Below, in pieces: positions 1-64,000 of a stretch of 64,000 nt of DNA. Source of the DNA: Candidatus Aenigmatarchaeota archaeon. GTDB lineage: Archaea > Aenigmatarchaeota > Aenigmatarchaeia > CG10238-14. Position numbers and translations under genes: made by a program. Within the stretch, counting starts at the first letter, position 1. Every line of letters starts with the position of its first letter. Below the pieces are notes generated by a model, which was not told the origin of the DNA, ran no database searches, and worked only from the letters and a program-made list of their open reading frames with translations. The stretch spans positions 1-64,000 of the forward strand of contig JAGVVZ010000001.1 of NCBI GenBank assembly GCA_018304545.1, written 5' to 3'.

Positions 1-16
1 CCCCTGCTCTCCCAAA

Positions 17-78
17 TTTATTTTTCGAGGTCGGAATTTTGTGGGTTGCCTCAAAATTCCTCCGCTCTGAAAAATAAA
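17..78. repeat. Nested inverted repeat / long hairpin downstream of gatD
   Basis: Two perfect inverted repeats are nested: TTTATTTTTC (17-26) with GAAAAATAAA (69-78), and GGAATTTTG (33-41) with CAAAATTCC (52-60) around a 10-nt loop. The arms are separated only by short internal loops, so the whole stretch folds into one extended hairpin of about 20 pairs. It lies just beyond the gatD stop codon, so a transcription stop or 3' structure for gatD is one reading; a small structured RNA is another. No protein-coding ORF is seen in 1-144. Confidence 0.6.
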
Positions 79-144
79 CTTCGTTAAATTCCGATGTTAT
101 GTCCAATCAGAAATCAACGCTAAAAAGCGGAAAGAAGGTAATTT

Positions 145-1506
145 TTAAATACTTGGAGGGAATGTTCTCGGTTCGCTCCTCTCATTAATTTCTCCGCGTA
201 AGTTCTTTGCTATCATTTTCTTCGTTTCTTCTTTAGAAAAATTACCTAAAAGCCACTTCAGCTTGGCGTAAGCTGTTTCTGGATGCATATCTTCACCTGG
301 TATTACACCCGCCTCTTGCAAATCCCTACCTGTAGAATAAACATTCATTCCTACTCTCCCGTAAATAGTTTGTGATGCCATAACAACAACGCAGCCGTTT
401 TTAGTCAGTTTCTTTATCGTATTCAGCGTATCTTTATTGATTTTGGTAAATTCATCTATTTCATTAATCGGTGCGTGCCCCAGTCCCGTTCCTTCTAACA
501 CCAAGCCTTTATATTTTGATTTTTCAAAATACTTTAAAATCCCTAGATCGAAACCTGGATATACCTTCAATAACCCAACTTTATTTTCAAAACCATCTTT
601 TAGAATGATCGTTCTATTTTTATCTTTTCTTAAATAATCCTTTTTCAAAAACTCTATCTTGTCTTCTTTATACCATACTCTGGCATAAGGCATATCATTG
701 ATTGACTGGAATGCGTCTCTTCTGCTCGTATGCATCTTTCTTGTTTTGCATGGGTTAAAAATATTGCAATAAGTATCATTGGACGAGCCATGCATACATA
801 TAGCTACTCCTGCAAAATCTGTTTCCGTAATAAACTTAGCCGCGCAAATAATATTCATGCCAGCATCAGCACTGGCTCTGTCACTTGATCTCTGCGATCC
901 AATCATCATAACAGGTATCGGTAGATTCTCAATCATGAATGCCAGAGCAGCAGACGAGTAATGAAGCGTATCTGTGCCATGAGCTATTATTATGCCATCA
1001 ACATTATGACATTCTTCAGCCACTTCTCTAGCCAGTATCTGAAAATGCTCAAACCTCATATCCTCAGAGAACATTTTTCTTATCAACTTCGACCTTATAT
1101 TGGCTATGTTTTGCAACTCGGGAAACAGTGATATTAATTCTTTCGGTTCAAACGAAGCAACGACGCCGCCGGTCCTGTAATCAACTTTCGATGCAACTGT
1201 ACCACCAGTATGCAGGATTAAAATTGTTGGTTTTTTCGGATCATGTTCCAATTTTTTTTTCTCAAATTTTCCCAGATCAACCGACTTTTCTTCCAATCTT
1301 TTTATTTTTGCCGAAGAGTTAAACTCAATTCCAATATTATAACCATTTTTCAACTTGAGTATGATAGAATTTTTATCCCCAGAAACCCTTGGCATTAGTA
1401 ATCCCTCAAAAGCTTGGCCATTAGATATTATCTGAATCATCGAGCCAACGTCTATATTTTCATTTTTGAATATTTTTTGTATTTTCTCTGAATAATTAGA
1501 TTCCAT
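145..1506 (-). CDS. gatD: Glutamyl-tRNA(Gln) amidotransferase subunit D (asparaginase-like)
   Basis: GatD is the glutaminase subunit of the archaeal GatDE enzyme that converts Glu-tRNA(Gln) to Gln-tRNA(Gln). The first ~85 residues form the GatD-type N-terminal beta-rich extension. The L-asparaginase-like core follows, with HTGGTVAS near residue 99 (nucleophilic Thr), HGTDTLHYSSAA near 176 and GSQRSSDRASADAG near 203. The C-terminus ends RTFPPSI. At 453 aa it is full length. The partner gatE is not in this window, although gatCAB is 7 kb away. The gene stands alone; the upstream side is a 500-bp gap. Function follows from family membership and is secure. Confidence 0.95.
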   Translation of the reverse strand: MESNYSEKIQKIFKNENIDVGSMIQIISNGQAFEGLLMPRVSGDKNSIILKLKNGYNIGIEFNSSAKIKRLEEKSVDLGKFEKKKLEHDPKKPTILILHTGGTVASKVDYRTGGVVASFEPKELISLFPELQNIANIRSKLIRKMFSEDMRFEHFQILAREVAEECHNVDGIIIAHGTDTLHYSSAALAFMIENLPIPVMMIGSQRSSDRASADAGMNIICAAKFITETDFAGVAICMHGSSNDTYCNIFNPCKTRKMHTSRRDAFQSINDMPYARVWYKEDKIEFLKKDYLRKDKNRTIILKDGFENKVGLLKVYPGFDLGILKYFEKSKYKGLVLEGTGLGHAPINEIDEFTKINKDTLNTIKKLTKNGCVVVMASQTIYGRVGMNVYSTGRDLQEAGVIPGEDMHPETAYAKLKWLLGNFSKEETKKMIAKNLRGEINERSEPRTFPPSI

Positions 1507-2030
1507 ATATTAACCTAATAGAAAAGGAATAATTTAAAATTATATAAGAGATCTATACAACTTTATTGGCAATGAAGAAGCATTATTATGAATAATCTCA
1601 TCTTCTGTTCTTTTCCTGCACCTAAAAAACCAACTCTTGTTGCAAGACCAGATAATATAAGTCCTTGGCTCTATCGGCTCTCAAAATCGAGCAATAAACT
1701 TCTATACTATCAATCTACTACTATATATACTAACTTATGTATAATATATAATAGTTATAATGAATATAAATATTATAATACAGTGACGCACAAGGCAAGA
1801 AAAATGGAGAATCAATATAAAGAAATGAAATTTAAAGGACCTTGAACTAAATACAAAATTTACCGTAGCTAACAATAAGGATAGTAATGCATATAGCATA
1901 AATAACAAAATAATACTCCAAAAAGCACAGTAACATAAACAAACACAAGGTGAAAAAAATGAGAAAAGAAAACAAGAAATATTTCCAGAGATGGAGATTA
2001 AAAAATATTATTTGATAAACGCATAAATAA
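1507..2030. other. AT-rich intergenic stretch without a convincing gene
   Basis: Very AT-rich, with only weak ORFs. An 85-codon plus-strand ORF (1588-1845) has low-complexity composition and no motif. On the minus strand a short stretch (about 1620-1710) reads as IEVYCSILRADRAKDLYYLV before a stop but has no start codon, so it may be a gene remnant. The RHH-like gene at 2031 begins at the right edge. No RNA gene was recognised. Confidence 0.4.
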
Positions 2031-2252
2031 GTGATAAAAATGGAAGTAGACAAGAAAGAGCAATACACCACTGTCAGAATAAAAAAGTCTACCAAAAAAG
2101 ATCTGGAAGTATTGAAGGGCATGTTGGCCATAAAATACCCAGATCAGGCACCATTCGATTTAGACGATGCGATAGAGTTAATAGAAAGGGAATATTTTGG
2201 CATAATGATAAGCAAACATCCTGAAATGAAGAGGTTGTTTAAACGAGATTAA
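2031..2252 (+). CDS. Small ribbon-helix-helix-like protein
   Basis: 73 aa from a GTG, or 70 aa from the ATG at 2040 (MEVDKKEQY...), which I think the likelier start. The TTVRIKKSTKKDLEVLKGML segment has the pattern of a ribbon-helix-helix antitoxin or regulator: a short beta strand with alternating polar residues, then a helix starting with a lysine-rich turn. The rest is a helix containing DLDDAIELIEREYFG. No toxin gene is adjacent, so an orphan antitoxin-like regulator is the best reading. Dimeric DNA binding is inference from fold, not shown. Confidence 0.6.
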   Translation: MIKMEVDKKEQYTTVRIKKSTKKDLEVLKGMLAIKYPDQAPFDLDDAIELIEREYFGIMISKHPEMKRLFKRD

Positions 2253-2346
2253 ACTGTCGTCGCTAATTCAAGCAATTTATTATTGTCTTAGCGGCTTTTC
2301 CTTACAGTGGTGGGATTATTTATTCTTTAATCAAATCCTCATCGAT

Positions 2347-2748
2347 ATGGATTTCGTTCCTTTCCCATCTACATATGGGGTTCAGAAATCAAAATTATCT
2401 TACGAAAGGGATTGTGCGACACACACAAAAAGGTATTTAACTATACAGTTGACAAGTAAACTTATGAGATATTTGTATCCCCAATGGTCTATGGGTGGAC
2501 AAACAAGAATGCAGACACGCCATCCTGAATATGCTGCACAAGGGAGAGCAGCAGTTATGTGGAAATATGAATTTGATGGTCCACGTATTCCAGATGCATT
2601 TCTAGTTTGGAGTTTAAGCCAGGATGGATTCATAAGAGAAAGCAGGGAACTTGATGGGAAGAGTACATGCAGAGAATTTTATGTCAGACTATGCGACTTG
2701 GAGAGAATAGGCGAAAACAACCTTCTCTATGTTTTACCAAGAAAATGA
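2347..2748 (+). CDS. Hypothetical protein, 133 aa
   Basis: Not recognised. An intact ORF with balanced amino-acid composition (about 14 Arg to 7 Lys), unlike the lysine-rich core genes. No signal peptide or membrane segment. The aromatic- and Arg-rich C-terminal half (VWSLSQDGFIRESRELDG, REFYVRLCDLERIG) suggests a small globular alpha/beta domain. An opposing 77-codon ORF inside it is a shadow. A TATA-like tract lies about 30 nt upstream, consistent with a single-gene leaderless unit. Confidence 0.6.
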   Translation: MDFVPFPSTYGVQKSKLSYERDCATHTKRYLTIQLTSKLMRYLYPQWSMGGQTRMQTRHPEYAAQGRAAVMWKYEFDGPRIPDAFLVWSLSQDGFIRESRELDGKSTCREFYVRLCDLERIGENNLLYVLPRK

Positions 2749-2826
2749 TGTTATAATATAAGACATTTGACCAATAGAATTATAGTTTGTAAGCAAATTA
2801 TCTTCAGATAAAATTCACGATGTTTA

Positions 2827-3696
2827 TTAAATATCAGCTCTTTGAACCATTATAGCGCTAAAAATTGTAACTGCTGCTCCGATAATCTGAGCTGACGACA
2901 TGCTTTCTCCAAGAAACACGATGCCGCCAATCAAGACGAAAACTGAAGTCATGTTGTTCATTAAAGTGAAATAGGATGCTGTCGACGAACCTACAGATTT
3001 TCCTAGGAATATTGATAATAATGCACCAAAAATGCTCGCTGCTATCACGTATTTCAATATGCTGAAATCTAAAACAAAAGTTTGGGCAATAGACGTGCCA
3101 ATAACGGGCGTTATAATTATCAAGAAGATTAATGCAGAAATGGGTCTAATAGCACCTGCAAATTCTGGATTCATTTTTCCAGATAAGGACTTAGTCACGA
3201 TGACACCACTAGAAAAAAGCAATGCCGTAACTATAACTAAAATATCTCCTATTTTTGGGATCGTCATTTTTCCGTTAGTGGATATTAAGAAAGCCCCTAA
3301 AAGGAAAATAAACATAAAAAATATTTTTTTCTTGGTTATTTTCTCATCCAGAAACATCATAGACAATAAAGGAGTGAAGATTACAGTAGTCTTTATAAGA
3401 AAACCGTAATTTATAGAAGTTGTTAATTTCAGGCTCTGATTGGATAAGATATAAGCTATGGATAAAACAAATCCCAATAGCAGTATTATCTTTATCTCTT
3501 TCTTTTGGATCTTCCTCAAATCGTTGCGAAAGAAAATAAGGATATATGGTATCAGTATTATAGAACTTACCAAAGTCGTTTGGAGATTGAACAATAGAGG
3601 GTGCAGCCCAGCATTCAATGCTAGTTTTGTGATTAAAATAGAACCAGCCCAGAATATTGAAAATAAGAGGTTATTTAATAATTTTTTATCAATCAT
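2827..3696 (-). CDS. EamA/DMT-family transporter
   Basis: 289 aa with about ten predicted membrane segments in two homologous EamA halves (about 5-140 and 145-286). The first half starts NNLLFSIFWAGSILITKLAL and contains the conserved FLDEKITKKK element. The second half ends FLGESMSSAQIIGAAVTIFS, the typical GE...Q..G closing motif. The family exports or imports small metabolites across the cytoplasmic membrane; the substrate cannot be read from sequence. It is a single gene. Confidence 0.88.
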   Translation of the reverse strand: MIDKKLLNNLLFSIFWAGSILITKLALNAGLHPLLFNLQTTLVSSIILIPYILIFFRNDLRKIQKKEIKIILLLGFVLSIAYILSNQSLKLTTSINYGFLIKTTVIFTPLLSMMFLDEKITKKKIFFMFIFLLGAFLISTNGKMTIPKIGDILVIVTALLFSSGVIVTKSLSGKMNPEFAGAIRPISALIFLIIITPVIGTSIAQTFVLDFSILKYVIAASIFGALLSIFLGKSVGSSTASYFTLMNNMTSVFVLIGGIVFLGESMSSAQIIGAAVTIFSAIMVQRADI

Positions 3697-3892
3697 AGTC
3701 TCACTATTCTTATATTATTCGCAATCAACTTTTAAAAACTCAGATTATCCAAAACATATTGAGCGAAAATACGTGAATTCGAAACATAGACGAAAATACA
3801 ATTGAAGCAATTTTCATAGTTAAACAACTCAAAGAAAATTTTAAATGTTTAATTAAATACTTCTGGAATATGCCAAAAGATATTTTAATAGT

Positions 3893-3900
3893 AAATTATA
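3893..3900 (+). promoter_or_regulatory. TATA box of the YbaK-like gene
   Basis: AAATTATA is centred about 29 nt before the ATG at 3926, the distance expected for an archaeal leaderless transcript. No Shine-Dalgarno sequence precedes the ATG. Confidence 0.45.
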
Positions 3901-3925
3901 ATCTTGAAAAAATTGGTGATATATA

Positions 3926-4606
3926 ATGAACCTTTATTTGGCCCCACACGAATTACCTCCCGCGGACAGTGATTTTGTGACAGGTAGATACAGAGGGGAC
4001 AGAAGTTTTTCGTATGGAGAACCAAGTCTGGCAAACAGTTGGCATCTTACTATAGGTGAACTAGTTGTTATGTTTGCTCACACAGTACTAACGGGTTATA
4101 TTTTTCAAGCCGCATATTCAAGTGGTATACCATTTAGAGTTGTTACTCATCCTATAGATACCCGGACAGTTGATGAAAAGAGATTGGCTTTGGGCCCCAC
4201 CTATGAGGGGGATGTTGCTAAAACAATTGTTCTAACTGATGGTTCACATCTTTACGTTATTGTTACAAAGGGAAATGACAGAATAGATAGAAAGACTTTA
4301 GCTTCACTGTTAGATATGTCAAAAAGAGAAGCCAAAGGATTATATTACGCCAGTCCTTCTGATTTAGCAGAACTCGATTTTCAAAATGGAACGGCATCGC
4401 CTTTAATAGAAAGAAGGATGTTTTATGGAAATGGTGGTCCTGTAAAAGTTGTTGTTTTTGATGACGGATTATGCCAAGAATCTAGTCTTCACGATTATCC
4501 TCTTCTTGACACCAGAACATCTTTTCAAATTAATACTCAACGATTATTGTGTATATTGTCAGAGGTCTTGCCTCCAAACTCCTTGATCAGAGCAAATGTC
4601 ATATAA
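3926..4606 (+). CDS. YbaK/ProX-like aminoacyl-tRNA deacylase-domain protein
   Basis: 226 aa. Residues about 70-170 match the YbaK/EbsC pattern: FRVVTHP, EGDVAKTIVL, a strand reading LYVIVTKGNDRID, KTLASLLDMSKREAK, then YYASPSDLAELDFQNGTASPL, the region that lines the deacylase pocket. Members of this fold hydrolyse mischarged tRNA (Ala-, Cys- or Ser-tRNA). The ~60-residue N-terminal and ~45-residue C-terminal extensions are not recognised. The gene is Arg-rich rather than Lys-rich and is a single unit behind its own TATA box. A second, more conventional YbaK protein lies at 39870. Substrate unknown; a non-tRNA role is possible. Confidence 0.68.
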   Translation: MNLYLAPHELPPADSDFVTGRYRGDRSFSYGEPSLANSWHLTIGELVVMFAHTVLTGYIFQAAYSSGIPFRVVTHPIDTRTVDEKRLALGPTYEGDVAKTIVLTDGSHLYVIVTKGNDRIDRKTLASLLDMSKREAKGLYYASPSDLAELDFQNGTASPLIERRMFYGNGGPVKVVVFDDGLCQESSLHDYPLLDTRTSFQINTQRLLCILSEVLPPNSLIRANVI

Positions 4607-4698
4607 AGCAGAAAAAGTATTAAGTTTTAGAAAACAGTTATCCTATAATATTTCAGCATAAAACTTTATATGGACTCGGAAAATTTGAACCTTATTAA

Positions 4699-5250
4699 CT
4701 AAACTTGAAAATTTAGCACTTCTCTAAGTTCTGCTAAACTATACGATTGGTTCTCTCTACCATTAGGTACTCTGTACCATTTTACATTGTAGAGAGAAGC
4801 AGAAGTAGAATCTAATCCGTTATTGTCATCGCCAACTAAAAGCGTGTCATTACTTGAAAATCCTGCATCTTCCATAATTGCACCTAGATTTTTTACGAAA
4901 GTATTATAACCGATATAATATCTGTTATTTCGACCGTATAAACCAATCCACAAGCCGGGCAAAATCCTAGCAATTCTATCAGTAGAATATCCACTTCTTC
5001 CAAGAATCCAACTTATTCTGTCTTCGACACCATCACTACATATAGCAAACTTTATTCTGTTTTCACCCAAATATGCAAACAATTCATCGATACCGGGTCT
5101 TACAAACCAATCAGCATCACTCGATCTTATTCCAGAATCTGGGTGAGGTTGTCCAGGATCAAATTCGTAATCGTCTGTCCTCTTAATAACAATAGTATCA
5201 AAAAAGTCAGCTATCAATAGTCCAGTTTTAGTTCCAATTCTTTTCGACAT
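4699..5250 (-). CDS. HAD-superfamily hydrolase
   Basis: 183 aa from the ATG at 5250; a longer frame to 5265 exists but MSKRIG is the better start. Motif I is LLIADFFDTIV (nucleophilic Asp in a DxFDT variant, so the usual second Asp is Phe). Motif II is KFAICSDGVEDR (Ser). Motif IV is LLVGDDNNGLDSTSA, with the acidic Mg2+ ligands. This supports a phosphohydrolase of the HAD fold. Arg outnumbers Lys about 2:1. It lies next to two tRNA genes and near ATP-grasp and methyltransferase genes of the same compositional class. Substrate unknown. Confidence 0.7.
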   Translation of the reverse strand: MSKRIGTKTGLLIADFFDTIVIKRTDDYEFDPGQPHPDSGIRSSDADWFVRPGIDELFAYLGENRIKFAICSDGVEDRISWILGRSGYSTDRIARILPGLWIGLYGRNNRYYIGYNTFVKNLGAIMEDAGFSSNDTLLVGDDNNGLDSTSASLYNVKWYRVPNGRENQSYSLAELREVLNFQV

Positions 5251-5296
5251 AAGGCAATATACCACATCGACTTTAAATAGTGAAGAAATAATCTAA

Positions 5297-5368
5297 TGAG
5301 CCCGAAGGGATTTGAACCCTTAACCCCAGGTCCGAAGCCTAGTCGGATATCCATTTCCACACGGGCCC
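5297..5368 (-). tRNA. tRNA-Arg (TCG)
   Basis: Cloverleaf: acceptor GGGCCCG pairs with CGGGCTC; D-stem TGGA/TCCG; anticodon stem CTAGG/CCTGG with loop CTTCGGA (anticodon TCG); T-arm around TTCAAAT. Discriminator A at 5297. No intron. The terminal CCA is not encoded. Confidence 0.93.
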
Positions 5369-5426
5369 AATAATTATATTAAGGATTTGTTTTACGAATA
5401 AAAATGCTTATATAAGGAATAGTAAG

Positions 5427-5511
5427 CGCCTTGGGGCGGACTCGAACCGCCGACCTTTTGGTCTCTGCTAAAATTAACAGCCAACTGCTCTACCTGCTGA
5501 GCTACCAAAGC
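5427..5511 (-). tRNA. tRNA-Asn (GTT) with a 12-nt intron
   Basis: Acceptor GCTTTGG/CCAAGGC, D-stem GCTC/GAGC, anticodon stem GTTGG/CCAAA (27-43 is G.A), T-stem GGCGG/CCGCC, discriminator G. The anticodon loop CTGTTA-A is interrupted between positions 37 and 38 by 12 nt (5463-5474). The anticodon GTT gives Asn. Confidence 0.92.
5463..5474 (-). other. 12-nt intron in tRNA-Asn, position 37/38
   Basis: Intron ATTTTAGCAGAG. Exon CTGT (32-35) pairs with intron GCAG (one G.U), leaving bulge TA|A at the 5' site and AG|A at the 3' site: a bulge-4 bp helix-bulge motif closed by a 5-nt loop. The layout is 1 nt bulge + 5 loop + 4 helix + 2 bulge. Confidence 0.82.
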
Positions 5512-5661
5512 ATTACCGAAACATAATATCATTCAGTTAACACTTTTATAAACTTTATATCTGGGGTTTTTAAGATTTTATTTTTTGATATCTGAAACGG
5601 AATAGTCATTAGAAAGGCACGTAAAGATCGAATATTTAAGATTTATATTTTATTGCTGTTT

Positions 5662-6114
5662 ATGATAGGCCTTGCTAGATTAGGACCTTACAAAAGAGCA
5701 ATGCAAAATGGTAGAATCAGTATTCCATCTGGTTTTCATGGATATTACGAACGAGCAGAAAAATTTTATGGTTATTGTAATGAAATGCCTATCTACATTT
5801 GTGATATGCCGCCGTGTTCATCCACAAGAAACAGGTGCTGTTACCCTGTAAGCAAAGAAAGACCTGATAGGATATATTTTCCAACAGAATTACTGAATAG
5901 ATTTAATATAAAAGCAAGGACATCAATAGACATTTATTTCTGTATTGTATGTTGGGGTGATGCGCCATTATGGTTTGAGGTATATTTTGAACAGCCTGAC
6001 AACATAGATATAAGACATACAGATATACGAATGGCTAGAAAAATAGTTGAATTAAAGAATTCAAGGCGGGATGGCCCAAGACGTCTTAACACTAAAAGGA
6101 AAAGAAAGGCTTAA
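5662..6114 (+). CDS. Hypothetical Cys-containing basic protein, 150 aa
   Basis: Not recognised. I start at the ATG 5662 (MIGLARLGPYKRAM), because TATA-like AATATTTAAG sits about 27 nt before it; a TTG nine bases upstream is the alternative. A central cluster of cysteines (CDMPPCSSTRNRCC) could bind metal. The C-terminus is strongly basic (RRDGPRRLNTKRKRKA), suggesting nucleic-acid contact. Arg-rich like its neighbours. The next gene starts 26 nt downstream, with its TATA box over this stop codon. Confidence 0.6.
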   Translation: MIGLARLGPYKRAMQNGRISIPSGFHGYYERAEKFYGYCNEMPIYICDMPPCSSTRNRCCYPVSKERPDRIYFPTELLNRFNIKARTSIDIYFCIVCWGDAPLWFEVYFEQPDNIDIRHTDIRMARKIVELKNSRRDGPRRLNTKRKRKA

Positions 6115-6120
6115 AAAAAT
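6111..6120 (+). promoter_or_regulatory. TATA box of the methyltransferase gene
   Basis: TTAAAAAAAT is centred about 26 nt before the ATG at 6141 and overlaps the stop codon of the preceding gene. The downstream gene may therefore have its own leaderless transcript despite the short gap. Confidence 0.4.
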
Positions 6121-6140
6121 TAAGTTTCACCATAAAGAAG

Positions 6141-6830
6141 ATGAGTAAAAGAAAAAGGCAACGATCAACAAGCAGACCTGGATATATTTACGATACTGAA
6201 CACGTTGATGTTGAAGATATAGAAATACCCAATTTTGAAAGATGGTACCATTTTTATGGATCATTGTTTGCTGCATTGCATTCGGTATACGAAGGTTCGG
6301 ATGCCATACGAACAGATGGAAATGAATTAATACCATCTAATCCAGCTATTGTCCATCACTTTCTATCAGCAGTAAAAGCGGATGAAAGATACGGACACAA
6401 ATCAGTATTTTATGAAATGGGATGCGGCGTCGGCAACAATCTTCTGATTGCAAGCTGGCTGGGTTTTGATGTACAGGGAAATGAAATAGACAAAAAAAGG
6501 GTAGAGTTTGCTAAGCGAGTGCTCAAGGAATGTGAAATAGAACCTAAAATATTTGTCGGGAGGCATGAGAATATAATTTATCCCAGAGGTCCAAAGGTTA
6601 TTTCTTATCTTTATCCTTATGATGTAACAGATCTGCCCAAAACAGTTTCCCGGTTGCAGATAGGTCAGCATATTATTATATATCAAGATCACGAGCAGTT
6701 GACCATGGAAATGGACAGGTTAGGTTTCTGTCCTGCATTGTCTAAAGCATATCACGTATCTGATATGAAAGGCGAACCCTTGGCTCTTTATGTGTGTCTA
6801 TATGAAAGAGTAAGACAATTACACGGATAG
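6141..6830 (+). CDS. SAM-dependent methyltransferase-like protein
   Basis: 229 aa. Residues about 94-125 carry Rossmann motif I (FYEMGCGVGNNLLIASWLG) followed by an acidic residue ending strand 2 (VQGNEID), as in class I methyltransferases of the Dot1/KMT9-like layout. Next come VISYLYPYDVTDLP in the motif IV position and an IIIYQDHE strand. The first 25 residues are basic. No target-recognition domain is visible, so the substrate is unknown. It converges on the ATP-grasp gene, their 3' ends overlapping by 12 nt. Confidence 0.66.
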   Translation: MSKRKRQRSTSRPGYIYDTEHVDVEDIEIPNFERWYHFYGSLFAALHSVYEGSDAIRTDGNELIPSNPAIVHHFLSAVKADERYGHKSVFYEMGCGVGNNLLIASWLGFDVQGNEIDKKRVEFAKRVLKECEIEPKIFVGRHENIIYPRGPKVISYLYPYDVTDLPKTVSRLQIGQHIIIYQDHEQLTMEMDRLGFCPALSKAYHVSDMKGEPLALYVCLYERVRQLHG

Positions 6831-8030
6831 CAAAGCAGTATCAACTATCATATAATGCAAACGTGGTATAGAAAGATTTCTCGTATTAGTACCGAAATCT
6901 ACTCTTGGATTTAATTCGCCGACATAAGAAGTTGCACCAAGAAGATATTGTTGAATAACTTTCTGTAAAGATTGGTAAGCTGGCAACGATTTAAATTCAC
7001 CAAAAACTTCATCAAAATATCTTACAGATCTTAAAAATTCTTCATCCTGCGAGACAGCCAACAAATTTCTTTTATGAGATGATAGCCTTCCTTTTAAAAT
7101 TCTTTGTAACTCTGTTTTTGCATCCTCAATTCTTCCCCGTTTATAATCAACTAATCTGCTAGCTCCTGAATAAACTTCTTGTCTAGCTTCTACATCTTCA
7201 GTAGAAGGTATGATATCCACGCCAATTAGAAGAGATCTGGACGGTTGATAAACTCTTTCTATTCCTGCCATCATTGCTCTAACGCTGTTAATTGCCATCT
7301 GTTTAATATATTCAGGCACGTCATCTAGACCAACAGGAATAGAGCCTAAAGCTGTATTTTTAGCAACCCTCTCTTCGTCTTCAGCAACTCTAGCTAATGT
7401 TCCCAAATATTTTATCCCGTCATCTATCTTTTGCACTAAAACTCTGAGATCGAGTGCATGAGGCAAATACTTTTCAATTAACATACCGTCTGGACTTGTC
7501 ATATTGGGATATAAAACTGAAGGTGTATCTGGAGTGACAGGATGTCCTATTCTATCTTTGTAAAATTTCAAATCATCTAGAGATTTTATAAGAAGAATGT
7601 CTTTTCCTCTACTGGCTTCAGTGGGTTTAATTACAACTGGAAGTCCGATTTCATCTTCGATTGTTCTGGCTACTTCTTGCAACAGTATACCTTTTACTTC
7701 TCCATCAGAAACTCTCAACAAATGACGTGAAATTACATAAGGAGCTGTACTAACTCCACTTTGCACTAGGACCTGTTTGACCAAAGGTTTTCTTCTACAA
7801 AAATCTTCCACAGAATATGGGTGAAATACGTTGAGACCATACACGCCTGCGTATTGTGCTAAGCGCAATCTGTTGAGTCTATCAAGAAGTCTGTTTATAA
7901 TAACATCGTGCCCATCAGTTACGCTTCTAGGGTCATACAGAACTGTAGCATCTATGTCTTTTTCTAACAAAGCTTGTAGTATTAATAACTCGTCTATTAC
8001 AGGATGATCAACTGCGAGTGCAACTCTCAT
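6819..8030 (-). CDS. ATP-grasp ligase-like protein (RimK/prokaryotic glutathione synthetase style)
   Basis: 403 aa. Features in order: an N-terminal pre-ATP-grasp region (about 1-95), then a central ATP-binding lobe with GLPVVIKPTEASRGKDILLI (Lys plus flexible loop, about 150-168), MLIEKYLPHALDLRVLVQ (the E-x-D-x-R strand) and DIIPSTED (about 275). Near the C-terminus, SYVGELNPRVDFG supplies the E-x-N metal-binding pair. ATP-grasp enzymes join a carboxylate to an amine or thiol through an acyl-phosphate. Arg exceeds Lys. A TATA box lies 26 nt upstream of the ATG. Substrate unknown; it could act with the nearby HAD, methyltransferase and PRTase-like genes. Confidence 0.76.
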   Translation of the reverse strand: MRVALAVDHPVIDELLILQALLEKDIDATVLYDPRSVTDGHDVIINRLLDRLNRLRLAQYAGVYGLNVFHPYSVEDFCRRKPLVKQVLVQSGVSTAPYVISRHLLRVSDGEVKGILLQEVARTIEDEIGLPVVIKPTEASRGKDILLIKSLDDLKFYKDRIGHPVTPDTPSVLYPNMTSPDGMLIEKYLPHALDLRVLVQKIDDGIKYLGTLARVAEDEERVAKNTALGSIPVGLDDVPEYIKQMAINSVRAMMAGIERVYQPSRSLLIGVDIIPSTEDVEARQEVYSGASRLVDYKRGRIEDAKTELQRILKGRLSSHKRNLLAVSQDEEFLRSVRYFDEVFGEFKSLPAYQSLQKVIQQYLLGATSYVGELNPRVDFGTNTRNLSIPRLHYMIVDTALLSV

Positions 8031-8050
8031 TCACTAAAAGAAACATGTAA

Positions 8051-8060
8051 AATATTTAAA
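8051..8060 (-). promoter_or_regulatory. TATA box of the ATP-grasp gene
   Basis: Read on the minus strand, TTTAAATATT is centred about 26 nt before the ATG at 8030, so a leaderless transcript is likely. It lies in the 3' end of gatB. Confidence 0.45.
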
Positions 8061-9465
8061 TCATTTGTAAACTCTTCAAAATCATTTCTCTTATTTTCTT
8101 GGGATCTGCCGCTTTTTTTGTTTTCTCCAACACTTTTCCTATCAGATATTCCAAAGCCTTCTCCCTCCCTGACTTATATTCACTTACAGCCTTCGTATTC
8201 TCATCAATAACTCTCTTTATAACATCATCCAGATCAATGCTCTTGAAACCTTCCAACCCCTTTTCTTTGACTATTTGCTTGGGTGATTTGCCCGTGTCAA
8301 TATAGTCCTTTATTATCTCCTTTGCAAGTCTTTCCGTGATAACGTTCTTATCAATCATTTCAAGAAGCTCGACAAACGTCTCTGGCCTTGCTTTAGACTC
8401 TCTTATAGAAATTTCATGCCAATTCAAACTCTTCAATAGATATGTAATCATCCACTTAGCGACTTCTTTGTAATTTTTGTATATCTTACAAGAATGTTCG
8501 AAAAAGTCTGCAAGATGTTTATCAGTATAGATAATTACCTTGGCTTCATATTCATCTATGCCATACTCTTTCACTAGCCTGTTCGCTCGATGATCAGGCA
8601 ACTCAGGCATCTCTTTCTTCAATTGCTCGATCCACTCTTTCGAGATCTCAATTTTTGTCAAATCCGGCTCGAAAATATAACCGTAATCCTCTTCAAACTC
8701 TTTCTTTCTCAGACTTTTAGTCACTCTTCTTTCTGCATCGAAATGCCTTGTCTCTCTCTGGATTTTCATTCCCATTCTTAATATGCCTCTTTGCCTTATC
8801 ACTTCATGAGCCAATGCCCGTTCAGTGTCTCTGAAACCGGTGATATTCTTTATCTCTATTCTTTCGCTGCCTTCCATTGATATATTGGCATCCACTCTCA
8901 GCGCAGCGTCCCAACTGGAATCATAAACTTCCAAGTGTTCGAGGATCGATGAAAGCTTTTCCAAGAATTCTCTGACCTCTTTAGGCGATTCGAAATCCGG
9001 CTCTGTGACTATTTCTAACAGGGGAACGCCGGCCCTATTGTAATCCGCCAGAACATATTTGGCTGAAGTAATATCACCGCCTACGTGATTGAGTTTGGCA
9101 GGATCCTCCTCAATATGCACACGCCTTATTCTGATTTTTTTATTGTTTATTTCCAGATAACCGCTAACAGCTAATGGTATTTCGTATTGTGTTATCTGAA
9201 AGTTTTTTGAAAGATCCGGATAGAAATATGATTTTCGAGAAAAGAACATATTTGCATTTATTTTGCAGTTCAATGCTAGAGCAACCATTACTCCGAAATC
9301 CAACGCTCTTTTATTTACTTTTGGTTTTGAGCCAGGAAATCCTAAACATGTCGGGCAGACGTTAATATTAGGACCTGCGTCTTTGCTCGTAGTTGAATCG
9401 CCGCAAAATAGCTTGCTCTTAGTTGCCAACTGACAGTGAACTTCCATCCCTATAATCGTATTCAT
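8056..9465 (-). CDS. gatB: Asp/Glu-tRNA amidotransferase subunit B
   Basis: 469 aa from the ATG at 9465 (MNTIIGMEVHCQLATKSKLF), the conserved GatB N-terminus. The frame is open further upstream but that would run far into gatA. Cradle-domain motifs: GDSTTSKDAGPNINVCPTCLG, SRKSYFYPDLSKNFQITQYE and REFLEKLSSILEHL. A helical domain and YqeY-like tail follow (ending KIREMILKSLQMI). GatB binds the misacylated tRNA and activates it for amidation using ammonia from GatA. Its ATG overlaps the gatA TGA (ATGA), so translation is coupled. Confidence 0.95.
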   Translation of the reverse strand: MNTIIGMEVHCQLATKSKLFCGDSTTSKDAGPNINVCPTCLGFPGSKPKVNKRALDFGVMVALALNCKINANMFFSRKSYFYPDLSKNFQITQYEIPLAVSGYLEINNKKIRIRRVHIEEDPAKLNHVGGDITSAKYVLADYNRAGVPLLEIVTEPDFESPKEVREFLEKLSSILEHLEVYDSSWDAALRVDANISMEGSERIEIKNITGFRDTERALAHEVIRQRGILRMGMKIQRETRHFDAERRVTKSLRKKEFEEDYGYIFEPDLTKIEISKEWIEQLKKEMPELPDHRANRLVKEYGIDEYEAKVIIYTDKHLADFFEHSCKIYKNYKEVAKWMITYLLKSLNWHEISIRESKARPETFVELLEMIDKNVITERLAKEIIKDYIDTGKSPKQIVKEKGLEGFKSIDLDDVIKRVIDENTKAVSEYKSGREKALEYLIGKVLEKTKKAADPKKIREMILKSLQMI

Positions 9466-10865
9466 TTTTTCACCTTTTCGAAGGATGATGCTATTTTGAA
9501 AATATTTTTTTCTTTCAAATGATCGGCAAGTATATGCATGCCAACAGGCATTCCGTTGACTGCTCCGCATGGAACTGATAACATGGGAATTCCTGCAAGA
9601 TTTGGGCCAAGAGTAAGGATATCCATCATATAGTGGTCTATCGGTTCTAGCTTCTCAATTTCTTTGAATTTTGGAGCAATAACAGGCATGCTAGGCGCAA
9701 GCAATACATCAACGTTCTTGAATGCCGTCTTGAAATCTTCAATTATCTTCGTTCTGACCTTCAGCGCTTTCAGATAATAAGCATTCCTGTATCCGGCCAT
9801 TCTGGCATATGTGCCTAATATAATTCTTCGTTTTGCTTCCTCTCCAAAGCCGTCCTCTCTCACTTTTGAGAAGTATTCATCAAAATTCCCGTCTAACGGT
9901 TCATGCAGGCCGTATCTCATGCCGCAATATTTTGATAGATTTGTGGAGGCTTCGCATACCGCTATTATATAATACGATGCCACGCTGTATTTCGTATGAG
10001 GCAAAGACACTTCCTTAATATCTACGCCCAAATTTTCTAATTTTTTAATTCCCTGCCAAACGATTTTCTTTATCTTTTCATCAACGCCTTCCTCAAAATA
10101 TTCTTTTGGGACGCCTGCTTTCATGCCTTTGATTGGTTGATTTAAATTTTTAGTGAAATCTTCGTCAGGAATATCAAGACTTGTTGAATCCAATGGGTCA
10201 TGACCGGAGATTGCGGAGAAAATCAATGCCACATCATTCACGCACTTTCCTATAACACCGATCTTATCCATGCTGTTAGCATAATCTATCAATCCCCACC
10301 TGGACACTCTCCCATATGTAGGTGTCAGCCCAACAGTACCTGTAAATGCGGCTGGCGAAGAGATGCTGCCGCCCGTAGATTCAGCTAAGGCCACGTGAGG
10401 AAAATCCGCTACGGCAGTTAAACAAGCTGCGCCTCCGCTAGATCCACCTGCGCTTCTTTCCGGATCCAACGGATTTCTTGGAATATCATAACCACTGTTA
10501 ATCGAGAACGTGCCAAAACCAAATTCATCCTGATTTGTTTTGCCTAGAATAAATACGCCCTCATCTCTTACCTTTCTAACTGAGGTTGCATCAAATGGCG
10601 GCACATATCCTTTCAATATTTTTGAACCTGCTGAACTTTGTATACCTTCCGTGCAGATGCAATCTTTGACAGAGATTGGTAGATAAAATAATTTTCCTTT
10701 TTTCTCTGGTTTTACTGGTTTTTCTACTAGAGTAACAAATGGTAGATATTTTTTCTGGATTTTTTCTGATTTTTCAATGACCTTCTGAGAAAAGTCATCA
10801 AAATCTATATTGCCTTCTCTAGCATTTCTGACATGTTGAAAAACAAGCGAATCGATAAAAATCAC
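9462..10865 (-). CDS. gatA: Asp/Glu-tRNA amidotransferase subunit A (amidase)
   Basis: 467 aa amidase-signature protein starting at a GTG (10865). The Ser-cisSer-Lys triad is visible: Lys in YLPISVKDCI, then SAGGSSGGAACLTA with the cis-Ser, and STGGSISSPAAFTGTVGL with the nucleophilic Ser. It releases ammonia from Gln or Asn for GatB. Full length. The GTG abuts the gatC stop codon (TAGGTG) and the 3' end overlaps gatB by 4 nt, giving the operon order gatC-gatA-gatB. Confidence 0.95.
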   Translation of the reverse strand: MIFIDSLVFQHVRNAREGNIDFDDFSQKVIEKSEKIQKKYLPFVTLVEKPVKPEKKGKLFYLPISVKDCICTEGIQSSAGSKILKGYVPPFDATSVRKVRDEGVFILGKTNQDEFGFGTFSINSGYDIPRNPLDPERSAGGSSGGAACLTAVADFPHVALAESTGGSISSPAAFTGTVGLTPTYGRVSRWGLIDYANSMDKIGVIGKCVNDVALIFSAISGHDPLDSTSLDIPDEDFTKNLNQPIKGMKAGVPKEYFEEGVDEKIKKIVWQGIKKLENLGVDIKEVSLPHTKYSVASYYIIAVCEASTNLSKYCGMRYGLHEPLDGNFDEYFSKVREDGFGEEAKRRIILGTYARMAGYRNAYYLKALKVRTKIIEDFKTAFKNVDVLLAPSMPVIAPKFKEIEKLEPIDHYMMDILTLGPNLAGIPMLSVPCGAVNGMPVGMHILADHLKEKNIFKIASSFEKVKK

Positions 10866-11168
10866 CTAGACAATTCTTGGTCCCTTAAAACATTTTTCTT
10901 CTTTATGCTCTGTGTTCTTCAAAGGATCCCATTTCCATTTTTTCACTTCATCCTCTCTCCATACATTCGACAAAGGCAGAGGATGGAAGGACGGCTCCAC
11001 ATTCTCCGTATCTACTTCATCTATTTCTTTGAATGTCTTCAGAATATCTGCCAATTGCTTCAGATATTTTTCTTTCTCTTTCTCAGTTAGTGATAGTCTC
11101 GAAACTTTAGAGATATGATCAATGAGCTTCTCATCAATTTTCCAGTAATCCGATTTTTCGTTAGTCAT
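10866..11168 (-). CDS. gatC: Asp/Glu-tRNA amidotransferase subunit C
   Basis: 100 aa from the ATG at 11168 (MTNEKSDYWKID); the frame extends to 11255 but the extra residues are not GatC-like. The typical helix is IDEKLIDHISKVSRLSLTEK, followed by an extended wrap with VEPSFHPLPLSNVWREDEV, which threads between GatA and GatB. It stabilises the complex. First gene of the gatCAB operon. Confidence 0.92.
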   Translation of the reverse strand: MTNEKSDYWKIDEKLIDHISKVSRLSLTEKEKEKYLKQLADILKTFKEIDEVDTENVEPSFHPLPLSNVWREDEVKKWKWDPLKNTEHKEEKCFKGPRIV

Positions 11169-11296
11169 ACTATCATTTATTTTGAAGTGAGAGAAGAAAT
11201 ATATAGTTGACTTGTTCAAAATTTGGCTTTTATGTATTCTCGATGGAAATTTCAATTATAAAAAAGTGAATTGTCAAATCCATTCAAAGGATATAT

Positions 11297-12283
11297 ATGA
11301 AACCAACTTTTCAAAACTTTGCACATGGTTATATCACAAGCAGTCCTACAAATGTTATACCTTTTAAAATAGTTGCAAACTATGTTTTGGATAGATTAAT
11401 GGCTTCGCTTACATCAGAAGGAAGAGAGCGTCCGCCAGATCAGATCAATTTCATAGGAATTAAAGAAGGTGGAGAAAGAGTAGCTCGACGACTAATAGAA
11501 TACTGGGAGTATAGAACTAAAGCGAATTATGCCGGCACTTGCAGACCCGCCCCACCCAAAAGAATGTATCCCGATGCTCACCTTAGACAAGAAGAACGAA
11601 TTGTTCTGGTAGATGACTCTTTAAGGATGGGCGATCCAACTTCAGATGCATTTGAAGTGTTTTATCATTATTATTTTCCTCGGAGAGGGTTATATATACC
11701 TATACCGAGCTGCGGGTTAGTTACTTTGAATTTCCAAACAAGTGATATGCAACCTGTAATAGCTGTTGGCAGAGAACCTGAAGATTATCATTGGATGTAC
11801 TTCTCTTTGATGAAACTAATATTAGAAAATTTTGTTAAAAGTGATGGGCGGATAGCTTTTGTTGGACAAGGATATGGAGGCAGCCATACTCTTTTAGACT
11901 ATTATCGAAATATTGCTATTGATCTATATAGACCTGACATTAGAGAACTGCTACGTCTTTTTAATTCATATATACTACCAAGACTTATACCGATTACCGC
12001 CAGGAAGACTGGAGATAAAGTGCGTCTTGTTAGCGCAATTGAAGATGAACAAGAACTTACGACAGAACACTTACTTGATATGAGGAGAAAATATAGTGGG
12101 ATAATATTCCTTGACGACACATCCATAACCGGCTCTTCTTTTTTATCTTTATCTGAAATGAAAAGACAAACGGATCAAATGAGAAATGATAATGGAGGTT
12201 TGGCTGACGTTGTATTTATGTCACTCGTTGATTGCAGCGGGAATCAAGAAATTATTTCACCTTTGAAAATTACTGGACTGTAA
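11297..12283 (+). CDS. Tandem phosphoribosyltransferase-like protein 1
   Basis: 328 aa with two PRTase-type PRPP-binding signatures: RIVLVDDSLRMGDPTSD near residue 98 and GIIFLDDTSITGSSFLSL near 270. Each follows the hydrophobic-DD-xx-TG pattern that holds ribose-5-phosphate and pyrophosphate. A GIKEGGERVARRL loop near 54 resembles the PPi loop. It is a paralogue of the protein at 14969: both have IG-x(4)-G-x-R-x-AR near the start and end with a D/C-x-SG-x(5)-I-x-P element. Arg-rich, single gene. The transferred base or nucleophile is unknown, and a regulatory PRT fold is possible. Confidence 0.66.
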   Translation: MKPTFQNFAHGYITSSPTNVIPFKIVANYVLDRLMASLTSEGRERPPDQINFIGIKEGGERVARRLIEYWEYRTKANYAGTCRPAPPKRMYPDAHLRQEERIVLVDDSLRMGDPTSDAFEVFYHYYFPRRGLYIPIPSCGLVTLNFQTSDMQPVIAVGREPEDYHWMYFSLMKLILENFVKSDGRIAFVGQGYGGSHTLLDYYRNIAIDLYRPDIRELLRLFNSYILPRLIPITARKTGDKVRLVSAIEDEQELTTEHLLDMRRKYSGIIFLDDTSITGSSFLSLSEMKRQTDQMRNDNGGLADVVFMSLVDCSGNQEIISPLKITGL

Positions 12284-12428
12284 AGTTCAAAAATTCTTTC
12301 TCCTCTACAAAATTATTTTTATTGCTTCCGTGCTGATTAGCGTTGTTTCAATATGCTAGTTTTAACCCGTTACAAGGCCTTTTTAGACGGAGTTTAAATA
12401 AAATCCAATGCATAGTATATATTAGAAA

Positions 12429-12490
12429 TATAACGGGAGGTGGGAGACAGTGAATTAAGAGGGATGATTCCGAGAGGAGGACCTGACGTA
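12429..12490 (+). ncRNA. Possible small RNA (G-rich block)
   Basis: In an AT-rich background this 62-nt segment is GC-rich and purine-rich (ACGGGAGGTGGGAGAC ... GGGATGATTCC ... GAGGACCTGACG). GATGATT followed 20 nt later by CTGA is reminiscent of box C and box D, but the C box does not match RUGAUGA exactly and no guide target is known. Low-confidence RNA call from composition. Confidence 0.25.
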
Positions 12491-12545
12491 TAAATTAAAT
12501 AACTTCTGATATCTCTGGAATAACTTTAAATGTTTTTGTTTTATC

Positions 12546-12555
12546 TTTATATAAG
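12546..12555 (+). promoter_or_regulatory. TATA box of the small membrane-protein gene
   Basis: TTTATATAAG is centred about 29 nt before the ATG at 12580, a good match to an archaeal TATA element for a leaderless transcript. Confidence 0.5.
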
Positions 12556-12579
12556 ATATTACCAATAAAAGCGAAGTAT

Positions 12580-12768
12580 ATGACATATAAAAGTTTTCGT
12601 CAAACAGATGAATTTTATAGAATGGAGGAAGCTGCTTATGAAAAAGGACTAGAACATTTAGAAAATATGTTAAAGGGTAGATATTCGGACCGTAAAATTG
12701 CTGTAACTTCCATTCTGGCAGGATTGGGTGTAGTTGTATTAATACTGTACTTAGCTCAAAGCTTATAA
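12580..12768 (+). CDS. Small single-pass membrane protein, 62 aa
   Basis: Not recognised. A charged N-terminal half (about 1-38, cytosolic by the positive-inside rule: GRYSDRK) is followed by one C-terminal membrane segment (VTSILAGLGVVVLILYLA). It has a good TATA box and sits between the first PRTase-like gene and the histidine phosphatase. No enzyme motif. Confidence 0.6.
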   Translation: MTYKSFRQTDEFYRMEEAAYEKGLEHLENMLKGRYSDRKIAVTSILAGLGVVVLILYLAQSL

Positions 12769-12859
12769 TAGATAATTATAGACATCTAAGTTAAACCAAC
12801 GATTTTTTTAGTAATAATAAAGAATTAATAGTTTACTTTTATTTATATATCGATTTCAA

Positions 12860-13684
12860 ATGAAAACTACAGTTATTTTAATCAGACACGGACATTCCGG
12901 AGCTAATTTACCTGAACATTCAGAATTAATAAGGGGTCGGACATTTCTTCCAGATGCTGACTTAACCGATATGGGAAGACAACAAATAGATTATTTAATA
13001 GGATATTTAAGAAGTAAACAATACGACTGGTCGTCAGCGGCAATATACTCATCACCTATAAAAAGAGCTGCTTTAACATCACGCAGATTATGTACAAATC
13101 TAGATATACTACCACAAAATTTAGTAGAGATTCCTGAATTAACAGAAATTGGACAAGGTATTTGGAATGAAAAACCAAGAACAGAAGTATATTCACCAAA
13201 AAATATGCAAGTTATTAGAAGATTCGCTCCGTTGTTTAGACCACCGGGGAACTATCCTTCGAATCTCGATTCTATATATGCTGATGATTCAGTAATAAAT
13301 CAGGAATTCTACTCAAATGGTGGAGAATCTATAGCAGATGTTTCTGTAAGATCAAACTCTTATTTAAGAAGTGTATTAGATAGACAATCACATAATATTG
13401 TATTGTTAGTAACTCATCTTTGGCCTCTGAAAACTTTATTATCGTATGGCGGCAGATTCGGATCAGTCGACGAAACATCTATCGCCATCAAAGAATTACA
13501 AGATGGAAAACCTGTTGGAGACATAAAAAGGAGATATCTTTTGGGTCTAGAATTAGCTATGTCAGCTAGAAGATTTAAAATTCCACATGCAGGATGCTAT
13601 ATGCTGGAATGGGATCATAAAAGGAAAGATCTTGAATTGGATTTAACACCTGCATATATTCCTACTACCCATTACACATACTAA
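12860..13684 (+). CDS. Histidine phosphatase superfamily protein (phosphoglycerate-mutase-like)
   Basis: 274 aa. The N-terminal catalytic RHG motif is present (VILIRHGHSGANL, His near residue 11). A second core Arg is in IYSSPIKRAALTSRRL, the Glu is in EIPELTEIGQGIWNE, and the second catalytic His is in VLLVTHLWPLKTLL near 182. All elements of a phosphohistidine-type phosphatase are intact. It is longer than single-domain members; the last ~60 residues are not recognised. It converges with the NMN adenylyltransferase gene, 23 nt apart, in a cluster of nucleotide-type enzymes. Substrate unknown. Confidence 0.76.
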   Translation: MKTTVILIRHGHSGANLPEHSELIRGRTFLPDADLTDMGRQQIDYLIGYLRSKQYDWSSAAIYSSPIKRAALTSRRLCTNLDILPQNLVEIPELTEIGQGIWNEKPRTEVYSPKNMQVIRRFAPLFRPPGNYPSNLDSIYADDSVINQEFYSNGGESIADVSVRSNSYLRSVLDRQSHNIVLLVTHLWPLKTLLSYGGRFGSVDETSIAIKELQDGKPVGDIKRRYLLGLELAMSARRFKIPHAGCYMLEWDHKRKDLELDLTPAYIPTTHYTY

Positions 13685-13707
13685 CGAACTTGTAACTCAC
13701 AATATTT

Positions 13708-14289
13708 CTAAATCTCTGGATATTTTTTAAATAACTTCTTAATTCTCTCAACACCATCGATCTCTTTAATAATTTTAACAACTGCTTTGGGTACAAGTTC
13801 CTCCCAATTCTGATCATTAACTATTCGTTTTCTAATCTCTGTTCCACTAATATTTTTTTTATCATTTAAAACAAAAGAACCTACTTTAAACCCATTAGTA
13901 ATAGCTCTATTTAATTTAATTTTTTCCCAATCAGATATTATTCCATAAAATATTACAATGTTTTTAGGCAAATAGTTATAAGAAAATTCAGGTTCAAGAT
14001 AAATTGGTTGATGTGGTATAACAAAAAAATTTCTTGGGTTCATACCATCCTCAAGTAAAGAATGTGTAACCATCTCTAATCTCTCATGAAAATTGAATGG
14101 ATTACGTAAAGGTGACGTGTTCTCTGGCCTATAAGGATCTTTCGGATAGGTTTCAATTGGATATGGATAAGCAATACCTACAAATAATGTTTGGCATTTT
14201 TTTGCTGCAGTTCTTATATAATCCAAGTGTCCTAAATGAAACGGTTGAAATTTCCCATAAACAAATCCATATTTAGATATTTTACCCAT
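13708..14289 (-). CDS. nadM: Nicotinamide-nucleotide adenylyltransferase, archaeal type
   Basis: 193 aa nucleotidyltransferase. GFVYGKFQPFHLGHLDYI gives the HxGH motif near residue 17, and NISGTEIRKRI near 150 the ISxTxxR motif. The archaeal NadM family joins NMN and ATP to NAD+. Compared with textbook NadM it is slightly long, with a lysine-rich C-terminus. It is the last gene of a minus-strand run (PRTase-like 2, kinase, this gene). A related nucleotidyltransferase with another substrate is possible, since the neighbours are unusual. Confidence 0.78.
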   Translation of the reverse strand: MGKISKYGFVYGKFQPFHLGHLDYIRTAAKKCQTLFVGIAYPYPIETYPKDPYRPENTSPLRNPFNFHERLEMVTHSLLEDGMNPRNFFVIPHQPIYLEPEFSYNYLPKNIVIFYGIISDWEKIKLNRAITNGFKVGSFVLNDKKNISGTEIRKRIVNDQNWEELVPKAVVKIIKEIDGVERIKKLFKKYPEI

Positions 14290-14335
14290 ATTAATATTTT
14301 TTTAGTAGAGTTTAAATAATGATACTATAACACAT

Positions 14336-14860
14336 TTAGAATTTAATCTTCAGATTTTCTAATATTTCATTAATATTTTGGCTAATTGATTTACCAAAAG
14401 TATCTATTTTAAAATCACAATATTTTTTATATAGAGAATTTCTGACTCCCAAAAACTCATCTATTCTATCAAGGGTTAATTCTTTTGGTCTTAAAATTCT
14501 GAAATTTTTATCTTTTTTTATTCTTTCAGCTATTTCTTTACTATTAGCATCAAGCCATATAACGACAGAATTTTGTTTTAAATTTTTCATGTTGATATTA
14601 TTTAAAACAACACCGGCGCCACATGCGATAACTGTGTTTTTCATGGTTTGTATTTTGTCCATTTCTTTAATTTCCATTTCTCTAAACTTTTCTTCTCCTA
14701 ATTTTTCAAACATTTCGAAAATAGACATTTTGCTTTTATTCTCAATGATTTGATCTATATCAACAAAATCCATATTTAACTTTCTAGCCAATTCTTTTCC
14801 TATGGTAGTTTTTCCTGTAGCCCAAAACCCAATCAAAGATATGTTAGATTTATTTTCCAT
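14336..14860 (-). CDS. Shikimate-kinase-like P-loop kinase
   Basis: 174 aa from the ATG at 14860 (MENKSNIS; the longer frame needs a TTG). Walker A is GFWATGKTTIGK. The AroK-like substrate residues follow: DFVDID, EEKFREMEIKEM and ACGAGVVL. A lid Arg is in NFRILRP and a C-terminal Arg in GVRNSLYKKY. Bacterial AroK phosphorylates shikimate, whereas archaea usually use a GHMP-type kinase, and no other shikimate genes are nearby. A different small-molecule substrate within this nucleotide cluster is quite possible. 46 nt upstream of the NadM-like gene; likely co-transcribed. Confidence 0.66.
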   Translation of the reverse strand: MENKSNISLIGFWATGKTTIGKELARKLNMDFVDIDQIIENKSKMSIFEMFEKLGEEKFREMEIKEMDKIQTMKNTVIACGAGVVLNNINMKNLKQNSVVIWLDANSKEIAERIKKDKNFRILRPKELTLDRIDEFLGVRNSLYKKYCDFKIDTFGKSISQNINEILENLKIKF

Positions 14861-14968
14861 CAATTTATACAATAAAAATAGATTTAAATTTTTATGTTAT
14901 ACGTCAGTAAGTGGACTAAGACGCCCAATATCCTCTTTTTGAACACTCTTTTCGTTATTTAATGTAAT

Positions 14969-16195
14969 CTATGTGTTTGCAGTATGCATGTATCTATTTC
15001 TTATTGTTATAGGTGCTATTAGTTCTTCATGGTCAGCTTTACCACTAAAATCACAAATAACACTCGGTTTTGTATTAATTCCGCAATCTCTAAAAATATG
15101 CCGGGATTCTTTCAATGTTGCTCCTGTTACTAAGGCATCATCAAATAACAATGGTTCAGAAATAGACATAGATGGTCGTTGAGATAAAGCTTTAAAGTCT
15201 AGTGTTCTTCCTCTTGTTTCTACACCTCTACTATCAAATACTGTTAAAGGTTCTGAATCATACAAAGTTTCCAAATAAGGTTTTAATCTTTCATTAACAC
15301 CATCATCAACGTATCTCATTTCTCTAACTATGGGAACTTTGTTATGATCACCTCTTAAATCAGCAATTTCAGCACATATTAATAAAATATGTCCTAACAA
15401 ATTTTTCCCATGTTTTTTTCTTTTATATAAATCTGAAGTTAATTTTCTTCCCCAATAACTACCGCTATCACCAATTGTTATTATAACAGGTGAATAGTAT
15501 GGCAAGTCTCTTAATGAAAATTGATGGCCTTCATTTTTGTACGAACCTTGACCCAGTCCTCTATAAACTAGACCATAAAAACTATCAAATATCCATTCGA
15601 CCATAGGTACCATATCGGGGGGCGTAGCTAATGTAGCATGATAATATGGAGAAGCTGCTTCACCTTCTCCCAGATCAAGAGATCCTCCACCTATGACAGA
15701 AGCCATCATGGCTAGTGAATTTTCACGTAATCTTCTTTTTCTAAGTTCATCAACTACAGAGTTGAATGTCAGGGTTAAACCAGATTCAACCAGTCCTTGA
15801 GGCCTAAAATTATCATCAACAGGTACTATAATAGGATATCTACCAAGTCTATTAGGAATTTCAGGATAATCACCATTTTTTGGATCTGCTGTTCCTATAT
15901 AATCTACTGTACCTTTCCTATGTTCACCTACTATGTCTCTCAAATGGGGTTCAATTGCTCTAGCTATTCTTTTGCCTTGTCTTCCAACCCCAATCAGATA
16001 ATATTGAACAGCTGCATCTCCAGGTTTAGGATAACCTGCTCCATATCTCCCCCGTTCCAAACTACTAGCAAGATATTTCGCTGTAGTATCTAGATCAAGA
16101 GTCCAAGGTAGTTTATGAGATGAAGGACTCATAAACTCAAGAGTTCTATAATCTCCATAATGAACGTGTGTTCCTACTGTTTTAGGCGCCAACAT
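14969..16195 (-). CDS. Tandem phosphoribosyltransferase-like protein 2
   Basis: 408 aa paralogue of the protein at 11297. The N-terminal half has YLIGVGRQGKRIARAI (PPi-loop-like) and YPIIVPVDDNFRPQGL (degenerate PRPP motif). The C-terminal half has SEPLLFDDALVTGATLKES near 366, a clean PRPP motif, then CDFSGKADHEELIAPI, the closing element shared with the paralogue. A long insertion between the halves contains a Gly/Ser-rich segment (ASVIGGGSLDLGEGEAASP). Arg exceeds Lys (about 31 to 20). It is upstream of the kinase and NadM-like genes on the same strand. A nucleotide- or nucleoside-forming role is inference. Confidence 0.65.
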   Translation of the reverse strand: MLAPKTVGTHVHYGDYRTLEFMSPSSHKLPWTLDLDTTAKYLASSLERGRYGAGYPKPGDAAVQYYLIGVGRQGKRIARAIEPHLRDIVGEHRKGTVDYIGTADPKNGDYPEIPNRLGRYPIIVPVDDNFRPQGLVESGLTLTFNSVVDELRKRRLRENSLAMMASVIGGGSLDLGEGEAASPYYHATLATPPDMVPMVEWIFDSFYGLVYRGLGQGSYKNEGHQFSLRDLPYYSPVIITIGDSGSYWGRKLTSDLYKRKKHGKNLLGHILLICAEIADLRGDHNKVPIVREMRYVDDGVNERLKPYLETLYDSEPLTVFDSRGVETRGRTLDFKALSQRPSMSISEPLLFDDALVTGATLKESRHIFRDCGINTKPSVICDFSGKADHEELIAPITIRNRYMHTANT

Positions 16196-16230
16196 AAACT
16201 CAACTTGTTTGATTAGCTTTTAATGTTTAA

Positions 16231-17157
16231 TTATTCCAAAAATTTAATTGAATCAATAACCCCGTCCCCGTTTCTATCAACACCTGAAACCACTCTTGCA
16301 AAATGACCGTTTTCAGAATTTTTTATCAGATCGTTCAAATGTTGTGTAAATGCTATTACTCCGGATATAGTACCTGCAGATCTTTTTCCTGCTATTACTA
16401 TTACCTCTGCTTCTGGATTAAAGGGGTTTTTCATTCTTACAATCAAGCAATCATAGTCATATTTGAACGCTTTATTTGTTTTTCGTGAAACTATCGACCA
16501 CTCTCTATTTGCATCAAAATAAACTGGTAAATTCTCATTTAATTTTTCAGTAATTGTGTTGACTTTTGAACCCCCTATAACTATAAGATTGCCTTTTAGA
16601 TCTTCTTCCTTAACCTCGGTGTCAATGATATAAACGGGCAGATTAAACTCAGAAACCATGTTACCTAGGAAAAATGCCAAGTCAACTGCATATGTGTTGT
16701 CTCTCGCAGTAGCGTCATGCTTTCCATGAGGATAAGGCAAGCCAACAATTATTTTGAAGTTAGCCTTGCCATTCTTAACGAAAGGATTCAAAAAATCTAG
16801 TTCCTTTGCTTTTCCTTTGTTATGACCGACCTGAATTTGTTCGCCTTCATGCAGTTTAACAGAAATGACAGGAGCAACTAAGTCATACATCTTAGCAGTG
16901 CCGCCAGCTCGTTCTTGCGTTCCAATAAGCTTTATTATCCCTGCTTTCTCCAAGTTTCTCATGTGATAATACACTTTCTGCTCGTGAATTTTCAGCATTC
17001 TAGCGACATCCAATGCGCATGAAGGACCGTTGCTCAACTGCTTGATTACTCTCATTGCAAGTTCGCTTGAAAGAGAAGATAGGGAGGAGGGATTATCCAA
17101 TGAAACTGTTTTATATGCGACGTCTCCGTCTTTCGTCTCTTGAATAATATATTCCAT
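16231..17157 (-). CDS. Winged-helix regulator with S-layer-like C-terminal domain
   Basis: 308 aa. Residues about 30-95 form a winged HTH: LAMRVIKQLSNGPSCALDVARML, then EQKVYYHMRNLEKAGIIKLI as recognition helix and wing. The remaining ~200 residues form the C-terminal domain seen on archaeal ArsR-like proteins annotated as S-layer related: LIVIGGSKVNTITEKL, EVIVIAGKRSAGTISGVIAF. It ends with DRNGDGVIDSIKFLE, an EF-hand-like Ca2+ loop. No signal peptide, so probably cytoplasmic. Likely a ligand-responsive transcription factor. Confidence 0.72.
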   Translation of the reverse strand: MEYIIQETKDGDVAYKTVSLDNPSSLSSLSSELAMRVIKQLSNGPSCALDVARMLKIHEQKVYYHMRNLEKAGIIKLIGTQERAGGTAKMYDLVAPVISVKLHEGEQIQVGHNKGKAKELDFLNPFVKNGKANFKIIVGLPYPHGKHDATARDNTYAVDLAFFLGNMVSEFNLPVYIIDTEVKEEDLKGNLIVIGGSKVNTITEKLNENLPVYFDANREWSIVSRKTNKAFKYDYDCLIVRMKNPFNPEAEVIVIAGKRSAGTISGVIAFTQHLNDLIKNSENGHFARVVSGVDRNGDGVIDSIKFLE

Positions 17158-17603
17158 AATATTATGAATATAATGTTAGCTTTTTAAATCTTTTTATATA
17201 GGTTTGTATCTATTTTTGTCTGTTTTTTATCAAATCATGATACCTATTAAAAAAATTTTTATAATATAGTAGTAAAATTAAACCAGTAAAAATGTTTTTT
17301 TAATGGTTTCGGTCTATATTGCCCTGTTATAGAAAATTTGCTTTTACCTATTAAAAGCGGTTTTTAGACGGATTTTATATTAAATGAAAAACATTTAGTA
17401 TATTGAATTGATATGACTACACAAAAACTCGACATGTTAATGAAGAATTATTGTGTAGTATGCACTAGATTTTCCCAAATTTTCAAGTTAAATATTGAAT
17501 GATTTGGGATGATTCCTTCTTTCAATGGATGACCAAAAGAAAAAAATAATAAGTGGGGTATTGGTCTGGATTGCAATTCTTTCTTTCAATATAATAAAAA
17601 AAG
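17158..17603. other. Intergenic region with repeated motifs
   Basis: 446 bp with no convincing gene. It carries TTTTTAGACGGA (17361-17372) and GGGATGATTCC (17506-17516), matching 12380 and 12461. A 29-codon ORF from 17413 (ends KLNIE) contains YCVVCTRF, a single CxxC, but is too short to call. Confidence 0.45.
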
Positions 17604-17786
17604 GTGAAAAATGTGTTGATATTTTGCGACGAGTGCAACAATATAATGTTATTGGAAAAAAACGTACATGGTATGGGCAAATTTGTATGCCGAACATGCC
17701 ACGCAAGTAAAAAATCGAAAGTTAAACCAATAGAAATTAGGGAAGAAATAAAAGTGATCGAACCAAGAATTCCACTATACGCATAA
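17604..17786 (+). CDS. Zinc-ribbon protein resembling the TFS/RPB9 N-terminal domain
   Basis: 60 aa from a GTG; a TTG four codons later (MIFCDECNN...) is an alternative start. Two CxxC pairs, FCDECNN and FVCRTCHAS, are spaced as in the N-terminal zinc ribbon of archaeal transcription factor S. The second ribbon with the RNA-cleavage acidic loop is absent, so RNA cleavage stimulation is not expected. Lys-rich tail. It could be a stand-alone RNA polymerase-associated ribbon or another small metal-binding protein. Confidence 0.58.
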   Translation: MKNVLIFCDECNNIMLLEKNVHGMGKFVCRTCHASKKSKVKPIEIREEIKVIEPRIPLYA

Positions 17787-17877
17787 TCGGACGGTATAAT
17801 GATGTAGCGGTTAAGCATTGAATACCGTTCGCGTTCGATATTAACTATTTTTTATTGTATCCTTTCCATATATTTAC

Positions 17878-18309
17878 ATGACTTGCGAAGTTTGCGACAA
17901 AAAATCTATTACTAAAAATTTATGCAAAAAACATTTCATTGAGAATTTTGAAAAGAATGTGGAAGATCAGCTAATCTTCAACAAACAAAATAAAATTCTA
18001 ATCGGAATTTCCGGAGGATTGAGTAGCACAGTTCTCGCACATGTGTTAAAAAAATTGGATTACAATATTACTTGCGCATTTGTAGAAAATAATAATTCAG
18101 AAAAACAAAAGAAAATAGTTTCTGATTTCTGCTCAAAAATGAAAATACAATTATTCACAATCGTAGATCAAACAAAAAATATTGAGAAAGCTCTAATCAA
18201 ATTCTGCGAGAATAAAAAATTTGATCATATAGCAACCGGCCAGTTGATTAAAGATGGCAAGCACAACAAGCTTTATGCAGAATTAAATAAATTGCAATAT
18301 GCAGACTAG
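17878..18309 (+). CDS. Truncated PP-loop (TtuA/Ncs6-like) protein with altered motif
   Basis: 143 aa, about half of a TtuA/Ncs6 tRNA 2-thiolation enzyme. The N-terminal zinc-binding CEVCDKKSITKNLCKKHF and the following FEKNVEDQL match the family. The PP-loop is LIGISGGLSSTVLAHVLKKL, where the catalytic SGGxDS Asp is Ser. The C-terminal half, with the Fe-S cysteines and the second zinc ribbon, is missing; the ORF ends in the SufT gene opposite. Thiolation activity is doubtful: either a decayed gene or a repurposed adenine-nucleotide-binding protein. Confidence 0.66.
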   Translation: MTCEVCDKKSITKNLCKKHFIENFEKNVEDQLIFNKQNKILIGISGGLSSTVLAHVLKKLDYNITCAFVENNNSEKQKKIVSDFCSKMKIQLFTIVDQTKNIEKALIKFCENKKFDHIATGQLIKDGKHNKLYAELNKLQYAD

Positions 18310-18608
18310 AAAACGCCCAATTGTTTTTTAGCAGCTTCCGACATTTTTTCAGGAGACCATGGAGGATCAAAAATTACATCCACCTGTGCATCTCTCACGC
18401 CTTTTATTGCCAATAATTTATTCTTAACATCAGCCTGAATAAATGAACCCAGATGGCAACCGGGAGATGTTAACGTCATCTTGACATTTATTTTATCTTT
18501 GCTAACTTTCACATCATATACCAATCCCAGATCTACAATGTTGATTGGAATTTCAGGATCATAGCAATCTTTTAATACACTCAAAACTTTCTCTTTGGTA
18601 ATTGGCAT
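18306..18608 (-). CDS. sufT: MIP18/SufT-family Fe-S assembly protein (DUF59)
   Basis: 100 aa, the complete domain. It starts TKEKVLSVLKDCYDPEIPIN (the D-P-E-I-P signature), then VDLGLVYDV, LTSPGCHLGS with the conserved Cys, and VIFDPPWSPEKMSE near the end. The family helps mature Fe-S proteins. The 3' end overlaps the PP-loop ORF by 4 nt in convergent orientation. Confidence 0.9.
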   Translation of the reverse strand: MPITKEKVLSVLKDCYDPEIPINIVDLGLVYDVKVSKDKINVKMTLTSPGCHLGSFIQADVKNKLLAIKGVRDAQVDVIFDPPWSPEKMSEAAKKQLGVF

Positions 18609-18768
18609 ATAATTTGTATTGGGTATTCAGTTTAAATCGTTTTTGATTTCTTATTCCATCAAAATTTATTTCAAACAATTATCACTTTTCAATAACATAG
18701 TATATGTTTAAATACTTTTTGCATACTACAATAATAAGAATATGTGAAAACACCATTGAGGTGAAAAA

Positions 18769-18855
18769 ATGATAAAATATGAAGACGACGAGTTCAATAA
18801 TGATGAGGAATACGACGAAGAATACGACGAAGAGTTTGAAGATGAAGACTGGTAA
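18769..18855 (+). CDS. Tiny acidic peptide, 28 aa
   Basis: Starts ATG AUA AAA and reads MIKYEDDEFNNDEE, ending FEDEDW. About 18 of 28 residues are Asp or Glu, in EEYDEEYDEE-type repeats. A clear GAGGTG Shine-Dalgarno sits 6 nt before the ATG, and a TATA-like tract about 65 nt upstream, so translation is plausible despite the size. Function unknown; an acidic partner for a basic RNA- or DNA-binding protein is one possibility. Confidence 0.55.
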   Translation: MIKYEDDEFNNDEEYDEEYDEEFEDEDW

Positions 18856-18906
18856 CGAAGAACAACTGGAAATTATTTCTTTGAATCTTAGTTTTCTTTT
18901 TTGTTT

Positions 18907-20175
18907 TCATTCTCCAACCAAATGCATATCTTCTGCTTCTACTATTTTAACGTCCTTGAATGATCCGATAGATCCTGATGTCACTACAGGCTTGTATGAA
19001 TAATTTCTGCTTATCATCGTTTCTCCTTTTCCGTTTTCATCTATCAGAACTTTTCCCTTCCAGCCAATCCACTTTTCATTGTTTTTTCTTGAAATCTTTC
19101 TGATCAATTTGTGAATCTCATTGCTCCTCTTATCAACAATTTTCGAATCTAACTTTTTCATTTTAGCTGATAGTGTTCCTGGTCTCACGCTATATTTAGA
19201 AAGGTTGACTACATCCGGTTTTATTTTTTTAAGTAGATCAACCGTCCTCTCAAAATCCGAATCCGTCTCTGAAGGAAAGCCAACAATTATATCTGTAGAA
19301 AGCGTCAATTCAGGAATTTCCTCACGGAAATGTTTTACATAATCAATAAACTCTTCTACACTGTATCCTCTTCTCATATCACACAAAACCTTATTGCTAC
19401 CGGATTGAACGCACAAATGTAAAAACTTGAATATTCTTTCGTGCTTGTAAACTTTGATCAAGTTCCTTATTTCAACTTTTTTGAAATGCAATGGATTCAT
19501 CATACCAACACGTATGAAAAATTCACCGTTAATTTTAGCTACTGACTCCAGTAACTCCGGCAGATTGGTTCTTATGTCGCGGCCGTAGGCACTTGAATCT
19601 TCTGACGTTAAATGAAATTCTTTATGGTCGTTTTTTAGTCCTTGTTCAACAGCGTTACGAATTATCTCTGGCCTGTAACTATGCAGATCGCCTCTTGCCA
19701 ATTTAGTAGCGCAAAACGAACAGCTAGATAGACAGCCTTCTGAGAGTCTTATTATATCTATAACATCACTGAAAGAAAATCTAGGCAGAGATGGCTTTTC
19801 TTCCGGGATTTCAGAAAACTGAATTATTTGTTCGCTGCTGTTTCTTACTCTATCAACTATATTTGCAATTTCATGAACGGATTTTGGATCGACAAGAGCA
19901 GAAAAGTTAGGGACCTCTTTTTTTATCCTGTTCATGTTGATTTTTGTCAGGCAACCGGCTATTATCAGCTTCTTATTTAGTCCGGATAATTTTTTTAACC
20001 TATCAATAATTTTATTTTCCGTGGCCTGCTTGACACCACATGTATTCACAACTAAATAATCCGCCTCATTTAGATCGCTCATCAGGTATCCAGCCCTTTT
20101 TAACACGCCTATCATTATTTCAGAATCTGATTTGTTCGCGGTACAGCCATACGTCTCAATATAAACCCTATACAT
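18907..20175 (-). CDS. tRNA N6-threonylcarbamoyladenosine methylthiotransferase (MtaB/e-MtaB type)
   Basis: 422 aa with the three-domain MTTase layout. The N-terminal UPF0004 domain has its cysteines in ETYGCTANKSD, VVNTCGVK and IIAGCLTKI. The radical-SAM domain carries SEGCLSSCSFCATKLARG (Cx3Cx2C cluster). A C-terminal TRAM domain follows (about 365-420). It adds methylthio to t6A37 of ANN-decoding tRNAs, using two Fe-S clusters and SAM. Near SufT and HesB, which could supply Fe-S. Single gene. Confidence 0.93.
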   Translation of the reverse strand: MYRVYIETYGCTANKSDSEIMIGVLKRAGYLMSDLNEADYLVVNTCGVKQATENKIIDRLKKLSGLNKKLIIAGCLTKINMNRIKKEVPNFSALVDPKSVHEIANIVDRVRNSSEQIIQFSEIPEEKPSLPRFSFSDVIDIIRLSEGCLSSCSFCATKLARGDLHSYRPEIIRNAVEQGLKNDHKEFHLTSEDSSAYGRDIRTNLPELLESVAKINGEFFIRVGMMNPLHFKKVEIRNLIKVYKHERIFKFLHLCVQSGSNKVLCDMRRGYSVEEFIDYVKHFREEIPELTLSTDIIVGFPSETDSDFERTVDLLKKIKPDVVNLSKYSVRPGTLSAKMKKLDSKIVDKRSNEIHKLIRKISRKNNEKWIGWKGKVLIDENGKGETMISRNYSYKPVVTSGSIGSFKDVKIVEAEDMHLVGE

Positions 20176-20215
20176 AATATCACATGTTCAGAAAACAATT
20201 TATTATTTACATAAA

Positions 20216-20671
20216 TTATTGGGATTTTTTCTCTTCAGGATGACCTACCCTCTTCATCATCTCTTCCAACTTATGGGCAACCATATCAGGCCTATCGATG
20301 CCCCTTATTTTTATTGCAAATTCACCAAACGCGAATATTTCAATATCGCCATAATTTAAAATCCTACCTAAAATTGACTTTTTCATAGAAACGTGACCTA
20401 TAGATGTGATGGGAATTGTCATTCTCTTCTTGCTTAGAAAACCAGTCTCTTCAATAATTCTGTCCTTGTCTATCACATAAGTATAATAAAATATGAGCCA
20501 TTCCGGATGAGAAATCATGAGAAAAGACAAAGACACTAACAGAAGGTTGAATATAATATCCATTTTGAACTGAAGATTGAACAAATATATGTAGTACAAG
20601 ATCAGAAACATTGCGAAATAGTAAATAAGAAATGCTTTTCTGGAACTTTTTATTTTTACGGGCTGAGTCAT
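20216..20671 (-). CDS. Bacterial-PH-domain membrane protein (DUF304)
   Basis: 151 aa. Two N-terminal membrane segments (about 14-30 and 38-62) are followed by a PH-like domain: YVIDKDRIIEETGFLSKKRM, IPITSIGHVSMKKSILGRIL and YGDIEIFAFG. This is the DUF304/YdbS-type arrangement. A basic/acidic cytosolic tail ends PEEKKSQ. Function in the family is unclear, probably in the membrane or envelope. Confidence 0.8.
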   Translation of the reverse strand: MTQPVKIKSSRKAFLIYYFAMFLILYYIYLFNLQFKMDIIFNLLLVSLSFLMISHPEWLIFYYTYVIDKDRIIEETGFLSKKRMTIPITSIGHVSMKKSILGRILNYGDIEIFAFGEFAIKIRGIDRPDMVAHKLEEMMKRVGHPEEKKSQ

Positions 20672-20726
20672 TTATGAATAATACCCTCTTATGAATAGAT
20701 AAATATTGCATAAAAAATAAAACCGA

Positions 20727-21347
20727 TTAGCTAGACTCAAACCTTTTCTTAGCTAACCTTGCAATTGTGTCTTTCAAACCTAAGCCAAGGGCTATTGCGA
20801 TACCAAGTCCAACTGACGCGGCTATTATCAGCAGTATGCCATCCAGCAGTCTGGTTGGCAGTCCCACTATATCAAAAGCCATCGAGACCGTTATTATCAA
20901 TGTAAAGAAAAATATCACCTGTCCCAAAGCTTCTGAGTACTGCGCCTTAGTCTCTACCACATGTTTCTGTATGTATCCTGCTAGCACATATCCCGCTACC
21001 AATACAACTATCCCACCAAACAAATTGGCAAGAAAATCTAAAAGTTTTGTAAAGTAACTCGACAGCGTTTGTATTTGCATCACATCGACTGCTGCTCCGA
21101 TAAATGCCAGATAAATTATCCAAGACACAACAATAGGCAGTACTTCACTTAGCAACAACTTTCTTCCTATTTTCAGATAGTTATCCGCTTTCAGTTTTTC
21201 CAAGATTTCTTTGACTACCTTTCCCACTATTCTACCTAAGACCCAGCCAATAAGCAATAATAAAATCGATCCTAGAAGAGTTGGTACCACTTTAGCCATA
21301 CTTAATAACATCGTATTAAAAAATTCTCTGACTATTTCAACTGTCAT
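20727..21347 (-). CDS. Small MscS-like TM-helix membrane protein
   Basis: 206 aa with about five membrane segments. Repeated TM-helix signatures are visible: LLGSILLLLIGWVLGRIVGK and FGGIVVLVAGYVLAGYIQK. A Gly/Ala-rich pore-like helix near the C-terminus (ASVGLGIAIALGLGLKDTIA) resembles the MscS pore helix. The MscS beta and C-terminal domains are absent, so the protein ends right after the pore helix. Possibly a reduced mechanosensitive or conduction channel; no data on gating. Confidence 0.75.
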   Translation of the reverse strand: MTVEIVREFFNTMLLSMAKVVPTLLGSILLLLIGWVLGRIVGKVVKEILEKLKADNYLKIGRKLLLSEVLPIVVSWIIYLAFIGAAVDVMQIQTLSSYFTKLLDFLANLFGGIVVLVAGYVLAGYIQKHVVETKAQYSEALGQVIFFFTLIITVSMAFDIVGLPTRLLDGILLIIAASVGLGIAIALGLGLKDTIARLAKKRFESS

Positions 21348-21386
21348 TCAATCAATATGAAATAGGATTTCGCTTATAAAAATTTT

Positions 21387-21749
21387 TCAGTGGCACTTTT
21401 CAATTTTTTCCATGGATTTTTTGTTCTTGCTCGTAAATGAATGACCGCAACCGCAAGTATGAATTGTTCCTGGATTGCTCACTTTAAAGCCAGATGCTTC
21501 TAGCGTCTCTACATAGTCAAGCTCGGCTCCATCCAATATATCTGCGCTTCCTTCGTCCATTAAAATCTTTATCCCATCAACTTTGATCTCCGTATCTGCC
21601 TTTTTTTTGCTCTTATCCAGTGCCATGCCATACCTTAGTCCTGCGCAACCTCCGCCAGTCACGAACAACCTGAAACTCTTTCCTTTATTGTCTTTTTGAT
21701 TAAGAACCTGCTTTATTCTCTTAGCAGCATTCTCTGTTATCTTCAACAT
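21387..21749 (-). CDS. HesB/IscA/ErpA-family Fe-S carrier
   Basis: 120 aa. The A-type carrier cysteines are all present: GGGCAGLRYG near residue 35 and the HTCGCGHSF pair near 99-101. It assembles or transfers Fe-S clusters. A lysine-rich tail (KNKKSMEKIEKCH) extends slightly beyond the usual end. Single gene near the methylthiotransferase, which needs Fe-S clusters. Confidence 0.92.
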   Translation of the reverse strand: MLKITENAAKRIKQVLNQKDNKGKSFRLFVTGGGCAGLRYGMALDKSKKKADTEIKVDGIKILMDEGSADILDGAELDYVETLEASGFKVSNPGTIHTCGCGHSFTSKNKKSMEKIEKCH

Positions 21750-21785
21750 GTTTATTACCCTGTTATAATTTATTAGAATTCATAT

Positions 21786-22358
21786 TTAAGGATTTAGTTG
21801 AGGGATATACCACCACATATTTAGAGCTGACTTGTAAGCTGCGAAGAACTTAGATCTATCAATCCCTCTTTCACCGTAAATAGGTTCTCCCACTATGCTA
21901 CCATTATTCGTATCAACAACTCTAAGTCCATAAGAATTTTCCCTATTTATTGAGAAACCAGTCCCAATGAAACGACCTGTCAATTCATAACCAAAACCTG
22001 ATCGCATGACGTACTTCATTTTTCCAACTTTTCTGACTTTTCCAGAGGCAGAACTACAAACTACACGACAATCCGGGACAATCATATTGGATTTCAAAAG
22101 GTTTCCGTGCTCATAAGGCGGTGCTACGAAATATCCTTCTAACGCACCATCAATATAGCCAACCAAAAAAACTGGATAACGGGCTGAATCAGAAATAGGA
22201 ATTCCTGGAACATCGTGCACAAAAACATGAATTTTGTCGTCTTCATCGTATAATTGAAAGGGAAGTTTTTTGCCTTGAATAAATCTTTTTTCATCTACTG
22301 ATTTGATTTTGGCATGCAATAGAATATTTCCAATTCTAATGTAATTCCTAAGACTCAT
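21786..22358 (-). CDS. Hypothetical protein, 190 aa
   Basis: Not recognised. Predicted beta-rich: alternating strands such as KIHVFVHDVPG, YPVFLVGYIDGALEGYFVAP and YVMRSGFGYELTGRF. No signal peptide, membrane helix or catalytic motif. A pair CRVVCSS lies in the middle. Lower lysine content than adjacent core genes, so it belongs to the accessory class. Confidence 0.58.
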   Translation of the reverse strand: MSLRNYIRIGNILLHAKIKSVDEKRFIQGKKLPFQLYDEDDKIHVFVHDVPGIPISDSARYPVFLVGYIDGALEGYFVAPPYEHGNLLKSNMIVPDCRVVCSSASGKVRKVGKMKYVMRSGFGYELTGRFIGTGFSINRENSYGLRVVDTNNGSIVGEPIYGERGIDRSKFFAAYKSALNMWWYIPQLNP

Positions 22359-22382
22359 GAATACAGAAACAGTGTAAACCTT

Positions 22383-22958
22383 TTAACGTTTTTTATTCCT
22401 TCTTGTCTTGGTTACAACATTAGTGTTTGTCAATTTTTTATAACCGACAAATATTAGGATGCTAAGTTCAATAAAAATAACTAATATTCTGACCAATTTA
22501 GACATGCCGATGAAATATCTAGCTGTGCCGTATATAGAAACCAAAACACCGCCGAACATAAACCCGGTTCCTATAAACTCTACCGGCCAGTACACTCCTA
22601 TTATGATTGCCAACAGACCGACTGGCGTTGTCATCAAGAAAGTATTTCTTTCATATTCATTCCTAGCTCTGTCATAATCTATACTGCAGAAATCGCATTT
22701 ATCAAAAATTTGGCAGCCTCTTTCATCATACTTCCAGACTGCAGATCCACCATCTTTGTAACACTTATTCTCATTTTGATAGTCCCTAGCACAATCATCA
22801 GGAATTGGCTTCGCCGGATAGTATCCATCAGACACGCAGTAATCTCCATATTCTGGATTTTGCAAAATCGCATCGGCTACTAGGCCAACCAATAGAGAAA
22901 ATAAAATGGCGATTCCAAAAATCATAGCTGAATGTTTGAAGAAATGCTGAGTTTCCAT
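22383..22958 (-). CDS. Hypothetical four-TM membrane protein, Cys-rich loop
   Basis: 191 aa. Membrane segments lie at about 12-30, 108-124, 128-146 and 152-172. The first loop (about 35-100, probably outside the cell) has seven cysteines, including CDFCSID, and could be disulfide-bonded or metal-binding. The C-terminus is very basic (TKTRRNKKR). Family not recognised. Confidence 0.65.
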   Translation of the reverse strand: METQHFFKHSAMIFGIAILFSLLVGLVADAILQNPEYGDYCVSDGYYPAKPIPDDCARDYQNENKCYKDGGSAVWKYDERGCQIFDKCDFCSIDYDRARNEYERNTFLMTTPVGLLAIIIGVYWPVEFIGTGFMFGGVLVSIYGTARYFIGMSKLVRILVIFIELSILIFVGYKKLTNTNVVTKTRRNKKR

Positions 22959-23017
22959 GATTAGTTATTGTTTTCCTACGTTATAAAATTAAAAATGTCT
23001 GTTATAAAACCACAATT

Positions 23018-23809
23018 CTAAGAGTTACAATTTAGTTTCCACGCCCAGGTAGGGATTTGAACCCTAAAGGGGCAAGCCCCACTAGCTTTCCAGGCTAGCG
23101 CCTTACCAGATTGGGCCACCTGAGCAATTTTTATAATTTTCAATATAATTCTGAATCTCTTTCTTTTCTTACTATGATTTGATCCAATTAATCTTATGAA
23201 TTTATTAACAGATGACGTTTTAAATAACAGTTCGTAAGAACTCCTCCTATCAATGATTTTACTTCTATATGGACCGTTTATATTGCATTCTAATCCTAAA
23301 GACTTACACATTTTATCCAACTGTTTAATACCAGTAAAATTAACGGAAGTTATCCTAATTCTAGGAATCTTTCCACGATTAGAAAAATCTACAGAACCAT
23401 CTCCATCGAAAAATCCTCTTAAAAAAGCAACCTTTAATATATTTTTGCCGTTGATAATGCTTTCTGGTGCAACCCAATTATCTTTACCTTTCTTGATATA
23501 TTTACAAAGCTCGTTCAAAACAGTGTTTTTTACAATAGAAACTCTGAAAACATTGTGATTACTATGAGTTATTTGGGGGTCGTATTCAAACTCTTTGTTA
23601 ACTATATTTTTAAAGTGTTTTAATAACCTAAAATCTGTATTAGTAAATTCTATAAATCTTTTTATTTGATTGGCTCTATAAGGATTTGGTCTTCTTTTAT
23701 CATATCTAATATAAGAAGATAAATATTCCCTAAAAGTTCCATCAGAATATAATAAACCTAAAATTTCAGCTATGCGACTATTCATATATCTAAAATTTGT
23801 TATAGGCAC
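23018..23809 (-). CDS. LAGLIDADG homing-endonuclease-like ORF reading through tRNA-Ser
   Basis: 263 codons. Two LAGLIDADG helices are visible: AEILGLLYSDGTF near residue 14 and LRGFFDGDGSVDF near 131. Both retain the acidic residue expected at the active site, so nuclease function is plausible. The endonuclease domain should end near residue 230 (IILKIIKI). The last ~33 codons are simply tRNA-Ser sequence read in frame, and translation stops 24 nt past the tRNA. The gene lies directly 5' of and on the same strand as tRNA-Ser(GGA), with no intron visible in that tRNA. Confidence 0.75.
   Translation of the reverse strand: MPITNFRYMNSRIAEILGLLYSDGTFREYLSSYIRYDKRRPNPYRANQIKRFIEFTNTDFRLLKHFKNIVNKEFEYDPQITHSNHNVFRVSIVKNTVLNELCKYIKKGKDNWVAPESIINGKNILKVAFLRGFFDGDGSVDFSNRGKIPRIRITSVNFTGIKQLDKMCKSLGLECNINGPYRSKIIDRRSSYELLFKTSSVNKFIRLIGSNHSKKRKRFRIILKIIKIAQVAQSGKALAWKASGACPFRVQIPTWAWKLNCNS
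23042..23125 (-). tRNA. tRNA-Ser (GGA)
   Basis: Acceptor GCTCAGG/CCTGGGC, D-arm around AATCTGGTAA, anticodon stem CTAGC/GCTAG with loop CTGGAAA (anticodon GGA). Long class II variable arm with a GGGGC/GCCCC stem, and T-arm TAGGG-TTCAAAT-CCCTA. Discriminator G. No intron. The gene lies entirely inside the 3' part of the LAGLIDADG reading frame. Confidence 0.95.
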
Positions 23810-23874
23810 TTATAAATTTATGCGACCTGGGCATAAATATATTCAATCTAATATTGAATTTAAACCTTATTTCC

Positions 23875-24252
23875 TTAAAGCAATTTCTTTTGGTAATTCA
23901 AGAAGAAATCTATCACGGCAACTAGCAAAGCCAACCAAACAGGCAAATTACTTATATATATCAAAAAGAACACTATAGCCGGTTTGACAATCAATTCTAC
24001 TATTCTGCCTAAAGCAAAAAAATGGAATATTATGTTCTCTGTAATTTGTATAAGCAAAAATCCTCCAAATCCAGAAATATTCAACCAGAAATCAATTCCA
24101 AAAATAACAATTTTAGAAATCAGAGGCATCAAATCAAACCCTAAAATGAAGGCAACAACTGCAAATTCCATACCAAAATTAAATGGGTCTATCCATGAAG
24201 ATAATATCAAAACCATTCCTATGATTGTTCTCCAAGAAAATAACTGAAACAT
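23875..24252 (-). CDS. Hypothetical membrane protein, 125 aa
   Basis: Hydrophobic over most of its length, with about four membrane segments (for example MVLILSSWIDPFNFGMEFAV and PAIVFFLIYISNLPVWLALL). No family motif recognised. It diverges from the ubiquitin-fold gene starting at 24276. Confidence 0.6.
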   Translation of the reverse strand: MFQLFSWRTIIGMVLILSSWIDPFNFGMEFAVVAFILGFDLMPLISKIVIFGIDFWLNISGFGGFLLIQITENIIFHFFALGRIVELIVKPAIVFFLIYISNLPVWLALLVAVIDFFLNYQKKLL

Positions 24253-24275
24253 TTTTAACTATACCTATACTATAA

Positions 24276-24482
24276 ATGGATATGAAAATTAAAATTAATG
24301 ACAATGGTCAAATGAGAGAGATCAATATTAGTGGCGCTTCAACAGTAGCTGAAGCTGCGAAAAAGGCCAAAATAAATTTACCTAGTTATTTGGCCAAAAT
24401 TAAAAACAATATCGTTCCTGACACTCAAAAATTAAATAAAAATGACACTGTGGAATTCTTTAAAATTATCAGTGGTGGATAA
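24276..24482 (+). CDS. MoaD/ThiS/SAMP-like ubiquitin-fold protein
   Basis: 68 aa beta-grasp protein ending FFKIISGG, the exposed Gly-Gly of sulfur carriers and archaeal ubiquitin-like modifiers. Central element NISGASTVAEAAKKAKINLP is the ThiS-type helix. It could carry sulfur for tRNA thiolation or molybdopterin, or be conjugated to proteins; the E1-like partner is not in the window. Its stop codon overlaps the cytidylate kinase ATG (TAATGG), so the two are translationally coupled. Confidence 0.8.
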   Translation: MDMKIKINDNGQMREINISGASTVAEAAKKAKINLPSYLAKIKNNIVPDTQKLNKNDTVEFFKIISGG

Positions 24483-25036
24483 TGGTAGTAATAGCCGTGA
24501 CAGGCATGCCTGGTGCAGGGTCGTCTACTATTTCTAAGATGTTGGCAAAAAAACTGAAAATAAAATATTTTTCTCCTGGAGAATATTTCAAGAAGCACAG
24601 CAAAAAGAAAACCGAAACAGACCAAGCACTGTCTTATTGGAAGACCGAAGAAGGTTCAAGCAAAAAATTACACAATTATATTGAAAATTTGCAAATAAAA
24701 ATAGCTAAAAAGGGGAATATAGTAATATGTGGCAAGTTGTCTATTTTTGCCCTGAGAAATATACCGTCCATCAAAATCTGGTTGGAGTGTTCACTAGAAG
24801 AAAGAGCAAAGAGAACCTCAGAACGAGATAAGATAAATGTCGAAGAAGCCATTAAGAAAATTACTGAAAGGGAAAAAATGGAAGACGTGGAGTGGGAAAA
24901 AATATATAGCATAAACAGAAGAAATCAGCAGAAATGGGCCAATCTCGTTGTTGACACCAGAAAAATGACTAAAGAACAGACAGTAGAATTTATATTGAAA
25001 AAGATTAAACTATCCCGTGATGGGTCTCGTCTGTAA
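24482..25036 (+). CDS. cmk: Cytidylate kinase, archaeal type
   Basis: 184 aa. The P-loop is GMPGAGSSTISKML: the usual Lys is Ser, recalling the GSGTT loop of archaeal CMP kinases. Also visible are YFSPGEYFKKH, the CMP-binding helix, LID-like RAKRTSERDKINVEE, and WANLVVDTRKMTKEQTVEFI at the end, all typical of the family. It phosphorylates CMP and dCMP. The 3' end overlaps the PEP-synthase-like gene by 27 nt in convergent orientation. A C-terminal copy fragment lies at 27060. Confidence 0.86.
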   Translation: MVVIAVTGMPGAGSSTISKMLAKKLKIKYFSPGEYFKKHSKKKTETDQALSYWKTEEGSSKKLHNYIENLQIKIAKKGNIVICGKLSIFALRNIPSIKIWLECSLEERAKRTSERDKINVEEAIKKITEREKMEDVEWEKIYSINRRNQQKWANLVVDTRKMTKEQTVEFILKKIKLSRDGSRL

Positions 25037-25882
25037 TAAAAAGATATTATTATTTTTTATACACCATTCAACATCCTGCGGTCTTTTAAAGTGCTTTTCC
25101 AATATTAGGCCGTATTTAGTCAACTGTCTTATGTCTTTAGCAGACAGTATCTCTTCGCCTATAATTTTCTTATCCATTACTTTAAGCTTGGGTCTGTCAA
25201 CAATATACCTGTCTGGGTTTTTCAAACCGCCAACTACATTTTCTCCGATACCCAAGGTCGCCTCGATCAATATATTTTCATCGGAATTCCAAACGTTCTT
25301 GGTAAACATTACTCCAGCCTTGTCCGAATCCACCATGCCTTGAATAATAACGGCCATCTTTATGTCCTTGGGTTCTATTCCCTGCATAATCGAATACATT
25401 ACAGTGCTGGACTTGTATGAAGATGCCCAGCATTCTTTTATTGAATTCAACAGCTTTTTAATATTGTCTATAAACAGAAAGGACTCAAACTGGCCAGCGA
25501 AAGAAGCTTCAACGCTATCCTCACAATTGGCAGATGACCTAGCCGAAACTGAGTTGTAATTCTTTTTGAGTTTTTTGAAGCTTGTTTCTATGCAGGCTGA
25601 CGCATCATATGAGAATTTTCCGGATAATATCAATTTTTTTATTTTTTCTTCTGTTTTCTGAATATTTTTCGAATTGATTTTTGAAAGCAGGTCATAAACC
25701 TCTTTCTCAACCTTGTTTTCTTCCAAAAACTGGTTGAAGAATGAGTACGGTATTACAAAGCCATTTGGAACCGGCAAGTTTAATTTCACCATTTCGATCA
25801 AGTTCAATGCCTTTGTACCAACTATTTCTCTACCATTTGTCTTATCACTTAACCACACAACGTTACTAGTAATTTTCATCAT
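25010..25882 (-). CDS. PEP synthase / PPDK N-terminal domain protein
   Basis: 290 aa, matching only the ATP-grasp-like PEP/pyruvate-binding (PPDK_N) domain: EIVGTKALNLIEMVKLNLPV, SVSARSSANCEDSVEASFAG (the SSA-x-ED phosphate-binding strand), AVIIQGMVDSDKAGVMFTK, ILIEATLGIGENVVGG and VEWCIKNNNIFLLQTRPI. The catalytic His domain and the PEP TIM barrel are absent. The neighbouring gene just upstream supplies a second PPDK_N-like domain plus a His domain. 9-nt spacing suggests an operon and one functional complex. Confidence 0.85.
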   Translation of the reverse strand: MMKITSNVVWLSDKTNGREIVGTKALNLIEMVKLNLPVPNGFVIPYSFFNQFLEENKVEKEVYDLLSKINSKNIQKTEEKIKKLILSGKFSYDASACIETSFKKLKKNYNSVSARSSANCEDSVEASFAGQFESFLFIDNIKKLLNSIKECWASSYKSSTVMYSIMQGIEPKDIKMAVIIQGMVDSDKAGVMFTKNVWNSDENILIEATLGIGENVVGGLKNPDRYIVDRPKLKVMDKKIIGEEILSAKDIRQLTKYGLILEKHFKRPQDVEWCIKNNNIFLLQTRPITG

Positions 25883-25891
25883 TATGCCCCG

Positions 25892-27010
25892 TCAAATTTT
25901 CTTTACATGCCCCCTTTCTAACTTTATCTTCTCTTTGTTTTTTATTTTGAGATTTTCTATCAAGAACGATGGTATTTTCATTTCTCTAAGGACAGTGGCA
26001 GCATGAGACATTATTGAGCCTTTGGTCAATATGACGCCAACCGGTCTTTGCTTAGTAATAGCTTTCATTATGAAATCCACATTTAAATTATCCGTCACTA
26101 GTATCTTACCTTCCGTATTCTTCAAGTCTTCACTGTTTTTTGCTATAGCCACAGAACCTTCCACATCCCCAGGATATATTGTTTTTATCTTAGCATCCAT
26201 ATGGAATTTTTCTATTTCTAGTCTTCTAGTACCTTGGATAATTGTTTCGCCAGAAGTCAACACTGCCCATTCCACCTCTTGCGGTCCGTAAGCCTTTTCT
26301 AACTTTAATGCATAACCAGCCAGCTCATTAATCTGATTATTGTTTAAGACTGGCTTCACCGACTCGTTTTCGCTCAGTTTTCTATGCACTAAACCGCTTT
26401 TTGATTTGACAAGAGTTTTAGTTTTTTTAGCTATATTCCTATTTACAGTTCTCAATGAGTTCTTGTCTACTTCGTAAGTATCGTATTCCGCGCCTTCTCT
26501 CGTCAGAAGATTTGTGTGTTGACCGAAAATAGCCTCTATATAGATGTTGCCTTCATTATTAGTTGTATGTAAAAGCCCACACCTGTTCGAATCATAAAAC
26601 GTTTGCATTAAGGCAGAAAATTCGATTTTTTTCGGGGATTTCACTGCTCTTATGATGGTGTTAAAACTCGTGATAACAGCATCTCTAACTTCTTCAAAAT
26701 CGACAACATTTACTTTATTTTTTGCATATAAGTCCAAGCCTGTTTCTGTGGGTGAATAAACAGAAGGTCTATATGAGAGTGTTTTGTCATTCTTTTTCAG
26801 CATTCCAAGAAACTGATTTAGTTCTTTTAAAAAATCTTCCGGGAGTTTTTTATTCTTTAGAAAATATTTATAGAGTTCTGACCTCATTACCCACGGATCT
26901 GGCACGGTTGGCACGCCGGCATTTATCAATTCCAGTATGCCATTCACTTTTTTACTGTTAACTTTGACGTTTTCCTTTCTTAAATCCACAAAATATTTGA
27001 ATTTTGCCAT
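25892..27010 (-). CDS. Degenerate PPDK_N domain fused to a PEP-utiliser His domain
   Basis: 372 aa from the ATG at 27010 (a GTG nine bases upstream is possible). The first ~250 residues are a diverged PPDK_N: SYRPSVYSPTETGLDLYA stands where the SSA-x-ED strand should be, then EFSALMQTFYDSNRCGLLHT and VEWAVLTSGETIIQGTRR. The last ~100 residues form the phosphohistidine swivelling domain with GVILTKGSIMSHAATVLREM (SHAA, catalytic His). The PEP-binding barrel is absent. Together with the downstream gene it resembles a split dikinase, or a phosphotransferase of the rifampin-phosphotransferase style. Confidence 0.78.
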   Translation of the reverse strand: MAKFKYFVDLRKENVKVNSKKVNGILELINAGVPTVPDPWVMRSELYKYFLKNKKLPEDFLKELNQFLGMLKKNDKTLSYRPSVYSPTETGLDLYAKNKVNVVDFEEVRDAVITSFNTIIRAVKSPKKIEFSALMQTFYDSNRCGLLHTTNNEGNIYIEAIFGQHTNLLTREGAEYDTYEVDKNSLRTVNRNIAKKTKTLVKSKSGLVHRKLSENESVKPVLNNNQINELAGYALKLEKAYGPQEVEWAVLTSGETIIQGTRRLEIEKFHMDAKIKTIYPGDVEGSVAIAKNSEDLKNTEGKILVTDNLNVDFIMKAITKQRPVGVILTKGSIMSHAATVLREMKIPSFLIENLKIKNKEKIKLERGHVKKI

Positions 27011-27059
27011 AATAATCACATAGTAAATACAAATAAAGAATGTAATTTATAAATTTATT

Positions 27060-27188
27060 CTGGATACTGATCATACTATAGATTACAGAAAACAAAAGAA
27101 AATAGCTAATATTGCTATTGATACGAGCAAATTAAATGAGAATGAAACAGTAGATTTTATATTGAGAAAAATGAAGACTCGCAAATAG
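27060..27188 (+). pseudogene. Fragment duplicating the C-terminus of cytidylate kinase
   Basis: 42 codons before a TAG and without a start codon read LDTDHTIDYRKQKKIANIAI then DTSKLNENETVDFILRKMK. This parallels the Cmk end (RRNQQKWANLVVD, TRKMTKEQTVEFILKKIK). The alignment is colinear and the stop is at the same relative place. Best read as a decayed partial duplicate of cmk, 2 kb from the intact gene, on the same strand. Confidence 0.7.
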
Positions 27189-27206
27189 AATTATAGTCGA
27201 ATATTG

Positions 27207-27506
27207 CTACATATAAATTACGATTCTTTGATCATTATCTAACGATGTTCCGTATGTCGATGCCACTCCTTGGTTTACAGAATATAAAATAGGAACTCCG
27301 CCTACAACTGTTAATTGATATTCATGATCGTTTCCAGGCAGTTTTGCTCTATAGGTACCATCATGAACTCTTTCACTTTCCACAAATAGTTGACCGCTTC
27401 TACAAATTGCTTGACGTTCTGAATTTAATCCAATCAAAGCTAAAACAGGTCGTGTCAATGTTTGAGCTAAAAACATATGATGCACCCAATGCTGGTACCA
27501 ATTCAA
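27207..27506 (-). CDS. Hypothetical protein, 99 aa
   Basis: Not recognised. The first 40 residues are helical and aromatic (WYQHWVHHMF); the rest looks like a small beta barrel (GTYRAKLPGNDHEYQLTVVG, VPILYSV). The start is uncertain, since the frame begins within another possible upstream unit. Arg exceeds Lys. Confidence 0.5.
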   Translation of the reverse strand: MNWYQHWVHHMFLAQTLTRPVLALIGLNSERQAICRSGQLFVESERVHDGTYRAKLPGNDHEYQLTVVGGVPILYSVNQGVASTYGTSLDNDQRIVIYM

Positions 27507-27579
27507 TAATTATATTAGGATGTAACTTCCTTATAAATCTTTCGTTGATTAATTAATCACTGAGAAGTGGCTTGCATTA

Positions 27580-27978
27580 CTACTTGCTCTTCCAAATAAA
27601 TGTATACTTCATAGGCATAATCGCTCTAGAAGTTGTTTTAAAACCGCATTTTTTACATTTATAGCCCAGCCTTATTTTTTTACCTGCAAGGTTAGTTGCA
27701 AATGTGTCAAAAATAAATTCATCACAAATAGGGCATTTCTCTCTTAACATAATTTTGGCGCTTCTTTTAGTTTTAGCCTTTATTGTGATATTCCTAATAT
27801 TACGAACTATGCTCTTTAGCCTTTTTGTCGTAATCACATATTCTCTGTTTTCTCTTTTTAATTCAGAAAGTATTATCTCACATAGTTCGCGTAAAGTCTC
27901 AACTGCTCTTCTGCTTATCATAACTTTTTTAACTAATTTTGACACTTCGCTCGGAGAAGGAATCGATTTTTTTGCCAT
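27580..27978 (-). CDS. Basic helical protein with C-terminal zinc ribbon
   Basis: 132 aa. The N-terminal ~75 residues are helical and strongly basic, ending KRLKSIVRNIRNITIKAKTK. The C-terminus has two CxxC pairs, EKCPICDEF and KCKKCGF, 20 residues apart, forming a zinc ribbon. The layout suggests an RNA- or DNA-binding protein. Its start is 15 nt after the ThiI-like stop, so they are probably co-transcribed; a role in RNA metabolism is inference from that. Confidence 0.65.
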   Translation of the reverse strand: MAKKSIPSPSEVSKLVKKVMISRRAVETLRELCEIILSELKRENREYVITTKRLKSIVRNIRNITIKAKTKRSAKIMLREKCPICDEFIFDTFATNLAGKKIRLGYKCKKCGFKTTSRAIMPMKYTFIWKSK

Positions 27979-27992
27979 CCATATCTAAATAA

Positions 27993-28862
27993 TTAGTCGT
28001 TTTTGATATTTATTTGCTTGTATAGTTGTTTTATTTCATCTGAACCAAACCCTATAACTGGAAAAAATACGTTCCTGAATTTTTTAGTCCTGTTCTTTAT
28101 ATTTTTCAGTTTGTTTTCTTTCAACGAATCACCGAAAACAAAAACACCGATGTCATGTATTTTTGAGACTCTTTTTAAGTCGTCTTCGTTTTTAATTTTT
28201 ATTTTTTCTAGATTAACACCGCAAGACCATTTATCTAGAATTTTGTCAGGTCTCTTGTAACATAATATAGGAATGCATCCTCTTTTCATCATGAACCATG
28301 CAGCAACAACATCATGCTTATTTTCAATATAGCATATAACACGCCCACCTGTGCCTAGTGGCAGACCGCCACAGCATTTGATTTTTTCAAAATATACGTA
28401 TACTTCATCATTTCTTATGTCAATGTAAATCGTCAAATCAGGATTAGACAAATCGACCTTCTTTTTTGTTTTTTCTACTATGACCGAACCTATTTGCCTC
28501 TCAATATCTCTGCTGTTGAACTTATGTCTTCCTTCTCTCACAACTCTGACAGCAAATGTACCTTTTCTCGCTATACTATCTGAATATTTTTCAAAAAAAG
28601 CATTCATATCTGACAACGACATGTTAACAACTGGGGATAAAGAAATAGTACCAAAAACTCTTTTTAGTATAGAAATAGATTTTTTGATGTCACTTGTTTT
28701 CAAAGTCAGGCCAAACCTTTTTGAAATAATTTTATTTTCTATTTTTTCCTTATAAAAAGTGTTCTTAATATTCCTTATCAGTATTTTTTGAAACCTTTCT
28801 CTGACCGGATTAGATTTTAACACTAGTTCTGAGAATCGAATTATTATGCAATTGAATTTCAT
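27993..28862 (-). CDS. thiI: ThiI-like THUMP protein with lost PP-loop
   Basis: 289 aa against about 380 or more for active ThiI. The ferredoxin-like and THUMP domains are intact: FAVRVVREGRHKFNSRDIER, PDLTIYIDIRNDEVYVYFEK. After the conserved GGLPLGTGGRVICYI the adenylation domain begins but has ENKHDVVAAWFMMKRGC where ThiI has SGGxDSPVAAW, so the pyrophosphate loop is gone. The domain then ends early. It should still bind tRNA but not make 4-thiouridine by the usual route. Co-directional with the zinc-ribbon gene. Confidence 0.82.
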   Translation of the reverse strand: MKFNCIIIRFSELVLKSNPVRERFQKILIRNIKNTFYKEKIENKIISKRFGLTLKTSDIKKSISILKRVFGTISLSPVVNMSLSDMNAFFEKYSDSIARKGTFAVRVVREGRHKFNSRDIERQIGSVIVEKTKKKVDLSNPDLTIYIDIRNDEVYVYFEKIKCCGGLPLGTGGRVICYIENKHDVVAAWFMMKRGCIPILCYKRPDKILDKWSCGVNLEKIKIKNEDDLKRVSKIHDIGVFVFGDSLKENKLKNIKNRTKKFRNVFFPVIGFGSDEIKQLYKQINIKND

Positions 28863-28897
28863 AAGTAATTAAGTAATAATAAAATTTAAAAAGAAAA

Positions 28898-29644
28898 CTA
28901 AGCAAACTCATAACTGACATTTACTGAGCTTGAAATCTCTATCACTCCTGGTGAAATATCTGTTGTTGTTTCTCTTACGTCTGCTGCTGAAAGACTATTG
29001 AAACTCTTATAGTATGGAATCACGCTAACGTATCCTTCACTTGCTCTGCCAACTTTTGTCAATTTAACACCTAAACCATCAGCAATGGCCTCTGCTCTTT
29101 CCTTGGCATTTTGTGAGGCTTTCGTAATAGCCTCTTTCCTTAGCTCGACTTCTTTTGATTTAGATAAGATAAATTGCACACCATCCACTCTGTTTGCCCC
29201 CGCATCTATAGCCGCGTCAACTAAAACGCCTACAGAATTCAACTTGATAGTGGATATTTTTATTATATGTACTGTCTTGTATCCTCTAATTTTCATTTCT
29301 CCCTTTTCACTGTAGTCTCTGATGACATCAACAGAATACTGATTGGTCCCAATATCTTTATCAGAAACTCCCGCGGTTCTCAAGGCATTTTTAATTTCTT
29401 TCATTATATCAGCATTTCTTTGCTGCGAATCAATCGCTGTTTCTGACTGTGTTTCTACACCCAACAATATCTCTACCTTGTCAGGATCTACAGTTAACGT
29501 AGCAGTACCTGTCACGTCTATAGTGTTTTCTGGAAGTTCGTTGGATGTTTTAATGTTGATACTATTTGGCTTTAAGCCAACCATAACAGCTAGTGCAACT
29601 ATGCCAATTACTAACAACAAAGGTAGTAGTGTCTCCGTTCTCAT
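28898..29644 (-). CDS. SIMPL-domain (DUF541) protein
   Basis: 248 aa. An N-terminal membrane anchor or signal (TLLPLLLVIGIVALAVMVGL) is followed by the SIMPL/DUF541 domain: NTIDVTGTATLTVDPDKVEI, GTNQYSVDVIRDYSEKG, GYKTVHIIKISTIKL, and AITKASQNAKERAEAIADGL near 180. Extracytoplasmic. The family is linked to oxidative stress and signalling but has no fixed reaction. Confidence 0.85.
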   Translation of the reverse strand: MRTETLLPLLLVIGIVALAVMVGLKPNSINIKTSNELPENTIDVTGTATLTVDPDKVEILLGVETQSETAIDSQQRNADIMKEIKNALRTAGVSDKDIGTNQYSVDVIRDYSEKGEMKIRGYKTVHIIKISTIKLNSVGVLVDAAIDAGANRVDGVQFILSKSKEVELRKEAITKASQNAKERAEAIADGLGVKLTKVGRASEGYVSVIPYYKSFNSLSAADVRETTTDISPGVIEISSSVNVSYEFA

Positions 29645-29753
29645 TTTATCGCAATACTTATATGCAAGGAAGAGGTTTATAAGTAATCGGATTTATTTAG
29701 GTAAAAACCAAATGATTTAAACTCAATGATTGAAATTAGATTCGTGATTATGT

Positions 29754-30026
29754 ATGAAAGTATATTTCATGTTCCAGCCGTGCAAGAGCAATGCGTCTTA
29801 TGAAATGATTCCGTACGGAAATTTTGACAAAAATGACCTAGTGAAAGTAATAGTGAAAGAATTCAGTGGCAAGGCTGTTATGGACACACCTCAACTAACT
29901 GTTGTTGATATTGAAAAGGCAAAATTATCTGTTTCTAAAAATAACAAAATTTTAATCAGAGAAGTGAAAGATGAAGACGAGGCAAGAGAAATTGCCAATA
30001 GGATTATGAAGAATCTGATGAAATAA
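29754..30026 (+). CDS. Small conserved-looking archaeal protein, 90 aa
   Basis: Family not identified. Starts MKVYFMFQPCKSNASYEMIP and has an alpha/beta pattern ending EDEAREIANRIMKNLMK. Lys-rich like core genes and with a compact fold pattern, so probably real. No catalytic motif. Confidence 0.6.
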   Translation: MKVYFMFQPCKSNASYEMIPYGNFDKNDLVKVIVKEFSGKAVMDTPQLTVVDIEKAKLSVSKNNKILIREVKDEDEAREIANRIMKNLMK

Positions 30027-30105
30027 CTGTTTCTATCAAATAGAAAAACCAAATTAAATGTTTTTGGCGACAATCTAGAATAGAATACAATTTTTGTAAA
30101 ATCTT

Positions 30106-30357
30106 TCAGTTATTGGGTTTGTACACTCTATATTTTACTCCTCCATCAATTGTGTAACCATATGGACAATTTCCATCATGAGAAGTTATCTCATAAGCTC
30201 CTTTGGGAAAATTTTCTTTTGCGTTATCAGCAAAAAATCTGCAAGTTAGGCATAAGGCATGATATTGAGCTATCATACCAAACTTTTTACCCTCGCAAAC
30301 AGTGAAGGATCTTTTATTAAATGTACTATTATTTGATGGCACAATAATTGCATACAA
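30106..30357 (-). CDS. Hypothetical protein with four cysteines, 83 aa
   Basis: Not recognised. CLTCRFFADNA, an upstream Cys (FTVCEG) and GNCPYGYTI make a possible four-Cys metal site. A short C-terminal beta segment (VKYRVYKP) follows. Accessory-type composition; single gene just downstream of leuS on the same strand. Confidence 0.55.
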   Translation of the reverse strand: MYAIIVPSNNSTFNKRSFTVCEGKKFGMIAQYHALCLTCRFFADNAKENFPKGAYEITSHDGNCPYGYTIDGGVKYRVYKPNN

Positions 30358-30377
30358 CTTAATTATTAAAAACCATA

Positions 30378-33080
30378 TTATTCAACATAAATTCCAGGCT
30401 TCCCAAACTTCGCTCTCTTAGCCTTGTCTTCAGGATCGTATTTATTTGGATCAGAGGAAAGTGCAATTGATGTTTTTTTAAATCCAAATTCCTTTCTGAG
30501 AAATTCTTCTCCTTCGACAAAATAATTCTGCTCTTTGGGCAATGTAACGTACATATAGAGCTTGTTGTTTTTACCGGAAAGTTTCACAACTTCTCTTATA
30601 TCGTCGCACGCCTTTTTGAACATATCCTCCATTTGCAAGACGTTTTTGTCTATTATTTTATCATCTATTTTTGGCCACAGGCTAACAGAGAGTAAATCTT
30701 TCTTTCCAATCATTTCCCAAATCTCCTCGCATATAAATGGAGAGAAAATAGAAAGGACTTTAGTCATCATTTCTAATACATAATTCATCGTATCATTATG
30801 CCACTTTTCCGTTCTTTTTACAAACCACTGAAGATCGTTATACATAAGATGGAATTTAGAAACTGCAGACCTGTTCTCCATTTTTTCCATATGCTGCGTC
30901 ATTTCTTTCAAATGGTTTTGAATCCTAGATTCCAGCCAAAAATCTACATTTCTTTTAACGGCAGTTGACCCTTTATTGTAGTATCTGTCAGCCAAATAAT
31001 AGAATAAATTGAGTTTGTTTCTCCAAGCGAGAGTGGCCTGTTCTGTCCAATCAGGATCTTCTATTCCCTCGTTTGCATCCATCAGCGTGATTCTGATAGC
31101 ATCTGCAGAATATTTTTCTATGGCATCATTCAAAGTGATGAAGTTACCCTTAGATTTGGACATTTTTTGGCCATTCAAATGTTGCATGCCATTCACGGAA
31201 AATATTTTAGGCCATCTCTTAGGCTCGTTCGGCCAAACAGCTACGTGATGAAATATAGAATATGTGAGGTGATTGGGAATGAGTTCTTTGGCTGAATTTC
31301 TTATGTCGATCCCATACCAATAATCAAACTCGCTCCTCATGACCTCCAAAAGATCTTTTGATATGCTCGTGTTTTTTGCGATCTTTTCAGAATCGCCTTT
31401 TCCGAAGAAAACAAAATCAAACACTTCCTCCTTTAGCTGATCGGACTCGATTTCATGCTGTCTTATGTGATGGACAATCGTATAAAAGGCCATGTAAATA
31501 ACACTGTCAGAAAGCGTTTCTATAATCCAGTCCTTATCCCAAGGCATTCTCGTCCCAAGCCCAGACCTTCTAGCGCATGCCTTATCTTCAAGCCATTCAA
31601 CCACGTCTTCAAACTGTCTTCTTGCGACTTCGGGATAAACTTTCATTTTCGACAGGCACTCTCTTACTTTTTTCTTCCATTTTTCATCCGAAAATTTCAG
31701 AAACCATTGCTTCTCCAATATTTTGATATGATTCCTCGTTCCGCATCTGCATACAACCTTGCCGGTAGGCTCCCACATGTATGTTGCTATATTTTGTTTC
31801 TTAAAGTCTTCAGAAAGTTTTTTCTTGCATTTATTCACCGGAAGATTTTTGTAATCGCCGCAATTCTCTTTCAAAACTCCAAGATGAAATTCTTTTTTGT
31901 AAAGCAGTGCAGTGGCTTCTTCTAATTTAGCGGTATCGCTTTGATCCTGTACATTTAACTTCTCGCAAATTTCTACTGCCGGATGTTCTCCAAATCCTTC
32001 AACTTTAATAACAGAAATTGGTTTTATTTTTTTCAAGTCGGCGAGTTTGATTCCATAAGTCTTCATCAGCTTATCCTCAGCCTTAGATAAATCTTTCAGA
32101 GCCATCCAGTCATACGGCGCATGCGAAGGGACGGACATTACTATTCCAGTTGTCATCTCCACATCAACAAAGATGGATGGCAATATCATCACATCGTTAT
32201 TGTTAATAGGATTTTTGACAAACTTTCCAATCAGATCCTTCCCTTTTATTCTATTCAGTTCTTTGACGTGATGCAACTGATCCTTCAGTTTTTGCAGAGC
32301 AGGTTCAGCAACAATCCAAACTTCTTTGTCAACTTCTGCTCTCACATACTCCACTTCAGGTCTGACCCAAATGTTTGTGACACCATAAATTGTCTCTGGC
32401 CTCAAAGTTGCTGTAGGAAATATTTCGCCTGATGCATGCTTGAATTTAATAACAACATAATCAACTGGACTTTCACCCTCTCCGTTTAGTCTGTCATGAT
32501 CACCAGTAGGACTAAGGCAGTGAGGACACCATACAACTGGATGCGTCCCTTGAATAACATAGCCATTCTTCTTCAGCAAATTATATTGCCATTCGATGAA
32601 GCGATTAAATATTGGATCTATTGTCGTGAAGCTTCTCCTCCAGTCTATTGAGAAACCTGATTTGTTGATATCGACTATCCATCTCTTCTGCCAATAGTGA
32701 GCGATGTACTTTGGGTCCTTGAATTTCGAGAGTTCATTCTCAGTTATTCCGTCATCCAGAAGAATTTTTTTCTGAATTTGATCGCCTTTTTCTAATCTTT
32801 CAGCAACACCAAGTATCGGCTCGCCTGTAGCATGAAAAGCGAAGGGGAAAAGTGTGTTGAAGCCTTGCATTCTCTTAAATCTGGCGTATGCGTCTAGTCT
32901 GACAAAGGAAAATGTGTGACCGATATGCGGCGGACCATTGATATAAGGGAAAGGATACGTGACAAAACATTTCTGCTTATCGTTAGGATCAGTTTCAAAT
33001 GCTCTCTCGTCTATCCATCTCTGTTTCCATTTCTGCTCGATTTGTTTGTAGTCAATATCCTTAACAATAGACGTCACCAA
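30378..33080 (-). CDS. leuS: Leucyl-tRNA synthetase, archaeal type
   Basis: 900 aa. The class I signatures are PPHIGHTF (HIGH, residues 52-55) and GQKMSKSKGN (KMSKS, about 635). A CP1 editing domain is inserted between them, with PTATLRPETIYGVTNIW as the threonine-rich editing strand. The zinc-like CPHC (about 188) and a CRCG element are present. The C-terminal anticodon and tail domains follow the archaeal/eukaryal arrangement. It charges tRNA-Leu. Intact. Confidence 0.97.
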   Translation of the reverse strand: MVTSIVKDIDYKQIEQKWKQRWIDERAFETDPNDKQKCFVTYPFPYINGPPHIGHTFSFVRLDAYARFKRMQGFNTLFPFAFHATGEPILGVAERLEKGDQIQKKILLDDGITENELSKFKDPKYIAHYWQKRWIVDINKSGFSIDWRRSFTTIDPIFNRFIEWQYNLLKKNGYVIQGTHPVVWCPHCLSPTGDHDRLNGEGESPVDYVVIKFKHASGEIFPTATLRPETIYGVTNIWVRPEVEYVRAEVDKEVWIVAEPALQKLKDQLHHVKELNRIKGKDLIGKFVKNPINNNDVMILPSIFVDVEMTTGIVMSVPSHAPYDWMALKDLSKAEDKLMKTYGIKLADLKKIKPISVIKVEGFGEHPAVEICEKLNVQDQSDTAKLEEATALLYKKEFHLGVLKENCGDYKNLPVNKCKKKLSEDFKKQNIATYMWEPTGKVVCRCGTRNHIKILEKQWFLKFSDEKWKKKVRECLSKMKVYPEVARRQFEDVVEWLEDKACARRSGLGTRMPWDKDWIIETLSDSVIYMAFYTIVHHIRQHEIESDQLKEEVFDFVFFGKGDSEKIAKNTSISKDLLEVMRSEFDYWYGIDIRNSAKELIPNHLTYSIFHHVAVWPNEPKRWPKIFSVNGMQHLNGQKMSKSKGNFITLNDAIEKYSADAIRITLMDANEGIEDPDWTEQATLAWRNKLNLFYYLADRYYNKGSTAVKRNVDFWLESRIQNHLKEMTQHMEKMENRSAVSKFHLMYNDLQWFVKRTEKWHNDTMNYVLEMMTKVLSIFSPFICEEIWEMIGKKDLLSVSLWPKIDDKIIDKNVLQMEDMFKKACDDIREVVKLSGKNNKLYMYVTLPKEQNYFVEGEEFLRKEFGFKKTSIALSSDPNKYDPEDKAKRAKFGKPGIYVE

Positions 33081-33121
33081 TTACAATAGAGTTGATTTTA
33101 AAGACTTATAAAAATGATGGT

Positions 33122-33405
33122 TCAAGCAACAGGTGTCTCTTCACTTTGCTGTAGATTAACTTCTCTTATAATATGATCTAGATTTGCAGTAATATCAAGA
33201 ATATACAACGCATTTTGATTCGCATCATATATTGCTCTTGCTCTGTCATTTATTTCCTAATTTTACCTTCAGTATCATATACGCCAGTTACTTGGCCCAA
33301 ATCCGTGTGTAAAAAATTGTTGGTATATAAACCACGTCTTCCAAGTAAATCAGAAAAACGAGTCCATTCATCTGAACTCATTTTATAAATTGTTTGATAA
33401 TTCAT
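33122..33405 (-). pseudogene. Small gene broken by a single frameshift
   Basis: From the ATG at 33405, 51 codons (MNYQTIYKMSSDEW..., ending VYDTEGKIRK) run to a TAA. In another frame, overlapping that stop, translation continues INDRARAIYDANQNALYILD and ends NLQQSEETPVA at 33122. Adding one base after ATTAG would join them as EGKIREINDRARA, giving a ~95-aa protein. Either a 1-nt deletion or a sequencing error. Family unknown; predicted helical C-terminus. Confidence 0.6.
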
Positions 33406-33517
33406 AACAAAATTCTAAAAATAACAAATTTAAACTAATACTATAGAAGACAAACCAACATTTGATAGGATTATAAATTAATAATATATTAACTTTAGAA
33501 TATCAAAAATTATGCAT

Positions 33518-33607
33518 GGGTCCGTAGCTCAGCTTGGACAGAAGCAATGACTGTTATGCAGCTGCCTTCTAAGCAGAAGGTCGTGGGTTCAAATCCCATC
33601 GGGCCCA
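33518..33607 (+). tRNA. tRNA-Arg (TCT) with a 15-nt D-stem intron
   Basis: Acceptor GGGTCCG/CGGGCCC, anticodon loop CTTCTAA (anticodon TCT), T-arm GTGGG-TTCAAAT-CCCAT, discriminator A. The D-stem GCTC/GAGC is only complete if 15 nt (33543-33557) are removed between GA and GC. Stem position 27-43 is G.A, as in tRNA-Asn. Confidence 0.9.
33543..33557 (+). other. 15-nt noncanonical intron in the D-stem of tRNA-Arg(TCT)
   Basis: AGCAATGACTGTTAT lies between tRNA positions 23 and 24. Exon GACA (33537-33540) pairs with intron TGTT (52-55; one G.U), giving bulges GA|A and AT|G with both cuts two nt from the helix, as in a bulge-helix-bulge substrate. The layout is 1 + 8-nt loop + 4 + 2. Confidence 0.75.
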
Positions 33608-33666
33608 TATAAGTTCTTATTCGAGTCCAGCGATTATTTATACCCGAAGTCCCAGATTTGGACAGT

Positions 33667-33798
33667 ATGTTGAACAAAGGTAAGTATCTTCACCTTCTCG
33701 AAGACAAAAATGCTGACAGACTGCCGATTAAAGTGGAAAATCCAGTAAAAACCGAACAACATAGGATCATTCATACATATCTTTTCTATTTTTATTGA
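33667..33798 (+). CDS. Possible small protein, 43 aa
   Basis: ATG ORF reading MLNKGKYLHLLEDKNADRLP and continuing IKVENPVKTEQHRI to a TGA. Composition is protein-like and the gap between tRNA-Arg and tbp holds no other gene, but there is no clear ribosome-binding site and no family. Tentative. Confidence 0.3.
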   Translation: MLNKGKYLHLLEDKNADRLPIKVENPVKTEQHRIIHTYLFYFY

Positions 33799-33854
33799 TA
33801 AATTCGTTTGTAATGAGGATATATTTCGAAATTTTTATCGCTTCTTTAATCATA

Positions 33855-34412
33855 TTATTTGGGTTTTTTAAGTGCATTTATATTCTTTAATTCTTTGAAC
33901 AGGAAATTCATGGTTTGTTCTACATCTTCAATTTTTTCTGTCCCAGTACAGATAACTTTGCCTGAACCGAATAATAATAATGTAGCCTTGGGATCTTTCA
34001 TCCTATAAACCAAACCTGGAAATTGATTTGGTTCGTATTCAGAATTTTCCGATTCAAACGCGATTTTATCCAAGTCCAACCTTGAAGGGATTTGTGCTGA
34101 AGCGACGATGTTTTCAATTCGAACATCATATTTTTCTGGATTTCCTTTTCCGCTGTCTTTTATAATTTTAACAACCTTTTTAACGATTTTTTTAACATCT
34201 TCAATAGTTCTGGCTCCTGTACAGACAATCTTCCCTGTAGAGAATATTAAAATAGCAGCCTTTGGATCTTCTACACGATAGACTAAACCTGGAAATTGTT
34301 CTGGCTCGTAATCGGACCCCTCCATATATTCAAGCATTTCTTCTAGTGGTATTCTTATACCTAAAGCAGCTGTTGCCACAATATTTTCAATTTTAATGTT
34401 GAAATTTGTCAT
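33855..34412 (-). CDS. tbp: TATA-box-binding protein
   Basis: 185 aa made of the two direct TBP repeats. Repeat 1 (about 1-90) has EPEQFPGLVYRVEDPKAAIL and FSTGKIVCTGA; repeat 2 (about 95-180) has EPNQFPGLVYRMKDPKATLL and FGSGKVICTGT. Both saddle halves and the intercalating Phe positions are present. It binds the TATA elements seen throughout this window and recruits TFB. The C-terminus is Lys-rich (INALKKPK). Confidence 0.97.
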   Translation of the reverse strand: MTNFNIKIENIVATAALGIRIPLEEMLEYMEGSDYEPEQFPGLVYRVEDPKAAILIFSTGKIVCTGARTIEDVKKIVKKVVKIIKDSGKGNPEKYDVRIENIVASAQIPSRLDLDKIAFESENSEYEPNQFPGLVYRMKDPKATLLLFGSGKVICTGTEKIEDVEQTMNFLFKELKNINALKKPK

Positions 34413-34507
34413 TTTTCCCTGATTTAGTTGGACTTAATCGAGATAAATATGAATAAGATTTAACCTACTACCAACAACACAGGCATCTTATTCATATTCA
34501 AAAAATT

Positions 34508-34660
34508 TCAAAAAGTCCTGTGACCAATATAGGTATTTGCAGACCTGAAGTGTAATGAATCCAATTTAGTAGAATCTAAATAAATTTCATTCCCATTAAA
34601 AGACGGTTTATACTCAATATCCTCTAACAAAAATTCGCTTATGTTATTTCTTCTTAACAC
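34508..34660 (-). CDS. Possible small protein, 50 aa (GTG start)
   Basis: GTG ORF: MLRRNNISEFLLEDIEYKPS, then FNGNEIYLDSTKLDSLHF, ending YIGHRTF. Protein-like composition with no low complexity, and the only ORF in the gap between tbp and the gene at 34748. No family recognised. A TTG or upstream start cannot be excluded. Confidence 0.35.
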   Translation of the reverse strand: MLRRNNISEFLLEDIEYKPSFNGNEIYLDSTKLDSLHFRSANTYIGHRTF

Positions 34661-34747
34661 TCACAAGAAAATTTCTCTATTTTTTTGAAAATCTCCTGAT
34701 TTTGGAACATTAATTATATTTGAACATATAACTCCGTTATAAATTAA

Positions 34748-35026
34748 CTATTCTTCTCTGTTTTCATATAACAATCTTTCTAAAACTTTGGTATCGACAG
34801 GTACACCATGAATTCTAATATAATTTTCTAGTGCAGATGGAACTACAGAAAGTCCAGTTTCATTTGGCATCAAACCCCATCTTCTTAAATCTTCTAGTGT
34901 CGGATAATGAACTCCAGTGATCCAATCTTCTTCTATTCGTGAATCATTTGGATCTAATACGCAATAACCTAATAACTGCGCTAATTGGTCTGACCATTCT
35001 CGAGCAAGACTTGAATAAACTGCCAT
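34748..35026 (-). CDS. Hypothetical protein, 92 aa
   Basis: Not recognised. Acidic, with a helical start (SSLAREWSDQLAQLLGYCVL) and a GVHYPTLEDLRRWGLMPNET segment. TATA-like TATTTAAATG lies close upstream on the minus strand. Accessory-type composition, single gene. Confidence 0.55.
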   Translation of the reverse strand: MAVYSSLAREWSDQLAQLLGYCVLDPNDSRIEEDWITGVHYPTLEDLRRWGLMPNETGLSVVPSALENYIRIHGVPVDTKVLERLLYENREE

Positions 35027-35088
35027 AAAACCTGTTTAAAAGAAAAGATATTTAAATGTATATTACAAAAAAATAATTCTGTATAAAA

Positions 35089-35321
35089 ATGTCTAACAAA
35101 TCTAATACAAATTCATGTTCAGTTTTAGTTAGACATATTTTTAGCTTAATTGTAATAAGATTACCCTTATACCAAATTATTTTGGGGCAATAAGGGATGA
35201 ATCTGTTTCTGATTCTGTAACAACAGAGGACCTTTCTGCAATTGAAGTAAATCTAATTAGTTCCGATGTCGCTTCTGAGTCCGATTCATTTTTCTTAAAA
35301 TCTTTTGGAGGTGAAGAATAA
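35089..35321 (+). pseudogene. Probable frameshifted small gene
   Basis: A 34-aa ORF from the ATG at 35089 (MSNKSNTNSCSVLVRHIF) with a TATA-like tract upstream stops at 35193. Another frame, without a start codon, overlaps it and runs YFGAIRDESVSDSVTTEDLS to a stop at 35321. That stop directly abuts the ATG of the next gene, and a GGAGGTG Shine-Dalgarno lies inside this frame. Translational coupling to the next gene suggests the second frame is really read, so one indel separates the parts. Confidence 0.45.
35309..35315 (+). promoter_or_regulatory. Shine-Dalgarno sequence for the gene at 35322
   Basis: GGAGGTG lies 6-7 nt before the ATG at 35322, within the preceding short frame. It is one of the few strong SD sites among the small accessory genes and indicates an operon with the upstream frame. 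Confidence 0.6.
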
Positions 35322-35549
35322 ATGACAGGAAATACGGAAATAACCAACTACCAAACCCGAGTCTTAAGTGCGTTAAAAACAGTAGGCGGATATACACCAG
35401 TTACTACCGAGGTGATTAGACTTTATTTGACTGGAATATATGGCTATACAACTGGTGTTAAAGTTGGGAACGCATTGGCTCAACTAAGAGATCGTTTTGG
35501 GTTGGTAGAGGGACAAGATGGTTCATGGAAGCTGAAATATGTCCAATAG
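35322..35549 (+). CDS. Hypothetical winged-helix-like small protein, 75 aa
   Basis: Family not identified. Helical with a C-terminal hairpin: NYQTRVLSALKTVGGYTPVT, VKVGNALAQLRDRFGLVEGQ, DGSWKLKYV. This resembles a minimal winged helix, in which NALAQLRDRFGLV would be the recognition helix. Strong SD sequence; the stop of the preceding frame abuts the ATG. Confidence 0.6.
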   Translation: MTGNTEITNYQTRVLSALKTVGGYTPVTTEVIRLYLTGIYGYTTGVKVGNALAQLRDRFGLVEGQDGSWKLKYVQ

Positions 35550-35619
35550 ATAGTATGAAGAATTAAAATCTGTAATAACTCAAACATTAAGTAAAAGCAG
35601 ATCTTCGAAAAGTAATTAA

Positions 35620-35844
35620 GTGATACACATGTGTAAAAGAGTATCTTTATCACAACTTCAAGAATATGGATATTTGAAATACTATCCAGGAAATGAAGGA
35701 ACTACAGTATACGTAGGTGAATGTGGACATGGATACTATTTTATTCACCCGCGGACTTCAGCCAGATGTGATATTAGAGAAGAAGTATACAGAGCTCTTG
35801 TAAATCCAAGAAAACCAAGAAGCCGAACAAGAAGAACAAAATAA
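35620..35844 (+). CDS. Hypothetical basic protein, 71-74 aa
   Basis: Not recognised. Either a GTG at 35620 or, more likely, the ATG at 35629 (MCKRVSLSQLQEYGYLKYYP). A YVGECGHGYYFIHP segment with Cys and His, then a very basic tail RKPRSRTRRTK. Possibly nucleic-acid-binding. Accessory class. Confidence 0.55.
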   Translation: MIHMCKRVSLSQLQEYGYLKYYPGNEGTTVYVGECGHGYYFIHPRTSARCDIREEVYRALVNPRKPRSRTRRTK

Positions 35845-35848
35845 ACGA

Positions 35849-36478
35849 TCACTTAAAAATTTCTCCTGTTTCTTTTGACCATAAAAGCAAATCAAGTTCA
35901 GCTAATGGTATTTCAATTTTATCAGAAAACTCTTTCATTTTTTGCTCTATTTCCAAATATCTCTTTGATGTTAATGATATAGGAACTTCATCGATAACTC
36001 CGAAATTAACAAGATTCTTTAATATGTGCCTGTCTAGAATAGCGAGATCTTCACCCATTCCGACATTCCTCAAAAAGTGACTGGCCTCCTTATATCCCAA
36101 ACCTTTTACAGTATCAATGAGCCAGTGTCTCGCTTCGAAAGAATCACTGAACGACTTTAATTTTTCTTTTATTGAAATTGTATTGAGCATTTCTCTCGCT
36201 TTCACTATATATCTTGACTTATTCTCATGAAATCTGACACTATCCAGAAATCCTCTTACTTGTCTCTCATTACCTGTAAAGAGAACGTTAGTAGATTCCA
36301 AATTTTTTATTGCCCTATCACAAGCTTTAGCCTTGCTTTGCGGAGTCAGCAAACAAAAACACAGTTCAGAAAATATTTTTTTATCATCTTCATTTTGCAT
36401 TTGCTCAAATTCGAGAAGACGCTGTCTTATATCCGCTTTCCTTACTTCATATAATTCTTTCAATTCATCCAGAGACAT
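35849..36478 (-). CDS. ogg: 8-oxoguanine DNA glycosylase/AP lyase, Ogg2 family
   Basis: 209 aa from the ATG at 36478 (MSLDELKELYEVRK); the upstream extension is not needed. Helix-hairpin-helix with catalytic Lys: VKGLGYKEASHFLRNVG near 140, and catalytic Asp in LAILDRHILKNL. The C-terminal LDLLLWSKETGEIFK is the Ogg2 signature that contacts 8-oxoG. It removes 8-oxoguanine and cleaves the AP site. Single gene. Confidence 0.92.
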   Translation of the reverse strand: MSLDELKELYEVRKADIRQRLLEFEQMQNEDDKKIFSELCFCLLTPQSKAKACDRAIKNLESTNVLFTGNERQVRGFLDSVRFHENKSRYIVKAREMLNTISIKEKLKSFSDSFEARHWLIDTVKGLGYKEASHFLRNVGMGEDLAILDRHILKNLVNFGVIDEVPISLTSKRYLEIEQKMKEFSDKIEIPLAELDLLLWSKETGEIFK

Positions 36479-36555
36479 TACAAATATACTGTTATTTAAA
36501 ATATAATATTTGATGTTATGGAAACTCACTTAAGTTTAATCTCTAAATTCTAGTT

Positions 36556-36714
36556 ATGGGGTTCACGATATATTTTCCCGATAACGTCCTGTTACTAAGA
36601 CCAGGAAACATCTATCTGATCACAATAACTTCGGTCTTCTTAATGTTGATATTGATCTTTGTTTTATTCTCAAAACATAAAAAGAATAGAAGAGAAGAGG
36701 TATTTAGATTCTGA
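36556..36714 (+). CDS. Small single-pass membrane protein, 52 aa
   Basis: ATG ORF with N-terminal MGFTIYFPDNVLLLRPGN, a long membrane segment (YLITITSVFLMLILIFVLF), and a basic cytosolic tail (KHKKNRREEVF). The topology is sensible and the ORF is intact. It overlaps the tatD 3' end by 11 nt in convergent orientation. Confidence 0.5.
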   Translation: MGFTIYFPDNVLLLRPGNIYLITITSVFLMLILIFVLFSKHKKNRREEVFRF

Positions 36715-37456
36715 AGATCTTTTTTGCATTTTTCATTATTTGTTTATCTATTTCATCAATTTCTACATTCCTCAACTGGCTCATCACAGACAAAACATGT
36801 TCTACATTAGATGGAACATTCATTTTCTCTGGATAAGGAGAAAGAAATGGTGCATCAGTTTCAGTCAACAAATTCTCCAACGGGAATTTCTCCGCAATTT
36901 TCTTTATATTTTTCGATACAGAGACTATTGTTGGAACGGATATGTAATATCCTCTGTCAATTATTTTTTCCGCCAAAGCCAAATTGCCGGTGTATGAGTG
37001 GAACACGACAGTTCCCACATCTTCACCATTGACTATATCGAAACACTCCTCCTCAGCTTTCCTTGTATGTAGTACTGCAGGCAAGCCAAGCTCTTCGCAT
37101 AAATTCAAAGATTTGACAAAGGCATCGGTCAATCTTTTTTTATGCAAATTTTCAGGAAAATGATGATTATCCAGCCCTATTTCTCCTATAGCAACTATTC
37201 TATTCCTATTATCCCTGATAATATCGGTATAATTTTCTATATCCTTATCAGACATGTTGACAACATCAGTTGGATGCAATCCCAAAGTCAGATAAACAAA
37301 ATTTTCATGCTTTTTAGCCAATTCCAATGCCCTCTCCCAATCATCAGGAAAGGCACAGGTTATGATTGCATCCATCTTCTTTCTGGAATCTTCTATTACT
37401 TGCTCCTTTATTTCATCTAATCCTGGATAAGTAAGATGACAGTGTACATCAATCAT
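36704..37456 (-). CDS. tatD: TatD-family metal-dependent DNase
   Basis: 250 aa TIM-barrel hydrolase. Metal ligands are seen in IDVHCHLTYPG (HxH), AIGEIGLDNH (Glu), VLHTRKAEEECF (His), VFHSYTG (His) and LTETDAPFLSP (Asp). Full length. The family has 3'-5' exonuclease/DNase activity and may act in repair. Single gene with a short leader. Confidence 0.93.
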   Translation of the reverse strand: MIDVHCHLTYPGLDEIKEQVIEDSRKKMDAIITCAFPDDWERALELAKKHENFVYLTLGLHPTDVVNMSDKDIENYTDIIRDNRNRIVAIGEIGLDNHHFPENLHKKRLTDAFVKSLNLCEELGLPAVLHTRKAEEECFDIVNGEDVGTVVFHSYTGNLALAEKIIDRGYYISVPTIVSVSKNIKKIAEKFPLENLLTETDAPFLSPYPEKMNVPSNVEHVLSVMSQLRNVEIDEIDKQIMKNAKKIFRI

Positions 37457-37531
37457 AAACCTATTGGTAAGTTTTTGAATTTAAATTCTTAGATTGCTCT
37501 TACAAATAGTTTAAATCTAATCAAAAGAATA

Positions 37532-37915
37532 ATGTCTATTATTGGTCGCATGAACAAAATAACAAAACATCATATTATGAGGAAGCATTTGCACTATAGA
37601 ATTCTTGCTTCATTTATTCTACTCTCCGTATTCCTAATCATAGGCACTCTCGGATTTCATTTCATAGAGAATTTGAATTGGCTAGATAGCTTTTACGTGG
37701 CTTCTATGATAATCAGTGCCGAAGGCGCTGAAGGATTCATACCATCCACATCAGCAGGCAAAATATTCACGAGTTTATTGGCAATATTTTCAGTTGGTAT
37801 GCTAGTGGGTATTATGATCCTGATATTTCAGCCTTTAGCCAGAAGATGGTTCAAGCTGATTCTAAGAGCGGAAGAAAAGGTTGAGGAAATAGAAGAGAAA
37901 AGAAAGAAAAAATAA
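37532..37915 (+). CDS. Two-TM ion-channel-like protein with unusual selectivity filter
   Basis: 127 aa with the M1-P-M2 layout of a minimal K+ channel: M1 ILASFILLSVFLIIGTLGF, pore region NWLDSFYVASMIISAEGAEG, M2 FTSLLAIFSVGMLVGIMILI. It ends in a basic/acidic coiled-coil tail (EEKVEEIEEKRKKK). The K+ filter TVGYGD is replaced by SAEGAEGF, so K+ selectivity is not expected. It could be a non-selective or altered channel, or a fold reused for another task. Confidence 0.74.
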   Translation: MSIIGRMNKITKHHIMRKHLHYRILASFILLSVFLIIGTLGFHFIENLNWLDSFYVASMIISAEGAEGFIPSTSAGKIFTSLLAIFSVGMLVGIMILIFQPLARRWFKLILRAEEKVEEIEEKRKKK

Positions 37916-37918
37916 TTA

Positions 37919-39067
37919 TCAAGATTCTATTTTTAATGCCAGAAATATTGAAATCATGAAAATTATAAAAGAAATTTGTATTGATGCTATCGGACTGATT
38001 TTCTCAAAAAAGAATCCTGCAAATATGGGTCCTACGAAACGAGCCAAGCTGGAATAAGAAGCCAAAATGCCCAAATACTTTCCTGTTTGTTCTACTCTTT
38101 TAGTTAATAAAGATCTTACTGAAGGATTAAATAAAGAGAATCCTATACCAACCAGTCCTAGTCCCATTAGTAATAAAGCAAACTTCATTGACAGAGACGG
38201 TATCATTATCAATAATGCATAGCCTACAGACATCGTAATTACTGATGATATCAGCAGTAGTTTATCCGAGAAACTATTTCCAAATTTTCTTATTAAGAAT
38301 CCCTGGACAAATAACGTAATGACGCCTAAATAAGCGAATAAAAAACCGTTCTCCCTTTCACCATATCCAAATATTTTTTGAGTGAAGAGGGCGAAAATGG
38401 ATGTGAATCCAGTAAATGATAATACAACCAAAAATCCAACAATCATTATAATACCAACGTTTTTCATTTTAAGCGCAGAAAACATGTGGCTAAGCTTATA
38501 TTCTTCTGAATGAATTTTTTTCAAACTTTCTTTTAGCTTGAGTTTTACCATAATGGATGCTATCAAAGACATAGATGCGGCGAACAGACCCGGCAACATT
38601 ATATTTATACTACCAAGGACGCCACCTATAACTGGACCTAGCATGAAACCTAAACCTATAGCAAGCCCGACCAAACCCATGGATTTCCTTCTTTCCTCTT
38701 TATCGCTGATATCTGAAATATAAGCTTCTGCTATGGATATGTTGCCTCCTGTTATGCCATCAACAATTCTTGATATGAACAGAATATATATGTTGTTAGC
38801 GAAAGCAAGCATGATATAACCGATAGAAGAGCCTATCTGGCTAATAATCAGAAGCGGTTTCCTGCCGTATCTGTCCGATAAATGACCTAATATTGGCGCT
38901 GAAATGAATTGCATAAGCGAATACACTGAAACCAGGGATGTAATTATTATGGCACTACTGGTGTATTTTTCGGCGTAAAACGGCAGCAACGGGAACAATA
39001 TGCCAAAACCTAGCAAATCAATGAATATTATCAAAAGTATTGTTCCATATTTAGAATCCATTTTCAT
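37919..39067 (-). CDS. Major facilitator superfamily transporter (TetA/drug-efflux style)
   Basis: 382 aa with about 12 membrane segments. Signature between TM2 and TM3: GHLSDRYGRKPLLIIS (motif A). LGFGILFPLLPFYAEKYTSS in TM1 and GLGFMLGPVIGGVLG in TM5 are typical of the multidrug/TetA branch. Proton-coupled export is likely; the substrate is unknown. Ends 4 nt from the convergent channel-like gene. Confidence 0.9.
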   Translation of the reverse strand: MKMDSKYGTILLIIFIDLLGFGILFPLLPFYAEKYTSSAIIITSLVSVYSLMQFISAPILGHLSDRYGRKPLLIISQIGSSIGYIMLAFANNIYILFISRIVDGITGGNISIAEAYISDISDKEERRKSMGLVGLAIGLGFMLGPVIGGVLGSINIMLPGLFAASMSLIASIMVKLKLKESLKKIHSEEYKLSHMFSALKMKNVGIIMIVGFLVVLSFTGFTSIFALFTQKIFGYGERENGFLFAYLGVITLFVQGFLIRKFGNSFSDKLLLISSVITMSVGYALLIMIPSLSMKFALLLMGLGLVGIGFSLFNPSVRSLLTKRVEQTGKYLGILASYSSLARFVGPIFAGFFFEKISPIASIQISFIIFMISIFLALKIES

Positions 39068-39216
39068 TCTACATCATATATTTGTCTGGATTTAAAGATT
39101 TTGAAATCGATACATATTCTAACAACAAAATTTTCTATAAAATAGCAATTTGGTTTTTTATAGCTCTGATTCTAATAGAGTAGGATGACTGTCCTATCAG
39201 GCTAAAGGCAAATGAA

Positions 39217-39867
39217 ATGAATTATCTTGAAATACCCATTAATATTTTGGGACATTATGTTCCAGGATTGATCACGCAACATTATGCAAATAGAACTGAA
39301 GAAAAAAAATTTCCTAATTTAGGAATTAGAAGAAAATATCATAGAATAATAGGACCTTTCATGGCACCCGCACCTGATCTTGACTTCGGGATTCAAATAG
39401 CTTACAGCAAATTTGTGGAATATTTGTTCAGATTACCTGTTGACGTGGGAATGAATGTGCCTGCTGAAACGTTCAGAGAATACAGCGTACCTGAAGAAAT
39501 AATAAAGTACTGTGATTATTTTTGTCACAGAACGCCATTCGCTCACAGTCTACTTGGGGTTTTATTGTCAGCCATGCTGGGATATTTCTTGTATAATAAA
39601 GTCTCAGGAGGAAATAGGAAATATGCAATGTTCGGAGCAGCTGTTTACGGGACACAGGTATTTATGAATCATTTAATGTTTGACATAACACAAGGTCCAT
39701 TAAAACTAATTCCGTTTGCGTCACAACAAATAGACATATATAGAGGATATACACCCGAACAATGGATGCATAATTTTTTAATTGTCTTACCTGTATTGTT
39801 AGCAGTGGGCATACACTTAGGCATGACTGTACATTACAAATCCAAAAGGAATGGACTGAACAATTGA
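39217..39867 (+). CDS. Membrane-bound metal-dependent hydrolase-like protein (YdjM/DUF457)
   Basis: 216 aa. Motifs of the LexA-regulated YdjM/DUF457 group are present: APAPDLDFG, HRTPFAHSLLGVLLSAM and MNHLMFDITQGPLKLIPF, with His and Asp residues that may bind metal. About three or four membrane helices, including a C-terminal FLIVLPVLLAVGIHLGM. Reaction not known. Confidence 0.75.
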   Translation: MNYLEIPINILGHYVPGLITQHYANRTEEKKFPNLGIRRKYHRIIGPFMAPAPDLDFGIQIAYSKFVEYLFRLPVDVGMNVPAETFREYSVPEEIIKYCDYFCHRTPFAHSLLGVLLSAMLGYFLYNKVSGGNRKYAMFGAAVYGTQVFMNHLMFDITQGPLKLIPFASQQIDIYRGYTPEQWMHNFLIVLPVLLAVGIHLGMTVHYKSKRNGLNN

Positions 39868-39869
39868 TG

Positions 39870-40352
39870 CTAATTCGATTTATTTCCTCTTATATTACCC
39901 ACAATAAATTTGTTTACTCTTTTTAGCTCGTCTATAGAAATTTTTACTAAAGAAAATTCTGAACCGCCGCCAGTATATATATGATTCACTTCCTTCAGTT
40001 TATCGTCTAGGACAAAGATTGCGTCGTATCCAAAACACGGCATACCGCCTACAGGATAGCCTGTTTTTTCGAATGCTTCAGCCGAATCGCATATTGTTGG
40101 CGGTTCTATATTGAGCAATTTTCCTATTCTAGTAGAGCTAACCCTGTATCTGGCCAATACTACACCAACTATAATCTCCTTATCATTTTTGAAAACAATA
40201 CTTTTAGATATTTCGTCCAATTTTATATTAGTAAATTTAAGAACGTCCTGCACTGAATGGACGCTGTTATCAAATTTTATATGCCCCGCTCTGATTTTAT
40301 TGTTTTTAATAAAATTGATTATTTTCTCTTCACAGTTTTGCATAATAAACAT
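39870..40352 (-). CDS. YbaK/ProX-family aminoacyl-tRNA deacylase
   Basis: 160 aa single-domain YbaK protein; the start may instead be the ATG at 40343 (MQNCEEK). Motifs: SVHSVQDVLKFTNIKLDEIS, KSIVFKNDKEIIVGVVLARY (catalytic Lys position), and GYPVGGMPCFGYDAIFVLDD, the Gly-rich pocket. It likely hydrolyses mischarged tRNA. Only 39 nt separate it from the divergent HAD gene. The second YbaK-like protein, at 3926, is more diverged. Confidence 0.88.
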   Translation of the reverse strand: MFIMQNCEEKIINFIKNNKIRAGHIKFDNSVHSVQDVLKFTNIKLDEISKSIVFKNDKEIIVGVVLARYRVSSTRIGKLLNIEPPTICDSAEAFEKTGYPVGGMPCFGYDAIFVLDDKLKEVNHIYTGGGSEFSLVKISIDELKRVNKFIVGNIRGNKSN

Positions 40353-40390
40353 TAGCAGTGTTTATCAATTAATATTTACATCAATTATGT

Positions 40391-41017
40391 ATGAAATTAA
40401 AGGCAGTGATATTTGATTTCGATGGAACAATAGCTGACTCTCTCGTAACAGGATTGGAGATTTTCAATAGATTATCAAAAAAATATGGATACAAGGAAAT
40501 CAAAGATCCAGAAAAACATAGAAATATGACTGCTAGAGAATTGATAAAAGAACTGGGCATATCAATTTACAAGATTCCATTCATAGAAAGAGAAGTGAAG
40601 TTTGAGCTAAATAAGGAAATAAGAAAAATAAAGATCTTCCCAGGATTAAAGGATGTTTTTACAAAATTAGAAAAAAATAAAATAAAACTAGGTATTCTGA
40701 CAACTAACACAGAAAAAAATGTGGAAGATTTTTTAGATGCGCATAAATTAAAAATGTTTGAGATAATTATAGCTAAAGGAAGCCTATTTGGAAAACACAA
40801 ACTAATGAAAGAACTGATAAAAAATAGTAATCTCGCAAAAGATGAATTAATTTATGTGGGAGATGAAATTAGAGACATAGAAGCTGCTAAAAAAACCGGT
40901 ATTAGAATAGTCTCAGTTACATGGGGGACGAATTCAAAAAAATCATTAGAAAAAATGGGGCCTGACTACATCATAGAAAAGCCCGAGGAACTGCTAGAAC
41001 TTGTGAAGAAATTATAA
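40391..41017 (+). CDS. HAD phosphatase, phosphoglycolate-phosphatase-like
   Basis: 208 aa. All HAD motifs are intact: VIFDFDGTIADS (I), LGILTTNTEKN (II), Lys in KGSLFGKHKLMKE (III), and LIYVGDEIRDIEAAKKTGI (IV). The cap is helical (C1), as in Gph/PGMB proteins. Mg2+-dependent phosphatase of a small phospho-metabolite. Divergently transcribed from the YbaK gene. Confidence 0.88.
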   Translation: MKLKAVIFDFDGTIADSLVTGLEIFNRLSKKYGYKEIKDPEKHRNMTARELIKELGISIYKIPFIEREVKFELNKEIRKIKIFPGLKDVFTKLEKNKIKLGILTTNTEKNVEDFLDAHKLKMFEIIIAKGSLFGKHKLMKELIKNSNLAKDELIYVGDEIRDIEAAKKTGIRIVSVTWGTNSKKSLEKMGPDYIIEKPEELLELVKKL

Positions 41018-41037
41018 TTGTCTATACGACGATTAAA

Positions 41038-41430
41038 TCATTTGGATTTCTCTTCGACTATGACACCATTCAGTATACCATGCTGAGACGGCCTACTAGT
41101 GATTCTTACAAGACCTGATTCAGTTTTAACCAAGCATCCTTTAGTTATTATACCTCGTCTGGTATAGTGCTGATTATCCGCATGTTCAACTATTGCAAGA
41201 ATTTTTGTTTTCTTTGCTTTTTTTGTGTGAGAATTCATTGCGTTGACAAATTCTGACGAGACTAATCTCTTTTTAATTTGATTCGCAAGTAATCTGTTGT
41301 ACTTAACCTTCTCCTTATCTAAAGTTGTCAATAAAGGCGAAGATCCTTTCTCAAATCTTCTCTTTTTTCTGTTGACGTGTATTATTCCGCCTGTTATTTT
41401 CTTGCCTCTTTCTATATGCCACACAGTCAT
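41038..41430 (-). CDS. rps8e: Ribosomal protein S8e
   Basis: 130 aa, matching archaeal S8e from end to end: TVWHIERGKKITGGIIHVNR near the start, RGIITKGCLVKTESGLVRIT, and RPSQHGILNGVIVEEKSK at the C-terminus. Binds 16S rRNA in the small subunit. The zincin gene upstream ends 8 nt before its ATG, so they form an operon. Confidence 0.96.
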   Translation of the reverse strand: MTVWHIERGKKITGGIIHVNRKKRRFEKGSSPLLTTLDKEKVKYNRLLANQIKKRLVSSEFVNAMNSHTKKAKKTKILAIVEHADNQHYTRRGIITKGCLVKTESGLVRITSRPSQHGILNGVIVEEKSK

Positions 41431-41438
41431 TAAAACAC

Positions 41439-41948
41439 CTATGCAATATATGTAACGTTAGATTTATCAAAGTTATCTACAAGCTCAATTTCGCCAGTTT
41501 TTGGTTGCTCGAAATCCAAGCCCGCGTATGTTGTGTTCGGGATAAATCCTGAAAAATCCAAAGACATCTGAGTAGCTATATGACTTTCACCGAAAATTCT
41601 TTTAGATATTTCAGTCGACATGAATCTGACTACCTTCTCGTCAAGTATTCCAAGTGTATGTAGATATTCGTGCAGTAATACGTGGAATACGTATGGCTTA
41701 TACAGCGAGGGGTTTGTTTCTTGAATTCTTCTCAATGGAGTTTTATTCATTATTATGATGTTTGACCCTACTGGATAAAAGGCACCGACAAAGCCGTTGG
41801 AATTAGAACCCAATTCAGTTATTCCTAGCATCAAACCTGATCTGCTTTTTTTAATTGAAATCCTGACAGCATCCTTGACTAACTCAAAAATATCTGATAT
41901 CGAATCAGAATCATCTAATCTCGAATGGAATACGTTTTTTGAAGACAT
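41439..41948 (-). CDS. Zincin-like metallopeptidase, cytoplasmic
   Basis: 169 aa with HEYLHTLGILD near residue 90, an HExxHxxG zinc-binding helix of metzincin style. No signal peptide or membrane helix, so it acts inside the cell. Preceded by a beta region with NIIIMNKTPLRRI. The third zinc ligand cannot be assigned with certainty. It is 8 nt upstream of the S8e gene, in the same operon. Confidence 0.75.
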   Translation of the reverse strand: MSSKNVFHSRLDDSDSISDIFELVKDAVRISIKKSRSGLMLGITELGSNSNGFVGAFYPVGSNIIIMNKTPLRRIQETNPSLYKPYVFHVLLHEYLHTLGILDEKVVRFMSTEISKRIFGESHIATQMSLDFSGFIPNTTYAGLDFEQPKTGEIELVDNFDKSNVTYIA

Positions 41949-42135
41949 GTTAAACCTATATAATTATATATCATTTCTTAAATACTTCTTCCGGAAGTGA
42001 AAATGACGATGTTATCGTATAATGTATTGTATAAATTGATTGATAACGTCATATAGTTGACTAAAAGTATTTAAGCTTAATTTACTCCTTTAATATGAAA
42101 CATATAAATATAGGAATTTACAAAGTAGTGTTAGA

Positions 42136-42351
42136 ATGACAGACAGACCAATTGATGCATTGGATAAAGCAAAGGGAAAGAAAGTATATATCCGACTAAA
42201 GAACGGTGAAGAAATCACTGGTTTATTAAAGGCATTAGACCTGCATTTGAACTTGTGGTTAGAAGATGTCGAAATAGTCGGAGACAACAAAAGGAAGATC
42301 AACGTATTGTTGATTCGAGGAGACAATGTATTATACGCATCTCCTGTTTAA
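42136..42351 (+). CDS. LSm/Sm-like archaeal RNA-binding protein
   Basis: 71 aa. Sm1 motif KKVYIRLKNGEEITGLLKAL with following LHLNLWLEDVEIV, and Sm2 motif NVLLIRGDNVLYASPV. Forms a heptameric ring that binds U-rich RNA. Short form without a tail. About 100 nt ahead of the L37e gene, the common archaeal pair. Confidence 0.96.
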   Translation: MTDRPIDALDKAKGKKVYIRLKNGEEITGLLKALDLHLNLWLEDVEIVGDNKRKINVLLIRGDNVLYASPV

Positions 42352-42453
42352 ATCCTGTTTGTCAGAAAATGCTTAAATCCTTTCTTGTTGATTTTTGATA
42401 GAGTTATTACAATAGTTTAAATAATAGTTTTTATAGAATTAAAGAGTGGTAAT

Positions 42454-42642
42454 ATGGTTGGAAAGGGAACTCCGTCACAAGGCAAACGCCAGAAAAGAAC
42501 GCATGTGCTTTGCAGAAGATGCGGTAAAAAAAGCTATCACTATAGGAAGAAGCAGTGCTCTGCTTGCGGCTACGGTGAAACCCCGAAAATTAAGAGATAT
42601 GCTTGGCAAACCAAGATATTGACTGGAAAAAGAAAGTGGTAA
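42454..42642 (+). CDS. rpl37e: Ribosomal protein L37e
   Basis: 62 aa. Zinc ribbon CRRCGKKSYHYRKKQCSACG and the typical start KGTPSQGKRQKRTHVLCR, ending KILTGKRKW. Large-subunit protein. Classical LSm-L37e neighbourhood. Confidence 0.97.
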   Translation: MVGKGTPSQGKRQKRTHVLCRRCGKKSYHYRKKQCSACGYGETPKIKRYAWQTKILTGKRKW

Positions 42643-42651
42643 TAGAGTATT

Positions 42652-42876
42652 ATGTTATCGGCTACTAACCAAATTTTTGTATTCTATGTGCCTGTCGATA
42701 GCGATTTGTTAACGGGTCGTCCTGATGCGCCAACTGTCCCTATTGGTGGCTATGTTGGTTTAAATAGAGGTCATTTAGAAGAAAACGCTAATTATCTGAT
42801 AATACAAGTCACGTTAGGCCCACATGAGCATGTACCGGAATCATTAAGACAATACTTGGAAAAACCACAAGTGTAA
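42652..42876 (+). CDS. Hypothetical protein, 74 aa
   Basis: Not recognised. Starts 9 nt after the L37e stop, so probably co-transcribed with it. Beta-rich start (TNQIFVFYVPVDSDLLTGRP), then GHLEENANYLIIQVTLGPHE. Little Lys or Arg, unlike the ribosomal neighbours. No metal or catalytic motif. Confidence 0.55.
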   Translation: MLSATNQIFVFYVPVDSDLLTGRPDAPTVPIGGYVGLNRGHLEENANYLIIQVTLGPHEHVPESLRQYLEKPQV

Positions 42877-42932
42877 ACTTTTTATTAGTATTTATTTAAA
42901 ATTCAAAAAGGTCGTTCATATTAAACGAAACT

Positions 42933-43448
42933 TTGATATTACCGCAAACTCTAAGGAGAGAGTTTAAAATTGCATACGGGCAAGTATATTCTTCTGTGGA
43001 AAACATACAAAAAATTATTGATAAAAAAACCGTTATCGCAATAGGTGATAGAATAAGTTTTAATTTGTTATGCCATGGATACGAACCTAAACTAATAATT
43101 TTTGATAAAAAGGAAAAAAAACAGAATACCCCAGATGAGATTAGATTCAAACTGGAGTCATATAAAGCAAAAACATCGAATGTTAAGAATTCACCTGGAA
43201 CTGTAACAAAAGAGCTTTGGACGGCAGTTAAAAATATTTTGAAAGGCAGAGAAAATGGAAAAATATCGATAGATGGCGAAGAAGACATGGCCTTTCTTCC
43301 AGCAGTTTTAGAAGCAGAGATAGGTTCTTATGTTTTATATGGTTTTTTTGATAAAGGATTTGTTTTAACAGAAGTGAATAATGATTTAAAGAAAAAAATG
43401 AAAGAATTGTTAAAGAAGTTTGAAAGGGTCGGTAGCTCAGCATGGTAG
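42933..43448 (+). CDS. GTP-dependent dephospho-CoA kinase (DUF359)
   Basis: 171 aa from a TTG; no ATG lies upstream in frame. DUF359 motifs: TVIAIGDRISFNLLCHGYEP, KLIIFDKKEKKQ, the strand VKNSPGTVTKELW, and DGEEDMAFLPAVLEAEIGSY followed by VLYGFFDKGFVLTEV. It makes the last step of archaeal CoA synthesis with GTP. The final eight codons lie within tRNA-Lys(TTT), whose 5' end starts at 43426. Confidence 0.88.
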   Translation: MILPQTLRREFKIAYGQVYSSVENIQKIIDKKTVIAIGDRISFNLLCHGYEPKLIIFDKKEKKQNTPDEIRFKLESYKAKTSNVKNSPGTVTKELWTAVKNILKGRENGKISIDGEEDMAFLPAVLEAEIGSYVLYGFFDKGFVLTEVNNDLKKKMKELLKKFERVGSSAW

Positions 43449-43499
43449 AGCAGCGGACTTTTAATCCGTTGGTCGCGAGTTCAAATCTTGCTCGGCCCA
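43426..43499 (+). tRNA. tRNA-Lys (TTT)
   Basis: Acceptor GGGTCGG/TCGGCCC, D-stem GCTC/GAGC, anticodon stem GCGGA/TCCGT with loop CTTTTAA (TTT), T-arm GCGAG-TTCAAAT-CTTGC, discriminator A. No intron. The first 23 nt are also the 3' end of the DUF359 coding sequence. Confidence 0.95.
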
Positions 43500-43729
43500 T
43501 TAATATTTTACGATGTATTAATAGGAATATCAGATACATTATATTTTTAAAATGATGAAAATTTAAGTTTCTATATAGTTTCTGATGAAAATTTGTTTAA
43601 ATTGTTTTTATTATAATATCTGTGGGTCACTATAACACCATCATTCAAGACACCAACTACATGGCCTTGCTATTGTTGTTATCGCAATCATCCCATAGTA
43701 ATTGATGACAATAAACCATTGATGCAAGC

Positions 43730-43903
43730 ATGGTTTATAGAGAAAGACATGGTGCTGTAACTCATGAAATTCCTAGAGTTTTAATTGATGAAACACATAA
43801 AAAATTCGCTTCGCCTCCTGGACCTTATAACAGAGGATATTGCTACATCTGCGATCATTGTTTAGCATATCATAACGACCCAAAATATGGCTGGGACGAT
43901 TAA
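43730..43903 (+). CDS. Hypothetical Cys-His small protein, 57 aa
   Basis: ATG ORF: MVYRERHGAVTHEIPRVLID, then KKFASPPGPYNRGYCYICDH and CLAYHNDPKYGWDD. CYICDHCLAYH has three Cys and two His in eleven residues, a possible zinc site. Clear protein-like composition in accessory style. Convergent with the gene at 43913. Confidence 0.6.
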   Translation: MVYRERHGAVTHEIPRVLIDETHKKFASPPGPYNRGYCYICDHCLAYHNDPKYGWDD

Positions 43904-43912
43904 TATCATTGG

Positions 43913-44260
43913 TCAAATAACTGAAATTACTTCGGTTTTTTCAATTCCAGCAGAAGAAAAATAATCAGGAATTGGTATTTTTGTTCTTCTAGTCTCATTA
44001 TACTTTCTTAATAACAAATATATCTCTAGAGGAGTCAAACCTGTTAGAACACCTCCCATCGATCCAACTGGCTCTTGGCCAAAGGTTGATCTATACAATG
44101 ATGAAATATCAACCTCGGGTATATGTACAGAAAATTTATCATGTGACATCACTTCTATACTGATTAAATATTGACCGTTGCCATTTCTTGCATAAGTAAA
44201 ACTATTCGGATATTCCCCCATTGGTTCAATTTTCCAACTATAACCATTTCTATGAGACAT
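43913..44260 (-). CDS. Hypothetical protein, 115 aa
   Basis: Not recognised. Beta-rich first half (YSWKIEPMGEYPNSFTYARN, GQYLISIEVMSHDKFSVHIP), then a helix ending LTPLEIYLLLRKYNETRRTK. No signal peptide. Arg about equal to Lys. Its 3' end is 10 nt from the Cys-His small gene. Confidence 0.58.
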   Translation of the reverse strand: MSHRNGYSWKIEPMGEYPNSFTYARNGNGQYLISIEVMSHDKFSVHIPEVDISSLYRSTFGQEPVGSMGGVLTGLTPLEIYLLLRKYNETRRTKIPIPDYFSSAGIEKTEVISVI

Positions 44261-44430
44261 TAATTAATATGTGATTACAACATATTTAATTCGTGCCTAA
44301 AGGTACTGTAAAGGCGGTTTAAAGACGTCGAATAAAAAGAGCATAATCTGCCATTAACCATTAAAAATATTTTTTTAATACTACCATTTCGATAAAAGAT
44401 TAGTAATATAGCCGCAAGTCATTTATTTAT

Positions 44431-45090
44431 ATGAATCTCGGGGAAATCTATGAAACTCTGCTCAAATATTTTGGAGGGCAGTACTGGTGGCCAGGAGAGA
44501 CAAAATTTGAAATTATTGTCGGAGCAATTTTAACTCAACAAACTTCTTGGAGAAACGTAGAGAAAGCTATTCAGAACTTAAAGAAAGAAAATATGCTGAA
44601 CGAAGTTTCGCTGCATAAAGCTACTGTAAAAAAAATTGAAAAAACAATTAAACCCAGTGGTTTTTACAAAATCAAAACAAAAAGATTAAAAAATTTTCTG
44701 AATTTTGTGTTCAAAAAATATGATGGTAATTTAGAAAAATTCTTCAATTTGCCTAAAGAACAGTTAAGAAAAGAACTTTTATCAATAAACGGAGTGGGAA
44801 AAGAAACTGCTGACTCTATGATATTATATGCTGCTGAAAAACCGATTTTTGTTGTGGACGCATACACTCATAGAATTTTCAACAGAATAGGAATTATAAA
44901 CTGGGATGATTATGAAAAAACACGAATTTTTTTCGAAGAAGAATTAGAAGAAAATATAGAAATGTTCAAAGAGTTTCATGCTTTAATAGTTCAACTTGGT
45001 AAGAATATTTGTAAGCCAAAACCCAAATGTAATATATGTCCGCTCAATATAAGGTGTAAATATGCGATTAGTATTAACAACAGTACCTAA
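44431..45090 (+). CDS. Endonuclease III-like HhH-GPD DNA glycosylase with 4Fe-4S cluster
   Basis: 219 aa. HhH LLSINGVGKETADSMILYAA near 118 and catalytic Asp in FVVDAYTHRIFNRIG near 143. The 4Fe-4S loop is CKPKPKCNICPLNIRC (Cx5Cx2Cx5C). The catalytic Lys of bifunctional EndoIII (GVGRKTA) is replaced: the loop reads GVGKETA. That points to a monofunctional glycosylase such as the MagIII or mismatch-glycosylase branch. Overlaps cutA by 29 nt, so co-transcribed. Confidence 0.86.
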   Translation: MNLGEIYETLLKYFGGQYWWPGETKFEIIVGAILTQQTSWRNVEKAIQNLKKENMLNEVSLHKATVKKIEKTIKPSGFYKIKTKRLKNFLNFVFKKYDGNLEKFFNLPKEQLRKELLSINGVGKETADSMILYAAEKPIFVVDAYTHRIFNRIGIINWDDYEKTRIFFEEELEENIEMFKEFHALIVQLGKNICKPKPKCNICPLNIRCKYAISINNST

Positions 45091-45370
45091 GGATAAAAGT
45101 GTAAATTTAGCTGATGCTATTCTAGAATCAAAATTAGCAGGGTGTATAATTAGCGTGCCTTTAGAGTTTAGCAAATTCCTTTGGAAGGGAAATATAGAAG
45201 AAGAACAGGAGACGCTATTAATATTCAAAACTAGAAAGGAACTAGTCAAAAAATTATTCGAAGAAATCAAAAAAAATCATCCTTATTCTGTACCATTTAT
45301 AAGCGAGATAAAAATAGAAAGCATGACCGAAGAATATAGTAAATGGTTAAAAGAAGTTACAAGTGATTAG
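45062..45370 (+). CDS. cutA: CutA1-family divalent-ion tolerance protein
   Basis: 102 aa ferredoxin-like protein: LTTVPKDKSVNLADAILESK, LAGCIISVPLEFSKFLWKGN and EETLLIFKTRKELVKKLF-like helix, then HPYSVPFISEIKIESMTEEY near the end. Trimeric in the family, linked to metal tolerance. It overlaps the end of the glycosylase gene and its TAG abuts the ATG of the Nudix gene, forming a three-gene operon with a tRNA at its end. Confidence 0.92.
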   Translation: MRLVLTTVPKDKSVNLADAILESKLAGCIISVPLEFSKFLWKGNIEEEQETLLIFKTRKELVKKLFEEIKKNHPYSVPFISEIKIESMTEEYSKWLKEVTSD

Positions 45371-45808
45371 ATGTATAAAAATCCTGCAACAACTGTAGAT
45401 ATAATAGTAGAACACGGCAATAAAATTGTTCTTATAAGGAGAAAAAAGGAGCCCCATAAAGGTAAGCTTGCTTTACCTGGGGGGTTTGTAGAGTATGAAG
45501 AAACAGTAGAAGATGCGGCAATAAGAGAAACTAAAGAGGAAACAAAACTGGATGTAGAGCTAACAGATATATTAGGAATTTATTCTGATCCAAAAAGAGA
45601 CCCGAGAAAGCATACTATAAGTTCTGTATTTATTACTAAACCGATAAAAGGAAATGTAAAAGGCAGCGATGATGCATCAGAAGCTCTGTGGATTGATGTG
45701 AAAAGTATAGATTTTAATAATTTAGCTTTTGATCATTCAAAAATATTAAAAGATTATTTAGAATGGAAAAAAAATAAAGGAACATACTGGTCAACAAAGG
45801 GCTCGTAG
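45371..45808 (+). CDS. Nudix hydrolase
   Basis: 145 aa. The full Nudix box is visible: GGFVEYEETVEDAAIRETKE followed by ET (GX5EX7REUXEEXGU; the late Gly is Lys). N-terminal beta strand DIIVEHGNKIVLIRRKKEP. It hydrolyses a nucleoside diphosphate linked to another group; it resembles ADP-ribose or NADH pyrophosphatases. The last three codons and the stop fall in tRNA-Lys(CTT), overlapping by 10 nt. Confidence 0.92.
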   Translation: MYKNPATTVDIIVEHGNKIVLIRRKKEPHKGKLALPGGFVEYEETVEDAAIRETKEETKLDVELTDILGIYSDPKRDPRKHTISSVFITKPIKGNVKGSDDASEALWIDVKSIDFNNLAFDHSKILKDYLEWKKNKGTYWSTKGS

Positions 45809-45872
45809 CTCAGCATGGAAGAGCAGCTGACTCTTAATCAGTTGGTCGAGAGTTCAAATCTCTCCGAGCCCA
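45799..45872 (+). tRNA. tRNA-Lys (CTT)
   Basis: Acceptor GGGCTCG/CGAGCCC, D-stem GCTC/GAGC, anticodon stem GCTGA/TCAGT with loop CTCTTAA (CTT), T-arm GAGAG-TTCAAAT-CTCTC, discriminator A. No intron. The stop codon of the Nudix gene lies inside its 5' end. Confidence 0.95.
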
Positions 45873-45962
45873 TCCAACCTCAAAATCTAAGCCGATTAAA
45901 TGGAAAGGTGGAACAATTAAAAAACTGAAAATAGTCATATATACAAACACTACAATATCTTA

Positions 45963-46667
45963 ATGGATTTTATGTTGAATGGAATAAAGAACGATCTGAA
46001 AAGATTATCTGATCCGCAAAAGGCTGAGATACTATCTCGATTCTTTAAAACAGGAAAGGGTGAGTATGGGGAAGGCGATGTGTTTCTCGGTATCAAAGTA
46101 CCAGATCAGCGAAAAATAGCAAAAACGTATTTAGATTTAGAATTAGAAAAAATCCAGGAATTGATTTGTAGTAAAATACATGAACACAGACTAACCTCGT
46201 TGCTCATTCTTGTTGAAAAATACAAGAAGTCAGACGAGACGACCAAGAAAAAAATATTCGGTTTTTATTTGAAAAATACAAAAAACGTAAATAACTGGGA
46301 TCTGGTTGACTTGTCTGCACCAAACATAATAGGCAATCATCTTCTGAAAAAGGACAGATCTGTCCTATACAAACTAGCTAAATCAAGCAATCTATGGGAA
46401 AAAAGAATAGCGATAATATCAACGTTTGAATTCATAAAAAACGACGAATTTGAAGATACACTAAAAATCTCTGAATTACTTTTGAATGACAAACACGATC
46501 TTATACACAAAGCTGTTGGGTGGATGTTAAGAGAAATTGGCAAAAGAAATCAGTACATAGAAGAACAGTTTTTAAAGAAACACTATAAAAAAATACCAAG
46601 AACAACGCTCAGGTATGCTATTGAAAGATTTGATGAAAATAAAAGAATATTCTATTTGGGTAAGTAA
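45963..46667 (+). CDS. DNA alkylation repair protein, AlkD family
   Basis: 234 aa all-helical HEAT-repeat protein. AlkD features: FFKTGKGEYGEGDVFLGIKV, PDQRKIAKTYLDL, then NNWDLVDLSAPNIIGNHLL (Trp-Asp pair of the active site), RIAIISTFEFIK and HKAVGWMLREIGKRN near 190. It removes bulky alkylated bases without base flipping. Single gene. Confidence 0.92.
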   Translation: MDFMLNGIKNDLKRLSDPQKAEILSRFFKTGKGEYGEGDVFLGIKVPDQRKIAKTYLDLELEKIQELICSKIHEHRLTSLLILVEKYKKSDETTKKKIFGFYLKNTKNVNNWDLVDLSAPNIIGNHLLKKDRSVLYKLAKSSNLWEKRIAIISTFEFIKNDEFEDTLKISELLLNDKHDLIHKAVGWMLREIGKRNQYIEEQFLKKHYKKIPRTTLRYAIERFDENKRIFYLGK

Positions 46668-46689
46668 TTATTTTCAAAACATTGTTCAT

Positions 46690-48360
46690 CTAAAATAAAA
46701 ATAGAACCAGGCCCAAAAATGCTATCAGTAATATAGGACTTATTATGGCCCAAATTTTAACATAACTCTTAATAGTTCCTTCACTAGTCTCCATATTATT
46801 CATATCGACCCATGGAAACATTTGTCTTAAAAACCAACCGTTTATGGTTACTTGCTGACCTATCATTTTATCAACTTTTGTCAATCCGAAAATCAAATTA
46901 CCTATTATAGGAATGCCACTCTGATAATTTAGATACATCAACCCAGTCTCGTCCTGCAGCATCATGTCTTCAGAATAAATCAAGCCTGGAATGCCTTTAC
47001 CTATAATTTTACCCTTTAGTTTTACAGAATGCCCCCTGACAGGTGATGCATATATGTCGGACATCAAGTCAATAACAGTAGTCTTTTCAGGTTCTTTACT
47101 GGAATACTTGTAAAGTACTGAAGCTATTTTGCCAGCAATAAATAAGCCTACTGCTATGCCTAATATTGTTAGTAAATTAGTTGCGTCGATCAGCCTAACA
47201 AATAAAGATGTTTGACCGGTGAATGTGCTGACTAAAAATGACAAGAATAATACAAACGGAACTAAAACTACTAAAGACCACGGCAATATAACAAACATTA
47301 GATCTTTGAAAAATCCTCCATATAATTTATTTTTATCAATGCTCACACCCAAATCAGAAAAATCGAACAAAGGTTTTTTATTTTCTTCCATCTGGGATAA
47401 TCTCCTGATTCTTTTTCCCGTCAATGGATGCGTGGATGACAATTCAGCAATGAAAGCCCACGGATTAGCTAAATCAAACGTCAGCATTTTCTTGAACGGT
47501 AAAAAGTTGTTGGTTTTCTTAGAGTTATAATACGCCAAACCAACGCCTTTCGCTACTTTAAAGTCTGTGATGCCCATGCTTCTTGTTGATTGCATCAGTC
47601 TGGAACTTCTGTGATCGTCAGGATTCGCTATTATGCCGTATGCTATTTTTATCAGAGCTGAAATTAGATAATTGGGGTTTCCTGTCTCTTTCGCAGCAAA
47701 CTCGTCTGCATAATATTCCCTTAATCTGCTTAGAAAAAGAACGACGTATGTGCCGATCCAATAGAAGATATAAGATATTAATCCTATTAGTGCCAGAGCG
47801 TTGCCTTTCTTATCCGAATCACTGTCTTTTTTCCCGGTTCTGACTGTGATCACATAAATTTCATACAGAAGTTGAACTATGGTAGACGCTATAGTCATTA
47901 TAATGAAATCTTGGTTCTTTATGTGGCCAAGTTCATGGGCATAAACGGCATTTGCCTCATTCGCATCCAAATATTTGTATATTCCTTCAGTTGCGACCAG
48001 TCTCGCGTTCCATCTACCAGATCCGTATGTGAAGGCATTAGGATTATCATCTGGTATTATTCCCAATTTGGGTATTTTGAATCTATACTTATCACAAACG
48101 TTTTTGATCATAGTTGCTGTTTGGGGGTATTTCTTTTTGAAGTCATCAAAATCATACCATTGTATTTTGTAAAAAATTTTGTAAATAAAATCAGAGATCC
48201 AGGGAGAGACGAGCCACAAAACAAAATTAATTACCACTGTCAGAATCAACAAGGAATAGGCATTTATATAACCAAAGAAGTAGGCTATTGTCAGCAATAT
48301 TGATAATAAAAAACCTGATAACAATATCAGCGTAAACAACGAGGCAATTTGCAACTTCAT
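46690..48360 (-). CDS. htpX: M48 (HtpX-like) membrane metalloprotease with C-terminal OB-like domain
   Basis: 556 aa. Two N-terminal membrane helices, AHELGHIKNQ (HExxH, 142-146), and the third ligand in REYYADEFAA near 220. Further membrane helices lie near 190-210 and 355-410. After the protease core comes about 110 residues with a beta-barrel pattern (YASPVRGHSVKLKGKIIGKG, LQDETGLMYLNYQSGIP, QQVTINGWFLRQM), then a last TM. Typical HtpX is about 290 aa, so the extension is notable. Quality control of membrane proteins is the likely role. Confidence 0.87.
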   Translation of the reverse strand: MKLQIASLFTLILLSGFLLSILLTIAYFFGYINAYSLLILTVVINFVLWLVSPWISDFIYKIFYKIQWYDFDDFKKKYPQTATMIKNVCDKYRFKIPKLGIIPDDNPNAFTYGSGRWNARLVATEGIYKYLDANEANAVYAHELGHIKNQDFIIMTIASTIVQLLYEIYVITVRTGKKDSDSDKKGNALALIGLISYIFYWIGTYVVLFLSRLREYYADEFAAKETGNPNYLISALIKIAYGIIANPDDHRSSRLMQSTRSMGITDFKVAKGVGLAYYNSKKTNNFLPFKKMLTFDLANPWAFIAELSSTHPLTGKRIRRLSQMEENKKPLFDFSDLGVSIDKNKLYGGFFKDLMFVILPWSLVVLVPFVLFLSFLVSTFTGQTSLFVRLIDATNLLTILGIAVGLFIAGKIASVLYKYSSKEPEKTTVIDLMSDIYASPVRGHSVKLKGKIIGKGIPGLIYSEDMMLQDETGLMYLNYQSGIPIIGNLIFGLTKVDKMIGQQVTINGWFLRQMFPWVDMNNMETSEGTIKSYVKIWAIISPILLIAFLGLVLFLF

Positions 48361-48393
48361 ATACTGATAATATATATTGAGAATTTAAATTGT

Positions 48394-49005
48394 TTATTTG
48401 ATTCCAAATTTTTCCGACAGCAATCTTGTGATGTCTTCCTGGATTTTTTCTATTGACTTTTCCCCGTCTATTACAAACCATTCGCCTAGAACACTCTTCT
48501 CTATTTCTTTTTTATAGAATTCCCTGACTTTAGCTAAAAACTGCTCGTTTTTCTCATGTTTGTCTAAGCTGCCCTTTTCCTTCTGTTTTCTCTTCATGCT
48601 TGTGTCCGGGGATATGCCTATGTAGAGTATAGCATCAGCCTTAGGAAACTCCATTAAATCAACTAGCTTTAACGCCTTATCAAACGAGAAACCGTTGGCT
48701 CCTTGATATGCTATCGTCGATGTGATATACCTATCAGCTATCACGAAAACACCTTCTTTTCTCGCATTTTCAATCAAAGATTTATTCATTATTACATCGC
48801 AGGCGCACAAAAGGAATATTGCGTCTGATTCCATGTTGAACTTTTCGTGCAGATATTTATCGTATGTTTGCCCTACTGGTGTTGAGTTGTTTGGCGATTC
48901 TATCCTAATATTTTTCAATCCTTTTTTAGTAAGCCAGTCTCTCAAAAAATTAGAATGTGTTTCTCCACCGCATCCATCTATTCCTTCAATAACAATTAAC
49001 GGCAT
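48394..49005 (-). CDS. tmk: Thymidylate kinase with altered P-loop
   Basis: 203 aa. The dTMP-binding DR motif VFVIADRYITSTIAYQG, a LID-like RKQKEKGSLDKHEKNEQF and the general Tmk length agree. The Walker A loop reads IEGIDGCGGETHSNFL, where GxDGxGKTT is normal, so the Lys is missing and replaced by Gly-Glu. It phosphorylates dTMP; together with thymidine kinase (51026) it forms the thymidine salvage route. Similar GGET loops occur, as I recall, in some archaeal Tmks. Single gene. Confidence 0.86.
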   Translation of the reverse strand: MPLIVIEGIDGCGGETHSNFLRDWLTKKGLKNIRIESPNNSTPVGQTYDKYLHEKFNMESDAIFLLCACDVIMNKSLIENARKEGVFVIADRYITSTIAYQGANGFSFDKALKLVDLMEFPKADAILYIGISPDTSMKRKQKEKGSLDKHEKNEQFLAKVREFYKKEIEKSVLGEWFVIDGEKSIEKIQEDITRLLSEKFGIK

Positions 49006-49054
49006 ATTATCAATGTAAAATTGTTTTTAAAATTAAAATATTGCCATCAAAACT

Positions 49055-49064
49055 TTCTATAAAG
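49055..49064 (+). promoter_or_regulatory. TATA box of the gene at 49091
   Basis: TTCTATAAAG is centred about 31 nt before the ATG at 49091, consistent with a short-leader or leaderless transcript. Confidence 0.4.
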
Positions 49065-49090
49065 TAGAAGAAACAATAAGAGAGCAAAGA

Positions 49091-49441
49091 ATGGGTAGAT
49101 TAACCTGCAAATTAGATAGTAGTCACACGTTTCACCCTAAAACAAATCCGCCAGAAGTAGAAGGAAAATGCAATCATGATAGTGGAGAATTATATGTAAG
49201 AAAAGATGACGATCCCAAAGTTGTAGAGAGAAGATTAAATGAGTACAACGCTGCATTACCTGTCGTTGATTTTTATGCAAAACAAGGAAGATTATTAACA
49301 GTTAATGGCGTTGCTGGAATACCAGATATTTCCACTGTTTTAGCCTATCAAGTGGGTTTTGTGTTAGCTGAAGTTGAAAGATTACATGGTAGAGATCCCG
49401 CATTAATAATGGATAAAATGGTACAATTTTATAAATCATAA
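49091..49441 (+). CDS. Hypothetical protein, 116 aa (possibly zinc-binding N-terminus)
   Basis: Family not assigned. TCKLDSSHTFHPKTNPPEVE then GKCNHDSGELYVRKDDDPKV: one Cys and His in each hairpin could form a zinc ribbon. The LYVRKDDDPKVVERRLNEYN stretch resembles the lid segment of adenylate-kinase-type proteins, as does the later helix. Since it directly precedes the adenylate kinase gene (16 nt), it may be a detached lid-like partner. That is speculative. Confidence 0.55.
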   Translation: MGRLTCKLDSSHTFHPKTNPPEVEGKCNHDSGELYVRKDDDPKVVERRLNEYNAALPVVDFYAKQGRLLTVNGVAGIPDISTVLAYQVGFVLAEVERLHGRDPALIMDKMVQFYKS

Positions 49442-49456
49442 AACAATATTGATAGC

Positions 49457-50044
49457 ATGAGACTAATTTTAGTAGGATTGAAAGGTTCTGGTAAAACTAC
49501 CGTCCTGAATTATGTTACGAAAAAAGGACCTAATATAAAAATATTTAATGCGGGGAATTATTTCTTGGAAATTCTCGAAAAGAGGGGATTGAAAAGAGAT
49601 GAGTTTGATTTGAAAGTCAAAAGCGAGGAATATATTAATATCCAAAAAAAAGTGTTTGGAAATTTGGCTAAAGACATCAAGAAACATAAAAATGTTATTG
49701 TAGATACACACTCCTTCTTAACTAAAAAAGAGGGTTATTATCCTGGACTGCCGTTGTTTGCAGTAGAAAAAATAAAACCAAACATTATTGTTGTGCTTGA
49801 TTACGATCCTGAAGCGATATTGAAAAGAAGAATGAAAGATCTGAAAGAAATTGGCAGGGAAAGAAGTGCCGAACTGACACTAGAAGGTGTTATGAGAGAA
49901 CAGGAAGTACAGATGAGATATTCGTTTATCGCCTCGAGCATGAGTGGCGCTACGTTAAAAATACTGAAAAGAAGTGGAAAAGAAAGCCACGATTTTGAAC
50001 ACGCTGAAAAAAATGCTGAAGAGATTTTAAAATTGTTTGATTAA
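49457..50044 (+). CDS. adkA: Adenylate kinase, archaeal type
   Basis: 195 aa with P-loop LVGLKGSGKTTVLNYV, FNAGNYFLEILEKRG (AMP site), VIVDTHSFLTKKEGYYPGLP and VVLDYDPEAILKRRMKDL. This is the compact archaeal AdkA form without a zinc lid. It makes ADP from AMP and ATP. The 3' end overlaps a small convergent gene by 4 nt. Confidence 0.92.
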   Translation: MRLILVGLKGSGKTTVLNYVTKKGPNIKIFNAGNYFLEILEKRGLKRDEFDLKVKSEEYINIQKKVFGNLAKDIKKHKNVIVDTHSFLTKKEGYYPGLPLFAVEKIKPNIIVVLDYDPEAILKRRMKDLKEIGRERSAELTLEGVMREQEVQMRYSFIASSMSGATLKILKRSGKESHDFEHAEKNAEEILKLFD

Positions 50045-50229
50045 TACCCCGGTTGAGAATATTCACTACCTGAATACATAAGATCAAGCGGAAACGGCAA
50101 CCAAAATTTCCATCCGTTGCTATTTCCATGTTCTATAGCATAATATGTTTTAAAACCATACCAAAAAGCATTGCCTAAAGTGTATAAACCTAGACAAGTC
50201 ATACTAAGATAAGCGAAGTTTGGATCCAT
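50041..50229 (-). CDS. Hypothetical small protein, 62 aa
   Basis: From the ATG at 50229 (MDPNFAYLSMTCLGLYTLGN); the longer frame starts at a TTG. Aromatic and moderately hydrophobic in its first half (ending FWYGFKTYYAI), then WKFWLPFPLDLMYSG. Possibly a membrane-associated peptide. Not recognised. Confidence 0.45.
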   Translation of the reverse strand: MDPNFAYLSMTCLGLYTLGNAFWYGFKTYYAIEHGNSNGWKFWLPFPLDLMYSGSEYSQPGY

Positions 50230-50306
50230 TATATCAAAATAAAATAACAAAAATAACTTTATACAATATTAATATCGATTGCCAGATTAAAAAATAAAGA
50301 TTAAAG

Positions 50307-50924
50307 CTATCTTTTACCAGCATTCGTAAAATTCTTCTGAACTTGCTCCCAGTTTACTACATTCCACCAATTTTCAACATACTCTGTTCTTCTGTTTTGA
50401 TATTTGAGGTAGTACGCATGTTCCCACACATCCAATCCTAATATTGGTGTTTTCCCTTCCATCAACGGACTGTCTTGATTGGCTGTGTTATATACTTCTA
50501 GCTCTCCATTATGCATCACTAACCACGCCCAACCACTGCCAAATCTTCCCATTGCTATCTCGGAAAACTTTTTCTTGAATGATTCAAAATCTCCAAATTT
50601 CTTTTTAATAGCATCAACAAGATCACCTTTGGGTTCTCCGCCACCATTAGGTTTCATTATTGTCCAAAACAAGGAATGATTCGCGTGCCCACCGCCATTG
50701 TTTCTTACAACAGTCCTTATAGATTCTGGAACGCTGTTGATATCCTTCAAAAGGTCTTCCAAACTTTTATTCTGTAGATCGGGATGATCTTTTAAAGCAT
50801 TGTTCAAATTATTCACATAAGCCGCATGATGTTTGCCGTGATGTAATCTCATTGTTTGTTCGTCTACATAAGGCTCTAAAGCATTAAACTCATAGGGCAA
50901 GTCGGATAGTTTGTGTTCTGTCAT
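50307..50924 (-). CDS. sod: Fe/Mn superoxide dismutase
   Basis: 205 aa. Metal ligands: His in [20 protein letters not shown], His in [11 protein letters not shown], and Asp/His in [28 protein letters not shown] is the core signature. Destroys superoxide in the cytoplasm. The metal cannot be decided from sequence by eye. Full length; single gene with a TATA-like tract upstream. Confidence 0.96.
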
Positions 50925-51025
50925 AATATCACCAGTATTATAACGGCATTATAAATTAATATTGTTTATCTTTCAAAAAAATAAATCAAAAATAAATCTA
51001 TTGATTACAATTATTAATTGATCAA

Positions 51026-51616
51026 ATGGTAAAGAGCACCGATCATCATGCATACCTCGAAGTCATAACAGGTGCCATGTTTTCTGGAAAAACTAGAGAG
51101 TTGCATCGCCAATATTCTGTATTCAAATCCTGCCAGTTCAACGTTCAGGTGTTCAAAAGAGATATTGACGATAGATATGGTAAAGACGAAATAAAGACGC
51201 ACGACGGTCTAATATTTGACGGAAAGGATGTATTCATATCAAAAGATGTTAATGAAATTGAAAAGAAGATAAAGAAAGATACAGATGTACTAATGGTCGA
51301 TGAAGCTCAGTTCTATGGATCGGAAATCGTTGAAAAGGCAGATAAATGGATAAATAATGGCAAAATTGTCGTACTCACACTCCTGCCTACAGATTATAGA
51401 GGAATGACTTTTGGACCCGCAGGGGATTTGCTTGCGAAAGCCGATAAAATAACTCAAGTGTTTGCCAGATGTTTACATTATGAGAATGGCGTTTACTGTC
51501 ATAAACCTGCAACAAGAACATTCCGAACAAAATCCGACATAAAGGAAGTTGTTGTTATAGGTGGCTCTGAAATGTACGAGCCACGATGCAGACAACACCA
51601 CTTCTTTAACAAATAA
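51026..51616 (+). CDS. tdk: Thymidine kinase, type II
   Basis: 196 aa. P-loop EVITGAMFSGKTRELHRQYS, Walker-B-like VLMVDEAQFYGSEIVEKA, lasso loop with LTLLPTDYRGMTFGPAGDLL, and zinc ligands in FARCLHYENGVYCHK and YEPRCRQHHF. Phosphorylates thymidine for salvage. It is 36 nt ahead of tRNA-Met/Ile on the same strand. Confidence 0.95.
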   Translation: MVKSTDHHAYLEVITGAMFSGKTRELHRQYSVFKSCQFNVQVFKRDIDDRYGKDEIKTHDGLIFDGKDVFISKDVNEIEKKIKKDTDVLMVDEAQFYGSEIVEKADKWINNGKIVVLTLLPTDYRGMTFGPAGDLLAKADKITQVFARCLHYENGVYCHKPATRTFRTKSDIKEVVVIGGSEMYEPRCRQHHFFNK

Positions 51617-51652
51617 GTTTTAATAGATCTGTGATATAATTCTGATAAGAAA

Positions 51653-51771
51653 GTCGGCGTAACTCAGCCTGGCTAGAGTGCGAGACTCATGGTCTATCTA
51701 TTGATCAATGAGTATTGATATAAAGATGATAAGAAATCTCGAAGTCCCGAGTTCAAATCTCGGCGTCGACA
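51653..51771 (+). tRNA. tRNA-Met or tRNA-Ile2 (CAT) with a 44-nt intron
   Basis: Acceptor GTCGGCG/CGTCGAC, D-stem ACTC/GAGT, anticodon stem CGAGA/TCTCG, T-arm CCGAG-TTCAAAT-CTCGG, discriminator A. Anticodon CAT. Intron between positions 37 and 38 (51692-51735). The G1-C72 pair and A-rich anticodon stem argue against the initiator; elongator Met and Ile(CAT) cannot be told apart here. Confidence 0.9.
51692..51735 (+). other. 44-nt intron in tRNA-Met/Ile(CAT), position 37/38
   Basis: Exon CTCA (32-35) pairs with intron TAAG (51730-51733) with one mismatch, giving bulges TG|G and AA|A. An inner helix of TC(T)ATCT with AGATGA supports it. The interior contains the self-complementary ATTGATCAAT. 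Confidence 0.75.
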
Positions 51772-51835
51772 TTATAATTTATATACAAGCTGATATTTAC
51801 AAACCAATTATATACTAAATTCTTCTTACAAATGG

Positions 51836-52435
51836 TTACATAAAAACTTCTTCTTTAGGGAATCTTAATTTTGGTTTTGGCTTATCAGTGCCATAGCCTA
51901 TTGGACATAGAACAGTTGGAACTATATTCGATGACAGGTTTAGAATTTTTGCATATGCATCTGAATCAAATCCTTCCATTGGACATGAATCAAAACCAAG
52001 AGATTTGGCACCGTTAATGGCGTTTCCTAAAGCAATATATGTTTGCCTCTGCGCCCATGCCAATTTTTTCTCGTCTGTCATTCCTTTTTCGAAATCTCTC
52101 ATCATATTTGTATATTCCCTTGCTTTTTCAGGATCTGAACCATTGGCTATCATTAATTTTTCCAGTTTGTCTATATTTTCCGAAACGTTTTTGTTTGCGC
52201 AGAATACTAACAAATGAGAACAAGACTTAATCTGTGGCTGATCAAAAGATGCTGGTGATAATTTGTCTTTAGTTTCCTTATCTGGTATTATTTTTATTAT
52301 CCACGGTTGTATGTTGAAAGAAGATGACGCATATCTTATTATTTCTAAAAGTTTCTCTACTTCAGACTGCGGTATACTTTTTCCATCAAAAGTTTTTGTA
52401 GCATATCTTTCTTGAACTATTTTTTCGAAATTCAT
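51836..52435 (-). CDS. Nitroreductase-family NAD(P)H oxidoreductase
   Basis: 199 aa FMN-binding fold: ERYATKTFDGKSIPQSEVEK (the R-[SY]-x-R-x-F-like start), YASSSFNIQPWIIKIIPDK, LGNAINGAKSLGFDSCPMEG and VPTVLCPIGYGTDKPKPKLR at the end. Reduces quinones or nitro-compounds; NfnB-like. Adjacent to a sulfur/metal stress operon, so a redox-defence role fits. Confidence 0.9.
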   Translation of the reverse strand: MNFEKIVQERYATKTFDGKSIPQSEVEKLLEIIRYASSSFNIQPWIIKIIPDKETKDKLSPASFDQPQIKSCSHLLVFCANKNVSENIDKLEKLMIANGSDPEKAREYTNMMRDFEKGMTDEKKLAWAQRQTYIALGNAINGAKSLGFDSCPMEGFDSDAYAKILNLSSNIVPTVLCPIGYGTDKPKPKLRFPKEEVFM

Positions 52436-52467
52436 AATATATCACTTGTTAAGAATGCTACATTACT

Positions 52468-52743
52468 ATGAAAAGAAGGTTTTATAAAACTAACGATTTC
52501 ATGCATTGTTGCGTTGTCGGGTGCTGTCTTGATTGAAATACAAGATTGATTACCAGAATACATTACAGCTTGCCTGCTAATCCTGTTGAAGCTCAGGAAT
52601 TTCTTAAAAAAGTAATAGTAAAAGGAAAGCCGAAGTATATTCAAACTGATGCTGGGATGTTTTATCCAAGAGCATTTAGGAAAATGTTCTATTCTAACAA
52701 GACTGGAGATTTAATAGTAATCTGCTACATAGAAATTTTATAG
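52468..52743 (+). pseudogene. Small ORF with an in-frame TGA (codon 23)
   Basis: From the ATG at 52468: MKRRFYKTNDFMHCCVVGCC then LD, a TGA (52534-52536), then the same frame continues NTRLITRIHYSLPANPVEAQ and ends VICYIEIL at 52743. The part after the stop (65 aa from a TTG at 52546) is protein-like. Nonsense mutation, a downstream TTG start with an upstream mini-ORF, or readthrough are the options. Other genes here use TGA as a normal stop, so general recoding is unlikely. Confidence 0.5.
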
Positions 52744-52762
52744 AAACGGGGATCTTCGTCTT

Positions 52763-53089
52763 TTAACCAAACGTAAGAACTTTGTCAGATTCTTCAACAA
52801 TCTTTAGCATTTCTTTCATTGTAGAAACTGAGCAAATTCTGCTTTCTTCTTTTTGTCTTATCTGCAAGCAAGTTCTACAGACAAGAATGATGCCTTTATT
52901 TTTTACAAACTTTTTGATGGAACCTTCAAGGAGAGGAAATCTATCATTTTTTAGATCCTCAATTTCAACGCCTTTGCCAAGCAAAAATATCTTTACCGCA
53001 TGATTATTTTTGAGTGCTTCATTGCAAAATCTGAAGCAGTTCCAAACACTTTCAGCTTCATTTGTATTCAGTATAACGCCCATCTTCAT
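52763..53089 (-). CDS. DsrE-family sulfur-transfer-like protein
   Basis: 108 aa. DsrE/F pattern: KMGVILNTNEAESVWNCFRF, AVKIFLLGKGVEIEDLKN, then KNKGIILVCRTCLQIRQKEE with the conserved CxxC-type Cys pair, ending ESDKVLTFG. Members pass sulfane sulfur or sense persulfide. Last gene of the ArsR-led operon, 3 nt after the DUF302 stop. Confidence 0.84.
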   Translation of the reverse strand: MKMGVILNTNEAESVWNCFRFCNEALKNNHAVKIFLLGKGVEIEDLKNDRFPLLEGSIKKFVKNKGIILVCRTCLQIRQKEESRICSVSTMKEMLKIVEESDKVLTFG

Positions 53090-53092
53090 GTT

Positions 53093-53482
53093 TTACCTCG
53101 CATTATTTACCATTTCAATAATGTCCCTTTCTACATCATCTGCTTCTTTTTTGCTTACTTCTGGAAAGAATTGTGATATCATGGTCGGCTTCATCCCAAT
53201 AATTTTTACCTTTTCGTTCTCTTCTACCACATTGATTTTGCATGGCATACAAAGAGAGATTAATCTGTTTTTGCTCAAGAATTGATTCGCATATTTGCCC
53301 GAGCATATTTCAATTATTTTTAACGGCTTTTGTTCGAACCCCTTTGCTGCCAATCTTTCTTTTACATCATAAATCTGAAACAAAGTCCATCCTTTTTGTT
53401 CAACTGTTTTCAAAACTGAAACAACTGCCTCGTCAAAGTTCTTTTTTGTTTCAACGATATAAGCAAAATCATTTACATTCAT
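53093..53482 (-). CDS. DUF302 protein
   Basis: 129 aa matching DUF302: YIVETKKNFDEAVVSVLKTV, GWTLFQIYDVKERLAAKGFE, KIIEICSGKYANQFLSKNRL, SLCMPCKINVVEENEKVKII. The CMPC pair is the family's conserved Cys position. Often found beside sulfur-handling genes. 4 nt downstream of the small membrane protein and 3 nt upstream of the DsrE gene. Confidence 0.86.
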   Translation of the reverse strand: MNVNDFAYIVETKKNFDEAVVSVLKTVEQKGWTLFQIYDVKERLAAKGFEQKPLKIIEICSGKYANQFLSKNRLISLCMPCKINVVEENEKVKIIGMKPTMISQFFPEVSKKEADDVERDIIEMVNNAR

Positions 53483-53486
53483 AGTT

Positions 53487-53684
53487 TCACCTCTGTTGAG
53501 TTAAAGATACTATTAACCAAACTATAAGAACCAAAACTAATATCATAAAAACAGGTCCAAAAAACATCATTCCACCCATATAACCAAATCCCCATCCAAA
53601 GCTAAAGATTAATAATAAGACTAGTAAAACCACTACAATTATTGGCATATTCTCATTCTTGTCTATTTTATTTTTTCTTGCCAT
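53487..53684 (-). CDS. Small membrane protein, SHOCT-like N-terminal type
   Basis: 65 aa. Basic start ARKNKIDKNENM, then two close membrane segments (IIVVVLLVLLLIFSFGWGFG and MFFGPVFMILVLVLIVWLIV) and QQR end. GWGFGYMGGMMFFGP resembles the Gly/Met/Trp-rich membrane part of SHOCT proteins, but no SHOCT domain follows. Overlaps the Met-rich gene by 17 nt, within the operon. Confidence 0.7.
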   Translation of the reverse strand: MARKNKIDKNENMPIIVVVLLVLLLIFSFGWGFGYMGGMMFFGPVFMILVLVLIVWLIVSLTQQR

Positions 53685-54192
53685 AAAAATCTCTCCATAA
53701 TTTTATAATACAAAGATAAACCAAAATTATTAATCCGATTAACAGTATTATATAAAGAACATTTAGAAAATTCCAATAACCAAAATGTCCCCAATTACCC
53801 ATCATTCCTTGCATCATATTTACTTGTGGGTTTTGTACACTCACTATATTTCCCATCATCATGTTCATCATGCCTCCTGAACCCATCATGCCCATCACTC
53901 CGCCTTCTCCACAATATATTGTTTTTGCCATATTGATATGGAATTGTTTTTCTGTCTCAGAACCTTCCGTAAGTCCCATCATTTCATGCATTAACTCATG
54001 ACTCTCACCGGGATGCATTTGTTCCATCAAATACTCTCCGATTTCTTCGAGTTGTTCATTTGTTAGTTTATCACAGCTGACTTTTGAATCAAGCAAATCT
54101 TTGGCTTCGTTAATCTCTTGCTTAGTAATTGCATTAACTAAACTCAGATTCAACAACAAAACCAAACTTATAATCAATAATATCTTTTTCAT
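53668..54192 (-). CDS. Met-rich secreted/membrane protein
   Basis: 174 aa. Signal peptide (KKILLIISLVLLLNLSLVNA), a helical region with EQLEEIGEYLMEQMHPGESH and ELMHEMMGL, then a Met/Gly-rich segment (MGMMGSGGMMNMMMGN) before a C-terminal TM. Met and His clusters are typical of extracytoplasmic Cu(I) binding. The operon regulator is ArsR-like, so metal or sulfur induction is likely. Confidence 0.76.
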   Translation of the reverse strand: MKKILLIISLVLLLNLSLVNAITKQEINEAKDLLDSKVSCDKLTNEQLEEIGEYLMEQMHPGESHELMHEMMGLTEGSETEKQFHINMAKTIYCGEGGVMGMMGSGGMMNMMMGNIVSVQNPQVNMMQGMMGNWGHFGYWNFLNVLYIILLIGLIILVYLCIIKLWRDFYGKKK

Positions 54193-54201
54193 CTTTTCAC
54201 C

Positions 54202-54516
54202 TCACAATCCTTCGATGATTTTTCCATTCTTTCGAAGTCTTTCAGCTAAGACTTCCCTTAGGATATCAAAGGCCTTGATGATTTTCGGATTTGTAAGTTT
54301 GTAATAGATGTTTTTGCCTTTTCTATCTGATGTAACAATGTTTTTAGACTTCATAATTGACAGATGCTGAGAAATATTTGCCTGGCTTAATTTTGTCTTC
54401 TCTATTAATTCAGTAACTGAGAGTTCTTTATCTCGCAATAGGTTCAAAATCTCCAATCTAGTTGAATTTGAAAAAACCTTACACATTTCAGCATGAATTT
54501 TATATAACTCTTTCAT
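54202..54516 (-). CDS. ArsR-family transcriptional regulator
   Basis: 104 aa winged helix: AEMCKVFSNSTRLEILNLLR, then LSVTELIEKTKLSQANISQH as HTH and IVTSDRKGKNIYYKLTNPKI as wing. The Cys in EMCKVF is a possible sensor. First gene of the operon, followed after 9 nt by the Met-rich gene; it probably represses the operon and responds to metal or persulfide. Confidence 0.9.
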   Translation of the reverse strand: MKELYKIHAEMCKVFSNSTRLEILNLLRDKELSVTELIEKTKLSQANISQHLSIMKSKNIVTSDRKGKNIYYKLTNPKIIKAFDILREVLAERLRKNGKIIEGL

Positions 54517-54684
54517 AATAACATATTAGAATATTCTTATATTTAAATACTTTCCGGATGTTAGTCTCCATTTTTACTCTTTTCAAATTTCCAAAAATTT
54601 TCTTTTTGGGTAACGTTTACTTTACAGCTCACTATTTCATAACACTGATATTTCTAAAATGTGAGCAGATTGAACATATGAAGA

Positions 54685-54902
54685 CTAGTCTTCATCACTT
54701 TCTGGTATATGAATTTCTATATTGTTTAATGCTTTACAATTTTGACATTTGACTAGGGTATTATTTTCAAAGGTATCCTAGTGGTTGAGAAAAACTGCAT
54801 TTACCACAATCAAAGCGTATACTTACTCCAAATATACTGTTCCAAATAGGAATGTGCCAATTTGAAACTCGTTTTGGTTTTACAGCCTTTTGGTTTTTCA
54901 TT
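54685..54902 (-). pseudogene. Frameshifted zinc-ribbon gene
   Basis: From the ATG at 54902: MKNQKAVKPKRVSNWHIPIW ... FDCGKCSFSQPLGYL then TGA. Another frame continues DTFENNTLVKCQNCKALNNI and ends PESDED at 54685. Removing one G near 54778 joins them as SFSQPLDTFENN, giving a ~72-aa protein with two CxxC pairs (CGKC, CQNC) of a zinc ribbon. Single-base insertion or sequencing error. Confidence 0.65.
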
Positions 54903-54988
54903 TTCTCCACATATTGACATATAGACAGATGTCGTTTGTCTTAGTAAAATATTAGAAATTAACTATTAGAAATAATTTCATAAACTCT

Positions 54989-55339
54989 ATGTCATACAAA
55001 CTAACTGTTCAAATAACTGAAATTGAAAAAGATGTAAAGTATAAGGGATCGTTTGTCATAGACGAAAAGGCGTATGATTTTCATTTAGAAAAATCTGATT
55101 ATCCTGACTCTTTATTCGGATATTTTTTAGGTGTTGTCATTGGAGGAAAGCATGTAAAAATGCCATTCGATTTAGCATACGTATTAATGGTTAGTGTTAT
55201 CGGCACTGTTGAACAATATTTAGAACCTCATCAATTTACAAACAGTTCATCAATTCCGAGTGTTACAATAGATCTTGAACCTAATATGGATATAATAGTA
55301 AGAGATTTCCTATCTCAAGATGCTCAGTATGTTCAATAA
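54989..55339 (+). CDS. Hypothetical protein, 116 aa
   Basis: Not recognised. Beta-strand-rich start (SYKLTVQITEIEKDVKYKGS, FVIDEKAYDFHLEKSDY), a hydrophobic middle (GYFLGVVIGG), and a helix YVLMVSVIGTVEQYLEPHQF. No membrane anchor or metal motif. Single gene preceded by a TATA-like tract. Confidence 0.58.
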   Translation: MSYKLTVQITEIEKDVKYKGSFVIDEKAYDFHLEKSDYPDSLFGYFLGVVIGGKHVKMPFDLAYVLMVSVIGTVEQYLEPHQFTNSSSIPSVTIDLEPNMDIIVRDFLSQDAQYVQ

Positions 55340-55405
55340 CAATCCGATAGTTTTTCTACATAATAGAAAAGTAAAAAATTTAAGTTTTGATATATAATTA
55401 AAAAT

Positions 55406-55705
55406 ATGGCAATAGCACTTCCAATGGTTTATGGTGGATTTAGACCGCCTGCAGGAAGATTTAATACGGATTTACTGTTAAGACTCTACCATGAACCTAT
55501 AATAGGAAGTGAGTATCAGCCATCTCAACAAGATATTTCAGATGCGGCTATACTTCTAGGCATTGTATCTGGTATTCCCGATGGATATGGATCATTAGTA
55601 GAATTCAAACATTTAAGTTCTGGATTATTTAGAGACTACGACTGGAAATGGCAAATAACTGAAGAAGGAATAAGATATTTGAGAGAGCATGGCAAAATAA
55701 GTTAA
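55406..55705 (+). CDS. Hypothetical winged-helix-like protein, 99 aa
   Basis: Not assigned to a family. C-terminal half is winged-helix-like: SGLFRDYDWKWQITEEGIRY then LREHGKIS, as in many archaeal HTH proteins (wing ...W.IT..G..YL...). N-terminal RPPAGRFNTDLLLRLYHEPI and an acidic helix (QQDISDAAILLGIVSG). TATA-like AAATTTAAGT lies about 25 nt upstream. It converges on the protease gene by 4 nt overlap. Confidence 0.55.
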   Translation: MAIALPMVYGGFRPPAGRFNTDLLLRLYHEPIIGSEYQPSQQDISDAAILLGIVSGIPDGYGSLVEFKHLSSGLFRDYDWKWQITEEGIRYLREHGKIS

Positions 55706-57555
55706 TCGCATCCCCTAACAGCACAATTGCTCTTCTTATTACATGTTAACCAAGGTAATGATTGACCAGAATTGATTGTTCCATTAATTGAATTGCAAGA
55801 ACTAATCCACTCATATTCACAATATTCATAATTACTTGGGCATTTTTTGCACGATAATTGACAGTTGGTTGTCTGTTTATTGCAAATTTCCACACAACCA
55901 GCTTGTATAGTAGTTGTTGTGGTAGTAACTGTTGTTGAACCTGTTGGCTTTCCTTTCAATGTACAATTACTAATCTTGTTGCAAGTCAACCACGGCAGCG
56001 ATTCTCCTGGATACAAAACACCGCTAGAATTACCACACTTACTTGTCCACTCATATTCACAATATTCATAATTGCTTGGGCATTTTTTGCACGACTTCGC
56101 ACAGTTTGTGGTGTTTCTCTCACAGATTGTTATTATATCTGTAGATGTTGCATTTGGACACGGATAAAATTGACAACTATTACTTGGGTTTCTTGACACA
56201 TAAGAACCATCTGAACATTGGTATACATCTGTTGCACATGCATTGTCTGTCGTAGTTGTAACGCTGGTCAAACATCCATCAAATCCATTACCAAATATTA
56301 GGGGACATAAATCTTTCGGATCTATTACATTGTCATTGTCATAATCTCCCCATCCTATTTGGCCTTTTGTATAATATTCTATCGCCAGTTCAGGAGCAGA
56401 TGCGCCCAGCCCATCTTCACCTCTCATTATGCATGGTTGACCGTTTAGATTGCAGTCGTAACAGTTAGCATTAGGATATTTATCATAAACAGGAGTGTAA
56501 CTGAATATACATGGATTATTGCAACCATAAAATTCTCCGCATCCTTGATATTCATCGCATGCTCCGAACAGATGCAATAATTCATGAGCATACACATCCA
56601 TTCCGTTAGTCTGGCAAGCAATGAAACAAGTTTTATAGTAAACAGCAGTTCTTTCCCCGACTCCAAAAAACGGGTAAGGACATGCATAACCTGCAACAGA
56701 AGAAAACAAAGGAGATTCTTTGATAATATAAGTTAAAGCGACATTATCAGCTTGCGTATTAGACTTAATAAAATTTACCAGATCATCTGTATATCTGTTG
56801 TCATTATTATTATCACTAGCACCTAAATTTTTTACAGCGTCTTCCATCCATGAGTTGCAAGCACAAAAACCGTCGTTTAAATCGCAGTTATTCGGATCGT
56901 AATCAATATTTGCAATGTAATATACTATCTCAAAATCCGAATTTGCATTCGTGGGAGATTGACTTTCCAGCCAAGTCGTCGCATCCAACACTTTACTGAA
57001 AACATTATTTATTTCGTTAGACCAAGTAACACCAGGATTATTTATGAATATCAAAACAACTTCTGTTTTTCCTAACAAATAAGGTGCGCTTTGACCGCCA
57101 GTTAGCTCGTTGCGTGGAATAAATGACGATAGTATTCTATCAAATGTAGAATATACAAACAGTGGTCTATCTGGTTTAATTATAATATCCTTCATATCAG
57201 AGTTGACTGATAGTATTGCCATTTTTAATTCGTCTATCTGATTAAAAGTCAGTCTCATATCAGCTGTCGTGTTTAAGTCAATAAGAAAATAATCTAAATC
57301 ACAAATGCCATCAGAATACTTGGAAAAAAATTCTTTATCTATTTTTTGAGATTTGTTATTCAAGTCTTTTTCTGGAATTTTCAAAAATGTGTATATATCT
57401 TCTAACAGTGCGATTGAATTGTCATCCAGAAAATAATCGCATCTTGTTGTTGCTATCTGATAATCATATATTTTTTGCGGGAGATCCAATGCCATCGAGT
57501 TTTGAATAATCAAAACATATGCAAGAACGATAATAACAAAGTATTTCATCTTCAT
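55702..57555 (-). CDS. Secreted zinc metalloprotease with duplicated Cys-rich domains
   Basis: 617 aa. Signal peptide (YFVIIVLAYVLIIQNSMA). Central domain with MDVYAHELLHLFGACDEYQG (HExxHxxGxxD, metzincin type, about residue 330). A thrombospondin-type-3-like Ca2+ loop follows (DYDNDNVIDPKDLCP). Then come two near-identical ~50-residue Cys-rich modules, each containing CKKCPSNYEYCEYEW and SLPWLTCNK, joined by Thr-rich linkers. There is no C-terminal membrane anchor, so it is probably released or held by the Cys modules. It may act on the surface of another cell. Confidence 0.82.
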   Translation of the reverse strand: MKMKYFVIIVLAYVLIIQNSMALDLPQKIYDYQIATTRCDYFLDDNSIALLEDIYTFLKIPEKDLNNKSQKIDKEFFSKYSDGICDLDYFLIDLNTTADMRLTFNQIDELKMAILSVNSDMKDIIIKPDRPLFVYSTFDRILSSFIPRNELTGGQSAPYLLGKTEVVLIFINNPGVTWSNEINNVFSKVLDATTWLESQSPTNANSDFEIVYYIANIDYDPNNCDLNDGFCACNSWMEDAVKNLGASDNNNDNRYTDDLVNFIKSNTQADNVALTYIIKESPLFSSVAGYACPYPFFGVGERTAVYYKTCFIACQTNGMDVYAHELLHLFGACDEYQGCGEFYGCNNPCIFSYTPVYDKYPNANCYDCNLNGQPCIMRGEDGLGASAPELAIEYYTKGQIGWGDYDNDNVIDPKDLCPLIFGNGFDGCLTSVTTTTDNACATDVYQCSDGSYVSRNPSNSCQFYPCPNATSTDIITICERNTTNCAKSCKKCPSNYEYCEYEWTSKCGNSSGVLYPGESLPWLTCNKISNCTLKGKPTGSTTVTTTTTTIQAGCVEICNKQTTNCQLSCKKCPSNYEYCEYEWISSCNSINGTINSGQSLPWLTCNKKSNCAVRGCD

Positions 57556-57766
57556 ATTAACAGTTAATATGACAACATTAAAATGTTTACCATTACTCTA
57601 AAGTAGCTATGATTTTTTCCTCTCAACAGAAACCAACTGGCTGTTTTTTTATAGTCATGAGAAAGTGGTAAAAAATAGGCGTAAATAGGCAAAAGAAATC
57701 AATATTTAAATAGTTAAGACTGCTTAAATTACCTAGAAAAGCCTAAATTAAGGGGGTGAAAAATAA

Positions 57767-57943
57767 ATGGCTGATGCAAGAATGGTAGTAAGATCTGCTG
57801 TAAGAGAATCATTAAAGGGAAAATACAATGTAAGCGAAGAGTTTTTAGAAGCATTAGATACTGAAGTATCTGCTTTAGTAAAGAGAGCAGCGAGAAGAGC
57901 AGAAGATAATGGCAGAAGAACTCTAAAAGCAAGAGATACATAA
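57767..57943 (+). CDS. Short histone-fold protein (DUF1931-like), 58 aa
   Basis: Reads MADARMVVRSAVRESLKGKY, NVSEEFLEALDTEVSALVKR, AARRAEDNGRRTLKARDT. The helix-loop-helix with a final RRTLKARD matches the histone-fold end of archaeal DUF1931/NFY-like proteins (typical NGRRTV.ARD). At 58 residues it is a minimal histone fold. GGGGGTGA Shine-Dalgarno 8 nt before the ATG; TATA-like TATTTAAATAG about 55 nt upstream. Expected to dimerise and bind DNA. Confidence 0.85.
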   Translation: MADARMVVRSAVRESLKGKYNVSEEFLEALDTEVSALVKRAARRAEDNGRRTLKARDT

Positions 57944-58038
57944 TTTCTACATTCGACTATAATTGAATGTATCCCAGTTTTTGTTCTTTTTTCTTTCTAT
58001 TTTTATATTCTTATCCAATAAATATTGTAAGGTTTCCT

Positions 58039-58920
58039 ATGCAATCACAAAAAGAAAGTTTAAGACTAAGTCCATCTGCCATCGCCTGTTACTATGAATG
58101 CCAGAGAAGATTTTTTTATAGATACATCAAAAAAATTCCAGAAAGACCGACACCGCAATTAATCCGTGGCCGCATAACCCATAAAGTTTTAGAAAATTTC
58201 TTTAATTTTGTATCGCTGGTTGATATAAAACATGATGATTGGGAAAAATTATGGAAAGATTTTAAAAATGGATTGATATCTCTGCTAAATACAGAATGGA
58301 ATCTCATAGGGAAGGAATATGCAGACTGTTTCGAAGGCGAGAAAGAAAAAAAAGAATATTACGAGGAAACAAAGAGATTTTTGGATTTTTATGCAGCTAA
58401 ACTTGCTTTCTCATTAAGTGATAAGGTAAAAGATCTTAATAGAAACTCAACATGGTTTGAAGAAGAGGTAAGAAAATTTTTCTTTCCCAGAGATAGAGAA
58501 TTAAAACTCGTGCTTGAAGAAGAAAATTTTTCTGGCATAATAGATAAAACCATGAGTTTGTTTGATGATAGTATAGCAATAGTGGATTACAAGACATCTA
58601 AATCCGCCCTACCTCATTATATACCTGACTCGCACTTAAAGCAAGGTAAAAGCTATGCATATTTGTGGAAAAAACATTTTGATATAATGCCGAAACACAT
58701 ATCATTCTATTATTTACGAACTGGAGAAAGTGTATTTTACCCCATATCGGAGAGAGATATACAAGAAATAGAAAATGATATTGTTGAAATAAGAAATAAA
58801 AAACAGATTCTAGAGGAATTTCCAAAGAATCCAACTAGACTATGCACATATTGTGACTTTTTTGGAAATTGTTTCGCAAATAAAACAAAATCAGACTTTA
58901 TAAAAGAAATAAAAAATTAA
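58039..58920 (+). CDS. PD-(D/E)XK nuclease of the Cas4/RecB type with Fe-S cluster
   Basis: 293 aa from the ATG at 58039. Fe-S cysteines: one in ACYYECQRRFFYRYIKKIPE and three near the C-terminus (RLCTYCDFFGNC). Active site: His in RGRITHKVLENFF, Asp in FSGIIDKTM, and IAIVDYKTSK (D-x-K). No CRISPR array or cas genes are near, so it is a stand-alone RecB/AddB-like exonuclease. 18 nt ahead of tRNA-Thr. Confidence 0.88.
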   Translation: MQSQKESLRLSPSAIACYYECQRRFFYRYIKKIPERPTPQLIRGRITHKVLENFFNFVSLVDIKHDDWEKLWKDFKNGLISLLNTEWNLIGKEYADCFEGEKEKKEYYEETKRFLDFYAAKLAFSLSDKVKDLNRNSTWFEEEVRKFFFPRDRELKLVLEEENFSGIIDKTMSLFDDSIAIVDYKTSKSALPHYIPDSHLKQGKSYAYLWKKHFDIMPKHISFYYLRTGESVFYPISERDIQEIENDIVEIRNKKQILEEFPKNPTRLCTYCDFFGNCFANKTKSDFIKEIKN

Positions 58921-58938
58921 ACTGCAAATAATTATTAT

Positions 58939-64000: not shown

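Follow-up and report, generated by a model that had tools for sequence, protein, structure and literature searches.

The tRNA-Arg(TCT) gene in the 64,000-nucleotide stretch of Aenigmatarchaeota DNA analysed here (the window) carries 15 additional nucleotides within the 3' strand of its D-stem, which raises the question of what the insertion is, which enzyme would remove it and how it arose. We consider it highly probable that it is a minimal noncanonical tRNA intron, cut by a lone alpha-type EndA, and one of at least nine such introns that were gained recently and repeatedly. The elements of the gene are as follows.

33518-33607, plus strand: tRNA-Arg(TCT) with one noncanonical intron (Rfam cmscan and cloverleaf parse)
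33527-33530, plus strand: GCTC, 5' strand of the D-stem, which would meet its partners G22 A23 (33541-33542) and G24 C25 (33558-33559) only after splicing
33537-33540, plus strand: GACA, 5' half of the central helix, D-loop positions 19, 20, 20a and 21
33543-33557, plus strand: 15-nt intron AGCAATGACTGTTAT in the 3' strand of the D-stem, between positions 23 and 24, in a unique register
33552-33555, plus strand: TGTT, 3' half of the central helix, within the intron, covarying with the GATA/TATT helix of tRNA-Arg(CCT)

The Rfam model RF00005 matched the gene with 49.2 bits (E = 1.7e-7), and ARAGORN placed the locus at 33517-33608 but misread it as Ile(TAT). The anticodon TCT lies at 33568-33570, and CCA is not encoded. 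Removal of the bracketed 15 nt from the arrangement GGGTCCGTAGCTCAGCTTGGACAGA[AGCAATGACTGTTAT]GCAGCTGCCTTCTAAGCAGAAGGTCGTGGGTTCAAATCCCATCGGGCCCA restores a perfect D-arm and cloverleaf, with every stem outside the insertion intact. The flanking residues, A23 (33542) and G24 (33558), permit no sliding, and none of the alternative removals tested gave as good a cloverleaf. The proposed interruption of the D-stem 3' strand is thus confirmed by a unique removal that yields a full cloverleaf. A group I intron or other embedded element was dropped as a candidate, the 15 nt being far too short.

The junctions form a bulge-helix-bulge (BHB) motif in one register only, with the central helix GACA/TGTT and the bulges GA-A and AT-G (hyphens mark the splice sites). 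The helix has four base pairs and the splice sites lie two bases 3' of each strand, as in BHB-type motifs; only 2.5% of shuffled introns formed a 4/4 helix in register. In the predicted fold of the unspliced RNA the helix pairs have probabilities of 0.67-0.83, compared with 0.001 for the D-stem, and precursor and mature forms have similar fold energies (-34.7 vs -33.4 kcal/mol). The GACA/TGTT motif of the original prediction therefore stands, both in its exact-register helix and in the precursor fold. It falls short of a strict hBHBh' motif: the outer helix has three pairs and the inner helix at most one G-C pair, while one pair of the central helix is G-U and an additional, fifth pair, G22-C33551, can reach into the bulge. 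As the inner helix amounts to a single G-C pair, the motif is relaxed (bulge-helix-loop) by the definitions of PMC6379350.

According to this arrangement, G19-A21 of the D-loop would pair with the intronic TGTT in the precursor, and the resulting helix would set the 5' splice site at GA-A and the 3' splice site at AT-G, two bases 3' of each strand. The single alpha-type EndA would cut both sites and RtcB would join the exons; the GCTC/GAGC D-stem could then form.

The same site had been claimed for an insertion in a second tRNA of the window.

58939-59024, plus strand: tRNA-Thr(GGT) (Rfam cmscan and cloverleaf parse), read by ARAGORN as Phe
58956-58959 and 58968-58971, plus strand: TGGT and GCCA, halves of the helix (register test)
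58962-58973, plus strand: 12-nt intron AAATAAGCCAAA at 22/23 (helix-register test)

This insertion can slide by one base, giving a 4/4 helix in the 22/23 register and 0/4 in the 23/24 register. Since only 22/23 provides a helix, the Thr and Arg sites are adjacent rather than identical; the two genes share one hot spot, at 22/23 and 23/24, respectively.

The genome that holds the window (0.96 Mb, 92% complete, 11 contigs) was surveyed from stretches around tRNA and EndA matches; a cloverleaf-plus-BHB script parsed 35 tRNA matches with E<=1e-3 and a further three obtained under a looser threshold. At least nine D-arm introns (13/14 to 25/26) were found among the approximately 38 tRNA genes, so that the Arg(TCT) insertion is not a solitary case, the outcome that the original prediction had named as speaking against it. 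In addition to those of tRNA-Arg(TCT) and tRNA-Thr(GGT), they comprise the following.

tRNA-Val(GAC): 22/23, helix GGTT/GACC
tRNA-Glu(CTC): 22/23, helix GTCA/TGAT (20/21 scores nearly as well)
tRNA-Arg(CCT): 23/24, helix GATA/TATT, with a canonical intron as well
tRNA-Asp(GTC): 24/25, helix CTAT/GTAG
tRNA-Gln(TTG): 25/26, helix AAGC/GCTT
tRNA-Gln(CTG): 15/16, helix GTGT/ACGC, found at the lower threshold
tRNA-Ile(GAT), L208 14-150 (G000 C6:153943-154079): 13/14, helix TAGC/GCTA, with further introns at 37/38 and 43/44

The three-intron tRNA-Ile(GAT) scores under the Rfam cut-off and was recovered at the lower threshold. Other noncanonical introns lie in Leu(TAA) at 30/31, Leu(TAG) at 29/30 and Ala(CGC) at about 40/41, and about a dozen tRNA genes in all carry noncanonical, often relaxed introns. 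In the first survey each of the seven D-arm introns showed a 4/4 helix in exact register, with a chance of 2-8% apiece; the product of these chances, about 9e-11, is an optimistic figure, since the helix guided the choice of some mature forms. Between the two Arg genes the helix changes in a compensated manner (GACA/TGTT to GATA/TATT, C20a-G to T20a-A), and the similarity of their intron sequences (shuffle p = 0.054) is only suggestive of a common origin. The predicted precursor folds of tRNA-Thr and tRNA-Arg(CCT) disfavour the helix (P below 0.1).

Canonical introns were also encountered, among them a 44-nt intron in tRNA-Met(CAT) (51653-51771, plus strand), which both ARAGORN and the fast Rfam scan of the window missed, and a 12-nt intron in tRNA-Asn(GTT) (5427-5511, minus strand), which ARAGORN called Ile(aat). 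Two different tRNA-Tyr(GTA) genes (L023 and L026) each contain a canonical intron of 41-43 nt. No tRNAs for Cys, His or Phe were recognised in the genome, even at a loose threshold; they may be absent from the assembly, split, or interrupted by several introns.

Two readings would deprive the insertion of its status as an intron, and we regard both as very improbable. A tRNA-Arg that functions unspliced with an enlarged D-arm would be compatible with the shortness of the insertion and the similar fold energies of precursor and mature forms, but the insertion splits the D-stem 3' strand, whose pairing nearly vanishes in the precursor, and the occurrence of helices in exact splice register in nine tRNAs of different isotypes, together with the covariation between the Arg genes, argues for removal. 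The gene might instead be a decaying pseudogene, its insertion a random indel or an assembly error, and an intact copy could sit in the missing part of a genome that is 92% complete and in 11 contigs. Against such decay, the rest of the tRNA keeps all its stems, this copy is the only Arg(TCT) gene recognised in the genome at this completeness, and errors would not yield the BHB register seven times in seven genes.

Introns at this part of the tRNA are known from other archaea. The intron positions listed in PMC4090602 include 20/21, 22/23 and 25/26, and a scan of named genomes outside the phylum found tRNA-Arg introns at 22/23 on the D-loop sequence GGAT in Woesearchaeota (L060, L076), a Thermoproteales genome (L066) and Micrarchaeota (L064), with GGAT/GTCC or GGAT/ATCT helices; read by eye, the gene of an unclassified archaeon (L077) has the same arrangement, with a 3' end that does not parse. 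Most other Woesearchaeota matches of this collection scan were anticodon-stem introns with an intact D-stem, most bacterial ones were N-runs or duplicated tRNA ends, and these were rejected. With 22/23 and 20/21 published and Arg 22/23 introns present in other phyla, the site is not lineage-specific, contrary to what had been suggested. The D-loop G18-G19-N-N offers a ready-made 5' helix half, which would explain the clustering of introns at 20-24, and the hot spot is likely a general consequence of this sequence followed by A-G. A search of an open-access library yielded only passing mentions of tRNA introns in Aenigmarchaeota.

Across 156 genomes of the phylum, a D-stem-insertion pattern gave only four matches (the window gene, G021, G014 and G131), a count that is no estimate of prevalence, as the pattern overlooks any tRNA that has a different D-stem or an additional intron. 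By eye, the G014 match is an anticodon-stem intron, and that of G131 resembles a 24/25 intron. For three genomes of the same family (G003, G006 and G011), long tRNA matches (>77 nt) were parsed, and these showed none of the seven D-arm introns detected first in the window genome. Their own noncanonical introns include the following.

G003: Gly(TCC) 21/22, Ala(CGC) 22/23, Thr(CGT) 30/31, Pro(CGG) 45/46, Gln(CTG) 53/54
G011: Gly(TCC) 21/22, Ile(TAT) 22/23, Glu(TTC) 20/21, Ile(GAT) 27/28
G006: Leu(CAA) 30/31, Gly(GCC) 29/30, and two D-loop cases read by eye

The same-family introns with 4/4 helices lie at 20/21, 21/22, 22/23, 27/28, 29/30, 30/31, 45/46 and 53/54. D-arm introns are commoner in the window genome (7/35 vs 7/113; Fisher p = 0.02, a post hoc comparison). 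Within G003, several introns (ACTTTTGGCCAAT, ACTTTTGGCCGAAG, ACTCTTTGGTCGAT and ACTTTCGGATGAA; L131, L133, L140 and L128) resemble one another in sequence and occupy 21/22, 37/38 and 30/31 in different tRNAs, which suggests intron transposition.

The original prediction had looked to a three-unit or heteromeric endonuclease. The genome instead encodes a sole EndA of the alpha type (about 180 aa), unaccompanied by a beta gene, and one RtcB. The EndA gene (L031 1258-1806) spans 182 aa from its first possible start and carries both Pfam domains (N and C), as opposed to the approximately 400 aa of a three-unit (epsilon2) fusion, and alignment with 1a79 reveals no insertion at the CSL or ASL site. 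From gene content, the enzyme would be a homotetramer (alpha4). Larger EndA forms of about 400 aa occur in families f2, f3 and f5 of the same order (246 aa in G012). Elsewhere among the Aenigmatarchaeota, G081, G082, G106, G113, G116-G118, G120 and G123 have an alpha-type EndA and a second, three-unit-like one of about 400 aa, which in G116 are found on one contig.

Two features set the enzyme of this lineage apart. Of the catalytic triad, Y110 and H126 are kept, while the Lys position is occupied by A157, and Ala, Thr or Ser stands at this position (Lys156 in M. jannaschii, Lys282 in ARMAN-2) in all alpha-type EndA of the phylum that were inspected. Moreover, these proteins carry the loop RGVKLKRGPK, or one close to it, between the catalytic Tyr110 and His126; it exceeds its M. 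jannaschii counterpart by six residues and equals that of N. equitans NEQ205 in length. In ARMAN-2 the corresponding Tyr-His stretch (loop I243-E248) may stand in the way of a larger specificity loop (PMC12397907), which places this stretch beside that loop. The literature describes alpha4 enzymes as cutting only canonical introns (PMC4033280) and as restricted to strict BHB motifs (PMC4033280, PMC4090602, PMC6379350), and only (alpha-beta)2 and epsilon2 enzymes as efficiently removing relaxed introns (PMC6379350). A tentative explanation, which we regard as a serious possibility, is that in the single-subunit EndA of Aenigmatarchaeota the Lys-rich Tyr-His loop replaces the lost lysine, permits a homo-oligomeric enzyme to cut relaxed introns in the manner of a CSL or ASL, and opened the D-arm to repeated gain. 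The missing Lys and the Lys-rich loop are real, lineage-specific features of the endonuclease, and they may bear on its specificity.

The enzyme and the history proposed here each face a competing account. An overlooked second endonuclease subunit, rather than the lone alpha enzyme, could process the D-arm introns, given that a divergent beta subunit may escape detection and that the genome is 92% complete. We find this rather unlikely: PF01974 has exactly one copy in each family genome with a match (10/12), and a beta-subunit model run over the order gave no gene above the cut-off, its matches being weak apart from the alpha or 400-aa gene itself. The introns might also be ancestral and lost elsewhere, and the Arg 22/23 introns of other archaeal phyla make loss possible in principle. 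Such a history is decidedly unlikely, however, since Arg(TCT) is uninterrupted in all six other same-family genomes where the pattern found the gene and in seven of the eight further genomes of the order in which it turned up, and Gln(TTG), Glu(TTC) and Asp(GTC), among other orthologues, carry introns at positions that differ between genomes. These frequent differences in position point to rapid turnover by repeated gain. Together with the noncanonical introns found elsewhere in the three relatives, the uninterrupted Arg(TCT) genes bear out the proposed repeated gain, and the comparison supports a recent, repeated acquisition of the D-arm introns in the window genome.

The Arg(TCT) intron itself is known in kind; what is new is the abundance of D-arm introns, often relaxed, beside a lone alpha EndA that lacks the catalytic lysine. 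Diverse tRNA introns have been tied in the literature to beta-subunit or CSL/ASL endonucleases, and the window genome departs from this pattern. The rule of intron and endonuclease co-evolution can be tested here with one small protein and minimal natural substrates. If the proposal for the loop is true, broad specificity would have been reached convergently by one more route, and the strict-motif rule for alpha4 enzymes would have an exception. The paired Arg introns, absent from relatives, would offer a recent snapshot of intron gain, and on the practical side standard tRNA finders mis-call such intron-bearing genes.

The introns resemble the noncanonical introns of Crenarchaeota and Nanoarchaeota (20/21, 22/23, 25/26; PMC4090602) in position range, short length, 4-bp in-register helices, relaxed motifs and the presence of several introns per tRNA. 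Here, in contrast, the host family belongs to the Aenigmatarchaeota and has a lone alpha-type EndA as its only endonuclease, and the two Arg introns lie at 23/24, a position outside the open-ended list of that review. As in the alpha4 EndA of Methanocaldococcus jannaschii (PDB 1a79), the enzyme is encoded by one short two-domain gene with Tyr and His and no CSL/ASL insertion; unlike it, the protein has about six extra Lys-rich residues between Tyr and His and Ala, Thr or Ser at the K156 position, and it serves a genome rich in relaxed, noncanonical introns. The broad-specificity (alpha-beta)2 enzyme of Nanoarchaeum equitans (NEQ205, PDB 3iey) has a Lys-rich Tyr-His loop of equal length (DIGVIPKKGKRSEREH vs ERGVKLKRGPKAPHEH), but retains the catalytic Lys and acts together with a beta subunit, for which no gene was found in the window genome. 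The ARMAN-2 epsilon2 EndA with its ASL and the crenarchaeal (alpha-beta)2 enzymes with their CSL (PMC12397907, PMC6379350) likewise combine a Lys-bearing loop near the active site with diverse introns, whereas in the single-unit enzyme described here the loop lies between Tyr and His rather than near residue 161 or 44.
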